Part shown: positions 1 through 64,000 of the stretch, in pieces
Numbering within the stretch: the stretch's first letter is position 1
Layout of the letters: each line of letters starts with the position of its first letter
Source: Telopea speciosissima
Taxonomy: Eukaryota; Streptophyta; Magnoliopsida; Proteales; Proteaceae
Length of the DNA stretch: 64,000 nucleotides
Direction of reading: 5' to 3'
Assembly (NCBI RefSeq): GCF_018873765.1
Contig: NC_057918.1
Location: 60,886,871 to 60,950,870, forward strand
The notes under the pieces: generated by a model
Told to the model about the DNA's origin: nothing
Seen by the model: only the letters and a program-made list of their open reading frames with translations
The model's database searches: none
Translations under genes and position numbers: made by a program

Positions 1-486
1 ACCTGGAACCGTAAGCACTACAACGGCCTCTTCAGAAGGGGGAGAGTCAATAGGAGTATGAGATGGTAAAGATTGAGGTGTACTAGCCTGTTGATACTTA
101 CGGCTACTCCTTAAAACATATACAACATTAACCTGGCTGGAGGGCCCTTGAACCTATTGGCCTTATACAACATTGAGTGGAGGAGCTTGGGTACCTTGCT
201 GAATATAAACCTGATGCCTAGCATTTGGCTCAGGTTGGCTAGGTAACTTCCCTATTTTCCTCTCATGCAAGATTATGACAAGCTAGGTGAATTGCTTTTC
301 CATGTTACTATGGCTTGTCATGAGAAGGGCCATGTTTTTCTCCAGCTCACTTATTCTTGTTGCCTCTCCTGTGTTGGTAAACCCTGGGGGTTACTGATAA
401 GGGGCAAGGAGAGGAGGCCTAGTAGAATTCATAGTGGGTCCTGAATGAGGATGAGGGGGGAAGGGGTTAGGAAACATGCCTTAGTT

Positions 487-1368
487 TTATGATGCAAAGT
501 TGGGCCTTTGGACACCAAGCTGACCTTGATTGTGAAAGTTGGATGGGTCTGCTTGGTTCCCTTGGTTCCAGGAGAAATTAGGGTGATTTCTCCATCCTGG
601 GTTGTAAGTATTGATATATGGGTTATTTTGGTAGAGAGCACTTACATTCTCAGTGTTAGAATTACCCATAAAGGTGTTGGGGCATTCCTCCAAAAGATGT
701 CCTGGTGCATGGCACCAACTGCATATTGACACATGGTTGACCTGGTGAATTGGCATAAGCTCTTTAGGGATTATGGACTCCAACCTTTTGATAAGGCTGT
801 CAAGTTTGGCTTCTTTGGCTGGCACACCTTCAATGAGATACCCCTTTGTGGTTCTTTCAGCCTCTTGGGAAGATTCCCACTCCCTAGTCTTTTCAGCCAA
901 ATTGGTCAAGAATGTCCAGGCATCATTATCATTAGAAAAAGAGGTAAAGCTTGCAGGACACATGGACTCTAAAAGTTGCTTGGTCTGAAAGTCAATGCCC
1001 TCATAAATAATTTGGCATAGCTGCCACAAGTCAAAACCATGATGAGGGCATTCTAAAAGGAGATCCTTGAATCTTTCAATGAATTTAGAAAATGACTCTT
1101 GTGGTTTCTGCCTAAACTGGAGTATGTCACTCTTGAGTTTATTGGTCTTGTAAAGAGGGAAAAATTTTCTCAAGAAGGTAATGGTGAACTCATCCCATGT
1201 ATTAATGGAATTTGTTGGCAGTCCATAGAGCCATTTCTTGGCCTGGTCTTTCAGGGCAAAGGATATAAACTTCAGCCTAACTGCATCAGCAGTCAAATTC
1301 TGGACCTTAATTAGAACACAGACCTCCTCAAATTCCCTAAGGAAGAGATATGCATCTTCATTGGCCAT
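487..1368 (-). CDS. Gag of element B, main C-terminal part
   Basis: An open frame of 293 residues encodes the capsid/nucleocapsid part of a gypsy Gag. It carries the retrotransposon-gag core (WLYGLP, WDEF, FLRKFFP, FKDLLLECPHHG) and, near residue 215, a CCHC-type zinc knuckle (CSWCHAPGHLLEEC, Cx2Cx4Hx4C). The tail is rich in Asn, Pro and Gln. The N-terminal 47 codons are stranded at 11,952-12,092 by the insertion of element A; counting the CTATA duplication once, the frame is continuous across the break. Gag B is therefore intact apart from the insertion, unlike the frameshifted Gag of A. Family known; function in packaging element RNA inferred. Confidence 0.88.
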   Translation of the reverse strand: MANEDAYLFLREFEEVCVLIKVQNLTADAVRLKFISFALKDQAKKWLYGLPTNSINTWDEFTITFLRKFFPLYKTNKLKSDILQFRQKPQESFSKFIERFKDLLLECPHHGFDLWQLCQIIYEGIDFQTKQLLESMCPASFTSFSNDNDAWTFLTNLAEKTREWESSQEAERTTKGYLIEGVPAKEAKLDSLIKRLESIIPKELMPIHQVNHVSICSWCHAPGHLLEECPNTFMGNSNTENVSALYQNNPYINTYNPGWRNHPNFSWNQGNQADPSNFHNQGQLGVQRPNFAS

Positions 1369-1374
1369 CCTATA

Positions 1375-3058
1375 TGTTTGAGTTAAAATAAAACCGCAAG
1401 CGTACGGGTCAATCGTAGCTACGGGTCAAACACGAGGAGATATACGCCACTCTATTTAACTAACTTAAAAGTAATGCAAAATGAACCAAATTAAAGTGTT
1501 AAATTAAACTAATTAAACTAACGAAAATCAATGCATCCTAACTCATAAGCATCTAACAAAATTAAGGGATTAAATCGGCGTCCTAACACATGAGCATCTA
1601 ACCTATCAAACTAAAGCGAATTGAAAGAAATAAAAATGCAGCCACACATACTAACCACATAAAAAGAAATAAGAGAATAAAAATGCATCCATAAACCACA
1701 ACCATATAAAATTAAAATAAAAGAAATAGAGGGGGAAGAAGAAGAAGATAGAGAGAGATAGAGGAGATGGAGAATGAGATTGAGAGTTTAGATAGTAAAA
1801 CCTGAATGTGCTTGCATGAATGTAAATGAAGAGCTTGAATACTTGCATAAACTTACCATGGCCTCCTCTTCTAAATCTTCAAGTCTTGTCATCAACTTAA
1901 GAACTTAGACTAGAAGGCTTAAAACCTAAACTAGAATTAAGAAATTACAACCCAATTGAAGACTTAAATTGAAATTAAAGTATAAACTAAACCTATTATA
2001 AGCATTAACTAAAAATTATAAAAGCAAACTAGAACTTAGAAAAGCCAAAAATCACAAATTAGAAGGAGAAGAAGAGAAGAAATTTCACTAAGTGAATGAG
2101 CAAATTTTTACAAGAGAGGTAGGGGGTATTTATAGGTGGAAGAGAGGAGAAGAGAGAAGATGGAAGTGTAGGAGAAATATTCCTAAGAAAAGAGAATATT
2201 CTCTTCTCTTTCCTCTTTACAATGCCTTGAATCCTAAGAAAAAGAAAAAAATAGAAAGAAGAAGAAAGAAGATTGTTTACATGACCTTCATTTCAGAAAA
2301 ATAAACTTCCAATTTTAACAAGTCTTCCTTTTCTTTGTGAGATATCTTCTCAAGCAATAAAATCAAAGCATCTTTGATTTTTCAACCTTCCATAGATGAG
2401 AAAATATAAATCTATCCCAAGTAGAATTTGAAGTGCCCTTGAGAAGTTGGAGGGAGAGAGAGTAAGGGTGATGACTAGGATTCCTTCAAGAATAAATAAA
2501 ATACCCATTCTGTCCTTCAAAAACGTGGAGCATGGGGTGCTTATATAGGTCTCACCATTGTGTTCCTGCGAAAAATCACACAAAATAGACCCAAATTTCA
2601 TCCAATTCGGAGTTGGGAGCCCAAGATATCTCAAGTTGAAGTTGACTGTCCGAGCCTTCCAAATAGAATCTTTCGGGTACAGTAATGTAACTTCTGATAA
2701 TTTCATTAAGGCCTCTAAAATCCGAACTTCCGTTTCACTTTGTCCCCATCCGACTGTCAATAATTATAAATAAACCCCTGCAGACCATTTTCACGCGCGT
2801 CGTTACGGAAACGGCCATAACTTCTTCGTTTCAACTCGGAATTAAGTGCCGTTTGAACCATTGCGAAGCTGACTTGATGGGCTATGCATCCATTTACACT
2901 TCTAAAAGCTTAAAAACATCTCCTTAGCATCATCTCCTTCATTTTCACAAGAATTCACCTAAACCCCGAAAAGCACAAGAAAGCACCGAGTAACTCTGTC
3001 CAATGTGGTAAAATGTATAATTTATGCCCTAAAATTTCACACATAAATGTGCTCATCA
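1375..3058 (-). repeat. 3' LTR of element A
   Basis: A 1,684-bp LTR, near-identical to 10,258-11,946 and clearly more diverged from the LTR of element B at 12,761-14,511. Its 5' side on the coding strand is preceded by a polypurine tract (AGTGTGGGGAATC, complement of 3,059-3,071). The near-identity of the two LTRs points to a fairly recent insertion of A. The open frame 1,651-1,848 inside it is low complexity and not a gene. Confidence 0.93.
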
Positions 3059-4295
3059 GATTCCCCACACTTGAACGTTACTTGTCCTCAAGTAAAGCAA
3101 AAACAAAACTAATCTAGAATGCAGAAAATCCTAACTCACTTTCGTAGGAATCACGGTTGCACTTAGCATGTGCAACAAGCCTTTAAACCCCTAGGTTACC
3201 CCTAGTGGACGAGTTGTGTCTCGTGGGTGTTTTGAGTGAATATACACCCAAAATTCAATTGTAAATAAATGCTGCAAATTTTAATCATGGCATAAGTAGG
3301 ACGGTGCACATAATCCCAAAAAGTGTTCAACTAATGATCAAGGAGCCAAAGGTTCCCCACACTTGAATTTTATCACCCCACATCAATTCATGTAACAAGC
3401 ATGCATCAAGTTCAAGGGATCTCCTCATATTTTCTGAACACTACTCATCTTCAAGTAAACCCCCATAGCATCGATGGAACCAAAGACTTAGGCATTGAGT
3501 ATTGTTGACCATACTTTTTTTTTTTCGAGCATTAAGGCAAAAATTTTTTTCTTTCTCAACCACAAACTCTATTTCTACTCCACTTGTTCTCGAATGACAT
3601 GGTGGAGCATACACTAGACACCCAAATACTTGGTAGCTTCGCTTTTTGCATATATCCATAAGACATTGAGACATTGATGCAAAAGTTTTTTTTTTTTTTT
3701 TTTTTTTTTTTTTGAGTTTCCTTCCAAGGAATTTCGATCAAGTCACCCCGCTTCATGAGGCACAGTGCCTGTCTAGTCCTAAGGAATTCCACTTTCTTTT
3801 CTCGTTCCTTGTTTTTTTCTTTTTCTTTTTTTTTTTCATTCACTTCCACTTTCATGCCTTGCCTTGCCACAAACAAATTGGTCTCAACTACTAGCCAAAA
3901 GATCAAAGGGGTCCATAAACACATAGAGGAATCTAACCATCACATGAAGTAGCACTCATATTTTCAAACTCAATCCCCATCACCGGATACAAACCAACTA
4001 CCATCCTTGAAAAGGGATTTTTTATTATTTCGCATGCTAGGAGGGCACCTAATTCCCTCTCACTCTTGCTTTGCAATTTGAAGAGACTTATGCACATACC
4101 CAAAAACTATCGCCACAATCAAAATTCACAAAATTCAAAATTCACAAAATTCACAATTAAAGTCCAACACACCCCCCACACTTAATTCATGCAGTGTTCC
4201 TCAATGCATGCGAGAAAAGAAAGAATAAGGACAAGGGAGGGGATACATACCAGGATATCGGGTCAAGGTAAAGAGGCTCATGGAGATTCATGACC
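3059..4295 (-). other. Non-coding stretch between integrase and 3' LTR of element A
   Basis: No convincing gene. The stretch has three CCCCACACTT-type motifs (near 3,064, 3,353 and 4,175); as polypurine tracts on the coding strand they are typical of Athila-like elements. It also holds a 26-base T run near 3,686-3,713 and a second T/TTTC-rich run near 3,808-3,838. Athila elements often carry an env-like frame here; none is seen. Confidence 0.7.
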
Positions 4296-5504
4296 TCTTC
4301 GTCAACTCGGAGTAGGCATCTCTATGTACGGCTTCAATCTTTGGCCATTGACCTTGAAAGTAGCTCCTGTACTTGGATTGAGGACTTCAACAGCCCCATG
4401 AGGATAAACTTTTTGAACAATATAGGGCCCATCCCATCTAGAACGACTTACCCGGAAAGATATGCAAACGAGAATTGTACAACAAAACATTACGGCCTAC
4501 CTCAAAAGATTTTCTCAAAATGTGCCTATCATGGAAAGCCTTGGTTTTTTCCTTGTAAATTCGGGCATTCTCATATGCCTCATTCCTAAGCTCTTCCAAC
4601 TCGGATAGTTGGAGTTTCCTATGGGCACTGCGGTGCGTAGGTCAAAGTTAAGCTTCTTGATAGCCCAAAAGGCCTTGTGCTCAATCTCTCACGAGTAAGT
4701 GACATGCCTTTCCATACACCCGGGCAGTCGGAGATTGACCAAGATCGGTCTTGAAGGCTGTCCTATGGGCCCACAATGCATCTACCAATCGGTTAGACCA
4801 ATCCTTGCGGTTCGGGTTGATGGTTTTCTCAAGAATTTGCTTGATCGCCTATTTGAAACCTCAACCTGGCCCGTCAGGGATGGTAGGGTGTGGCCAACTT
4901 ATGGACGACACCATACTTTTTTCATGAGGGCCTCAAAAGGCCGATTACAAAATGCTTGCCCCGATCACTAATGAGAGCCGGGAGTACCAAAACGGGAGAA
5001 GATGTTCTCCTTGGAAATTTCACAACCACCTTGTGGTCATTGGTCTTACAAGCAACTGCCTCAATCCATTTGGACACATAGTCCACAACAAGTAATATGT
5101 ACAGTTACCAAAGGAGTTAGGAAAGGCCCCATGAAATCAATACCCCATACATCAAACACCTCAACCACTAGAATTGGGTTGAGGGGCATCATATTTCTCT
5201 TAGTAAGATGCCCTAAGGATTGGCATGAAGAACATGCCCTGCAATAAGTAAAAGCGTCTTTAAACGGACTAGGCCAATAAAATCCACCTTTGTAAAACTT
5301 TGGCGGTCTTATTAGGCCCAAAATGGCCTCCACAAGCCGATCATGGCAAAAAGATAAGACAGATTGTTGCTCATGATCGGGGACACATCTCCGGATTACT
5401 TGATCCGGGCAGGTCTTAAAAAGATAAGGATCATCCCAAAAGAAATACTTAACTTGTGAAAAGAAAGCGATTCTTATCTTGGGTGGACCAATGTGCAGTG
5501 TCAC
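4296..5504 (-). pseudogene. Integrase of element A (frameshifted)
   Basis: Reading leftwards from 5,504: an H2C2 zinc-binding region (CHDRLVEAILG then CRACSSCQ), the start of the catalytic core (VWGIDFMGPF, first Asp), broken core pieces (KWIEAVACKTND near 5,070-5,030) and a GPY-like C-terminus ([19 protein letters not shown]) at 4,302-4,490. The pieces lie in different frames, so frameshifts or small deletions have broken the protein. Integrase would insert the element cDNA into the chromosome. The tail is of the GPY/F kind found in non-chromodomain gypsy elements. Confidence 0.85.
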
Positions 5505-5830
5505 ACCGTAACTGGATAATTAACAATATCAAGAAACCAAGGTTCACTAGACACCGCCATCGGATACTCATCGGGAAAATTCTCGTTTGGAGAATCAACG
5601 ATCAAGGAATTAGGCGCAGGATAGATGGTCCGCACCAAATTTTCACACCCTTTCTTATCCCTAATTTCAAGATCAAATTCTTGTAACAAAAGGACCCACC
5701 TAATGAGGCGAGCCTTGGCATCTTTCTTACGCACAAGATATGTGATAGTGCATGGTCGGTATAAACAATCACATGTGATCCAACCAAGTAGGGCCTAAAC
5801 TTCTCTAAAGCAAACACAACACTAAAAATT
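5501..5830 (-). pseudogene. RNase H of element A (partial)
   Basis: Two overlapping frames hold gypsy RNase H features: [20 protein letters not shown] and then [21 protein letters not shown]. They are in different phases, so there is a frameshift near 5,720. RNase H would degrade the RNA strand during reverse transcription. It lies between reverse transcriptase and integrase, as expected. Confidence 0.82.
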
Positions 5831-6094
5831 CTTTCTCGGTGGTGGTATAATTAAGTGTGCATCATTAAGAGTCCTACTTGCATAATAAATCACATGGGGC
5901 AATTTATTGATTCTTTGCCCAAGAACAGCCCCTATAGCAAAATCGGAGGCATCACACATAAGTTCAAATGCTGTCCAAATTGGAGCTTGAATAATGGGGG
6001 TGAAGTCAACGCTCTTTTCAATTGCTCAAAACTATCATGACACTCGGAAGAGAAATCAAATGGGCAGTCCTTTGCCAAAAGAGAGGTGAGAGGT

Positions 6095-6976
6095 CTAGCT
6101 ATCGGCTAAAGTCCTTGATGAATCTTCTATAAAAACTGCATGGCCAAGAAAAGATCGAATGTCCTTCACACTCTTGGGTGGTGGTAAATTGGCTATAAGG
6201 TCCACCTTAGATCTATCAACCTGGATCCCTTCTTTGGACACAATGTGACCAAGAACTATACCTTGCTTTACCATGAAGTGGCACTTCTCCCAATTCAGGA
6301 CCAAGTTCTTTTCTATGCATCTTTTAAGAACCAAAGAGAGATGATGCAAGCAATTAGAAAAAGTAGAGCCATGAATAGAAAAATCATCCATAAACACCTC
6401 TAGGAAGTGCTCTACCATATCAGAAAAGATACTCATCATGCACCTTTGGAATGTAGCAGGGGCATTGCAAAGCCCAAAAGGCATATGCCGGTAAGCAAAG
6501 GTTCCATAAGGGCATGTGAAAGTGGTCTTGTGTTGGTCCTCTAGAGCAATAGAAATTTGGTTATAGCCGCATAACCATCAAGAAAATAATAATATTCATG
6601 GCCAGCTAGTCTCTCTAACATCGATCAATAAAAGGTAAGGGGAAGTGGTCCTTCCAAGTTGCCGCATTCAATTTCCTATAGTCAATGCACACTCTCCATC
6701 CTGTGGATACGGGTTGGAATCAACTCATTATTAGCATTCTCAACTACAGTGACTCCTCCTTTCTTAGGCATAACTCCACAGGACTCACCCATTGGCTATC
6801 GAAATAGGATAAATGATGCCATGATCCAAGCATTTTAGGATCTCTTTCTTGATTGCCTCTTTCATCACAGGATTAGCCCTCCTTTGGGGTTCCCTAGAAG
6901 GTGTGAAACTCTCCATCGGATGTATATGATGTTGAACAATGGAGGGGCTAATACCTTTGATGTCGACATGGTCCAA
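6095..6976 (-). pseudogene. Reverse transcriptase of element A (broken)
   Basis: The N-terminal part is at 6,785-6,976 (HIHPMESFTPSREPQRRANP, KCLDHGIIYPIS). The palm and thumb are at 6,095-6,484 and show MPFGLCNAPATFQRCM, the catalytic box FMDDFS and LGHIVSKEGIQVD. The middle (about 6,485-6,785) keeps sequence homology but no open frame. The order matches Ty3/gypsy pol, and the breaks make it inactive. Confidence 0.88.
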
Positions 6977-7429
6977 CCTATGGCTTCCTTATTATCCTTT
7001 AGAAGCTTAATCAACTCTTCTTCCTGAATAGAAGTCAAATCGAAGCAATAATAACAGGAAGAGTATGATCATGTCCTAAGAAGACATACTTGAGGTTGGA
7101 GGGCAATGCCTTCAACTCTAATGTGGGGGCTCAATAATAGAGGATTTGGGAATGGAAGTGGATAGGGGTCCAAGGGGCTCCAAAGGTGGTTGGATGCTCC
7201 GGACCTCGAGATAAGGGAGTATCATCAACACCCTCCAATTCTTGCATACATTCTTGAAATCCCGAATCAAAATCAATCTCAAAGAATGTATCAATATCAT
7301 CGGAAATCCTTGAAGCATATGCACCTCTTCATCCATGTCAGGCTGCTTGCCCAACCTAAACACATTGAAGTCAACGAAGTATTGCCAAAAGATAATTTCA
7401 TAAGACCATTCCTGCAATTGATTAAAGCA

Positions 7430-7990
7430 TTCTGGTAGCTAGGAATGGTCTACCCAATATGATTGGGATTTGGTCCTTAAAGTTGGCATGGGTTGGGTAT
7501 TTAAAACAATAAAATCTACAGGAAAATAAATTCCCCAACCTTCAACAGGACATCCTCAATCATTCCCTTAGGAACTTTAACCGACCGATCCGCAAGTTGA
7601 AGAGTAATTTTGGTCGGTTTCAATTCTCCCAATCCCAGTTGTTGGTAGACATGAAAGGGTAAGAGGTTCACACTTGCACCAAGGTCCAATAAGGCATGAT
7701 CAATAGTAGTATGGCCTATAGTGCAAGAGATGGTGGGGCTTCCGGATCCTTATGCTTGGTCGCTCTTGGTGTGAGATTAGAGAACTAATGTTAGCACCAA
7801 GAAAGCCTTTTTGGGCACATTGGTGGTCCGCTTTTGGGTGCATAAGTCTTTGAGGACTTTAGCATAAGCGGGATCCGGGCAATAGCATCCAACAAGGGGA
7901 TATTCACCTGAACCTGTTTGAACACATCCAATATCTTCTCCATAGAAGGAGACTTCTTACTAACCAACCTATTTGGGAAAGGGGCGGTGG
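7430..7990 (-). pseudogene. Aspartic protease region of element A
   Basis: Complement translation around 7,560-7,735 reads IDHALLDLGASVNLLPF, then VYQQLGLGELKPTKITLQLAD and VPKGMIEDVLLKVG. This is the retropepsin domain of Athila/Tat elements, with DLGAS replacing the usual D[ST]G at the active site. It is too short and interrupted to show as a long open frame. It would cleave the Gag-Pol polyprotein. Confidence 0.8.
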
Positions 7991-8448
7991 GGTATAAATT
8001 CTTTCAGGGTTGGTCTTTTTGACTTCCTCAACGAATCCTCTTTGGTTTCCTCAACCAAATCATCGGTATATCTTTAGGTTCATCGACGAACCTGAAATCG
8101 TAGGCACTTCAATGGCCTCTTCACAAGGGGAGAGTCAACGGAGTATGAGATGATAAAGACCGAGGTGCACTAGCTGTTGATACTCACGGCCACTCCTTAA
8201 AGCATAAACAACATTTACCTGTCTAGAGGGCCCTTGGTGTGTTGGCCTTGTGCAACATTGGTTGGAGGAGCTTGGGTACCTTGTTGAATATGAACCGATG
8301 CCTAGGATTTGGCTCAGTGGCTAGGTAACTTCCTGTTTCCCTCTCATGCGGGATTGTGACAAGTGGGTGAGTTGTTTCTCCATGTTATTGTGGCTTGTCA
8401 TGAGAAGAGCTATCTTGTTGTCCATCTCATTCGGTCTTGTTGCCTCTC

Positions 8449-9601
8449 CTATATTGGTAAACCACGGGGTTGCTTGATAAGGTGCAAGGAGAGGAGGCCT
8501 AGCAGAATTAATAGAAGGTCCTGGATGAGGACGAGGGGAAAGGGGTTAGGAGACATTCCTTGGCTTTGTGGTGCATAGTTGGTCCTTTGGGCACCAACCT
8601 GGCCTTGATGGTTAAAGTTGGATGGGCCCGCTTGGTTCCCTTGATTCCATGAGAAATTGGGGTGATTTCTCCATCCTGGATTGTAAGTATTGCTATATGG
8701 GTTATTTTGGTAGAGAGCACTTACATTCTCGGTCTTTGGAATTGCCCACCAAGGTGTTGGGGCACTCCTCGTAAAGGTGTCCGGGGTTTGGCACCAAGCG
8801 CATACCGACACATGGTTGACTTGATTGACTGGATTAACTGGTATAGACTCTTTAAGAACTATGGACTCCAACCGTTTTATGAGGCTATCAAGTTTGGCCT
8901 CCTTGGTGGCATACCCTCAATGAGATACCCCTTAGTGGTCCTTTCAGCCTCTTGGGAAGATTCCCATTCCCTAGTCTTATCACCAAGTTGGTTAAGAATG
9001 TCCATGCATCATTCTCCTCGAGAAAAAGAAGTAAAGCCTGCTTTGGACACATAGACTCTACAAGTTGCTTGGTCTCGATAATCAATACCCTCATAAATAA
9101 TTTGGCATAGCTGCCATAAGTCAAAACCATGGTGAGGGCATTCTAAGAGGAGGTCCTTGAATCTTTCCATGAATTTAGAAAAGGACTCATGTGGTTTCGC
9201 TGAACTGGAGGATGTCACTTTTAAGCTTATTGGTCTTGTGAAGAGGGAAGAATTTTCTCAAAAAGACAATGGTGAACTCATCCCATGTATTAATGGAGTT
9301 TGTTGGCAGTCCATAGAGCCACTTCTTGGCCTGGTCTTTCAGGGCAAAGGGTATAAACCTAAGCCTAAGCGCATCATCAGTCAAATTACGGACCTTAATT
9401 AGAACACAGACCTCCTCAAATTCCCTAAGGAAGAGATATGCATCCTCATTAGCCATCCCATGGAAATGGGGTAGCATCTTGATGAAGTTGGTCTTGAGTT
9501 CATAGTTATTCCCTGTAACAACAAGCGGACTAATGCATGAGGGCTGCAGCCCTGGTGGGGTAAAACCTATCCTTAAGAGTCTTGGGTTGTTGGTCACCCA
9601 T
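8449..9601 (-). pseudogene. Gag of element A (several frameshifts)
   Basis: Same protein family as the Gag of B and aligned along its whole length, but split over at least four frames (9,187-9,597; 9,009-9,218; 8,888-9,130; 8,449-8,871). A likely original start codon is the ATG complementary to 9,599-9,601 (MGDQQPKTLK), also present in B. The knuckle region (VCAWC) is damaged: the His and last Cys spacing are lost. It is non-functional as it stands. Confidence 0.85.
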
Positions 9602-10257
9602 GGTCAAGGTGGTAGAGAAGGTGGTCTTCTAATAAGACGATTACTTGAATCACGAGTCCACACCTTAGCCACCTAAATAGATATGAGGTCTCCTTTAGAA
9701 AAATTAAAGAAAAATAACACTTAAAAAAAAAAAAAAAACTAGAAACAAGAGGGACCCCAAGGTAGATAGTGCATCTCTATCCCTCAAAAATCGAAACAAT
9801 GGTTCAAAAAGTGTAAGGATGCCATATAGGTTGACAAGAAGGGAACCCGTATAGTCTTCTATAGCCACCTACGTGCATCGCAATATGGATTCGATGTAGA
9901 ATGGAGGTCTACTATACGTTTATGTTTCCAACACTCTCACTATGTCACTTTCTTGTTATCAAGAGTGGTCACCTCCAAAGATAAGTCACATGTCAATCCA
10001 CCCAACCAAGTCAAGATGTAGCGTCATAGGTAACTTAATCCTATGAGGGACACCAAAAGATGGAGGGTTGAAGCATATGAAGGACTTTAGATTGGGCGAC
10101 ACTATTTGAAACAGAAGAGAAACAAGAAGAGGTTTTCAAAAACTAAATTTTTTTTTTTTTCAAAAAAAAGAAGAGAAAATAATAAACTAAAACACTTGAA
10201 CTACTTAAAAATCAGATAAATAAAATGGACAATAATCTCCGAACGGCGCCAAAAACT
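9602..10257 (-). other. Leader and tRNA-Asp type primer site of element A
   Basis: Untranslated leader between the 5' LTR and gag. Just inside the LTR (complement of 10,241-10,251) is TGGCGCCGTTC. It matches the 3' end of plant tRNA-Asp but lacks several bases compared with the exact site in element B (12,738-12,754). No gene is seen. Confidence 0.8.
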
Positions 10258-11946
10258 TGTTTGAGTTAAAATAAAACCGTAAGCGTACGGGTAAATCGTA
10301 GCTACGATTCGAACACGAGGAGATATACGCCACTCTATTTAACTAACTTAAAAGTAATGCAAAATGAACCAAATTAAAGTGTTAAATTAAACTAATTAAA
10401 CTAACGAAAATCAATGCATCCTAACTCATAAGCATCTAACAAAATTAAGGGATTAAATCGGCGTCCTAACACATGAGCATCTAACCTATCAAACTAAAGC
10501 GAATTGAAAGGAATAAAAATGCAGCCACACATACTAACCACATAAAAAGAAATAAGAGAATAAAAATGCATCCATAAACCACAACCATATAAAATTAAAA
10601 TAAAAGAAATAGAGGGGGAAGAAGAAGAAGATAGAGAGAGATAGAGGAGATGGAGAATGAGATTGAGAGTTTAGATAGTAAAACCTGGATGTGCTTGCAT
10701 GAATGTAAATGAAGAGCTTGAATACTTGCATAAACTTACCATGGCCTCCTCTTCTAAATCTTCAAGTCTTGTCATCAACTTAAGAACTTAGACTAGAAGG
10801 CTTAAAACCTAAACTAGAATTAAGAAATTACAACCCAATTGAAGACTTAAATTGAAATTAAAGTATAAACTAAACCTATTATAAGCATTAACTAAAAATT
10901 ATAAAAGCAAACTAGAACTTAGAAAAGCCAAAAATCACAAATTAGAAGGAGAAGAAGAGAAGAAATTTCACTAAGTGAATGAACAAATTTTTACAAGAGA
11001 GGTAGGGGGTATTTATAGGTGGAAGAGAGGAGAAGAGAGAAGATGGAAGTGTAGGAGAAATATTCCCTAAGAAAGAGAATATTCTGTTCTCTTTCCTCTT
11101 TTACAATGCCTTGAATCCTAAGAAAAAGAAAAAAATAGAAAGAAGAAGAAGAGAAGATTGTTTACATGTAGACTTCTATTTCGAAAAATAAACTTCCAAT
11201 TTTAACAAGTGCTTCCTTTTCTTTGTAGATATCTTCTCCAAGCAATAAAATCAAAGCATCTTTGATTTTTCAACCTTCCATAGATGAGAAAATATAAATC
11301 TATCCCAAGTAGAATTTGAAGTGCCCTTGAGAAGTTGGAGGAGAGAGAGAGTAAGGGTGATGACTAGGATTCCTTCAAGAATAAATAAAATACCCATTCT
11401 GTCCTTCAAAAACGTGGAGCATGGGGTGCTTATATAGTCTCACCATTGTGTTCCTTGCAAAAATCACACAAAATAGACCCAAATTTCATCCAATTCGAGT
11501 TGGGGAGCCCAAGATATCTCAAGTTGAAGTTGGACTCCCGGAGCCTTCCAAATAGAATCTTTCGGGTACAGTAATGTAACTTCTGATAATTTCATTAAGG
11601 CATCTAAAATCCGAACTTCCGTTTCACTTTGTCCCCATCCGACTGTCAATAATTATAAATAAACCCCTGCAGACCATTTTCACGCGTCGTTACGGAAACG
11701 GCCATAACTTCTTCGTTTCAACTCGGAATTAAGTGCCGTTTGAACCATTGCGAAGCTGACTTGATGGGCTATGCATCCATTTACACTTCTAAAAAGCTTA
11801 AAAACATCTCCTTAGCATCATCTCCTTCATTTTCACAAGAATTCACCTAAACCCTGAAAAGCACAAGAAAGCACCGAGTAACTCTGTCCAATGTGGTAAA
11901 ATGTATAATTTATGCCCTAAAATTTCACACATAAATGTGCTCATCA
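10258..11946 (-). repeat. 5' LTR of element A
   Basis: A 1,689-bp LTR bounded by TGTTTGAG and GCTCATCA on the plus strand, almost identical to the 3' LTR at 1,375-3,058. It abuts the CTATA duplication at 11,947-11,951. The frames 10,534-10,731 and 11,464-11,649 inside it are LTR sequence, not genes. Confidence 0.93.
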
Positions 11947-11951
11947 CTATA

Positions 11952-12092
11952 GAAGTGGGGTTGCATGCTAATGAAGTTGGTCTTGAGTTCATAATTGTTT
12001 CCTGTAACAGGTAGTAAGTTGATGCAAGAAAGCCGTACAACCTTAGTAGGGTAAAACATATCCTTAAGAGTCTTGGGTTGTTGGTCACCCAT
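11952..12092 (-). CDS. N-terminal 47 codons of Gag of element B
   Basis: Starts at the ATG complementary to 12,090-12,092 (MGDQQPKTLKDMFYPTK) and runs open to the insertion site of element A (ending MQPHFY). The frame continues at 1,374 with RMANEDAYLF. This shows that A entered an intact gag frame. Confidence 0.8.
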
Positions 12093-12760
12093 GATCAAAG
12101 GTGGGGTTAAGGGTAGTGGAGAAGGTGGTATTCTAATAAGACGATTAGATGAATCACGAGTCCACACCGTAGCCACCTAAACAGATATGAGGTCTCCTTT
12201 AGAAAAATTTAAGAAAAATAAAAGTCTTAAGAAAAAAAGTACTAAAAACAAGAGGGAGCCCAAGGTAGATAGTGCATCTATCCCTCAAGAATCGAAACAA
12301 TGGTTCCAAAGCTGTAAGGATGCCATATAGGTTGACAGCAAGGGAACCCGTATAGTCTTCTATAGCCACTTACGTACGACTCTAAGTGGATTCTAATGTA
12401 GGGTGGAGGACTACTATACGTTTTTGTCTCCAAAATCTCTCACTATGTCGCTTTCCTGTTATCAAGAGTGGTCACCTCCAAAGACAAGTCACATGCCAAT
12501 CCATCCAATCAAGTCAAGATGTAGCATCATAGGTAACTTAATCCTATGAGGGACACCAAAAGATGTAGGGTTGGAGCATATGAAGGACTTTAGATTGGGC
12601 GCACACTATTTGAAACATAAGAGAAACAAGAAGAGGTTTTCAAAAACTCTTTTTTTTTTTTTTAGAAGAAAAGGTAAAATAAAATAAAGCACTTCGAATT
12701 ACTTAAAAAATCAGAAAAATAAAGTGGACAATAATCTCCCCGGCAACGGCGCCAAAAACT
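12093..12760 (-). other. Leader and tRNA-Asp primer site of element B
   Basis: Leader homologous to 9,602-10,257. The primer site at 12,738-12,754 (CCCCGGCAACGGCGCCA on the plus strand) is identical to the 3' end of plant tRNA-Asp including CCA, with a short spacer to the LTR at 12,761. No gene is seen. Confidence 0.85.
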
Positions 12761-14511
12761 TGTTTGAGTCAAAATAATAACGCAAGCGTACGGGTCAATC
12801 GTAACTACGAGTCGAACACGAGGAGATATACGCCACTCTATTTAACTAACTTAAAAATAATGCAAAGTGAACCAAATTAAAGTGTTAATTAAACTAATTA
12901 AACTAATGAAAATTAATGCATCCTAACTCATAAGCATCTAACAAGCTTAAGGGATTAAATTACCGTGCTAACACATGAGCATCTAACCTATCAAACTAAC
13001 GCAAATTGAAAGGAATAAAAATGAAGCCACATATAATAACCACATAAAATGGAATAAGAGAATAAAAGTGCATCCACAAACCACAACCATATAAAAAAAA
13101 TAAAAGAAATAGAGGGAGAAGAAGAAGAAGATAGAAGAGATAGAGGACAGGGAGAATGAGATTAAGGGTTTAGAGAATGAGATACATTGATGTGCTTGAA
13201 CCGGATTGAACTTGCTTGCATGAATACTTGAATAAACTTACCATGGCTTCCTCTTCTAAATCTCCAAGTCTTGTCATCAACATAGGAACTTAGACTAGGA
13301 AACTTTAAACTAAAGCTATTACAACCATTAAACTAGACTTATGAAATCAAAACTAAGAACTTGAAAGAACTAATCTTATGAAATCAAAACTAAAAACTAG
13401 AAAGCCAAAAATCACAATTTAGATTAGAAAAGAAGAGAAGAAATTTCACTAATTAATGAGCAAACTTTACAAGAGAGGTAGGGGGTATTTATAGGGGAAA
13501 GGGGAGAAGAAGAGAGAAAAGGAAAGAGGGGGAGGAGCTCCACGATTTTGGGCTGCTCTCCCTCTAAAAATAGTGGAGAGGAGAGAGAGTGTAAGAAGGG
13601 AATCCAAAAATAGGAGAAGATTCTCTTCTCCTTCCTCCTTTACAATGCCTTGGCTCCTAAGAAAAAGAAAAAAAATAGAAAGAAGAAAATACAAAAAATC
13701 CTAGCTACATAAATTTTCTATTTTTAGAAAAGTAAACTTCCAATTCTAACAAGTGCTTCATTTTCTTTGTAGATATCTTCTCCAAGCAATGAGATCAAAA
13801 CATCTTTGACTTTTCAACATTCCATAGGTGAGAAAATATTTTTCAAAATAAATCTATCCCAAGTAGAATTCCAAAAGTGCCCTTGAAAAGTTGGAGATGA
13901 CTAGGATAGTGATGACTAGGATTCCACTCAACCAAATAAAAAAATCCCCAATGTGTCCTCTAAAAATCGTAGGCATTAAATGCAGCCCAAAAAAAATCGT
14001 GGACACCTTGTGGGCCTTCAAAACTATGGAATCTAATGGCAGTGTGGGTCCCTCCATGTAGGTAGCAGTCCTTCTCTCTCTTCAAGAATGGAAAATTGCC
14101 AAAACGGCCCTGTATTTGCAGTAGATCTCCACCATTGCTTAGAAATATCTTCTATAATGTCAAAAATATCCTTGGGCAGTGGTAGAATGACTATGGGCTT
14201 GCACTACAGCTCCTTCCTGACCCATTATCCTTTCTTGGGTTGAAAAGAATAATCAACTGTACGGTGGGCTAGACGAATGCGTACTTGCATTCCGTCACAT
14301 CCAACTTGCTCCAAATTTAGTCCTCTTTACAGCCATGGAAAGAAAAATGATAACTTTACGTGTAACTTGGGACATGCAGCTCCCGATAGTCCAAAATAGC
14401 CCAAAATAGCCCAAAACCTGAAAAGCACAAGAAAGCACCAAAGTAACTCTGTCCAATGTGGTAAAATGTATGCTTTATGTTCTAAGATTTCACACATAAA
14501 TGTGCTCATCA
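12761..14511 (-). repeat. 5' LTR of element B
   Basis: A 1,751-bp LTR with the same TG...CA termini (TGTTTGAG / GCTCATCA on the plus strand) as element A but with many substitutions and indels. B and A are thus different subfamily members or different ages. It ends exactly against copia reverse transcriptase sequence at 14,512. The purine/pyrimidine-rich frame at 13,467-13,694 is not a gene. Confidence 0.92.
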
Positions 14512-15285
14512 ATGAGAAAACAAATCGCACTCCCACTAAACTTTTTGTAAACCCAAGGTTCATCCATGTTCTGTTCAAAACCAAACGATTTGCCTACTTG
14601 ATAAAAAAGGATGTTCCAACTCCTGGAAGCTCGCTTGAGTCCATAAATGGATCTCAACAACTTGCACACTTTGTTCTCTTCACCTTTTGAAGTGAACCCC
14701 TCTGGCTGTTGCATGTAGATTTCTTCATCAAGAAATCCATTTAGAAATGTAGTTTGCACATCCATCTGCCAGATTTCATAATTGTAGTGTGCGGCTATTG
14801 CCAACAAAATCCTGATGAATTTCATCATAGCTACTAGCGAAAAAGGTCTCCTCATAGTCTATATCTTCTTGTTGAGTATAACCTTTTGCTACCAGTCTTG
14901 CCTTGAATCTCTCAACCTTTCCATCTATGCCTCTCTTCTTCTTGAAGATCCACTTACATCCAATGGGCTTTATGCCTTCTGGTGGATCCTCTAGAGTCCA
15001 AACATTAATGGAATACATTGAGTCAATTTCAGAGCGCATGGTTTCCTCCCATTTGGGTGCTTCTACATCTTGAAGAACTTGTTTATAAGTATACGGATTG
15101 TTATCCGAGTCAGTGGTAACCATGTAGAATTCTTCTACAGTCTTAGCTTCTTTAGTAAGAAGTGTATAATGTGTGGGTGGTTTTATGGTCCTCCCATTAC
15201 ATCGCAGCTCTTGAACTATAACAGGTTCGATGGGGTCGATAGTTGGTTCAATTGATGGATTAGGCATTTCAAGTATAGAAGACAT
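14512..15285 (-). pseudogene. Copia reverse transcriptase of element C, N-terminal half
   Basis: The frame 14,776-15,285 shows the copia RT start (APKWEETMRSEIDSM, GCKWIFKKKRGIDG, FKARLVAKGYTQQEDIDYEETF). It is followed after a frameshift by 14,512-14,855 (IRILLAIAAHYNYEIWQMDVQTTFLNGFLDEEIYMQQPEGF in pieces, then LLRSIYGLKRASRSWN). The catalytic YVDD region is not reached, because element B is inserted first. Confidence 0.88.
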
Positions 15286-15366
15286 CTTTTATATGACAAC
15301 AGGGTCGCTTCTCTTAGCAATCAAATCTTCTTCAATGAAAGTAACATGCTTACTAATAATGACTTT

Positions 15367-16498
15367 CTAATTTGCGGGATCAAAGAAATTGTAACCTATT
15401 GTGCCTTTTGGGTATCCCAAGAATAAGCATCTAAAAGAACGTGGCTCCAACTTACTATTTATTTTTTGCTTGCGTACATACGCAAGACAACTCCAAACCC
15501 TGAAGTGTTTTGCGCTGGACTTGCGCCCATACCATAATTCAAATGGGGTTTTGGGTACAGTTTTAGTAGGAACCCTATTCAATATATAGATCGCAGTCTC
15601 TAGGGCATACCCCCAAAAGGATAAGGGTAACTCACTAAAGGTGAGCATGGTTCGAACCATATCTAACAAAGTCCGATTGCGTCTCTCAGATACACCATTT
15701 TGTTGAGGTGTACCAAGATTTGATAGTTGTGACACAATCCCCTCGATCATGAGATATGCTTTGAATTCGTCTGATAAATATTCCCCTCCTCGATTTGATC
15801 GAATGGACTTGCTGCATTTTATCTAACTGTTTTTCAACCTCAGCCTGAAACTCTTTGAACTTTTTAAAAGTCTCTGACTTCTTATGCATTAAGTAGATAC
15901 TACCGTATCTAGAATAGTCATCGGTGAATGTCACAAAGTACTCATAACCATACCTAGCTTGGATGTTAATGGGCCCACACACGTCGGTGTGAATTAATTC
16001 CAACAAACCGTCGGCTCTCCTGTCTTTATTGGGAAAGGGCTTCTTGGTCGTCTTTCCTCGTAGGCATGATTCACAGTTTGGGAATGGTTTGACCTTTAGA
16101 CTTTCTAACAACCCGTCCTTCACCAACCTATTAATCCTGTCTACATTGATATGACATAATCTGAGATGCCATAGGTAAGTAGGACTCACTGGAGCTCTCT
16201 TTCGTTTCAAATTGATATTTAAAACCTCATTCGTTATCAAGGGTTGTTCTAGAAAATACAAACCATTTTGTAAAAATCCAGAAGCAACAAAGATATTATT
16301 ATAACGAATTGAAAGTCTAGTACTAAAAGTAAATACATAACCGTTCGAAATTAACTTTGAAACGAAAATAATATTCCTTTTAAAAGAAGGAACATAGTAG
16401 CAATTATTTAAAACTAAAGATGCAGAATCAAATTCTATGCTATAAGTTTCGACTGCCAACGCCTTGGCCTCTGCTCTAGTGCCCATCTTGAGACACAC
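15367..16498 (-). pseudogene. Copia protease end and integrase of element C
   Basis: From 16,498 leftwards: post-protease region (SIEFDSASLVLNNCYYVPSF), the GAG_pre/zinc-binding domain (LWHLRLCHIN, CESCLRGKTTKKPF), then the catalytic core (LIHTDVCGPI, YFVTFTDDYSRY). The second half of the core and the C-terminus follow in another frame at 15,367-15,750 ([23 protein letters not shown] with the catalytic Glu, [10 protein letters not shown]). A frameshift near 15,790 breaks the protein. The protease active site (SWLVDTGSTVHVC) lies just upstream near 16,560-16,600. Confidence 0.9.
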
Positions 16499-16649
16499 TT
16501 CATTCTTGTCCAGTCTTTTTGTCTATTTGAACCTCTGTATCATATTGCAGACATGGACCGTAGATCCAGTATCCACAAGCCATGAGTTAGATGGTCCAAT
16601 AGACATATTAATTTCAAAAAGGACAAAAACATTTAAATTACCTTCTGAA

Positions 16650-17431
16650 GAAGTATCCTTGTCGTCCGACTTCTTTTTCAAGGAAGCCAGGTATGCACGG
16701 CAGTTACGTTTCCAATGCCCCTCTTTCCCACAAAAGAAACATTTTCCTTCCTTGGGGAGATTTCTTCTTCTGAATTTTCCCGCTTTTTCTTTTATGGGTC
16801 TTACCCTTCCTTTTCTTTCCCTTGTTCTTGGAAGAACTTTCTTTCACCTCGGTGAGGTGCACTTCTGCCTTTTCCTTTTTAATCGCTCTCTCGGCTTCTT
16901 GTAACATATTACCCAGCTCGGTCAACTGAACATCTAACTTGTTCATATTGAAGTTGAAAATAAAGGAGCTGAATGAGCCGGGAGAGATTTAAAAATGACG
17001 TTTCTCTTATACTTCAAGGAGAACTTTTCAGAACCTGAACCCTCCAATTGTTCGAACAGGTTTTGAATTTTCATCACGTGGTCCAAGACCGGAGTTCCAG
17101 GTTCCATCTTGAGACTGTGGATCTTATCCACTAGCTCGTACTCTATGTGGGTGTCTTGTTGGCTATACAACTCCTTGATTTTAGCCATCATATCACCCGT
17201 AAAAGATATTCCCTTGACAGACTCGACAATCGATTGGTCAATGGAATTCAAAATGTATAGTTGGATTTTTGAATCCCTTTGATGGTAGGATTTGAAGATG
17301 CCCACCCTTTCCTTTAGGTGTTCCGCGGTAAATTCAGTAGTACCCTCAGTTCCATCCATATCAGCAGATGGTATAGTGAGAGACTCTTCCGTTAGGACAG
17401 AGTTACGTCCCTCAGCCTTGAGAAGGAGCAT
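16650..17431 (-). pseudogene. Copia Gag of element C
   Basis: The frame 16,943-17,431 carries the capsid-like gag domain (HLKERVGIFKSYHQRDSKIQ, MMAKIKELYSQQDTHIEYEL). It is followed by 16,704-16,946 (Lys-rich linker) and, in another frame near 16,650-16,742, a CCHC knuckle (CFFCGKEGHWKRNC). Frameshifts separate the parts. The start at 17,431 follows the leader. Confidence 0.85.
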
Positions 17432-18986
17432 AATGTTACGATGTCAATCCTCATAATTTGGTTCGATCAATTTTGATTGGGTGATAAGTGACATAAGGGT
17501 GTTGTTGATTGGGGCAGCCATGTCGAAAAGATCTACACATGTACAAGTAAATAAATATCGTGACCATTGAATTTTTATTTTGGGCTAATTAAAACAATGG
17601 TCCTTCATCATTTTTATATCCCTCCATGATGAAAAAAAATGTATTGGAACTCACCAATCCTTGTATGTAAAACTTACCCTATCGGGGATCATCCCAAATA
17701 CGGTGATTGGGTGGACTATTCTGTCCGCCTCCTAGGCTTCCAATGTAATTGGTCACTTGAGTGTCATGTCCATATCCTATCGGCTGACACACACTCAAGT
17801 CATGTGTATTCCTAATGATTCAGAATGAATCATGGCATCATGAGAGATGGTCCACTAATGCAGTGCCCTCCCACTATCCATGTCCATTTCCTATCCAATG
17901 GGAGAAGGTGTAGATCGTATGGTAGTGAGATCCTCATAACGTCCTATCGACTCTATTGTGAGGACCTCATTACCTACCTCTACAGCAATCATCAAAAGGG
18001 GGCCATGAACAAAGATCTACCGGTTAAGATCTATCCATGTCACACATGCTTTTAAAATTGGAGGGTAAACGATCGCACACAAAATATATCGCCATATATA
18101 GAAAATACAACACACAAGGTAACACATATATAAATTGTGGTTATGGGATGGTAGGTTTAGTGAGAATAATAACGTATTATTATTCCTACTAAATCAATAA
18201 TTATTTAATTAATTTAATGTGAAAAGAATTATACATCCAATGCATCAAGTGATGCACAACAAAATGCTTGCCATCCATTGGCATCTCCATGCTTTGTTCT
18301 TTGCATTTTCATGCTCCTTTCTATCTCCTTCCATCATCGTATGTTGGCCTCCATATTTCTTTAAGATCTTCAAAATCTCCATCGATTGAACTTACATAAA
18401 ATAAATAAAATTACAACCTAGTTCTCTATACACTTTTCTTGGGGAAGAAACCCCCTTGGTAAATACAACCCACCATTGGATTGTCGAAGGGGTGGAGTAC
18501 ATAATTTTATCAAAAAGAAAAGGGGGGAGAGAGATAGAGGGGAAAGAGAGCACAACGCACATCACATTCTATATTTCACATAAACAATTAAATACCACCA
18601 TCCATATAGATTTACAAATTAAATCCATTCCCATAACCATCAAGATAAAATAAAAATTCTCCATGATCTAGTCTAATAAGGTAATGATACTTGTGTGGCA
18701 AAATTAGGTGAATGCAAATCACCTACTTAACCATTAAGTGTGAATGCATTCCAAAAATTGAACTAAAAAGTCCAATAAAAACCCATAAAAATTTTTATTA
18801 AAAAAATATTTTTTTTATTTAAATATGAAAAAAAAAAAATAACTATTTTATTTTTCTTCCCTTCTCATATCAATCATAATATAATCAGATCAAAACATGC
18901 GTTCTCTTATTGAAAAAAATAACAACTTTATTCTAAGATCATAGAGAACCCTATTCTATCAAAACCATACTCCAACCATAAACGTA
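17432..18986 (-). other. Long leader of copia element C
   Basis: About 1.55 kb between primer site and gag with no coding potential. Part of it (17,990-18,650) is clearly homologous to 21,781-22,600, the leader of copia copy D. The T/A-rich run near 18,790-18,850 is low complexity. Confidence 0.75.
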
Positions 18987-19006
18987 CAACCAATGCTCTG
19001 ATACCA
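18987..19006 (-). other. Primer binding site of copia element C
   Basis: The complement reads TGGTATCAGAGCATTGGTTG, the standard initiator-tRNA-Met primer site of plant Ty1/copia elements, two bases inside the LTR. Confidence 0.92.
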
Positions 19007-19008
19007 AT

Positions 19009-20372
19009 TGTTGGGAATAAACTCGATGCGCAGTGGAATTTGGAACGAATCAATACTTGTAGTTCATGATCAAGAGTAGGGAAGAAACAATTTCAAAATA
19101 ACATTCATGGTTACCTTAGAGTCACAAGTGAAACTCCTCCTATAGATAATAGGTCTTTCAACTTGTGCAAACTTGGAGATTGAAAAATAGTTCAATACTT
19201 TGAAGTTTGATCAATCCTTGCAATCTTTTAGAAAAACACAAAAATCACCAAAGCCTCTTGAGTTCTCTAACTCAAGTCTCACACACACCACTATAAGAGA
19301 GGGGAGAGAGAGAAATTGTGGGAGGGGGAGAGAGCACTGCCAAAATCGTGGGAGGCTCCTCCCTCTCCCTCTTCTATAGTTTTGGAGATCTTTGGGTCTC
19401 AAGTAATCTCCTTCCATCTTGGTCTTGGCTCAATCTTCCATTTTGGTGTTTTGTGAATCTTCTAATTTTTGCAACTCCAATTTGTTACTAAAGTGAAAAC
19501 ATAGAATCTCAAAAGGGATACAATTTTTCTAAATTATGGTTCATGAGATATTTTCATAATATCTCTTGCTATAATATAAAAAGATATTCAACCATAAATG
19601 TTTTATTCTCCCATATAATACCATGTGTCCTATAAACTCTATATTGTACATAAACCCTTCCACTTTTCTAATATCCCATAATGAATTATAGGGTATGTAC
19701 TTTAATGCTACTTATCCCCAATTCATCATGTACGTTGATCGAGAGAATATGTGATTGCGATCGGACGGTCAAAAAAAACTTTGAAATCAATTCCCAATAT
19801 ATTATATATAATAATTTTTATTGAAAATAAATTTATAAAACATTTTGAATAAACACTGGATCCAGATTTCTGTCCGACCAATCACCGACTTTCTCTCTCC
19901 TAGATATTCACCGTAAACGGGCAGTGGATTCCATGTTGAGAATCCTCTTTGTTTACAATGCGAGATCACGAATTCAGTGTACTGGTTTATAGTCCGATTG
20001 GACATCAACCATTGGCTTACCAAAATCCGTAATGCCACACTGCAACAAATGGGATCTCTCTAGTCAAAGGGCCATCGAGTGGCGAGTAAGTATATCACAC
20101 ACACAACCAGTAGCAATATATAAGGTATACGTGTCAGATTCTCATCTATACACATTCTCGACGTGTACCCACAACCATAACCGAAATCTCCATTTCTTGT
20201 GACATGCGATATGGAAATCATATAAACAGGATGTCCAGTCCCGTTCCCAGTTCAGACAAGTTTTAGGTAAAGACCTATGGAATATTATTATAAGCCTAAA
20301 TAAAATAATAAAGTGTAAAAATTAAATTCAATAATTTAATAATTCGGGTTTGATGGACACACAATTCCAACA
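19009..20372 (-). repeat. 5' LTR of copia element C
   Basis: A 1,364-bp LTR running from TGTTGGGA to TTCCAACA on the plus strand, next to the primer site. It is related throughout to the LTR of copy D at 23,839-25,182, which shares the terminal TCCAACA, the TTGATGGACACA stretch and internal blocks. Confidence 0.9.
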
Positions 20373-20840
20373 GGAGCATGCTCGAGTTCTTAATATCAAG
20401 AAGTTATAAATTGAGTGTGATTCAGCCTCAATCTCGATTCTCGTTCCAGGAATTCATCCCCTTGGTGTGTAAAGCAAAACTGGTTTGGTGTTCATTCTTA
20501 TCTTTTAGCTAATGAATGCAAAGTATCTCACTACTTTAGAGAGGCCAACCCAGTGGCAGACTGGCTGGATCGGCAGCCAAATTGATCGACTCATCTACAA
20601 ATACTTCTTTGCCTCCTTCTATCTAGGAAGAGCTTGTCATTGACGCCCAATGTAAACCGATATTTCGCTTCATCTCTCGATAGCTTTCCTTTTTCTTGTG
20701 TAACCTGATTGTCCCTGTCAGTGATGGCAATGCCGAAGGTGACAGGGTCTTTATAGATGATCTTGACTCATTGAGTTCTTGTTTGTAACTTATTTTTCTT
20801 CATTCTTTAATACAAATGATCTTTTAGCGAAAAAAATAAA
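20373..20840 (+). pseudogene. LINE RNase H remnant and 3' end
   Basis: The plus-strand translation contains pieces of a plant LINE RNase H domain: ARVLNIKKL then IECDSASI, and downstream HYFREANPVADWLDRQPN (the usual motif is HxxREANxxAD.LA). Stops and frameshifts are frequent. After the domain comes a short 3' tail ending near 20,838 in an A-rich stretch, as in a LINE 3' end. The upstream part of the LINE is presumably on the far side of copia C, outside the window. Confidence 0.7.
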
Positions 20841-21780
20841 AGGAATCGCCACCTAGGGTTCGGGCCTAGGACCCAAAGGAGGTAGCCCCATCTGTTGTGA
20901 GTGGAAAGGGTTACACAAGAATCTATATGGTCTCATCAAAGTCTAGGTAAGAGGCCATGTTATAAGAATGAGAAGTTGTTACACACCAATCTCGCCCTAT
21001 AGATTGGTCGTTCTACTTACTAAGGTTCGAACATTCTCCTGTAATAAAATATCCTACACCAACATACAAGGCTAACATATGATTGATTATCATGCACTGA
21101 TTATATCAAAGGAAGTTAATCATGTTATTTCTACGAATGTGCACTAATATTTACACTAAAACATATTACTTTAATGGTCTACATTGTGCCAATATGAAAG
21201 GGCAATGAAGAAATATATACTTGAATCGAACTCAAAGGGATAAAAACAAGGAAGTGTTTTCGATGCAAATGAAGTGTGGAGTATCTCCCGGCTCAGGTGG
21301 AGATAGACAAATGACTTGCCTCTCTTTCGAAGGAAAATAATGTGAGTTTATGTCACTCAGAATATGGATAAAGTAACGGTATCATAAAAAGCTTGGTGGA
21401 ATACCAAAAGGGGTTGATTAGAAACTTCGATAAAAATAAGGTTTTGAGGTGTGAAATGTGGATTTAGATCACTCGGAGTGCAGACAAAGTAACAGTAGCA
21501 TGAATCTCGAGGTGAGGTTCGAGGAATGTTGAGGTGGGTCGAAAGAAGGCTCTCACTCAAAAGTGCAAAAATGATCATAGTGGCACCATTCCCGAGACTA
21601 AGAAATTGATTTTTCAACAATAGGAGGAAACCCTCTATTTATAGAGGACCCTTGGCGATCCACGACACCGCGGTACGGGTGTCGTATTTCGTGGCACCAT
21701 GAAAAGGGGTACCTGCGGCACTGTGGTAGTACGACATCCATATCTGCGATATTATGGGAGTCGTACTATCATCCTCTACA
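20841..21780. other. Unassigned repeat-like sequence, possibly a decayed LTR
   Basis: No gene found. On the minus strand a strong TATA-like CTATAAATAGAGG (complement of 21,631-21,643) lies in it, and the left edge reads as GGTGGCGATTCCTTTT on the complement, a sequence type seen beside gypsy LTRs. Two segments around 21,340 and 21,460 (TCACTC.GA.T, AAAGTAAC.GTA.CAT) are diverged copies of each other. A minus-strand LTR fragment is the likeliest reading but is not proven. Confidence 0.35.
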
Positions 21781-22812
21781 TCCACTATTGATAAGGGGCC
21801 ATGGATATGATCTATCGGTCAAGATTCATCCATATCACACAAGCTTTTGAATAGTTGAGGCCAATCATAGAGGACATGCATATATCATCATATACAACAT
21901 CATACATCATGTGCATATTAACCAAATTAACAATTAATTTTGGTTATGGGATGGCTTGGTTAGTGGAAATAATAATGAATTATTACTCCCACTAAAATAG
22001 AAAATTAAATTCATTCTTCTAATATGGAACCCATGCATCTTATGCATCAATATGATGCCCACAAGTTGCGCAAACTCCATTATTAGCATCTCCATCTCCA
22101 TACGATATCGTATGCGATCCTTCACTTTTCTATACGTCATCAAGTCTCCATCGGTTGAAACTAAAAAAATTAAATTGTAATGTATGTCTATACACTTTCC
22201 TTTCGTAAAGAACCCCCTTGGAGAAACCAACCCACCATTTGGGCTGCCCAAGGAGTGCAGTACAAGACTATATAAAAAAGAAGGGGGAGGAGAGAGAGAG
22301 ATAGAGAGAGCATAACACATCACATCCACATTCCATCCATCACATGAATAATAGCTATCCACATAGATTTAAAATTTAAATTCAACCCCATTACCACAAC
22401 AAATATGAAGAGAGAGAGAGAGAAAGAAAGCACAACACACCACATCGACATTCCATTTATCGCATGAACAATAGTCATCCACAGATTTAAAATTTAAATT
22501 TAATCCCATAACCACAACAAATATAAAGACATAGGGATCCCCATGAAACACAATTATGACATGACACTTCTCACGTGTACAAGAGTGCACATCTTATGTA
22601 CACTAATATGTATCACTAAAAAATAAAATTATGAAATCTAAAATTTTATTCAACAATTCAATCCATTTTGGGTCTCACAAGGATGGGTGAAGATATGGCC
22701 TTCTCCACCCAATTACTCCTCCCACAATAGGTCTTAGTCGGACAAACTTTTGGTGCTAGACTTGTAGCAGGAATGACAGCCAAGGAAATGGAATAATTCA
22801 TTTTCTCTTTGG

Positions 22813-23312
22813 TGTTAGGTATTTGACCGATATGCCAAAAGCTCCGAAGCTGATGGAACGTGTTAAATCAAGTCCTTTAACCTATCCCATACTACGCTAG
22901 TCCAATCTAGGGCCCATACACTAGAGTGGGCCCCATTAGGCACATAACAGACCACCACACTTCCACAGCCGTTGTCCTCGGCAGCTCTCACTCTAGGTAG
23001 CTTTCACTCTGGCAGTAGGTAACCCTTTTCAAGCAACTCCACTCTACTCTAGGATTTTTGCTTGGCGGCATGTAACCCTTTCTTGACAGCTTTCACTCTA
23101 CTCTAGGTAGCCCTCTCTTAGGTAGCCTGTTCCGTGACTCGAACCCGTGATGTGGTGCCTAGCTCTAATACCAAATATTAGGTACTTGACCAATACACCA
23201 AAACCTCTGAAGCTGATGGAACGCGTTAAATCAAGCCCTTTAACCTATCCCATACTAGGCTGGTCCAATTTAGCACTCATACACTAGAGTGGTCCCCATT
23301 AGGCACATAACA
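22813..23312 (-). mobile_element. TRIM (miniature LTR retrotransposon), 500 bp
   Basis: Two direct terminal repeats of 137 bp (22,813-22,949 and 23,176-23,312), starting T[GA]TTAGGTA and ending CACATAACA on the plus strand, surround about 226 bp. The perfect 5-bp target duplication TTTGG flanks it (22,808-22,812 and 23,313-23,317). Two bases inside the right repeat, the complement reads TGGTATTAGAGC, a tRNA-Met type primer site, so the element reads on the minus strand. There is no coding capacity. Near the primer site the complement also has CACGGGTTCGAGTC, which resembles a tRNA B box. Confidence 0.9.
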
Positions 23313-23660
23313 TTTGGGTTCATAAATACCCTCCTAGGTGTATTTTCTAAAATACCAGCAGCCTGCATGTGCGTATGGGCAGGTGCCATGAGAGGGCTGT
23401 GGCCTTGCGGCTAGGTTCATGGGGCTTAAGGGCCATGGAGGTAGTAGGCTTTGCAGTCCATGTGCATGCAATCAGTGTGCCATGTGGCCGAGGCACATGC
23501 GGAGAGAGAGCCTTGTGGCTAGGTTCATGCGGCCAGGGGGCCTGGGTGCATGCAAGCAACAAGCCTTGCAGCCCAGGTACATAATGGGCTTGGGGCCATA
23601 GGGCTTGAGTGCTTTGCAGCCCTTTTTTTATTTTTTTTTGTTACAACCCGGGTGCTTTGC

Positions 23661-23691
<31 letters not shown>

Positions 23692-23838
23692 TGTGTTTAC
23701 ACGAATCAAAGATAAAAAAAAAATAATAATAATAATATATAAAAGTTCCCATCAACCATTGATGGGAAAACATGGAGAACCCTATGCACATCACTCCTTG
23801 CCCGAATACGAACAGAAAAGCGTTGCTCTAATGCTAAT

Positions 23839-25182
23839 TGTTGATTTGAAGCCAATGGCACAATGGAGCGGATTGAAGAACATTACTTTTGCATTCATAT
23901 TCGGAAACATGGTAAATACAAAAAAATTCACATGGGAAGAACCTTGGTTACCTTAGAGGCACAATTGAAGCTCCTTCTATAGAAAGAAGTTCTTCCACAC
24001 TCGAGCAGAAGATGGATCGACTTGTTCAACTCCTTGGATGCTCCGATCAAGTACAATTAAAGTGACACAAATCACCAAAACAATTGGAGTTTCATGAACC
24101 CCAAAAACACTCACCTTACACAAAGGAGGGGGGAGGGAGAGAAAACGTGGGAGAGAGGAGAGGGATTCCAAAATCATGTCATCTCTCTCTTCTTCTCTTT
24201 AATATATAAATCATGTTAGTGCTTGCCTTTTTGTCTTGTGTAAGTGAAGTTTTTAAAATCCTAACTTGCCAACTTTGTGAGAATTGTTCACTTGCTATTT
24301 TGCACAACACCTTTGCTTCTACAATGGGAAGAGGTAGAATCTACAAGGGATCACTATCTCTTTGAATATGACAACAATATGTCGAGGATGTGAATCATAC
24401 TTTCCATATTGAAAAAGATAATTAACCAATTAATAGTCCTAATAATTGTAATGTAAAATTAAACACTTTAATTTACGTATATGATGTTCCACATTTTTCA
24501 ATATCCCATAATGAGTTATGAGGCCTGTATTTAAATACTGTCAAACCCCAACTCATCGTACAAGTACGTTCCAGATATTCTGTGATTACGATCGGATGCC
24601 GTAAAACATTTAAAACAAATTTCAATAAATAATATACATTAAATTTTTATATCATAAAATAATTTTCTGGTACCAGATTTTGGTCCAATCAATCATAGAC
24701 TTTCTCTTTCCTTGATATTTCTGAATTAACGATAGTGGTTAGATTCCATGTTGAGCATCTCTTTCATTAACAATGCGTGATCACATGTCCAGTGCGTCGA
24801 TATATAGTCCGTAGGACTTCAACCATTGGCTTACTGAAACAATGACCCAACATTGCAATTAATAGGATCTCTCAGGTCAAAGATTAGTTGATAGGTTCAA
24901 ATCTCGTCCTCTCACAACTGACAGTAGCACATGCGAGACTCTTAACGGATTCATTTCTATACACACAATATGTGTACCCACATTTATGCACCAAAACTCA
25001 TTTCTGGTAACATTCAATTTGACGACCATATGAACGGGATGACCGCTCCTATCCCTAGTCGGGAACCGTTTTGGGGGTAAACCCATGGAACAACTTGTAA
25101 ACCCAACAAAATACATGTCATGCACGAAATAAAATAAACATTTCATTAATATGAACTGACTTTGATGGACACATATCCAACA
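23839..25182 (-). repeat. LTR of copia element D
   Basis: 1,344 bp from TGTTGATT to ATCCAACA on the plus strand, homologous to the LTR of C (19,009-20,372). The adjacent primer site (GCTCTAATGCTAA at 23,825-23,837) is a decayed version of the tRNA-Met site, so D is an older copy. Confidence 0.82.
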
Positions 25183-25508
25183 GCAAAATCATCAGCCTCT
25201 CTTTCTTACAAACCATCACCTCGATTTTATGAGACATGAAATTGTATGTGATGCTCTTGGACGATTGAGATTTAGATTTGAATAAGGTGTAGTCTATTTA
25301 CATTTATTCATTATTGTAGGAACTCTTTTTTCGATTGAGTTTTTTTATTCTCTTTAAGAGGTTTCTTCTTGATGACAATGTTGTTTTATTCCCTTTAAGA
25401 GGTTTCTTCCTAATGACAATGCCGAAGGAGAGAATCTTCCATAGTGGTTTTCAGTTAGTTTTTGCATCTTGTCCAGGTATGTTTGGATGCTAATTATTAT
25501 AGGGCATG

Positions 25509-25639
25509 AGATCTCTACTTGGTGGTGTTTCCTACATCTTCTCATAGGGCATCGTGAGATGATGCCTCTGCCCCCTAAGTAGATACCCAGGTGTGCTCAC
25601 CCATTGGAGAGTGTAGGAAACACCACCAAGTAGAGATCT
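25509..25639. mobile_element. MITE family 1, copy 1
   Basis: 131 bp with inverted ends of about 28 bp: AGATCTCTACTTGGTGG at the left and CCACCAAGTAGAGATCT at the right, continuing with GTGTTTCCTACA / TGTAGGAAACAC. A second copy lies at 55,732-55,864 in intron 2 of C4H-2. No clear target duplication is visible. Non-coding. Confidence 0.8.
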
Positions 25640-25990
25640 TGTTTCTCATTGAGGAATTTCTCTCTTTATTTCTGATTTTTTGTATTCAATTGGTTAGTTT
25701 TAATCTTTTGAATATTGTAAATGAAGTTGTGCGAAGTATTGGAAAATCATATGGAAGCTAAACAACAAAAAACAAAGGGGCAGATCGTTGTGGTAAAAGA
25801 AAAGAATAAATTCAGAAACTATTATTCAGTTTCAACCCACTCATTTTTCTAGGCAATTGCATTTCTATGTGTTACAGATGTCATCTTCAACTATGGTAAG
25901 AATCCTTGATTTAATTAGAGAGGATAATTATACCTTCCAATTATACAAGATTCTATAATTAACAAAAATAGTTGTAAATGCATTCTCTAA

Positions 25991-26169
25991 GGATTGAGAT
26001 CCTCTCCTGCGCGGGACGGTGTGTAGCGCACATCGTCCGGCTGGGGAGGCCTCGATCCACACACCATTGCACCGGGATGTGTACAGTGGTGTGGATCAAA
26101 TCCCTCCAGCCGCACGATGTGCGGTAGACACTGTCCGGTGCACAAGTGCGCTGGAGAGGATCTCAATCC
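25991..26169. mobile_element. MITE family 2, copy 1 (hAT-like)
   Basis: 179 bp ending in the perfect inverted repeat GGATTGAGATCCTCTCC / GGAGAGGATCTCAATCC, with further internal inverted pairing (CACATCGTCCGGCTGG against CCAGCCGCACGATGTG). Flanks ATTCTCTAA and ATTCTTCTAA look like an imperfect 8-9 bp duplication, as made by hAT elements. A second copy is at 31,055-31,206. The frame 26,019-26,309 is only its shadow. Confidence 0.8.
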
Positions 26170-26514
26170 ATTCTTCTAATCAAATTGGTCAAAGGTATTG
26201 CTGGTCAAGATTGTTTCTCTTCTTCGTGATTTTTTGTTCATTGACAAGGTTAGGGCGACAGAGTTCTCAAAAAAGTCTCTATTGGAATGGGAGTGGATTG
26301 CTAGATTAGAGGTGTCATGTTTACTAGTTTCTAGTCTTGGCTTCGAAGGGGTTTAAAAGAGGTGAGTAAAAGGACTGTACATTTCAAAAATGGTATCATT
26401 GATGGTGCACGGTGGGATTGCAAGGGCGGATTGGGGGCGGGGTTATAAGGGAGTGGGGAGTAAGGTGGGAGGAGGGAGTGGTTGGAGCGATGTTCGTTCC
26501 TGGAGAAGAAGCGC

Positions 26515-26515
<1 letters not shown>

Positions 26516-26562
<47 letters not shown>
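26516..26562. repeat. (GA)n microsatellite
   Basis: An uninterrupted run of about 23 GA units, followed by GATGTTAAGG. It creates an Arg-Glu repeat frame that is not a gene. Confidence 0.95.
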
Positions 26563-26566
<4 letters not shown>

Positions 26567-27180
26567 TTAAGGATATTTTTGGTTGTTTTTTTAGCTTATT
26601 TTATTCACATAGGATTTTGGTAAATCTTTTTGACTTAATAACTTGTGAATGTAAAACATAATTAATACAAACCAATTTTGTAAATCTTTTTGTTATTTAG
26701 TAGATCTTAGCAAGTCCCCCTATATTTTTAGGGAAAGAGAACGTGCTACTTAGTGCGAGGCTTTAGACACAGGGTTACGCAAAATAACCATTGTGCCCTC
26801 AAAGATTTCTACCTTTCTATGAGGACGTTACAGTCATTTCACACGGTCCTATGTCTGGACACGTTTGATCACGTTCTTTTCACCATTTTTCTTTCTCTTA
26901 TACTAAAATTAATGCTGCTAATCTTTTAGCAAAAATAATCTTATATTTGCCCCCAGATTCCCCATCATACATTGTTGCATCACTCTACACTTCCCTCTCT
27001 TTAAAGTCACTATTGTTACTTGTCGTTATCTAATATATTAAATTGTTTTTTTCAACCATGAGGGCTACTCAAATAGAATCCACTCCTCCTGTGAGTCCCA
27101 CAGTGGATTTCATTTGAGTGGCCCCGGAGGACCTTGAATGGTCCTTGTACATGGTCATGATCCGCGCTCGCCATTCACCC
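26563..27180. other. Intergenic sequence upstream of C4H-1
   Basis: No gene seen. A weak inverted pair (AAAGAGAACGTG near 26,742 and CACGTTCTTTT near 26,872) may be another decayed MITE. The distal C4H-1 promoter may extend into this stretch. Confidence 0.4.
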
Positions 27181-27406
27181 ACCTACCCACCCACACCTCC
27201 TTACCTACCCCCGTCTCTCACCTCCAGTCCTTCTCCTAATCCCACCGGACCCTACCGGCAAATTTTAACCCTGTCAACTTCGTCCGCCTTCATCCCATCT
27301 TCCACACCCACACTCTACCAACACCCACACCCACCAAACGTATTCAGTCAAATCTAACGCCCATTCCGGTTACCCCTTTAGTTCACTGTCTCTCAGCGCC
27401 TATAAG
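27181..27406 (+). promoter_or_regulatory. C4H-1 promoter with AC-type MYB sites and TATA box
   Basis: A C/A-rich promoter with two ACCTACC elements (27,181-27,187 and 27,203-27,209), ACCAACA (27,317-27,323) and ACCAAAC (27,333-27,339). These are AC-element or MYB-type sites known from PAL, C4H and 4CL promoters. The TATA box is CCTATAAG (27,399-27,406), 62 bp before the ATG, which implies a short 5' untranslated region. Homology with the C4H-2 copy begins only at about 27,392, so none of these AC sites is shared. Confidence 0.7.
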
Positions 27407-27462
27407 ACCACCTCAACCCTCTTCTCCATGCTTCAGCGCAAACCATCTCTAATTTGCGCACC

Positions 27463-30400
27463 ATGGATTTCCATCTCCTAGAGAAAGCTCTCTTAGGCCT
27501 CTTCTGCGCTATCGTTCTCGGCATTAGCATTTCCAAGCTCCGTGGCAAGCGATTCAAACTCCCACCTGGTCCACTCCCGATCCCTGTCTTCGGCAACTGG
27601 CTTCAAGTCGGCGATGACTTAAATCACCGAAACCTGACAGACCTGGCCCGCCGTTTCGGCGACATCTTACTCCTCCGCATGGGCCAACGCAATCTTGTTG
27701 TCGTCTCTTCCCCTGATCTCGCCAAAGATGTCCTCCACACCCAAGGAGTTGAATTCGGTTCAAGAACCCGAAACGTTGTCTTCGATATCTTCACAGGTAA
27801 AGGCCAAGACATGGTTTTCACCGTCTACGGTGAACATTGGCGAAAGATGCGGCGAATCATGACCGTCCCTTTCTTCACCAACAAGGTGGTTCAGCAGTAC
27901 CGATTCGGGTGGGAAGAGGAAGCAGCTCGGGTTGTTGAGGATGTGATGAAGAGCCCAGAAGCATCGACGACTGGGATTGTTCTGAGGAGGCGGTTGCAGC
28001 TTATGATGTACAATAATATGTACCGGATCATGTTTGATAGAAGGTTTGAGAGTGAGAATGATCCCTTATTTATGAAGCTTAAGACTTTGAATGGGGAGAG
28101 AAGTAGGTTGGCTCAAAGCTTTGAATATAACTATGGTGATTTTATCCCCATTTTGAGGCCTTTCTTGAGAGGTTATTTGAAGATCTGTAAGGAGGTTAAG
28201 GAGCGAAGGTTGCAGCTATTTAAGGACCATTTTCTTGAGGAGAGGTAGTAAGTTTTGATTTTTTTTATTTTTTGGAAACCTCAATTCTTGCTTTAATGGG
28301 TTCTCTGTTTTATAATGCTTTCTTTGATGTTTTTTTGTTTTTTTTTTTTGCTCTGACTGAATGAATTGTGGGTTGCAGGAAGCTAGCAAGCACGAAGGCA
28401 ACGGACAACTCAGGGCTCAAGTGCGCCATAGATCACATCCTTGATGCCCAGAAGAAGGGAGAAATCAACGAAGACAATGTCCTTTACATCGTCGAGAACA
28501 TCAATGTTGCCGGTAAGTTGATACTAAAATCCTTTTGGATGTTAAGGAGAGATTTTTTTTTTTTTGGGTAGAAAGGACAGATTTAATGACTTGGGAAAAT
28601 TTCGTATAAATGTACAAAGTGACAAACCAATTTAGCTTTATTTTTTTTTTTTTGGGTTTTTTGAGTTTGAAAAATTAGACGTTAGTTTCAGGAAATCAAT
28701 GACCAAAATGCCTTTATGATCCAAAATTAAAAAGAAAGTGACCAAATTGCCCTCAATTTCTCCAAATCGTTTAGGGGTTGAAACTAAAAATCAAATAAAC
28801 CTCTTTTCTCATTTTTCCCTCTTCTTCGTGGTCCACCCTGCAACCCAACCCCTCCCCTATCCTTGCCTCTTTCCTTCCCTCTATTCTGCTCCAAATTGAA
28901 TGACAGAGAGCTGGTTCTACCCAAAAAGGACGCAACAGAAAAAAAAAAACGAAAGCAATTCAAAGGCTTCTGATGAAGCTGGTAGTGGAAATTTGGGCTT
29001 TCTTAGTTTTGAAGGTTTGGGACTTGATTTGTTAGCCTTAATGCTTTGTCTTTAGGCGAATTTTGGGTTGCAGTTTATTTCGTGAGATTTATTCTGCTAA
29101 TTGCCCTAGTGTTACCTTCACAGTCGACTCAAGAGCCTATTCCGACTTCCTCTTCTTCTTCCTCATTGGCACTTATCACTTGGTGCAACTCATTCACAGT
29201 CCTGCGATGGTTCTTTCCCTTTATATTGGGGTCACCGTGATTGGATACAAGACCCAATCTGCCTGGCTAACAACTCTGATCCTTGCAACAATAGAAGAAG
29301 AGTTCATATGGTCAGGACAGGGTATAGCCGTTGAGAGACACTGAGTTATTGGTCTAAATGCGTGGTAGAAGAGGGAAGGAAGAGTACAGAGGTTTATTTG
29401 ATTTTCAGTTTCAAATTCTAAATGATTTGGGGAAGATGAGAGCAATTTAGTCACTTTACTCTTAATTTTGGTGGGCTTTTATCATTAGGGCATTTTGGTT
29501 ATTAGATTCTTGAGACATCTAATGTTTCAAACTGAAGGACTGGATTAGATTGTTACAAAGTTTGGACAGTAGAGGTGAATTTGAGATTAATAAACTTTCA
29601 GGGGTGCATTTATAAAAATGAGCAATTTGAGGGAGACATTTGAAAAAACACCCTTTGTTATGTTATGGGGTAACAAACAAACCAATTTAGCTGACACGCT
29701 ACTCTTCTCCTTAGTGACCGTCGCAAATTTGAACTTTTCTGCTATAATTGTAGTTTTTTTTTTTGTTTGATGAGATGCCATAATGGTAGTTGGGAATGGC
29801 CGAATGGGTATTGAGTATTCCTCGTGGAGGTTCGGAGTTAGGCAGAGCTAGGGGGTGTCAAAATTGGGGCAAAACCGGGTAAATCGGATCAAACCGGACC
29901 GAATTTAACCGAGGCCATATTGGGTTGGTTTTGGATTGGGTTATTACAGCCTTGAAACTGAATTGAACAATATTGGAAACCAAAAGAACTCGATATCAAA
30001 ACCGGGTCAAAACTTGGACCAAAACTAAAACGAAACCGATATACCTTGATAAGAAACTGATAACAGCCCGAAACTTAGTAAAAAAACAGAAATTTCCCAT
30101 AGTTTTGTATAAATATGTAGGAGAAAAGTTTTCTAAATGGGTAAGGGTGTTAATCGGTTCCGTTTTGATTATTCGTTTTGGTTTTAACTCGATTTAAGTA
30201 ACAAAGTGTAGAAATCAGAATTGAACTGAGAATAGGGGTATATTTTCAAAACTAAAACTGAATCGACTTAATCCGGTTCGGTTTTGATTTTTATTTGGTT
30301 TTGTATTCAACTTCTTAATGTGTTTTAATTTGGTTTCATATTCAGTTTAGGTCTTATTTTAAATGTTTAGGCCAACTTTTTAAAATCATCACCAATAAAA

Positions 30401-32190
30401 AACCCTTATTTGTTAGATCATAATCCACCAAACTTTTCCCAAACACTAAAATGAAAAAAAATTATCATCAACATTTGATTAAAAAAATTAAAATATATAT
30501 ATAATTTTATATGGTTCTTTATTTGGTTTGAAAATAGGTAATGAGGTTCGATTTAACGGTTTTTGTATGAAACCGAAACGAATCGAACCTAGAAAAGATT
30601 TTAGCTTTGAAAGCCAAAATCGAACCGATTCTTCGGTCAATTCGGTTTAGTTATAAACAGACGGTTTCAATTTCAGTTCTAAATTGAGTCCCTTACATGG
30701 GACGCAAGGCCACGCCCAGACACATTGGGGGGGTGGAAATGACCACCTCGTACCCCAGAATGGTGGAATTTTCATTCCCCAATGTGCCAATGTGCGTGCT
30801 CTCATTGGCTGTTGCGCTCGCATGGCTCCTGTGCTCCCATGCAGAGAACGGTTCCCCAAATATGTTTGTTAAAGCGGACCCAAATTGGAATTGAAATTGA
30901 AACCATAATAGACCAATACAAGAAATCGATACGAACTTAAAACCAAACCAAGATCGAAACCGCACTTTTTATATTGGTTTGGTTTCAGATTCACCATTCC
31001 CACAGCAAAACGGGCTCAAGCTGAATTGAAATCGGCCGAAACCAACCAATTGATGGATTGAGCTCCTCTCTTGCGCGGGACGATGTCCAGTGCACATCGT
31101 CCGATTAGAGAGGTCTCAATCCACACACCACTACATCGAGATACATGTGGCAATGTGAATCGAAACTCCTCAACCGCATGATGTGCGCTGGAAAGGAGCC
31201 GGATCCCCAATTGACACCCCTGGTATTGACTGCCGCCCAAGGTCTCTCTGCACAATTTTGGTGAGCGTACTCCTTTCATCAAGATATATCCATAAAAGTA
31301 CCAAAGTTACCGGTCGGTCCCTTATAATGGTCTGACCCAAAATCCTTTTGTCACAACACTTGTCGGGTAGATGTGAAATTGTTTGTTGGCACCAATTTCT
31401 TCCACGTGGTTGTTGTCACAAGACTCTTGACCATGGATCATTGGACAATATAAATATTTTTTTTTGTGTTTGGTATTGTCATTGACGTGGCAAGTCGGTG
31501 GTGATGAAGAAATGTCACCAACCATCATTTTTAGGTTTAAAAAAGAAGATGTATAAGTTTTGAGTAATGGGTTTTATGTTGGTTGATGCAGCCATTGAGA
31601 CTACGTTGTGGTCTGTCGAGTGGGGAATAGCGGAACTGGTGAACCACCCCGAGATCCAACAGAAACTCCGGAACGAAATCGACACAGTTCTCGGACCCGG
31701 TGTACAAGTGACCGAACCCGACACCCTGAAGCTTCCCTATCTTCAGGCTGTGGTCAAGGAGACCCTGCGACTCCGCATGGCGATCCCATTGCTTGTCCCG
31801 CATATGAACCTACATGATGCCAAGCTCGGTGGCTACGAAATTCCTGCCGAGAGCAAGATCCTTGTCAATGCATGGTGGCTTGCCAATAACCCGGCCCACT
31901 GGAAGAACCCGGATCAGTTCCGACCCGAGAGGTTCCTGGAAGAGGAAGCCAAGGTCGAGGCCAACGGCAACGATTTCCGGTACTTACCATTCGGGGTTGG
32001 CCGGAGGAGCTGCCCCGGAATTATTCTGGCCCTGCCCATCCTTGGAATCACCTTGGGCCGTATGGTCCAGAACTTTGAGCTCTTGCCCCCACCGGGTCAG
32101 TCCAAGCTTGACACATCCGAGAAGGGAGGCCAGTTCAGCTTGCACATATTAAAGCACTCCACCATTGTTGCAAAGCCAAGGGTGTTTTGA
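27463..32190 (+). CDS. C4H: trans-cinnamate 4-hydroxylase copy 1 (CYP73A), TAG at the exon 1 junction
   Basis: Cytochrome P450 CYP73A, which converts trans-cinnamate to 4-coumarate on the endoplasmic reticulum. Exons: 27,463 to 28,244 or 28,247; 28,379-28,512; 31,592-32,190. Visible features are an N-terminal membrane anchor ([14 protein letters not shown]), the Pro-rich hinge [14 protein letters not shown]-helix AAIETT across intron 2, ExxR in KETLRLR, FRPERF and the haem loop [11 protein letters not shown]. Length is about 505 codons, as usual for the family. Oddity: at the donor position used by copy 2 (GTAAGT at 28,248), joining to exon 2 gives a TAG codon (codon 262) where copy 2 has Lys. 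Only the donor GTAGTA at 28,245, 3 nt upstream, restores the frame, losing one Lys (504 residues). Intron 2 is 3,079 bp and holds several small transposons. The ATG is the first in the transcript region and matches CYP73A proteins. Confidence 0.93.
28638..29675. mobile_element. Gene-capturing MULE-like element in intron 2 of C4H-1
   Basis: Present in C4H-1 and absent from the matching place in C4H-2 (49,665). Long imperfect inverted arms (28,697-28,835 and 29,368-29,511: GACCAAAATGCC, AAAGTGAC.AAATTGC, CAAATAAACCTCT) enclose about 530 bp of non-repeat sequence. The flanks ACAAACCAATTTAGCT (28,622-28,637 and 29,677-29,692) are duplicated, longer than the 9 bp usual for Mutator. The interior (29,046-29,344, plus) has a broken membrane-protein-like frame ([19 protein letters not shown], then [20 protein letters not shown]) that I cannot assign. 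Element type is inferred. Confidence 0.6.
29850..31222. repeat. Non-coding repeat element in intron 2 of C4H-1 (also in C4H-2)
   Basis: About 1.37 kb rich in CGGTTCGGTTT/AACCGAA blocks with ends TAGGGGGTGTCAA and TTGACACCCC, suggesting inverted termini of a hAT-like non-autonomous element. The homologous element in C4H-2 (51,326-52,520, partly duplicated to 53,271) shows that it predates the gene duplication. The frames 30,647-30,965 are not genes. MITE family 2 copy 2 is inserted near its right end. Confidence 0.5.
31055..31206. mobile_element. MITE family 2, copy 2 (hAT-like)
   Basis: 152-bp relative of 25,991-26,169 (GGATTGAGCTCCTCTC at the left, GGAGCCGGATCC at the right, shared GCGCGGGACGATGT and ACATCGTCCG). 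Flanked by an 8-bp repeat CCAATTGA (31,046-31,053 and about 31,207-31,214), the duplication length of hAT transposons. Absent from C4H-2, so it inserted after the gene duplication. Confidence 0.75.
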
Positions 32191-33113
32191 TCTTCAAAGT
32201 ACTCTCTCTCTCTATTTAGCTTTTGTTATTACTACGGTCTACTTGTTTTATTTTGTCTACCTTGTGAAGTTAGCGAGGGGAATTGATATTATGTATGGAT
32301 TAGAAAATGGGGTGGATCATGGACAAAGTGGAAAAATAATAAAAAGAAAATTCATCATAAGGGAAAGTTTTCCTATAGTATCCTTCAGCCAATTTTTTAG
32401 TAACCGTCTGTTGTAAAATGAATTTTAAATGAAAATTACAAAATTCATTTTTACCTTTTAAAATTGGTTTTATTTTTCCTTGGCTCAGTGGTTAATGTAT
32501 AGGAATGAGAACTACATGGGTAAGGTTTTGTAAAGAGAGTTCTCTCCTTTCTCATGTATGTGGTTGGTTTGGGTGCTTTTCACAAACGCAGATACTGAGT
32601 CGGGCAAGTCGGGTCGTGGCGTGGCGTGGTATGGCGTTGTGAGGCAAGGCATGCTTTTAAGGGGTTTCTTTTCCTTATGAACAGAGACTTCCATTGTTCT
32701 CTTCTAATTGATTCTAAGTGTTGAAAAGCTCTCTCTCACTCTCCCCTTTGCTTGCTTCTTTGTTTTGGCGTATATCGAGTTTTCAAAGATAATTAATTCC
32801 TTAGTTCCATTATTTTGGTTGATTGAACATAACTTGAGAGTGCCTCAATGTGGTGCAACAACTATTGACAGGCCTTACAGGTTGTTCCGTCTTCGAGGTT
32901 GATTCGCAAGTACCCATATTGCACCATGGGGGGTGACTACGATCTTAAGGAGAATGAACGGTGGCATAACTCAGCCCCGCTAAGTTTTGTCTGTGATCCT
33001 GTTCTTCTGTCATCATTTCCTATTATTCATGGTTGCTTCGTTTAAGAAGATTAAGCATAGAAAGATAAGTTCTATATTCTCAGATTAATTCCAACAATTC
33101 TTTAGATCGTAGT
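32191..33113 (+). other. 3' flank of C4H-1, shared with C4H-2
   Basis: 3' untranslated region and flank, homologous to 56,779-57,737 apart from small indels (both start with TCTTCAAAGT.CTCTCTC). No further gene is found; the frames 32,512-32,902 are short and not conserved between the copies. It marks the right-hand part of the tandem duplication. Confidence 0.75.
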
Positions 33114-33819
33114 TGATACGTCACTAAAATTTGTTCCATGGATGTTTGACATGTGGCAAGTTATGAAGTCAGTTTGGGAGAGGTATGGTTCAAAACCAGC
33201 TCATGGAAGACTTTGGAACCAAGGATCAGTAGCCCGCTATTCCATAGGCCATGAAGCCTATGTCTGACATAGGCATCAAGACGGTGCATGCAATATCTAT
33301 TCATCCTAGGGAAACGGGGATCGGACCTCTGTCGTCCACATCTCCCTTACATCTCGTCTCAATTATCAAGTCACATTGTAATTCGGCAACAGTTATTGAA
33401 GTTGTGCTTAAGGTAATCCAATATCCACAGAAAAGGTTTATTATCTTCTGACAAGCCACTTCGCATTTAAGGCATGCTTATGTAAGTCAACAATCTTGGG
33501 TTGCATAAGGGCTGGAAGCCCCATCATAATACATCCTCCCGATCGTCTATAAAGGTCAGATGTAGACACTAGTCACTAGCTAGGTAAGGCAGATTGAACT
33601 CAATCCTTCATTTTAGAACCAATCCTTGATGTGAATCGACTACGGTGGACGAACCTTCATTTGGTTCTACGTTTCTTCTTGAACCTGTCTCTCCTTCTTG
33701 ATTGGCGGCCCTAAATACTAATTTAGGCATCGGAGGGTTCACCTCTTGTGTTCTCTTTCTTTTGTGCAGATTGGCACATTTGACGGTCTTTGTCACTTCT
33801 TCAGTTTTCACCCGCATCA
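33114..33819 (+). repeat. Tat-like gypsy LTR downstream of C4H-1
   Basis: About 706 bp with TGAT...ATCA ends, a TCTATAAA box near 33,547 and a GCATCGGAGGG stretch typical of Tat-lineage LTRs. It is followed by a damaged primer-site region (GCTTGGTGCTCATCGTGGGG). The homologous LTR at 57,738-58,441 keeps TTTGGCGCCCTCCATGGGG. It is present beside both C4H genes, so it was there before the duplication. Exact left end is less certain. Confidence 0.6.
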
Positions 33820-34240
33820 GCTTGGTGCTCATCGTGGGGCCTCTGTCCTTGTAATAACCTTCTTTGTATCTTTGAGAGACTAGAGTGAGAAAAGAAACAT
33901 GGTTCGAAGCAAGGGGCAACAAGCCACCTCTCGACAAACTAACAACAATCATGTTAGGAGAGAATTTCTCCATGCTACACAAAACTCTGCCAAAGCCTGG
34001 GTGGCACCACCGAGGCCTGGGTGGCGCCACCAAGGCCCGGACAGCACCACCGAGGCCTAGGTCGGTGCCATTGACTATTTTGTCAATGTTGATGGTCTCG
34101 GCCTGGCTTCATTTGGAAAAAATGCTCTTTTATGGGTATATTTTTATGGGTGACTTGAGAGAGTCGTCATCTGACCATGTTCTTGTTGTCATCATTGCCG
34201 GGGGTGACAAAATTTAGTGTCTACAACAAAGACCTATATT
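33820..34240 (+). other. Leader and possible gag start of the Tat-like element
   Basis: Shared with the C4H-2 flank only to about 33,873. Then a plus-strand frame begins MVRSKGQQATSRQTNNNHVRR (ATG at 33,899), plausible as a gag start but truncated. 33,990-34,065 is an imperfect tandem repeat of about 27 bp (GGCCTGGGTGGC.CCACC). Near 34,205 CAAAATTTAGTGTCTACA resembles another LTR end. Confidence 0.4.
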
Positions 34241-34740
34241 TTGGGTGTCCACTATCCAATGACTTTTAATTTCAAGTTCAATGATTCTTGTTGAATTTTG
34301 TTATGATATCTCAATAACTATGATGTTTATACGTATTTATAGTCCCAAGGGTGGGCATGAGGTGCATAAATCTTTTTAGCAAATGTTTGAGTGTCAATAT
34401 TTTTTTCATTTGTAATTGATAAATCCTTTATCTGAGTTTGCAAGTTCTCAACCAACCAATTGGCGGTTTAGCCAGTTTAGAAAGCCAGTATCGAAACTCC
34501 TCATGCTTAAGATTGTTTATTATCAAGGCCAATAAGGATTAGCCTAGCTTGACCCCGAGTCAGGGCTGGATTTTTTAAGCTCTGAGTCAGGGTCGGGCCA
34601 GACCTGGGGACCTGAGCCCAGCTAAGGGGGCTCAAGGCTGGGTTGGGGTTATAAAAAATCCCGGCCCAACTCTGTTGTAGCTCTAGTTCTAATTTTAAGA
34701 GGTGGAAGAAAATTTTAGTGCTTGTATTGAATCAATTGAC
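34241..34740. other. Unassigned non-coding sequence
   Basis: No gene. Contains a G-rich stretch with repeated GAGTCAGGG/GGCTCAAGGCTGGG motifs (34,550-34,670) like a non-autonomous repeat, otherwise unremarkable. Confidence 0.4.
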
Positions 34741-36105
34741 AGTCCTATTTATCTTGACTGAACCTCTTCCATCGGTGAGTGATGATCCTACAACGAAGGC
34801 CAAAAGGAGTATTGGCTAAGAGCGGACTACTATGGCAAAAATCGGATTCCAAACTCATTGTGAAACGAGTTGCATAATGTGTATTCTCCTTTTGAATACG
34901 AATACACAATATCTAATGTGTTGGAGAAGAAGTATGCCTTGGAGGATGCCGGGAGTAAAAAGTATGTAGTGGCTAATTTTCCTGATATCATTATGAAAGA
35001 TGATAGTAAAATTTCATCTTAATTTGATAAATTTCAAGTCTTGGTTGTGGAGTTGGCAAAGGAAGGCATGGTCCTACTAGATGGTTTTGTGGCAAGCTCT
35101 CTCTTGGAGAATTTGACGGTCTCTTGAAATGACTTCAAACTAAGTATAAAGCATAAGAGAAAGGACTGGCCACTAAATATCTGAGTGAAGATTGCTGAGA
35201 GGAAGAACCGGAAAAAATGATAAGAGGGAAAAGACCAAGGAATTTAAGTCTAATGCTAACCTTGTTAAGTTTGGAAATAATGAACAGTTCTTAAAGAACC
35301 TTCATGTTAAGTAGGACAACATATTTATGAGTAAGAAAGGGAACTGCATCGTTTGTGGCAAGCCCGGTTACTTCAAGTGTGACTGCCAACAAGTCAAGAA
35401 GAAAAGCTACAACAACAAGGCCAAGGTGAATCTCACGGAGGATGAAATATCTGTAGCAGTTGTGACTGAAATGAACTTGATCGAGAGACCAAAGAATGGA
35501 ACATTGACATGGGTGTCATTAGGTACATACGTGGTGATTGGAATTCATTCTACAACTATTCAACAGTGGATTCTGGTGACATGGTTTATATGACACTCCC
35601 AAACCTCACGTGTCATTGGAAAGGGTTAAGTGATCTTGAAGTTAACTTTGAGAAAGACACTCGTACTCAAGGATGTGTTGCATATGCCTAAGATTCATCG
35701 TACGTAACTTGGTATCGGGATCACTCCTCATCAAGGCAGGACTGAAATTGTCAATATAGGCCAACAAAGTTATTATATTGGAAATTGACGTGTATGTTGG
35801 AAAGGAATATTTATCTAATAATATTTGTGTACATGGTATATCTAAAATTATGAATGAAAAGAAAAGCACATCTTCTATTTACATGATTCAGTCATTTGAT
35901 TTATGACATGTTAGGTTAAGGCACCATAGTGCAACCTACATTAAGATACTTTCCAACCTAGGTATCATAGAAAGTAATCCTATATCGACGAATGACAAAT
36001 GTCAAGTTTGCGTGAAGGCTGAGTTCAAAAAGAAGCCTTACACGTCGGTAGAAAGACAAAGTGAAATCCTAGACTTAGTAAATAGTGACATTGGTGACTT
36101 TAAGC
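34741..36105 (+). pseudogene. Decayed Ty1/copia gag-pol remnant
   Basis: Plus-strand copia remnant with many stops. Gag (UBN2-like) pieces: LEKKYALEDAGSKKYVVANF (about 34,925-34,980), LAKEGMVLLDGFVASSLLENL and IKHKRKDWPL. A degenerate knuckle CIVCGKPGYFKCDC (35,350) has its His replaced by Phe. Protease-region remains (GDWNSFYNYSTVDSGDMVYM) follow, and then the integrase zinc-binding part (LRHHSATYIKILSNLG, CQVCVKAEFKKKPY, ILDLVNSDIGDFK) to about 36,105. No LTR recognised. Confidence 0.75.
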
Positions 36106-36963
36106 TGAAGAGTGTAGCGGAAGCGATAAGCAATGGACATACAATATAAAAATTTCAGTAACTCGGATCTAGATGAACATTGCCATTAAAGTAAATAGCT
36201 GGGAATGACGATTACTTAGCACACACTTATGGTATGTTCCTCCAAAGGAATGTAGCACTCGATGATGATCTCCGTTGATTGCTCCTGCTCCTAGGCCGTA
36301 ACCCAATTTAGAAGATGGAGAGACGCTCTCTTCATCACCTCAAGTGTAGAGGTAATAATGTATTGTGCACGCCTAAACTTCTCTTTCATACTTGGATTAC
36401 TGTAGAAGGTTACAATCTAACTGATACGATCATCCCGAGTGGTGTGATGTTAAAAGGTAGCCATTAAGTTATTCTTAAGTGCACAAAAGACAATCTTACC
36501 AAAAGTGTAACTTGAAAACCCTAGTGGTAGAGGAAAAACAATCTTAATCGATTCATCTGCAAGAGCTAGTACTATTCTCAGGTATGTGCGATCTCTTTTT
36601 CTATCTCCATCTCTATCTCGATCCATCAAGAGTTCTCTTTCTAATCATTCCAAATGAGGTCTCTAATCATTCTTTTTTAATTTTTTGAAAAAAAAAAAAT
36701 AGAAAAAGAAGAACAATGTTTGTAGGATCAATACAATAACTATGCATCTCAGAAATTTCATTTTTTTCTTGAAGTGAAGGAGTCTCATGACCCTTGAAAT
36801 ACTTTGGTAATTTATTGTTTTTTAATCATTTTTTTGTTTTAAATGAAAAGCATTGAATGTTGTAAAGGATGAAAGCATTAAAAAAGAATGATAAGATAGA
36901 GCAGTAGGATTAGAATCTCAGTTTGATCAATAGAAAGAAGATATTTCTTATGTAGATGAAAAC
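36106..36963. other. Non-coding spacer left of the MULE nest
   Basis: No gene found. It includes a (TCTATCTCCATC)-like pyrimidine stretch (36,597-36,625) and an A-rich run near 36,690. Confidence 0.4.
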
Positions 36964-37126
36964 AAGAGCAAATTACATGCAACCCTGATGTTTGAAATAA
37001 TAATAGAACATCCCTCGTAGTCTCAACATTTACATGGACCTCCCCTGGATGATTGTGGGGCTTACAAATATGCCCTTTTCAAAACTGTTAGTTAGATTTA
37101 AACATTAAAAATTACCATATTACCCC

Positions 37127-37372
37127 TCATTTTATATTTTTACCCATTTGCCCATACATTTCAAAATTCAATCCCATCTCCTCAACCTTCCATCTTTCCA
37201 ACCTCATCTTCCTCCATCTCACCTCTTTCTTCTCCGACGACGTGCATACATATCTTCCGGTCATCTCCGGTTCTTTTGCATGGCTTTTGGAAGATCCCTT
37301 GCTCTTAGACGATCCATGGTCCTTGTCCGATTTCTTCTTTTTGCGTAAGCTTTTGTGATCATCGCTCATCAC
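37127..37372 (-). pseudogene. Possible captured host-gene fragment, basic N-terminus
   Basis: A minus-strand frame begins MSDDHKSLRKKKKSDKDHG and continues SSKSKGSSKSHAKE before becoming unlikely as protein. Upstream (37,373-37,560) looks like a host 5' untranslated region and promoter. The Lys/Ser-rich start resembles nuclear proteins, but I do not recognise the gene. Its position just inside a MULE terminal repeat suggests capture. Confidence 0.4.
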
Positions 37373-39441
37373 AGATCGCAGAGCGCAGCAGAGAGGAAAT
37401 CGTAAGCCATGGGACAGGCCGATAGGGATTAATTGAAAAGGGAAAATTGATTACTCTCGTACGTAGTCTCGCCTTTCACTCTTCTGCGATCAAGTTTAAT
37501 TTTCTCATCTGTTAATAATCTCTTTCGTCCTCTTTCGGAAGACCTAAGTCAAGCGGGTAATTCCAGGGAAGCTTCCCATATATATATGGCAAATTGGCAA
37601 ATCAAATTCGCGATCTCTTGTAATTGAGGGACAAAACCATACCAGTCAATATCTTTCGTTTGAACATTGGACTAACTGGTTTCCCATTTCAATCAGTTCG
37701 AACATCTCCATTCAAGAATTGATATCCCAATTGTCTATTTGTCTTTGGGTAATTGAATTTGCCTTTCATAGAGATTGATTCACTAGCACAACTATTCATC
37801 AAGAAGGAAAACCCTTCTTAATCAACCAAACTATATCAGGTTTACTCCAGCCGATATAAGGAAACCTAGTGATGATCTTATTCAGTTAATCAATAAACTC
37901 TAATTTCTGCAACTGCATTTGGATCGCTTGCTCACTTAATTTGGGATTGATATTAAAAAGGAAAGCTTAAAACAGTGTTATGTTAAGAGAATTAAAGAAG
38001 AAGAAGAAAGAGCAAGACAGAGTGAGAAACAAAAAATGCTAAACGTTGTCTGGGATCTGCAATTTTATATTTTGGAGACTAATTCGTAGTTAACATTTAA
38101 AATTTGGGAAAATTACATACCCCTCCCCTGTACTTTGGCCTAATTATACGTTCCTCCCCTTGGTTTTCCCACCTTACATTCGATTCCCCTATAGTTTTCA
38201 AAAACTTACTAATTCCTCCCCTGCCGTTAGCATCTGTTTGTTATGTGCTGACATGGCGTAGTTAGATTTTTTATAATACCCAAACTAAACCTTGGCCATT
38301 GTGAGATTGTGAGATGACCCATTTACCCTTTTGATAAAAATAACAAGGGAAAGGGAGAAAGACACTTCCATTTCCAAACTTCATCTTCAACCTTTGAGCC
38401 GTGAAATCTCCGGTGACGATACACCCTACCATTGTCTGAGTTTGATGTTCTACGGCTAGAGAAGAAAGGCACGGAGAAGGTATGTGTGAAACCCTAACTT
38501 CCTCCTTTGATTTCAACCATTTTCGCTTTCGAACTCATTCTTCTTCTTTTGTGACCTAAAATTTCTTCCATAAACAGGTAGCTATGGCTAATGCTAGTTT
38601 GGAGAATGAGATGGGAAGTTAATTCCTCTTCTTCCATACACCGACAAGCTCGCCCTAATTCCTCTCCTTCAATCGATTTGAGGTATACCATACACTGGCT
38701 TGCCCTAATTCCTCTGTTGTACTCCATTTAGGGATTTTTTCATCGGTTTGTTGTTGATGTAATACATTGAGATTTCCTCTGTTTTTTGTTGATGTAATAC
38801 AACAAGAACTTGGGATTCATTGATTTAGATGAGCTAGTCTCTGCAATATAATAGGAGCTCCATGCATGGCCTGTTGAAACCAAAGCTTGTTAACCATGAT
38901 ATTGGCACGAGTAGGAAAAAGCCCACATTTCTTGTCATGAGAAATAAAAAATTGAGAGTGAAAAGGGTTCAAAATTAGTCAACCAAACCTATTGTATAAG
39001 TAACATTGCAAGGGAAGTGTTACTAATTAATAGAAAGCATATCAACAATGGGGCTTCAGCCACCCCACACCCACTCATTCAGTAAAATCAAATGTAACAT
39101 AAAGTTTCATGATGTATAGTGAAATGTCAAAAATGAATTGTGCTTGTCAATCCATACATACATATGAATAACTATGCAATAGGCTGAGGCATAGACCCAA
39201 GTTTTACATACTATAAATCTAAGAATTGTCATCAGATTTATTTGATATTTTGTTTAGCAGAAATCCTTAAGTGTATTAGTCTCTTAATTTTACACCTGGA
39301 TGTTATTTATTTAGATAATATTTTTAGCATGTTTTTAAATATCTGTTGACCCATATCATCAATGTTGATTTTTTTTCGTTTATGCACAACCCTAGTAATG
39401 GATGTAATATGCAATATTGAATTTACTTAGCAAGATAAATG

Positions 39442-42400
39442 GGCACAGAAGAAGGTTGATCCATATAGGTATGGCTGTCTAGACATGATCAGTGACATAT
39501 ATAATACAGTGCTTAAAGAAGTCCCTATGGGTCATTTAGTGAACTTCAAGATTAACTGTACACCCGACAAGTGATTGAAGTGAATGATGATTACACAATG
39601 TACAAGATGTTTTCACTGTGTAAAAAATATGCTTCATTGAATGTTCATGTCCATAGTCTTGATGTGAATGAAGAAGTTAATGAGAATTATACAGTCAATG
39701 GCTACAACAATTCGATAGTGAGCAGAGAAGAAAATGTTGAAGAGAATGAGGTTTATTCTGTAATAAATACAGATGTTCCAGTTAGAGGTCATGTTACTCA
39801 GCAAAATATGGTAAAGTGCACTCCTAGAAGAGGTGGTGTGGGTTGTAATTCAAAATGTACATCTGTAGGTACTCGTACTGGTACGGTTATTGCCCATGCT
39901 GCTTCTACTGCTAATGCTAATGTTGGTACAAGAGAAAAGGATACTAGAAGTTCAGCCATGGGAAAGGCTACTAGACCAACTGCTACTACAAGATCCAGTG
40001 GCAAATCAATTGGTGAGAAAGCCAAGACTAATTCTGATGCCTTTGCTAGAGAGAGAGAGTAGTAGCAAATCAGATGTCACGCCCCCATCCCAGACAAGAG
40101 ATAAAATACATTATAAGGGGTGACTAGGATGACGCGTGTCATCCTACTAAGCTGTCAGGATCACTAACACAGTGTCCCAACGCACAGTCATAATCAATAT
40201 TAAAATAATATAATATCAGAGTGCGAAAAGGAGAATATTACATTCCAAAAGATCAATAGTTTTGCGAAAGCGTATAAAATCAAATAGTTACAAGATGATC
40301 AAATCCTAGATGATAAATACTGTAATTAATCCATTTTCCATTACCATCTAATAACTATCAACAAGGGTATAATAGTAAATGTTTATACATGGGCTTTAAG
40401 CCCTAAAATAATCAGAAAAGGGACTAAGTCCCAAGTATCCTCACGCCGTAGGCGCAATCATCACAAGGACACCCGTTGCCATGTTCCTCTAACACAGCTT
40501 TCGGCTCCTCCATACTTGCATCATAATCTAAAAAAAGTGTGTACACGAGGGGGTTAGCTCCACTGAGCCAGTAAAGGGATGGGGATGCACAAACACACAA
40601 TTCACATAATCCAATGATGCATGCATATGTTAAATAAATTTTTCACCTAACATCACAACTAAGTCAGAGGTATATGCTACTGTGACAACTCGGGAAACAC
40701 TGTGGGTCACTTAACTTATCGTCACAATGAACCTCAATTGTCACCAGGGGGCCTACGCCAGTCGAAGCTACCAAAATCACCCAGGGGCAGACCCCGATAA
40801 CCAATACTACCATGACTGGCCTCTCCCACCTCCACAGAATCCGGTGTACTAATTACTCAATACCTAAAACCCTGTTGGTAAGGGTCGTAGCATAAGGGTG
40901 CAGGTCCTAGCCACAGATATACTACATGTAATTCCTATCGTCCCAAGAGGTAATCCGGACGCATCAACTTTTCATCTGATTTAGTGCCCGGTTACCAGCA
41001 CGGCACGGCGCATACAGTTCAATATGGCATTCAATCAAACTATTATATATAGTCTGGGGTTCCAGCACCGGCATTCACCGACACCGTAACCCAATAAGAA
41101 AAGGAAAGCAACTATAACATCAATATGTCATCTCCATTAAAAGTATGCAAAATGCACAAGCATACCTAATAAGATATACTACTAGCTTGATACATGTATA
41201 TTTAATGATAGCAAGCCCAAACAAGACCAAACCCTCTCACAGTATATGTTATGCCCCGATGTTACAAGTTGTAGCTGCGATTAAGTAACACGTCACAAGA
41301 TGGGAATTTAAACCTAAAAAAAGAGTGAGAATAAGGTTAAATAAGTAAAGGGAAGGATCCCCAAAAGGTATCCCATAAATCATTTAAGCATAAGGTTTCA
41401 GAGGCAGGGTGGTTTTATAGGTGGTCTCATGCCCAATTCTTACAATCACATGTAAATCCTAGCTAACCAGGGGCTTAGGAAGGTCTCTGCCAAGGGTGGT
41501 TTGTCTTAGAACATGAAACCGCACCTATAACCGACTTTAATAGAGGCTTATTCAAGGGGTGGTTGCAAGGGTGGTTTCTCGTAGGTCTTGAAACCGCATG
41601 TAAAACCACATACCTGTAGAACCAAAAATTGAAAGGTTTTTCACCAGGGGTTCCTTTCCCAAGGGGTTTAAAGGTAAGGAGGGTTCAAGAAAGCTTCCTC
41701 CTAGGTCCAGTAGGGTCCTAAGACCTCATTAGGTCCATGTATCCCAAGGATTCAAGAGGGAAAGCAAAGAGAACCTAATTTAGGGCATAATAGGGTAGAA
41801 ACCCTAAGTCTTTCAATTGGAATGAGATTGAGAGCTTTAGAGCAAGCCATGGAGTAAAATAACTCCACAATAACCAAGGCTTAGAGGTTCCATCGATTCC
41901 TTGGGTTTCAAGAGAACCCTAGGTCAAGTCTTTCCCATTTTCCAAACCCCAAAACCCAAAATAGAAGAAGAGAGGTGGGTTTTAATGGCTTACCTACCCC
42001 AAGGAAGTGGTGCTCCACGTTGAGGGCTCCAAGAAGTGATCTTCAAGCCTCCAACCAAGATTCTCCACCCTTCTTCCTCCTTTTCTCCTTCCTTCTTTCT
42101 TCTTTCCTTCTTTCCTTCTTTCTTCTTTCTTCTTTCTCCTTTCTCTTCTGTTTCTCTCCTCCACGATTTAGGTTAGATGGGAGAAGTAAAGAGAAATGAA
42201 TGTTTTTTCCCCTTTAGTCTTATTTATAGAAAATGGGCCTTGGGTTCTTTAAGTTAAATGGGTCAAGAGCCAAATGGGTCGATCCAAGTTAAATGGGTCA
42301 ACCCATTAGTTCTAAATAGAAAAGAAATCTATCAAAGGGGGTCTATTAAAGGGTGGGGTCCACGTAATAATAGAACACAAGTCCCTCACACGTTTCCCGA

Positions 42401-45290
42401 GGTAAGTGGGACCCACAAATAAAATTTTTTCAACTCAATTAAAATAGTCCAGGCGGTCCAAACCTTGACCCGTACTTCGAGGACATCGAGGAAAAGGATA
42501 AGTAAATAAAATTAGAGGCTAGAACTTACTTTTTCCTTGTCATAGTTTGTCTCCAATGACCCCGAATAGTTTCCTCACAGGCAAACCCATACTGTGGTCA
42601 ATAATTTTGTAACTGGGTTTGACCACCAGTGAGAACAGCTCACCAGCATATGTGGCAGTGGTAACTACATGTCACGGGAAAGAAATAATAATTAATTATG
42701 ATCTGGGGTGCGGGTATAACATCAGATGCATCTGCAACTCATGGCAATTCTGGTGACACTTCACCCTTTGCAATAATTGGAAGCTTGGGCATTGCAACCA
42801 GTAGGGAGACACCTAATGGTACAAGAACCAGGGCAGCTAGCAAGAGTTATGGAGAATGTGAACCAATAGAAAATGCAACTGGTGAAGACACTACTGATGA
42901 TGAATGGGTCTATAAAAGTGAGGATGAGAGAGTTGATGTGAATGATAATAGTGGAAGTGATAGTGAGTATGAAGAAGAAGCTGATGTGCTTGATGTGGAA
43001 GGATAAACAAGTGAGGATAGGGTTATGGATGAGAAGGATGAGTTGTCTGACTATAATCTTGATGAGTCCCATGGATACAAACTTCAAGGTGATGATGGTT
43101 TTGATAAAAGAGAAAGAATAACTTTAGAGGTTGGTTTGGTGTATTATGATGTGAATCATTTCAAAAAATTACTTTATGAATATATGGTTCAAGAGGGTTT
43201 TCAGCTTTTAAAACAAAAAAATGAGAAGTCAAGAGTCACAACAAGATGTGCAGGTAATGGTTGTACTTGAAGAATTCATGCTTCTCCAGATGGTGATGGT
43301 AAGGCATATATGATTAAGACTCTTAACCCACAACATCCATGTGTCAGAGATTAAAAAAAAATCAATGTTTCATACAAGTGGGTTGCTGAGAAACTCTATG
43401 AAGAGCTCAAGGCTGACCTAAGAATGTCAAGAGAAGCCATGTTAGCTATTTTTCTAAAAAGATTTGGACTTCAAGTTTCATACATGAAGCTGTGGAGGGC
43501 ACGCAAGGTTGCCCATGAATGGAATGAAGGTAATCATGTAGAGTCTTATGCAATGTTACCTAGCTATGCAAGGCTGGTTGTGCAAACAAATCCTGGTAGC
43601 ATGTTCATACTTCAATATGAGGACAGACAAGTGGATATGTCAACTAATCCAGTCTTCAAGAGATGTTTTGAATGTTACAAAACATGTAGAGATGGTTTTG
43701 TGAATGGTTGTAGAAAGTTTGTTGAACTTGATGGCTGCCACCTTAAGGGTAGATTTGGAGGGGTGTTGTTATCAGCTATAGCAGTTGATGGGAACAACTC
43801 CATATTCCCACTTGCATTTGGAGTGGTAGAAATTGAAAACAAATCCAGTTGGAGTTTTTTTTTGGATTGTTTGCATGATGCTCTAGGGGATGCAAGTGAT
43901 AACAACACATTGACTTTTATGTCAGAGAACCAGAAGGTATGCCGGCCTGATTTAGTATGTTATAATTATTTTGTGAAAATTTATAAGTTTTGAATTGATA
44001 TAATTTAAGTGGTATTTAATTTCTATGTTGTGCATTTGATTTATATAGGGATTGGCAAAGATTATTGATGAACTCTTCCCGTATTCTAATATTAGATGTT
44101 GCAGTAGACATCTATACCAGAACTTCAAGGCAAAGTTCCCTGGATCTATATTGAGAAGATATTATTGGGCAGTTTCTGAAACATCTACTTTGGTGCTATT
44201 TCAAAAGGCAATGGATACCATTAAATCCATTGACAATGCAGCCTATGAATGGTTGAATAGGAAATCACATACATTATGGTCTAGGCATGCATTTGATTTG
44301 AGATGTAAGAATGATTTTATTACAAACAATCTCACTGAGAGTTTTAACAATTGGGTTGGATCTTTGAAGAGCAAGCCAGTATTGAATTTACTTGACTCCT
44401 TCAGGATGAAGGTGATGGAGAGATTATACAATAGGTACCAAAAGGGTTGCCCATATGAAAGTATAATCACCCCTAAGGTGTTGCACAAAACAGCAACTAT
44501 TAAAGAACAGTCCATACATTGCCATGTCTTTGTATCTTCTCCATATGAATTTGAAGTTGCAGAAAACTTTGTCAAAAAGTTTGTGGTTAATTTGAAAAAG
44601 AGACGTTGTATATGTAGAGTATGGGAGTCTAATGGGGTGCCATGTAAGCATGCAGCTGCAGCAATCTCATACAAGAGAGGGATTGTTGAAGATTACTGTG
44701 ATGAATGTTACAGTAAGCAGAGGTACTTGGTGACATATGAGAATATGATCCATCCCCTCCCAAATATATAAGATTTGAGTAAAGAAGGTCCAGCAGGTGT
44801 TGTGCAGCCTCCAAAACTGAAGAGATTACGATGTAGACCTCATAAGAACAAGAGGAGGGAACCTGATGAGGGAGCTCTTGCAGATTTTAGAAAGAGAAGT
44901 AGGACTGTCAGATGTGATAGTTATAAAGGACTTGGACATAACAAGAGGAGATGTGAGAGAGCTCCAGTCAAGGAGAAGGGGGCATCTTCTTCTACTACTT
45001 CAAGGTCCAAAAAGGTAATTCCCTCAATTATTTTTTTACATTTGTTATATGTAGTATAACTATATTGTAACTTTAATCTTTCATGTAAGCTCATTCTAAC
45101 TTTATTTTTGTTTTATTTTTATGAAACAGAAGAAAAGAAATGAGTAAGAAGATGAGGTGCGCATGTCACAGATTGTAACTAGATCACAAGCTTCTACTAC
45201 TGCTACAACTGAGACTCCACAAGACAGGATTATATCCCAATTGGCAGCTAAATGGGCAAAAAGAAAAACAAACAACAAAAAGTAGCTGAG
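39442..45290 (+). pseudogene. mudrA-like MULE transposase (broken)
   Basis: Parts in order: N-terminal domain (GCLDMISDIYNTVLKEVPMGHLVNFK, then NDDYTMYKMFSLCKKY) 39,442-40,060; acidic linker 42,727-43,005; MuDR DNA-binding region (EVGLVYYDVNHFKKLLYEY) 43,025-43,270; MULE core (VELDGCHLKGRFGG with first catalytic Asp; FPLAFGVVEIENKSSW) 43,424-43,936; intron 43,937-44,048; C-terminal part 44,049-45,015 with CCSRHLYQNF and the SWIM finger CICRVWESNGVPCKHAAA; then a basic tail with CDSYKGLGHNKRRC. Damage: solo LTR insertion after 40,074, a phase change in the GA run just before it, stops near 39,570, 43,268 and 43,353, and the second catalytic Asp replaced by Glu (SENQK, usual SDRQK). It would cut and rejoin the MULE ends; now inactive. 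Confidence 0.85.
40075..42721 (-). repeat. Solo LTR inserted in the MULE transposase
   Basis: 2,647 bp starting TGTCACGCCCCC and ending GGTATAACA on the plus strand (complement TGTTATACCCGCACC...GGGGGCGTGACA), with the perfect 5-bp target duplication TCAGA (40,070-40,074 and 42,722-42,726). No gag, pol, primer site or second LTR, hence a solo LTR left by recombination. A CTATAAATAAG box on the minus strand (complement of about 42,222-42,232) suggests the orientation. It includes a long CTT/TTCC pyrimidine tract (42,068-42,160). Confidence 0.9.
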
Positions 45291-46034
45291 CAGCTTGGAA
45301 ACTTTAAAGGGAAGCAAGTGTCAGATGGTGTTGGCTGCAAACTTGGATTTTTTTTTTTATCTTTTATGAGTGTTATGAACTTGTTTTGTAATATTGACCC
45401 AGGTTGTATATGGGTCTTCAAACAATGTCATGTATTTTGAAGTTTTAGTACTTTGTGGATGTAGGTTGATGGGAACTGTAAAGGACTTGGACATAACAAG
45501 AGGAGATGTGAGAGAGCTCCAGTCAAGGAGAAGGGGGCATCTTCTTCTACTACTTCAAGGTCCAGAAAGGTAATTCCCTCAATTATTTTTTTACATCTGT
45601 TATATGTAGTGTAACTATATTGTAACTTTAATCTTTCATGTAAGCTCATTCTAACTTTGTTTTTGTTTTATTTTTATGAAACAGAAGAAAAGAAATGAGT
45701 AAGAAGATGAGGTGCGCATGTCACAGATTGTAACTAGATCACAAGTTTCTACTACTGCTACAGCTGAGACTCCACAAGACAGGATTAGATCCCAATTGAC
45801 AGCTAAATGGGCGAAGAGAAAAACAAGCAACAAAAAGTAGCTGAGTAGTTTGAAAACTTTAAAGGGAAGCAAGTGTCAGATGATGTTGGCTGCAGACTTG
45901 GATTTTTTTTTTTATCTTTTATGAGTGTTATGAACTTGTTTTATAATATTGACCCAGGTTGTATATGGGTCTTCAAACAATGTCATGTATTTTGAAGTTT
46001 TAGTGCTTTGTGGATGTAGGTTGATGGGAACAAT
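44925..46034 (+). repeat. 555-bp tandem duplication at the transposase 3' end
   Basis: 44,925-45,479 is repeated at 45,480-46,034 with very few differences. The unit covers the last knuckle-like exon, an intron (GTAATTCCC...GAAACAG) and the final exon with its 3' flank. The second unit cannot extend the protein in any obvious way. Confidence 0.9.
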
Positions 46035-46170
46035 TTTAGGATGTTTGAAAGTTTTAGTGTTTGATGGTGGAATTATGTGGAACGTATGTAATGTTGTGTG
46101 GTTGATTTGATGTTACTTATTATGGATCCCCATATGGTTTTTATTCGTTTTACTATTATCCTTGCATACA

Positions 46171-46400
46171 GGTTGTAAATTTTGTCTTGTTTTAGGGGAG
46201 ATGTTGCCCATATGATTTTTATTAGATGTTTACATATTATCCTTGCATATAGGTTGTAAATTTGTCCTGTTTTAAGGGAGATGCTGCCCATTTGGAACTA
46301 GGACAACTTCACATATGATCAGGTCCATACAAGTTGTCAATTTTTGTCATGTTTTAGTGGAGATGCTGCCCATTTGGAACTAGGACAACTTTACAAATTC
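46171..46400. repeat. Degenerate ~80-bp tandem repeats
   Basis: Three imperfect units begin near 46,171, 46,252 and 46,329, sharing [AG]GTTGT.AATTTT.GTC.TGTTTTA and GGAGATG.TGCCCAT; the last two also share TTTGGAACTAGGACAACTT. They lie between the convergent transposase and GRF frames. Confidence 0.8.
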
Positions 46401-46559
46401 ACAGTCCCTTTTACCTACTAAAAAATGGAAAATGTTGCCACTTTGAAGATTGGAACAGACCATAACAAACACAACAACTAAAAAAAATTGTTCATTTCAT
46501 TGCTAAATAGTACTTGATTACAATACTTCATCAACTCATCTTTCGCAATTTTTTAACAA

Positions 46560-46979
46560 TAAAGGCTAAAACAACTACAACAACAAAGAAAAATAAAACT
46601 TGCCCAACAAGCTACCCCCGACCTAGTCTAACATCCATCTGCCCTTGTCTAAGCTCCATCTGCCCTAATCTGAGTTTCAAACTGGACATCTCTTCCACCA
46701 CATTTGGAGGACTGGGGTTTGGTATTCTTTGCATCTCTTCATTCAACACCATCCTATCACCAGTTATCTGTTCATTATATGGATCATACTGGGAGAAAAA
46801 TCTGCACTTGTCCTGTTTATTCTTCGCTGCACAAACACAATAAAATTTGTCCGGATTCTGCTTAGATTCAGATTTTTTACTTCTGCTCTAAACCCACAAC
46901 AACACTTCATGTTTTTGAACTTCAATCCAGGATGGTTGCTGTCATTCACACTGGATGTAGACATTGGATCTGCAAACAA
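46560..46979 (-). pseudogene. GRF-type zinc-finger ORF of the MULE (frameshifted)
   Basis: The minus-strand start MSTSSVNDSNHPGLKFKNMK is followed by CCCGFRAEVK. After a frameshift near 46,860 come NPDKFYCVCAAKNKQDKC and RFFSQYDPYNEQ, then a coiled-coil-like tail (LKLRLGQMELRQGQMDVRLG). The Cys-x-Cys-Gly ... Phe-Tyr-Cys ... Cys-x-Phe-Phe spacing is that of a GRF zinc finger, a nucleic-acid-binding fold. It is convergent with the transposase, like a second MULE gene. Whether it serves transposition or was captured is unknown. Confidence 0.65.
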
Positions 46980-47138
46980 GAAACTAGGTTAGTTGGTTTT
47001 AGGGAATCTATTAATCTGATCCAAACCGAGTTTAATTTACATGGATATAAAAGCACAGTTTATAAATAAACTGGATCAGCCAACTCTATTTTGCTAAATC
47101 AACATATGGTATTACAATCTACATACATTCTACCCTAA

Positions 47139-47316
47139 TTCGGTTTACAACCTACATACATTCAATCCTAATTCGTTTGAGCATGATTTTGCCCTAATTC
47201 GGATTACAACCTACATACATTCAGCCCTAATTCGTTTGAACATGATTTTGCCCTAATTCGGATTACAACCTGTATACATTCTACCCTAATTCGTTTGAAC
47301 ATGATTTTGCCCTAAT
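47139..47316. repeat. 59-bp tandem repeat, three units
   Basis: Units start at 47,139, 47,198 and 47,257 (TTCGG.TTACAACCT..ATACATTC, then TCGTTTGA.CATGATTTTGCC). They lie in the right subterminal region of the MULE, where transposase-binding repeats are common. Confidence 0.88.
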
Positions 47317-48276
47317 TTTTTGAACATAGGGGTGGGATTGAAAGCTATTTTGCTAAATGAGCATATGGTATTACACTATGAGTATGAAATGAAAAAAGAA
47401 GAAGCAATTACCCTTCGTCGGAGATGGAGATGTTTGGAGGTGACTGTCGTTGGAGATGCTTGAAGGTTGTTGTCACTGGATAAGCTTGGAGGTGGGTGGA
47501 AATGAAAGCCCTAATCGATTTTAGAGATGATGAAAAGGGTAGAATTGGAAATGCCATTTCAATTTGTTAGTAAAGGGTAAAATAGTCTTTTCAAATCATT
47601 AACTAACAGCACCCTAACACCATCAGCAATAAGGGGTCAAAATGTAAGGTGGGAAAACCAAGGGGAGGAACGTGTAATTAGGCCGAAGTATAGGGGAGGG
47701 GTATGTAATATTCAAACCATAACCAGTTGCCTCTAAGCTGTAGGGGAAGGATTGAACAAGGGTGCGACTGGGTGGGGGAAAGGAGCCGTGGAGTTGTAGG
47801 CGAGGGTGGGATGGAGGCAAGAAGCTGTAGGGGGAGGGTAGAGAGGAGAGGGAAAGGAGAGGGAAAAGGAAGCTGCAGCCGCAATCAGTGAGGAAGGGGA
47901 GTGGGAGTGGGAGAGGGAGAGCCAAAGGTGGAAGGAGAGGGAGCCGGAGAGGGAAAAGAAGAGGAGAAGGTGGGAAGAGGGAGATGGAGAGAGGTGAAAG
48001 TTCAAAAAAACCATCCATAAAAAAAACTTAGTGACAAAACCATTAAAGGTAAAAATGAAAATAAAATAAGATTAACCCTTTAGATTTTATGTAAATGTTG
48101 AAATTATGGGAGGTGTTATGTTATTATTTCAAACACCAGGGATGCATATAATTTGCTCTTACATGTCTCTGCCACAGAGAATGGATCATTGCACGTACAT
48201 AACTAGTGTACGGGGAGTGTACGGGGACAAAATGGTTTGAAAATATTTTTAAATAATATTAACGGGAGGATGTTCC

Positions 48277-48386
48277 CTGTGCCGCAGCACAGGCTGCGCC
48301 CAAACACATGGGCCTGTCACTCAAGCGGGTAGGGTGCTCATTAGGCCCACCCATGTGCCTGGGCATAGCCCTGCGCTGCGGCACAG
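48277..48386. mobile_element. MITE (hairpin type) in the C4H-2 upstream region
   Basis: 110 bp folding on itself almost completely: CTGTGCCGCAGC.CAGG at the left pairs with CCTGCGCTGCGGCACAG at the right, and CACATGGGCCT with AGGCCCACCCATGTG. It ends 54 bp before the TATA box of C4H-2 and is absent from C4H-1. Confidence 0.75.
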
Positions 48387-48446
48387 ACAACAGCCCCCCC
48401 ACTATTTATTTAAGGAAAAGGTTGGGTATGCTTAGTGCCTATAAAA
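48387..48446 (+). promoter_or_regulatory. C4H-2 core promoter
   Basis: TATA box TATAAAA at 48,440-48,446, 62 bp before the ATG, the same spacing as C4H-1. Homology with C4H-1 starts only at about 48,431. Upstream lie the hairpin MITE and MULE sequence; no ACCTACC, ACCAACC or ACCAAAC element was seen between 47,717 and 48,440. Confidence 0.6.
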
Positions 48447-48501
48447 CCACCTCAACCCTCTTCTCCATGCTTCACCGCAAACCATCTGTAATTTGCGCAC
48501 C

Positions 48502-51500
48502 ATGGATTTCCATCTCCTGGAGAAAGCCCTCTTAGGCCTCTTCTGCGCTATCGTTCTCGCCATTAGCATTTCTAAGCTCAGTGGCAAGCGATTCAAACTC
48601 CCCCCTGGTCCACTCCCGATTCCTGTCTTCGGCAACTGGCTTCAAGTCGGCGATGACTTAAACCACCGAAACCTGACAGAACTGGCCCGCCGATTCGGCG
48701 ACATCTTACTCCTCCGCATGGGCCAACGTAACCTCGTTGTCGTCTCTTCCCCTGATCTCGCCAAAGATGTCCTCCACACCCAAGGAGTTGAATTCGGTTC
48801 AAGAACCCGAAACGTTGTCTTCGATATCTTCACAGGTAAAGGCCAAGACATGGTTTTCACCGTCTACGGTGAACATTGGCGAAAGATGCGGCGAATCATG
48901 ACCGTCCCTTTCTTCACCAACAAGGTGGTTCAGCAGTACCGATTTGGGTGGGAAGAGGAAGCAGCTAAGGTCGTTGAGGATGTGATGAAGAACCCAGAGG
49001 CATCGACGACTGGGATTGTTTTGAGAAGGCGGTTGCAGCTTATGATGTACAACAATATGTACCGGATCATGTTTGATAGAAGGTTTGAGAGTGAGAATGA
49101 TCCCTTGTTTATAAAACTTAAGACTTTGAATGGGGAGAGAAGTAGGTTGTCTCAGAGCTTTGAGTATAATTATGGTGATTTTATCCCCATTTTGAGGCCT
49201 TTCTTGAGAGGTTATTTGAAGATCTGTAAGGAGGTTAAGGACCGAAGGTTGCAGCTTTTTAAGGACCATTTTCTTGAGGAGAGGAAGTACGTTTTGATTT
49301 TTTTTTTTTTGGAAACCTCAATTCTTTTCTTTAATGGGTTCTCTGTTTTATGATGCTTTCTTTGATTTATTTATTTATTTTTTTGGTTTTTTGAATGAAT
49401 TGTGGGTTGCAGGAAGCTAGCAAGCACGAAGGCAACGGACAACGCAGGGCTCAAGTGCGCCATGGATCACATCCTTGATGCCCAGAAGAAGGGAGAAATC
49501 AACGAAGATAACGTCCTTTACATCGTCGAGAACATCAATGTTGCCGGTAAGTTAATACTGAAACCCTTTCGAATGTTAAAAAGGAGAGATTTTAGCTCAC
49601 AGACACGTAGACGCGCGACCACTATTTTAGAACTAATGACCCGGTAAAATTTCGTATAAATGGACAAACCAATTTAGTGACTGTCGCAAATTGGAACTCT
49701 TCTGCCGTAATTGTCGTTGGGTATGGATATCCATTTCGGATTTTTCTCCTCTCAGGTACTTCTAAGTAAGTACCCACCTGTCCATTTATAGTTCAACGGT
49801 CAAAAGTAAAAACACTTTAAAACCCAACCCGATCAAAAGTAAAGACACTTTAAAACCCAATCCAACCCATGATTTGTCCAACTTAACCCAACCCAATCTT
49901 CATCTCCCCTCTCTCTCTCTGGCAACTCTCGGAGACGGCAACCAATGTGGTGGCGACCCAACCCTCCTCTCTCTCTACCGGAGTGTTCCAGCGACGGCAA
50001 CTCTAAGAGGCTGCAACCTCTCTGCACAAAGGAGCTCTGGTTCGCCATCACCAGGAGTTCGCCATTAAAGAATAGTGGGAGCTGGTTCGCCATTACAGCC
50101 AGAGAGGAGGCCTTAAAGCTTAAAATCTCTCTGTGGCAACTCGTCAAACACCCTTCTTGCAAAATCAACATATCCAACCATTTATAAGAGAGTTAAGAAC
50201 AAAACCATCTGAAAAGAATCCAAGCACTAGAACCTGACCCTGAAGACCCAATAAAACCTCTACGTTTCCCACATCAGTACACGTCTTGGAAAAAAATGAC
50301 CAGGTGATTCCATTGCACCACTCTACAACATTTCTTTATACAAAGAAATACAGATACTTGGGTTGCTTGTTCTTGAATGAGCTCTAATCATGGCGTTCCA
50401 AGTGAACGTGTTGGGCATCCTCATTTGATAGAACACATGGCGAAAGTAGTGGAGATTGACTGAATTCAAAAGGATAATAGTTTCTAATAGTTTGGTTGAT
50501 GCCACATGGTCTTCCCATAGGCTAATTCTGTAAATCTGAGAGTGAATTTTCTTTAGTTCGGTCATGCGTCTGCAAGAATCGAGTAGAGGAAGACATGGGT
50601 TCTTAAGAATTAGTTTTCAGACTATTGGTTTACTGAAATCAAAAGGTTAAGAGGTTGGGTTTCTACTCATCATGGATTTCAGGATACCTGAGGTTTCATG
50701 TTTGATTGAAACTTGAGACAGGAGCAACCGCGATGAGAGAAATGGGCGTTTCGGGGTTTTCTTTTTTTCCGGTTCCCCCTCCCTTTGATTTGCGTAACCC
50801 GTAAGCTTCTCATTTTGGGCATCCTCTCCGGCAACGGCCAAGAAAGTGAGAAACAGATAAGAGGCAACTGCTGCTGGGCCATAGGCAGCGAGAGAGGAGG
50901 GTTGGGTCACCGCGGCGATGGTTGCCGTCTCCGAGAGTTACGAGAGAGAGGAGAGAGAGGAGAGAAATGAGAGTTGGGTTTTAAACGGATTAAAATCCTC
51001 TGGAGTACCTGCGGCGCGGCAGTGCACATCCGACGGCACACACATGGCCTCTGCTGTGCGTCGGATGTGCACTGCTGCCCCGCCGGTACCGCAGAAGATC
51101 CTGGTCCGTTTGAAACCATAGTTAGGGTTGGTTGGGTTGGGTTGGGTTGGATACACCATGGGCTGGGTTGGGTTTTAAAGTGTCTTCACTTTTGACCGTT
51201 GGATTATAAATGGACAGGTGTCACATTTATAAGGGGGTACTTATAAAAACTTACAGATGAGGAAACTTGAGAGGAGAAAAATCCAAGTAGTCCTCGTGGA
51301 GGTTTGGAGTTAGGTAGAGGTGTAGAGCTAGAGGTGTCAAAATTGGGGCAGAATCGAGTAAATCGGCTTACCGAATTGAACTTAACCGAGGCCATATTGG
51401 GTTGGTTTCGGATTGGGGTATTACGACTTTGAAACTAAATTGAACAATATTGGAAACCAAAAGAAATCGACATCAAAACCGGTTCAAAACTAAAACGAAA

Positions 51501-54500
51501 CCGATCTACCTTGATAAGAAACCATTAACAGCCCGAAACTCAGTAAAAAAAATCAGATTTTCCTATAGCTTTGTATAAATATGTAGGAAAAAAATTCCCT
51601 GCATGGGACTAAGGGTATCAATTGGCTCGGTTTTAGTTATTCAGTTCGGTTTCAACTCGGTTTAAGAAACGAAGTGTAGAAACCAAAATTGAACCGAATC
51701 GTGAATAGAAATACACTTTCAAAACCAAAACCGAATTGACTCGATTCGGTTCGATTTCATTTTTTTTTTGGTTTTGTATTCAGCTTCTTAGTGAATTTTA
51801 ATTTAGTTTCATATTCGGTTTAGATCTTATTTCAAGTGTTTGGGTCAACTTTTTTACATTTTCACCAATAAAAAAAACCCTTATTTTTTAGGATCATAGT
51901 CCACCAAACACTAAAATGGAAAAAAATTATCATCCACATTTGATTAAAAAAAGTTTAAAAAAAATTTAATTGTATATGGTTCTTTATTCGGGTTGAAAAT
52001 AGGTAATTCAATTCGGTTTAACGGTTTTTACATGAAATCAAAACGAACTGAACATAGAAATATTTCAGCTTTGGAAACCAAAACCGAATCGATTTACTTC
52101 GGTTCGATTCAGTTCAGTTTTAAATGACCAGTTTCGGTTTTGGTTCTAAATTAACACCCTTATATGGGATGCAGGGGCCACGCTCAGACACATTGGGGGC
52201 GGAAATAACCACCCCGTCCCCAAGAATGGTGGAATTTTCGTCTCCCAATGTGCCAATGTGTGAGCTGTCATTGGCTGTTGGACGCGCATGGCTCGTGCGC
52301 TCCCATGCAGAGAACAGTTCCCCAAATATGTATGTTAAAGCGGACCCAAATTAAGACTGAAATCAAAACCATTAATAGACTGATACAAGAAATCGATACG
52401 AAGTTAAAATCAAACCAATATGGAAGTCGCATTTTCTATGTTGACTTGGTTTCAGATTCACCATTCCCAAAACAAAACGGGCTAAAGCCGAATTGAAATC
52501 GCCCAAACCGATTGATTGACACCGGCAGTTGGCACCCAACGTATTTCTGTACAATTTTGGTGAGTGGACTCATTAATCAATAAATATCCATGAAAGAACA
52601 AAAGTTACCGATCGGTCCAGGTGTAATGGTCTGACCCAAAATCCTTTTGTCACAACAATTTTTTTTTTTGTCAAAAAGACAGAAATTTTGACAATAGTCC
52701 ACCAAACACTAAAATGGAAAAAAATTATCATCCACATTTGATTAAAAAGAGTTAAAGGGAATATAATTTTATATGGTTCTTGCATGAAATCAAAACGAGT
52801 CGAACATAGAAAATATTTCAACTTTAGAAACCAAAAGCGAATTGATTTACTTTGGTTCGAATCAATTCAGTTTTAAACAGCTCGTTTCGGTTTTGGTTCT
52901 AAATTGACACCCTTGCATGGGACGCAGGGGCCACGCCCAGATACATTGGGGGTGGAAATGACCACCCCATCCCTAAGAATGGTGGAATTTTCATCTCCCA
53001 ATGTGTCAATGCGCGAGCTCTCATTGGCTGTTGGACGCGCATGGTTCCTGTGCTCCCATGCAAAAAACAGTTCCCCAAATATGTATGTTAAAGCGGACCC
53101 AAATTGGGACCGAAATCGAAACCATAATTGACAGATACAAGAAACCGATACGAACTTAAAACCAAATCAATATGGAAACCGCACTTTCTATATTGATTTG
53201 GTTTCAGATTCACCATTCCCACAATAAAACGGGCTCAAGCCAAATTGAAATTGGCCCAAACCCACAGATTGACACCAGCAGTTGGCGCCCAACGTATTTT
53301 TGCACAATTTTGGTGGGTGGACTCATTCATCAATAAATATCCATGAAAGAACAAAAATTACCGATCGATTCACGTATAACGGTCTGACCCAAAATCCTTT
53401 TGTCACCTAATTTTTTTTTTGGGTAATTTACACATACCACCCCTGAGGTTTGACGAAAGTATGATTTTACCCGCCCCCCCCCCCCCATTTTGGAAAATTC
53501 TGCGTACCCCCCTGAAGTTTACAAACATTAACAAATACACTCATTCCGTCAGTTCATGACTAACAGTATTAAAAACATCAGGTGAAATGACAAAATTGCC
53601 CTTGCAAAGAAAAAAAAACCTGCAACTCAGTAATTTACTCTGATGGTGACATCGCCGGTGGACATCGGAAGACCTACCTTCATTCAACATCATATTCGCT
53701 CACCTTCTTGTTACCAACACCAAGACTGATAGCCGCTAGAACCTGATCCTTTCCTTCTTTTGCTTCTTTGCCTTTCCCCACTCTATCGAAATTGTTGGCA
53801 AGGAGAGGGCAATTGGCAAGGGCATCCCAGAACTCCGAAGGCTCTTTGCCCTCATCGATGTTCACAATGGGTCCTTGAGCTCCCTCGTAACGCACGACTT
53901 GAGACGCAGCAACGCTGGCCTGATTCAACATTACCTGAGTACAATTCTTCCCGACCCAGATGTAAATCACCGAAGGTATATGAATGATGAAAGCCCCACG
54001 AGATTCGAGGCCGAGTGCGCTCGGATGATTCAACATTTTGGGAACCAAGTGGAGGGAATCGTAGGAAGAGTGGGGGCCATCCGGTACATCCGAAGCACGA
54101 GTTAGGGGTGGTGCACTGCGTGAACCCTCTTCCGCACTGCAAGAACGGCAGCGAAGCCCATGTTTGGGTTTGTACGTGATCCCGCGAGCAGCCTTCACAA
54201 ACTGGAACGCATCCTCAAAGCTCTGGCCATCCCTCCACATAAGGTAGGCGATGACCAAGGAGGTGGAGCGGGAGACCCCCCCTGGCAGAGGTGAACGAGA
54301 ACACGCCCTCCCTGCTCGCGTACATCTTTGAAATAATCGAAAACATCGTAGAGGATACTGGTGATGTCCTCGGAGGGGCTGTCTTGCAGCCACAAGGTCT
54401 TGTAGATGAGATCGTTCTTGAAATACTCGGGAGACACTCCACCTATCGGTGACACTCCCTCTGCAAGTTTGTCTTCCAACGTAGTTGTTGATGCTGTACA

Positions 54501-56778
54501 GATATGGGTTCCCTCCCTCTGCAATCTTTAACCTCCACATCTTCTCTTCTCTTCTCTTCTCTTCTCTTAAAGATGTCGTCAGAACCTTATATGATCATAC
54601 CAAAACAAAATAATAATTCATAGGAGAGAGAGAGTAAATGCAGGAAGGAAGGAAAACTATAGTAAGTATGGAGACAAGTATAGTTTAATAAGATGTTCAA
54701 GAATGAAGCAGTTTCGGCCCTACAGTGGGTGACTTCTTATTATTTGGTGAGATGGGAGGAGTGAAGAGCAGGAGAGGTGATTTTTAAGGGCTCCTCTACT
54801 GCCGAGCTGCCCGGTAGGATCGTGCTGCCCAGACACAGTACTGTGCGCAATGTCCACCTTACCCCTGCCCAAATGCCTTACCCGAGTGGGGTAAGGCGGT
54901 CTTTGCACACAACACCGTGTCTGGGCAGCACGGTCTTGCCGGGCAGCTCGGCAGTAGAGGATCCAAATTGCTAAAATGTGTGATGTAACAAACTATAGAC
55001 CTGGGAGTAGGTGGATGGGGCCAATGACGGAGGTCATCGGAGCTAGGCCTGGGCCACTCTTCTACGGGACAGCGAGAGATGGAAAGGGGTTGCAGGGGAG
55101 GAAGGGAAGCCTGAGCCTTATTGCTGAAAGGTTGTGATTGTTTGGGGTTGGAACTAGGATTAGACCAGGAAGAAGGAGACCACCGGTCAGACCATGAAAT
55201 AGAACAAAGGTAGGTCTTCCGATGTCCACCGGCGACATCACCATCATTCCCTTGCTCTGAGTCAATGAGTAAATTACTGAGTTTTAGGATAACTGCAACT
55301 CATCTTCCCCAATCGATTTGGGGAAGATGAGTTGCAGGTTTTTTTTTCTATGCAAGGGCAATTTTATCATTTCACCCCATGTTTTTAATACTGTTAGTCG
55401 TGAACTAACGGAATGGGTGTATTTGTTAATGTTTGTAAACCTCAGGGGGGTATGCAGAATTTTCCAAAACTGGGGGGTAAAATCATACTTTCGTCAAACC
55501 TCAGGGGTGGTATGTGTAAATTACCCTTTTTTTTTTTTTGGTCAATAGCAAAACTTTTATTAAAAGAAATCGATTGCAGAGAAACTCTGGCCGGCTGAAA
55601 AATGTGAACTTGTTTGTTGCCACAACACTTCGAGTAGATGTGAAATTGTTTGTTGCCACCAATTTCTTCCACGTGGTTGTTGTTCTTGAATCTTGACCAT
55701 GGATCATTTGACAATTTATTTAAGGGAAAGCGATCTCTACTTGGTGGTGTTTCCTACACCCTCACACAAGGCATCGTGAGATGATGTCTCTGTCTCTAAG
55801 TAGATACCCAAGGGTGCTCACCAATTGGAGAGTGTAAAAAACACCACCATGTAGCTAGAGATCTTTTTCCTAATAATTATTTATTTATTTTTGTATGGTA
55901 CTGTCATTTACGTGGTAAGCCGGTGATGATGAAATGTCACCAACCATCATTTTTAGGTTTAAAAGAAGATAGGAAAAAAGAACTCTGTCCGAGAGTGTGG
56001 TCTACGCCAACACTCCCATGAGTCTATCTCTCTCCTCCTTAAAACAAAGGGGCAGAACTGTCTTTTCATATGTGGAGGAGAGAGATAGACTCATGCAAGT
56101 GCTGGCGTAGACCACACTCCCGGACAGAAAACTAGTATATATAAGTTTTGAGTAATGTATTTTATGTTGGTTGATGCAGCCATTGAGACTACGTTGTGGT
56201 CTATCGAGTGGGGGATAGCGGAACTGGTGAACCACCCCGAGATCCAACAGAAAATCCGAAACGAAATCGACATAGTTCTCGGACCCGGTCTACAAGTGAC
56301 CGAACCCGACATCCAGAAGCTTCCCTACCTTCAAGCTGTGGTCAAGGAGACCCTGCGACTCCGCATGGCGATCCCATTGCTGGTTCCGCATATGAACCTA
56401 CATGATGCCAAGCTCGGTGGCTACGAAATTCCCGCTGAGAGCAAGATCCTTGTCAATGCATGGTGGCTTGCCAATAACCCGGCCCACTGGAAGAGCCCGG
56501 ATCAGTTCCGACCCGAGAGGTTCCTGGAAGAGGATGCCAAGGTCGAGGCCAACGGCAACGATTTCCGGTACCTACCATTCGGGGTTGGCCGGAGGAGCTG
56601 CCCCGGAATTATTCTGGCCCTGCCCATCATTGGAATCACCTTGGGCCGTTTGGTCCAGAACTTTGAGCTCTTGCCCCCACCGGGTCAGTCTAAGCTTGAC
56701 ATATCCGAGAAGGGAGGGCAGTTCAGCTTACAAATATTAAAGCACTCCACCATTGTTGCACAGCCAAGGGTGTTTTGA
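48502..56778 (+). CDS. C4H: trans-cinnamate 4-hydroxylase copy 2 (CYP73A)
   Basis: P450 CYP73A, hydroxylating cinnamate to 4-coumarate with the help of P450 reductase at the endoplasmic reticulum. Exons 48,502-49,286, 49,413-49,546 and 56,180-56,778 add up to 1,518 nt, exactly 505 residues, the family length. Introns obey GT-AG (GTACGT at 49,287; GTAAGT at 49,547; GATGCAG before 56,180). Features: membrane anchor (residues about 5-20), hinge [14 protein letters not shown]-helix AAIETT (306-311), KETLRLR, FRPERF and haem loop [10 protein letters not shown] with Cys about 447. No internal stop. Intron 2 is 6,633 bp, over twice that of C4H-1, through a local duplication, a Pack-MULE and MITEs. 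The distal promoter differs wholly from C4H-1. Confidence 0.96.
51895..53408. repeat. Local tandem duplication in intron 2 of C4H-2
   Basis: Unit 1 (about 51,895-52,655) and unit 2 (about 52,693-53,408) share CCACCAAACACTAAAATGG, the GGGGCCACGC segment and the end CTGACCCAAAATCCTTTTG. C4H-1 has this region once (about 30,420-31,352). Unit 2 lacks about 45 bp of unit 1, and the right end of unit 2 abuts the Pack-MULE. Confidence 0.8.
53684..55205 (-). pseudogene. Captured MAP kinase phosphatase 1 (MKP1) fragment
   Basis: Read leftwards from 55,205: N-terminal region ([11 protein letters not shown] near 55,100-55,070; WPHPPTPRS near 55,010), a MITE, a dual-specificity phosphatase domain ([40 protein letters not shown], then [32 protein letters not shown]) and a gelsolin-like domain ([47 protein letters not shown]). 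Plant MKP1 dephosphorylates stress MAP kinases. Here the active-site motif HCxxGxSR reads HLCQGG then a frameshift: the catalytic Cys is Leu. Part of the domain between the N-terminus and PEYFK is degenerate. Being bounded exactly by the MULE repeats, it is a captured fragment, not an active gene. Confidence 0.87.
54789..54964. mobile_element. MITE inside the Pack-MULE
   Basis: 176 bp with long inverted ends: GGCTCCTCTACTGCCGAGCT against AGCTCGGCAGTAGAGGATCC, and CGTGCTGCCCAGACAC against GTGTCTGGGCAGCACG. The inner part also pairs (CCTTACCC / GGGTAAGG). It interrupts the MKP1 fragment, so it came after the capture or was carried along. Confidence 0.8.
55301..55346. repeat. Palindrome in the right Pack-MULE terminal repeat
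   Basis: CTGCAACTCATCTTCCCCAA, a short centre, then its complement ending GATGAGTTGCAG. The left terminal repeat lacks this insert (53,627-53,640 reads CTGCAACTCAGTAATTTACT), so it is a secondary change in one arm. Confidence 0.75.
55732..55864. mobile_element. MITE family 1, copy 2, in intron 2 of C4H-2
   Basis: Homologue of 25,509-25,639 along its full length (GATCTCTACTTGGTGGTGTT, GGCATCGTGAGATGATG, TAAGTAGATACCCA, then AACACCACCA.GTAG...AGAGATC). The right end is more decayed. Absent at the matching place in C4H-1 (about 31,450). Confidence 0.8.
55984..56128. mobile_element. MITE next to the exon 3 acceptor of C4H-2
   Basis: 145 bp with 50-55-bp inverted arms (TCTGTCCGAGAGTGTGGTCT / AGACCACACTCCCGGACAGA in complement order, and GAGTCTATCTCTCTCCTCC / GGAGGAGAGAGATAGACTC). 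It ends 51 bp before the exon 3 start at 56,180. Absent from C4H-1. The transcript could form a stable hairpin here. Confidence 0.82.
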
Positions 56779-57737
56779 TCTTCAAAGTGCTCTCTCTCTC
56801 TATTTAGCTTTTGTTATTATTATTACGGTGTACTTGTTTTATTTTGGCTACCTTGTGAAGCTAGCGATAAGGAATTGACGTATGCATGGATTATAAAATA
56901 TGGTGGATCATGGACAAGTGGAAAAATAATAAAAAGAATATTCATCATAGGGGAAAGTTTTCCGTCACCGCGTGGTCAAGAAAGTATCAATTCAGCCAAT
57001 TTTTTAGTAATTGTTTATTGTAAAATGAATTTTAAACGAAAGTTGCAAAATACTTTTTTACCTTTTTTGAAAATTTATTTTATTTTTCCTTCGCAAAGAG
57101 GTAGTGTATAGGACTAAGAACTGCAATGGAAGGTTTTGAAAAGAGAGTTCTCTCCTTCTTCATGTATGGGGTTGGTTTGGGTGCTTTACACAAAAGCGCA
57201 TATTTAGTCGGGCAAGTCGGGTGGTGGTGTGGCATGGCGTTGCAAGGCAAAGCATGCTTTTATGGGGTTTCTTTCCTTAATGAACAGAGGACGTCCATCA
57301 CTCTCTACTAATTGATTCTAACTTCTAAGTGTTAAAAAGCTCTCTCTCTCTCTCTCTCTCGCCTTTCTTGCTCTCTTTGTTTTGGCATGTATCGAGTTTC
57401 AAGTTTAATTCCTTAGTTCCATTATTTTAGTTGATTGAACATAACCAGACAGTGCCCCAATGTGGTCCGGGAAATGAGTGCAACAACTATTGGAAGGCCT
57501 TAGGGGTTGTTCCGTCTTGGAGGTCGACTTGCAAAAACCTGTATTGCACCATAGGGGCAACTACAATCTTAAGGAGAATGAACGGTGGCATGACTCAGCC
57601 CTGCTAAGTTCTGTCTGTGATCTTGTTCTTGTATCATCATCTCCTACTATCCATGGTTGCTTCATTTAAGAGGATTAAGCATAGAAAGATAAGTTCTATA
57701 TTCTCAATTTAATTCCAACAATTGTTCAAATCGTAGT
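56779..57737 (+). other. 3' flank of C4H-2, shared with C4H-1
   Basis: Homologous to 32,191-33,113. No additional gene found; a (CT)n run lies at 57,341-57,360. Confidence 0.75.
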
Positions 57738-58441
57738 TGATACGTCAATAAAAATTTGTTGTATGGATGTTTGACATGTGGCAAGTTATGAAGTTGGGTT
57801 GGAAGAGGTATGGTTCAAAGCCAGCTCATGGAAGACTTTGGAACCAAGGATCAGTAGTCTGCTATTCCATAGGTCATAAAGCCTATGTCTAGCATAGGCA
57901 TCAGGATGATGCATGCAATATCTATTCATCCTAGGGAAACGGGGAACGAACCTTTGTCATCCACATCTCCATTGAATCCCATCTCAATGTATCAAGTCAC
58001 ATAGTAATTCGGCAACAGTTAGTGAAGGCATGCTTAAGGTAATCCAATATCCACCAAAAGGATTGATTATCTTTTGACAAGCTACTTCGCATTTAAGGCA
58101 TGCTTACGTAAGCCGATCAATCTTGGGTCACATAAGGGTTGGAAGCCCCATCACGTCACATCACAACACATCCTCCTGATACTATGGTCTGATGAAGACA
58201 CTGGGAATGACAGATTGATCGAACTCAATCCTCAGTTTTAGAACCAATTCTTGAGGTGAATTGACCGTCGAAGAACCTTGATTTGGTTCTACGCTTGTTA
58301 TTGAACCTGTCTCTCCTTCTTGACTAGCTGCCTTGAAAATTGATTTCGGTATCAGAGGGCTCACCTCTTGTGTCCTCTTTCGTTTGTGCAGATTGGCGCA
58401 TCTGACGATCTACGTCACTTCTTCAGTTTTCACCCGCATCA
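57738..58441 (+). repeat. Tat-like gypsy LTR downstream of C4H-2
   Basis: Duplicate of 33,114-33,819 with the same TGAT...ATCA ends. The primer-site region that follows (58,442-58,461, GTTTGGCGCCCTCCATGGGG) is better kept than in the first copy. The element is truncated at about 58,493, where MULE-like sequence begins. Confidence 0.6.
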
Positions 58442-58674
58442 GTTTGGCGCCCTCCATGGGGCCTCTATACCGTAGCCATCTTCTTTAAATCTTGAGTAAA
58501 TTACTCCCCCTCCCCTCGATTATGCCCGAGTTCTAAACACCGCCCCTGGGTATTGAGTAATAACTTTCCCCTCCCCTAAACTCAAAAGATTCTATCAACC
58601 GTACCCGTTCCAATAATACACCCTACCCATATCAAAACCCTAAAAACATCTCTAAAAACCCTAGTTTCTCCAGC

Positions 58675-59056
58675 TTGAGTAACGGTCAACACCACCACCA
58701 CCACCCTCACGACATCCATAATCATTGCCCCCTCCACCTCCACCTCCAGAGCAAGAAAGCCATCCAATATCAGAGAACGAATTTTTGGGAGGTTGAGTTC
58801 CAAATATTCTTTGGGATCGAGTACCCCTGTTTTTGGGAAAAGCTGTTGCCAATCTTCATCAAACATAGAAGCACTTCGAGCTCAAAGTACTTTGTTCCTG
58901 CCCAAGAGATTCTGAATGAGTTTTGTAACCTTGAAATAAAGCAAATGGATCCACCGAAGCAAGAGCCCCAGAAGACCAACCAATTGTAGAAACAAATTGC
59001 AGAGCTTCTCAAATTGCATAAACGAAAAGTGAAATTGATTTCCTTGGTCAAAGAGG
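58675..59056 (+). pseudogene. Fragment of a BEL1-like homeobox gene
   Basis: Plus-strand frame MSNGQHHHHHPHDIHN ... then SSSKYFVPAQEILNEFCNLE, which is the SKY box of BEL1-like (BLH) transcription factors. After a TAG at 58,987-58,989 it continues KQIAELLKLHKRKVKLISLV, the start of the BELL domain. A donor-like GTATAC follows at 59,057. The homeodomain is absent. BLH proteins pair with KNOX proteins; this fragment cannot. Confidence 0.62.
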
Positions 59057-59387
59057 TATACTGTTTGATTCCCTTTTTTTTTCTTTTTCTTCTCCCAATT
59101 TTTCTGTTAAAATTTTTTCATTGAACCTTCAAAAACTGTTCTTTTAACCCCAGTCTCTACTCTATGGTGGTTGATTGATTGGTTCTGGAGGACTTGATTC
59201 TTGAAATAATTGAGCGACTGCGGGCCTTCCCTTTAATGCGCGCATCATGATAAGTCTGGCATCTCATTAATTTCTATATATTTGAATATTTCATACCTTT
59301 TTTTTTTGGATTTACAAACAGGAAAATGGGTACAATGGGTTCGGTGCTTTGTGTTTGCTGAGTTCATGTTGGTGGAGTTTCTGAGCT

Positions 59388-59470
59388 ATGGTGTTGCAGA
59401 AGAGGTTGGACTATGGATTCAATGACTACCAAGTGTCTGCCATTGCGTTGGCAACAGAGAGGGGGCAGAG
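59388..59470 (+). pseudogene. N-terminal fragment of a telomere repeat-binding-protein-like gene
   Basis: ATG at 59,388 begins MVLQKRLDYGFNDYQVSAIA, followed by LATERGGRV. From family knowledge, the start of plant TRF-like telomere repeat-binding proteins reads very similarly (KRLDYGFNGYQVP, then an Arg/Pro-rich run). The similarity ends after about 25 residues, where purine-rich sequence begins. The Myb domain is absent. Confidence 0.55.
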
Positions 59471-59538
59471 TTGCAGGAAATGGGTTGCACGAGAAGAAAG
59501 AAGAAAAAGAAGGAGGGGGTAATAGTCTTTTTCTAACA

Positions 59539-60900
59539 CTTAGGGCCCGTTTGGTAATACTTCAGAAACATGTTTTTGGTGTTTTTCTGTTCTACGGGCA
59601 CAAAAAAATGGAATCTACCGTTTGGTAACACTGGTTTGTTTTTTTATGCTAGTGAAATGAACCGGGCAAAAAAAACAGAAAAACAGCAAATGTAGAAACA
59701 AGGAAACCCTTGTTTTTTTCACTTTTGAAACACCTCAATTGAAACAAAAGGTACCTTTTTTGCAAATGTGTGCCCGACAAACTTGGACACCAACGAGATA
59801 CCCACTCTCCATTTGTGAAGATCTGAAGGGCTCCTCCACTCTTCTGCGACATCGCCTTCCTCTGCTACTTTTAGTTAAATCATCTTCTTCTTCTTCTCCT
59901 CTACCTGTATCTTCTTCTTCTTCTTGCTCTGTGCAACATCTTCTCCTTCTTCCTCTACTTATCAGGTTCTTCTTCTTCGTCTGTGATATTCTTCTCCTTC
60001 TTCGTCTGCTCGGCTGCGTCTTCTTCGTCTATGATGTTCTCCTCCTCCTTCCTTTGCTCAGCTTCTTCTTCTTCTTAGATTTTTTTGTTAAATAAACTCC
60101 ATGAGACTGCTCTCATCTCCACGATCTCTCGAGACTCTAGCACCATCTTCTCCAGCCAAGTCCATCGGTAAGCTCTTTCTGATTCTCTCCCCTCTATATC
60201 TCTTTCTGATCTCTCTCCATCTCAGTAAGCTCCTCTTTTGATCTCGCTCCATCTCTCCCCCTTATATCTCTTTCTGATCTCTCTCCATCTTTTCCCTAAT
60301 CCCCGATTTTTATTTATTTTTTATATAAGTTTCAGATTGAAATGGTCGTTTGTTGGGTTTTTTTTTGGGGGTAAATAAAAGATAGAGATGTGATCGCAGT
60401 TGGGTTTATAGATTATACTCTGATTTTTGCAGAAAACCCAAAAAAACCAGGACTTTGAGAGGCGCTTCCCCAGTGATTGAAGCTCAAGTTCACAATTTCT
60501 GACCTCCCACACACCGATCCAAGCTGCACAGGTAAAAGCCCTCTCTGTGATCCATTTGGAATAAATTATTTTCTCGTTTTTGTACCATCTCTTTGAATTG
60601 TAAAACCTAGTTGCTGGTTTATGTTGGTGTATCTGTGGTTGTCAATGAAATTACTCTCCCATTGTAGATTCAAATTTAAGATGTTTCTGGATATGTATTT
60701 TGCAATCAAACTTGTAAACCTAGTAGCATATAGGTTCTGGTTCTGTTTCTCATTAACTGTACGAGGATGCGACCATAAGCTTTGTCCTTTCATGTGAAGA
60801 ACTCATATTATTTGCTTCATGGAAGTGTTTAATTTCATGGCTGGAAGCTTTGCCCTTCTTAAATTATTTATTGTTTTAACTCAACATTTAGAATGAGAGT
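59539..60900. other. Low-complexity and transposon-like spacer
   Basis: Begins with GGGCCCGTTTGGTAAT, a hAT/MITE-type end often seen in plants, but no matching right end. 59,880-60,075 is a (CTT/TTC)n-rich tract. 60,108-60,175 (MRLLSSPRSLETLAPSSPAK then GTAAGCTC) could be a first exon, and repeated TATATCTCTTTCTGATCTCTC blocks follow; not enough to call a gene. Confidence 0.4.
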
Positions 60901-60976
60901 TGGACTTCAAAAAAGAAACTTGAAAAAAGAAAAAGACAGAATTTGTGCACCTATGTACCTCTTCGAAGATGACTGT

Positions 60977-61621
60977 TTACTCCACTGAGAACTCAAACAA
61001 CATGGTATGTTTGTACTTCTCAGTTGGTTGAATAACAACAGATGGAAAGTTTGGTTGGTTAATAGCATTAGGGAATCCCTGCGTCTCCAAACAAAGCCCT
61101 GAGTGCTTTCCATAAACTGCTCCACTTTTACCAACAACACCATTAACATAGTTCCCAGTATAAAACTGCACACCAGGGGCATCAGTCCATAAGTTCAGAA
61201 CCCTTGAGCTTGAGGAATCTTTCACTTTAGCAGCATGTTTCAAGCCTGATTTCTCTTCACCACAGTCGAGCACATAATTGTGATCATAACCCAAGCCAGG
61301 AACCTCATGGATCGAGGCACCAAACTTCTTTTCTGTTGTGAAATCAAAGGGGGTACCTTTAACAAGAATGATTTCACCTGTGGGGATTGTGTTCTCATCA
61401 ACAGGGGTAATGTGATTTGCCCAAATCTGAACCACATGCTCAAGAACATTCCCAGAGCTGTGACCAGCCAAATTGCAGTAGGTATACTGAGCTAAGTTAA
61501 TTGGAGTAGCCTTGTTCTTGGGCACAGCTTCCATTTCAAGCTTCATTGTTGATGGGTTTTTCCCTTCTTTACGGTCAACTATGTCCCACACCACCTTATC
61601 GAACCCCTTGTTCCCACCTGA
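60977..61621 (-). pseudogene. Aldose 1-epimerase (galactose mutarotase) 3' fragment
   Basis: After an acceptor-like CTATTCAG, the frame from 61,621 reads GGNKGFDKVVWDIVDRKEGK and runs open to the stop at 60,977-60,979 (LFEFSVE). Family motifs: KATPINLAQYTYCNLAGH, VDENTIPTG, GTPFDF, YDHNYVLDCG (catalytic Asp), GVQFYTGNY, CLETQGFPNAINQPNFPS (catalytic Glu). Mutarotases interconvert alpha and beta sugar anomers. Problems: about 28 residues after KNPS are missing; the catalytic His of the usual QH.YWNLAGH is Tyr here (QYTYCNLAGH); and no upstream exons with the LHGG region were found to the right. It looks like a relic or captured 3' end, though a long intron cannot be excluded. Confidence 0.8.
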
Positions 61622-62294
61622 ATAGACGAATAAAAGAGATTAAATACAGACAGTGGCAAATACAACTTGAGAACAGAGTTCCTCAAAAAGTTTTAATGCA
61701 TTGTTTATAACAAACAACATGAGCAAAATGTAATTCTGACACTACTTTGCTAAGCATGGAAGGAGATTCTAGCTTAATTTTATATACAAACAATAAAGTA
61801 GGAACATACCTTGTATTCAAATGGAGTATCCACCCTTTCCATCCCCCCCCCCCCTCCTTTTTTTCCATCTTCAACTTTCACCCATTTAACCATACAACTA
61901 GAAGGCATCTCATAGTTCATGCATCATTCATAGGAATTCTGGATTCTCATGATGAAACCAGGTTGCAAAATTATATCAAGATAAGAATTTACGAAAGAGC
62001 TAGATCTAGCTGAGTTTTTCAACCATTAGATCACCCCATCGATTATAGCCTTGTAGGGAATCAAAGCAATAGTTCTTTTTTTCCATGGTTTTTTATTTTT
62101 TATTTTTTTTTTATTATTTTTTTTTATGTCTCCCATTCTTGTTTCTTGCGATAAATGTCTATGATAAGCATGCTTAGTAATATTGCAATGGGACCCCTCT
62201 AACGAGACGATTTAAGATGGGGTTATGTTTGGGGCTTTAATTTGTTATGATAGTGCTCATATGAAGAATACAAAGTGAACATTTGTTATATACA
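61622..62294. other. Spacer between the epimerase fragment and the Harbinger element
   Basis: No exon of the epimerase found. Contains a run of 12 C (61,843-61,854) and a T-rich run (62,078-62,125). The latter part may be the 5' region of the Harbinger element. Confidence 0.4.
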
Positions 62295-62300
62295 GGACAT

Positions 62301-63278
62301 ATGGGTAGTAGTAGCATTGACAATGTCAAGTGGACACAAGTTGAGTTAAAAATTTTCATTGAATTCATGATTGATAATGTGAAATGCGGGAATAAAACTG
62401 CTAGTACATTCAACAAAACTGGTTGGAATGACATTAAGACCCGTATGGAGAATTATCTGGGACGTTCCATTTCAAATGAACAATTGCGTAACAAGATTTA
62501 CAAGCTGCGGACAGAATACAGTAACTTCAAGAAGCTACTAGATACAACGGGTTTTGGTTGGCATTCCATGACAAGGACAGCCACAGTTGATGATGAATCA
62601 GTCTAGGATAGAGCAATACAGGTAAACATATATAGACTTTATTTAGGAAAATTTTAGATATAAGTAATCATCAATATTAATAATTAAGATTAATTTGTTA
62701 GTAATTAATCTTGTACTTTTCAGGCAAATCCAACATGGTCTAAATTTAAGAAAAATGGATTATCCTACTGGCCAGAGTTGTGTATCATCTTTGAAGACTC
62801 ATATGCACGGGGGAATATAGGATCGTGCAGCACCGAACCTATTATTGACATGACAGAGGGTAATGAAGATAATATAGTATATACACCTCCCCCCACTGAG
62901 AGATTCCATGATAATATAGATGGTTTTGAGGAAAACGAGAACTCGAACAAAAGTGTCCGCGATAGTACACCGCCATCCCGTAGGAAAAAGAGTATGACTG
63001 GAGATGCAATAACTTCATTGAACCAACTTGGTAGGTATATGAATTGGAAAATGGAGAAGGCGACGAGTACTTCTGTCACATCTCCAATTCGAGGTGCTTG
63101 TGCTACATCAGAATATAGTGCTAGTGCTTGTCAAGCTATACTGGACAGCATTGATGATGTTCCTAAGGACCAGTATGTGAAGACTATTGATCGTATGTGT
63201 GTTGATCCAGTATGGAGGGAGATCTTTATTACAGCTAAACCTGAAAAATGGGCTTGGATACTTGATGGTTTAAAGTAG
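62301..63278 (+). pseudogene. Harbinger-associated Myb/SANT-like protein
   Basis: Exon 1 62,301-62,621 (after acceptor TACAG) and exon 2 62,724-63,278, with a GT-AG intron. Exon 1 holds a Myb/SANT-like domain (VKWTQVELKIFIEFMIDNV, TFNKTGWNDIKTRMENYLGR, QLRNKIYKLRTEYSNFKKLL). The frame crosses to exon 2 as AIQ-ANPTWSKFKKNG. Exon 2 ends in a C-terminal domain (PVWREIFITAKPEKWAWILDG). A TAG at 62,604 stands where the family has Trp. In PIF/Harbinger elements this protein binds the element ends and helps the transposase; here it carries one stop. Confidence 0.8.
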
Positions 63279-63323
63279 TCCCCTTAGCTTTACATTGGAT
63301 GCTTTATTTGATACTATTTGAAC

Positions 63324-63728
63324 ATGGTTCGTGATAGGGAACCTTGTAGAACTAGTATATACCAAGGTTCTATATTGGTGAATGAGATGTTGAATGGGCA
63401 CCCAACTGTATGTTATGAGGAATTTAGGATGGAGAAGCATGTTTTTGAAAACTTATGTTCATGGGTGACTCATAGGGGTTGGTTAGAGGACACTCGTTAT
63501 ATACATGTTGATGAACAAATTGCAATGTTCCTTTGGATTGTTGGTAAAGGTGCAAGCAATAGGGATGTATAGAATAAGTTCCAACATTCGGGAGAAACAA
63601 TTAGTCGTATTTTTTAAAATATATTGGTTGCAATGCGGAGGTTGGCTAAGGAAAAGATTAGACCACCAAATTTTAATCGAGTACCCAAAGAGATTGAACA
63701 CAATCCCAAATACTACCCGTATTTTAAG
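63324..63728 (+). pseudogene. PIF/Harbinger transposase, N-terminal half
   Basis: The frame MVRDREPCRTSIYQGSILVN, then EEFRMEKHVFENLCSWVTHR and HVDEQIAMFLWIVGKGASNR, matches the N-terminal region of plant Harbinger transposases and HARBI1-like proteins. A TAG at 63,570 (usual Gln) and a TAA at 63,616 interrupt it. The part after them (VAMRRLAKEKIRPPNFNRVP, HNPKYYPYFK) ends at a donor GTAAAC (63,729). The DDE domain (usually DGTH...) does not follow. Confidence 0.75.
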
Positions 63729-63787
63729 GTAAACTTGGAGAGTATATATATGCTCAACTATGTTAATCATGTTTAATTTTTCAACAG

Positions 63788-64000
63788 CCTAACAATCGTG
63801 GGTGTGGTATATTCGCATGGATAGATGAGACAACGCCTAGCTCTTCCATACAACATACTGCTCCTACGTCACCATGTTCGGAAGCATCAACATCTACGGT
63901 TTCTTTCCCTGCATCATATTATATGACCGGATATCTTGAAGGTAGAATTAAAGGGGCAGAGAAAAATATGAAAAGCTTGAAAGACGTTCTTAGTGCTATG
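63788..64000 (+). pseudogene. GRF-finger-end-like exon after the Harbinger N-terminus
   Basis: After an acceptor (CAACAG) the frame reads PNNRGCGIFAWIDETTPSSS, a match to the last strand of GRF zinc fingers (CxFFxWxDE), then a Ser/Thr-rich linker and a helical segment (GRIKGAEKNMKSLKDVLSAM) open to the window edge. The phase fits the preceding exon. I cannot tell whether this is a separate gene remnant or a foreign exon. Confidence 0.4.

Follow-up and report, generated by a model that had tools for sequence, protein, structure and literature searches.

The window, a stretch of 64,000 nucleotides from Telopea speciosissima, the New South Wales waratah, at 60886871-60950870 of contig C3, contains a tandem pair of cinnamate 4-hydroxylase (C4H) genes, C4H-1 and C4H-2. 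A search of the 823-Mb genome with C4H-2 gives six exon-sized matches of at least 89% identity, the next match being at 33%, and places three C4H genes in the genome, the tandem pair on C3 and one further copy on C8, to which the public protein P0006 corresponds. All three Telopea copies consist of three exons with the intron positions the same, and C4H-1 and C4H-2 are 96% identical over residues 1-263. The features of the pair are as follows, a slash within a donor marking the exon end:

27170..27406, plus strand: upstream region of C4H-1 with AC-type elements and a TATA box at 27401, of the kind common to the C8 copy
27463..28247, plus strand: exon 1 of C4H-1 with the inherited donor, ending AGG TA (28244 is the end with the upstream donor); joined and translated
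28246..28246, plus strand: derived A>T, codon 262 to an intron-split TAG and also the new GT of the upstream donor
28245..28250, plus strand: new upstream donor GAG/GTAGTA ("i donor"), AG//GU class by sequence; open frame, 504 aa
28248..28253, plus strand: inherited donor GTA/GTAAGT ("e donor"), //GURAG class by sequence; TAG at the join; GTAAGT also in the C8 copy
28379..28512, plus strand: exon 2 of C4H-1; joined and translated
28389..28390, plus strand: AG acceptor 12 nt downstream, a second in-frame escape; with the inherited donor, a Tyr join and 501 aa
31592..32190, plus strand: exon 3 of C4H-1, open to TGA; remainder of the P450 domain
48253..48431, plus strand: dispersed repeat adjoining the homology break, directly upstream of the C4H-2 TATA box
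48502..56778, plus strand: C4H-2, open frame, exons 48502-49286, 49413-49546 and 56180-56778; identical to P0003

In C4H-1, a CYP73A gene, the end of exon 1 reads GAG AGG TA/GTAAGT (28240-28253) and exon 2 starts with GAAGCTAG. Joining 28247 to 28379 gives a coding sequence of 1518 nt in which a TAG forms codon 262 across the junction of exons 1 and 2, exactly as the initial annotation had read it; this is the sole internal stop and there is no frameshift, in keeping with its statement that the rest of the gene is open. Joining 28244 to 28379 gives 1515 nt that are open throughout and encode 504 aa, with ERKLAS where C4H-2 has ERKKLAS, and the product one Lys shorter that had been proposed for a donor 3 nt upstream, at 28245, is thereby confirmed in frame. 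The corresponding exon ends are AGGAA/GTAAGT in the C8 copy and, as had been stated earlier, AGGAA/GTACGT in C4H-2. Since both paralogues read A (codon AAG), the T at 28246 is derived in C4H-1; likewise, since the C8 copy has GTAAGT, this donor is ancestral and the +4 C of GTACGT is derived in C4H-2. The A>T at 28246 is the sole derived change of C4H-1 at this junction, and this single base makes both the stop and the candidate bypass: the resulting GTAGTA at 28245-28250 is a GTNGTN arrangement, with two GT donors 3 nt apart at the exon end.

A scan of GT-AG pairs with donors at 28150-28375 and acceptors at 28301-28440 yields 14 open combinations near the junction. Eleven of them give 462-492 aa, and the least costly are 28245/28379 (504 aa), 28248/28391 (501 aa) and 28245/28391 (500 aa). 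The upstream donor does provide the escape that was first proposed, with an open product of 504 aa, but it is not the only one, the pair 28248/28391 being another. When the inherited donor is used with the normal acceptor, the TAG sits 133 nt before the next exon junction. Nonsense-mediated decay (NMD) follows a rule of 50-55 nt, and an mRNA spliced in this way is therefore an NMD candidate. Readthrough of the stop, in its context TAG AAG, is presumably minor.

The 504-aa product scores 391.7 bits against the Pfam p450 model (cut-off 22.8) over residues 34-495, is 93-95% identical to the Telopea and Macadamia C4Hs P0003, P0005, P0006 and P0007, and has the sorghum C4H 6VBY as its best PDB match (E 2.1e-267); domain and identity together point to a cinnamate 4-hydroxylase of the CYP73A family. 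Like the trans-cinnamate 4-monooxygenases of this family (sorghum 6VBY, Macadamia P0005 and P0007), C4H-1 has a full-length P450 domain; unlike in them, K262 becomes a stop or is deleted, depending on the donor. The residue is kept in 115 of the 117 full-length C4Hs among the matches listed (120 listed proteins minus P0001, P0002 and P0037, which lie outside 490-560 aa), the exceptions being one E and one gap. This near-invariance agrees with the T at 28246 being derived, and it counts against a leaky allele with a Lys-less product. The Lys missing from the 504-aa form belongs, however, to a variable stretch after "FxEER": an indel relative to P0003 occurs within residues 257-279 in 14 of these 117 C4Hs among the matches listed, the Escallonia protein P0034 has one extra residue at the place of K262, and where the 504-aa product is aligned with 6VBY, a gap of three residues opens soon after ERK. 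The enzyme may plausibly tolerate the loss of the Lys. The one gap at K262 is that of P0055 from Salvia plebeia, which reads ERKLVS; both Lys residues are retained in the four other proteins of this genus in the set. The shorter protein could stem from a similar donor shift or simply from a deletion of AAG.

Regarding the two donors, the initial annotation took GTAAGT to be the better one, a ranking that the pairing with U1 does not support. Paired in register, the upstream donor of C4H-1 reaches -6.4 kcal/mol and the inherited donor -5.1 kcal/mol, and with 11 nt of U1 the values are -7.1 and -5.3 kcal/mol, so that both are of similar strength under a scoring that ignores the pseudouridines of the U1 5′ end and uses no species donor matrix. 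The upstream donor has no +5G, which the inherited GTAAGT possesses, and pairs better with U1 because its exonic AG offsets the poor intronic side. The same A>T has also removed the -2 A of the inherited donor, which may tilt the choice further to the upstream site. The exon 1 donor of C4H-2, GAA/GTACGT at 49284-49292, ranks far below the donors of the other two copies through its derived +4 C, with -0.9 kcal/mol in register (-1.9 in free pairing with 9 nt of U1) compared to -11.6 for the consensus.

The two donors also fall into different splice-site classes. AG//GU sites are associated with loop 1 of U5 and //GURAG sites with the ACAGA box of U6 (Parker et al. 2022, PMC9803359; review PMC11732430), and by sequence the C4H-1 donors are one of each, the upstream one AG//GU and the inherited one //GURAG. 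According to the cited part of the review, where alternative donors are annotated in Arabidopsis and human, the two members of a pair tend to come from different classes, and fio1 mutants move toward sites with a stronger match in the upstream exon (PMC11732430). The shifts given for fio1 in Arabidopsis in the sections cited are of -4, +4 and +5 nt (PMC9803359, PMC11732430), whereas the shift in C4H-1 is of 3 nt and decides between a stop and an open frame.

Tandem donors of this type have been surveyed in human and Arabidopsis, and the figures below are those in the cited sections of that survey (Hiller 2006, PMC1779574). As in the GTNGTN tandems described there, the C4H-1 donors are 3 nt apart, of the GTRGTR form and close in U1 energy, and produce an in-frame indel of 3 nt; unlike them, the C4H-1 tandem is newly made by one derived base, is present in one of three paralogues and is known from DNA alone. 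GTRGTR accounts for 70 of the 81 confirmed human GTNGTNs, a preference that is weaker in Arabidopsis, for which 36 tandems are confirmed. In human GTNGTNs, lower U1 energy marks the major donor in 15 of the 17 i-major and 56 of the 64 e-major cases; read the other way round, and on the premise that no ties occur, 23 tandems have their lower energy at the upstream donor, and in 15 of them this donor is also the major one. Stop codons are involved in the indels of four human tandems, two of which are NMD candidates. Several figures of the same survey argue against regular use of both donors in a leaky allele: human GYNGYNs are confirmed as alternative in only 110 of 8550 cases, 2% for GTNGTN; the annotated donor is the downstream one in 59 of the 81 confirmed human GTNGTNs; and of nine unconfirmed GTNGTNs with low energy at both donors, none proved to be alternatively spliced (PMC1779574).

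The history of the two copies is informative about the condition of C4H-1. The coding sequences differ at 61 of 1518 sites with a dN/dS of 0.174, and polarization with the C8 copy resolves 22 of the 1518 sites to C4H-1. The machine count with this outgroup assigns 5 nonsynonymous (the stop included) and 17 synonymous changes to C4H-1, 16 and 13 to C4H-2, and leaves 4 and 6 unresolved, the residue counts beside it being taken over 93 proteins of 505 aa. Without the stop, the C8-only count becomes 4/17 against 16/13 (Fisher P = 0.018), with sites 315 and 351 going to C4H-2. When amino-acid changes are polarized by the C8 copy together with the Macadamia proteins P0005 and P0007, C4H-1 receives 5 (stop excluded) and C4H-2 16, two being ambiguous. 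Compared to the synonymous counts of 17 and 13, the contrast gives Fisher P = 0.025 for 5 versus 16 and 0.013 for 5 versus 18, but is marginal, with P = 0.094, when both ambiguous sites are assigned to C4H-1 (7 versus 16). Protein branch lengths are 0.014 for C4H-1 and 0.041 for C4H-2. In the tree built from 18 protein rows, a split with support of 89/92, under the star threshold, separates P0007, Protea P0121 and the C3 pair from the C8 copy, P0005 and the other plants; P0121 is a long branch.

Even if all the changes of C4H-1 are assigned to it, a neutral phase could not exceed 0.18-0.31 of the branch, these being the 95% bounds obtained from 5 and 7 changes with N:S of 3.47 or 2.5. Few nonsynonymous changes and a short neutral phase therefore mean that constraint acted on C4H-1 during most of its existence and that, of the two copies, it has changed less. 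In terms of what usually marks a pseudogene, selection is not seen to be relaxed, at 5-7 nonsynonymous (stop excluded) versus 17 synonymous changes; no further disabling lesion accompanies the one internal stop in the 1518-nt join; and the frame is not broken in every plausible transcript, as the upstream donor keeps it open. The initial annotation had left a splicing-dependent gene and a very young pseudogene as the alternatives. These were the right ones, and the youth of any lesion is supported both by the otherwise intact coding sequence and by the bound on the neutral phase, but the ranking of GTAAGT as the better donor is not. The constraint on C4H-1, though, describes the past and says little on the time since the A>T. 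Within exon 1, positions 27697-27905 and their C4H-2 counterpart form a run of 209 identical nucleotides, of which 22 are different between C4H-1 and the C8 copy. Such a run has P = 0.004 versus random placing with third positions weighted 4x, and suggests gene conversion.

Two aspects were overlooked in the initial annotation, namely that C4H-1 has the promoter type common to the C8 copy and that it has fewer changes than C4H-2. The AC-type motif ACC[TA]ACC occurs twice in the 400 nt upstream of C4H-1, twice in those upstream of the C8 copy, and nowhere in the 400 nt upstream of C4H-2. Homology between the tandem copies ends at 27392/48431, just upstream of the TATA box, and on the C4H-2 side adjoins the dispersed repeat, where most of at least 70 matches to a 632-nt query fall (40 of 2207 candidates scored). 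When 25.0-33.5 kb of the window was compared with 34-64 kb, the C4H-1 upstream region at 26.6-27.39 kb had no counterpart there, and further upstream there are a 219-nt match (25435-25649) and short repeats. Thus the stop-bearing C4H-1 keeps the C8-type promoter, whereas it is missing from the open-frame C4H-2, whose donor is also the weakest among the three copies. Given the kept AC-rich promoter and the few amino-acid changes, C4H-1 does not look long dead, and since it both holds the C8-type promoter and is less changed, the simple death of a spare copy becomes less likely.

Several other features occur in the window. A dispersed repeat of about 110 nt lies upstream of the C4H-1 promoter at 27061-27170, with 45 of at least 46 matches in or around it (40 of 166 candidates scored). 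Between the two genes, transposase reading frames are found at 43355-44771, the first of two matching Pfam MULE at 37.8 bits. Intron 2 of C4H-2 contains an element at 53421-55526 with terminal inverted repeats (55 nt at 98%, 150 nt at 93%) and, on the reverse strand, a piece of a dual-specificity-phosphatase/gelsolin-type gene (DSPc 29 bits, below the cut-off; gelsolin 25, above it), which we take to be MKP1-like. The element has 22 genomic matches including itself, the best other being 93% identical over about 916 nt on C10, and looks like a gene fragment caught by a transposon. Finally, an aldose 1-epimerase reading frame (Pfam 143.2 bits) is present at 60977-61639 on the minus strand.

How rarely a stop carries its own bypass can be counted. 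If the outgroup base is placed at 28246, C4H-1 can acquire a stop by 176 different single-base changes, of which only 2 also generate, within 12 nt, an in-frame donor that would bypass it, and a third could make use of an AG already present; for C4H-2 the equivalents are two and one among 178. On inspection of the two self-bypassing changes in C4H-1, an AG precedes the new GT only in the observed one. Codon 261 being AGG, any A>T after it writes AG/GT, so that the coincidence of stop and bypass is structural. A random stop would therefore rarely fall at this spot, although the argument is weakened by the selection of the case, the scan picking odd ones, and takes mutation rates as equal.

Taken together, we give roughly even odds to C4H-1 being a recent leaky nonsense allele, from which some mRNA would be spliced to a Lys-less enzyme while the rest is predicted to decay. 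In such an allele the A>T at 28246 would turn the Lys262 codon into TAG and at the same time write AG/GT 3 bases upstream of the inherited donor. Splicing at the upstream donor would excise exactly the stop and leave a 504-aa P450 minus one Lys, splicing at the inherited donor would leave the stop 133 nt before the next junction and lead to the predicted decay, and the amount of enzyme would be lowered to a level set by the ratio of the two donors. We infer the use of both donors, the decay of the stop form and the activity of the Lys-less enzyme.

The most serious competitor, in our estimate somewhat unlikely, is that C4H-1 is a very young pseudogene or null allele in which the inherited GTAAGT is used nearly always, the transcripts decay and the new GT is a useless by-product. 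GTAAGT is after all the ancestral donor with +5G, still present in the C8 copy; the genome has two other C4H copies; and in the cited sections of the survey the downstream donor dominates most human GTNGTNs, with most tandems unconfirmed as alternative (PMC1779574). In addition, no C4H-1 protein, full-length or truncated, is found among the best 120 of 2481 (7990 candidates scored) and 120 of 349 public matches listed, while the C4H-2 and C8 proteins are near the top of the best 120 of 2481 and the 90% cluster of P0003 has one member. This speaks to some degree against the upstream donor being strongly supported by transcripts, as an RNA-supported donor would be expected to yield an annotated protein, and is the main reason for our limited confidence in a leaky allele. 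On the other hand, a dead gene would have to have received one of the two self-bypassing changes among 176, a point which the picking of odd cases weakens; U1 pairing favours the upstream donor; the neutral share of the branch is at most 0.18-0.31 with no further lesion; and the tandem copy that would remain, C4H-2, is without the promoter type common to the other two.

As sources of the T at 28246, an error in assembly or consensus and a rare or heterozygous variant captured in a collapsed assembly are together improbable. The T is a single base in one assembly, with no second haplotype contig to compare, as the junction region matches only three places in the genome. Neither a retrocopy nor a second haplotype spanning the junction is among these matches. 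Mixing of paralogues is ruled out as the source of a T, because A is the base in C4H-2 as well as in the C8 copy; genuine lineage changes are common in C4H-1 (22 of 1518 sites with the C8 outgroup); and of random errors that make a stop, only about 1% would strike a self-bypassing site (2/176). Escape on the acceptor side, from the inherited donor to exon 2 at 28391 with Tyr replacing KKLAS in a protein of 501 aa, is in frame and open but highly improbable, because its AG is exonic, lying 12 nt beyond the normal acceptor and lacking a pyrimidine tract, because splicing usually takes the first AG, and because the nearly invariant L264 and S266 (each kept in 112 of 117 C4Hs among the matches listed) would be deleted.

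A leaky allele of this type would have a parallel in the CFTR variant E831X, likewise a single-base nonsense change whose UAG is removable by 3-nt tandem splicing, there at a NAGNAG acceptor; the cited part of that report describes the outcome as mild to asymptomatic and mentions a protein isoform that is functional (Hinzpeter et al. 2010, PMC2951375). The two differ in that E831X is on the acceptor side and is a human disease allele whose bypass was shown in patient RNA, whereas C4H-1 is a donor-side case in a plant paralogue, known from DNA. Among 18 Arabidopsis accessions, most genes predicted to be disrupted were restored by re-annotation, as stated in the section cited (PMC3521719), and plant nonsense calls are therefore often softened by altered gene structure. 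Among the papers listed on tandem donors, compensated nonsense and bypass we found no report of a self-bypassing stop on the donor side in plants, which is not proof of absence. The class of mechanism is already known, and C4H-1 is a candidate for a new plant example, in which the "broken" copy would be the more conserved one.

More speculatively, and with considerable doubt, C4H-1 may represent a general class of self-bypassing nonsense, in which an intron-split codon of the form xxG NA/G, when changed to TAG, also writes the GT donor that deletes it. Such a stop could persist under purifying selection and act as a dimmer set by U5/U6 donor choice and decay, here tuning C4H, an early hydroxylase, possibly in response to U6 m6A (FIO1). 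The model makes the countable prediction that nonsense variants should be over-represented at split codons following a G. If both donors are used, the junction would report naturally and in binary form, stop or enzyme, on how AG//GU and //GURAG sites compete within 3 nt in a plant. It also calls for caution, as automated annotation may label such genes dead. For the waratah itself, the finding bears on which C4H copy feeds lignin and flavonoids, because the copy with the stop is the tandem member that has kept the AC-element promoter.
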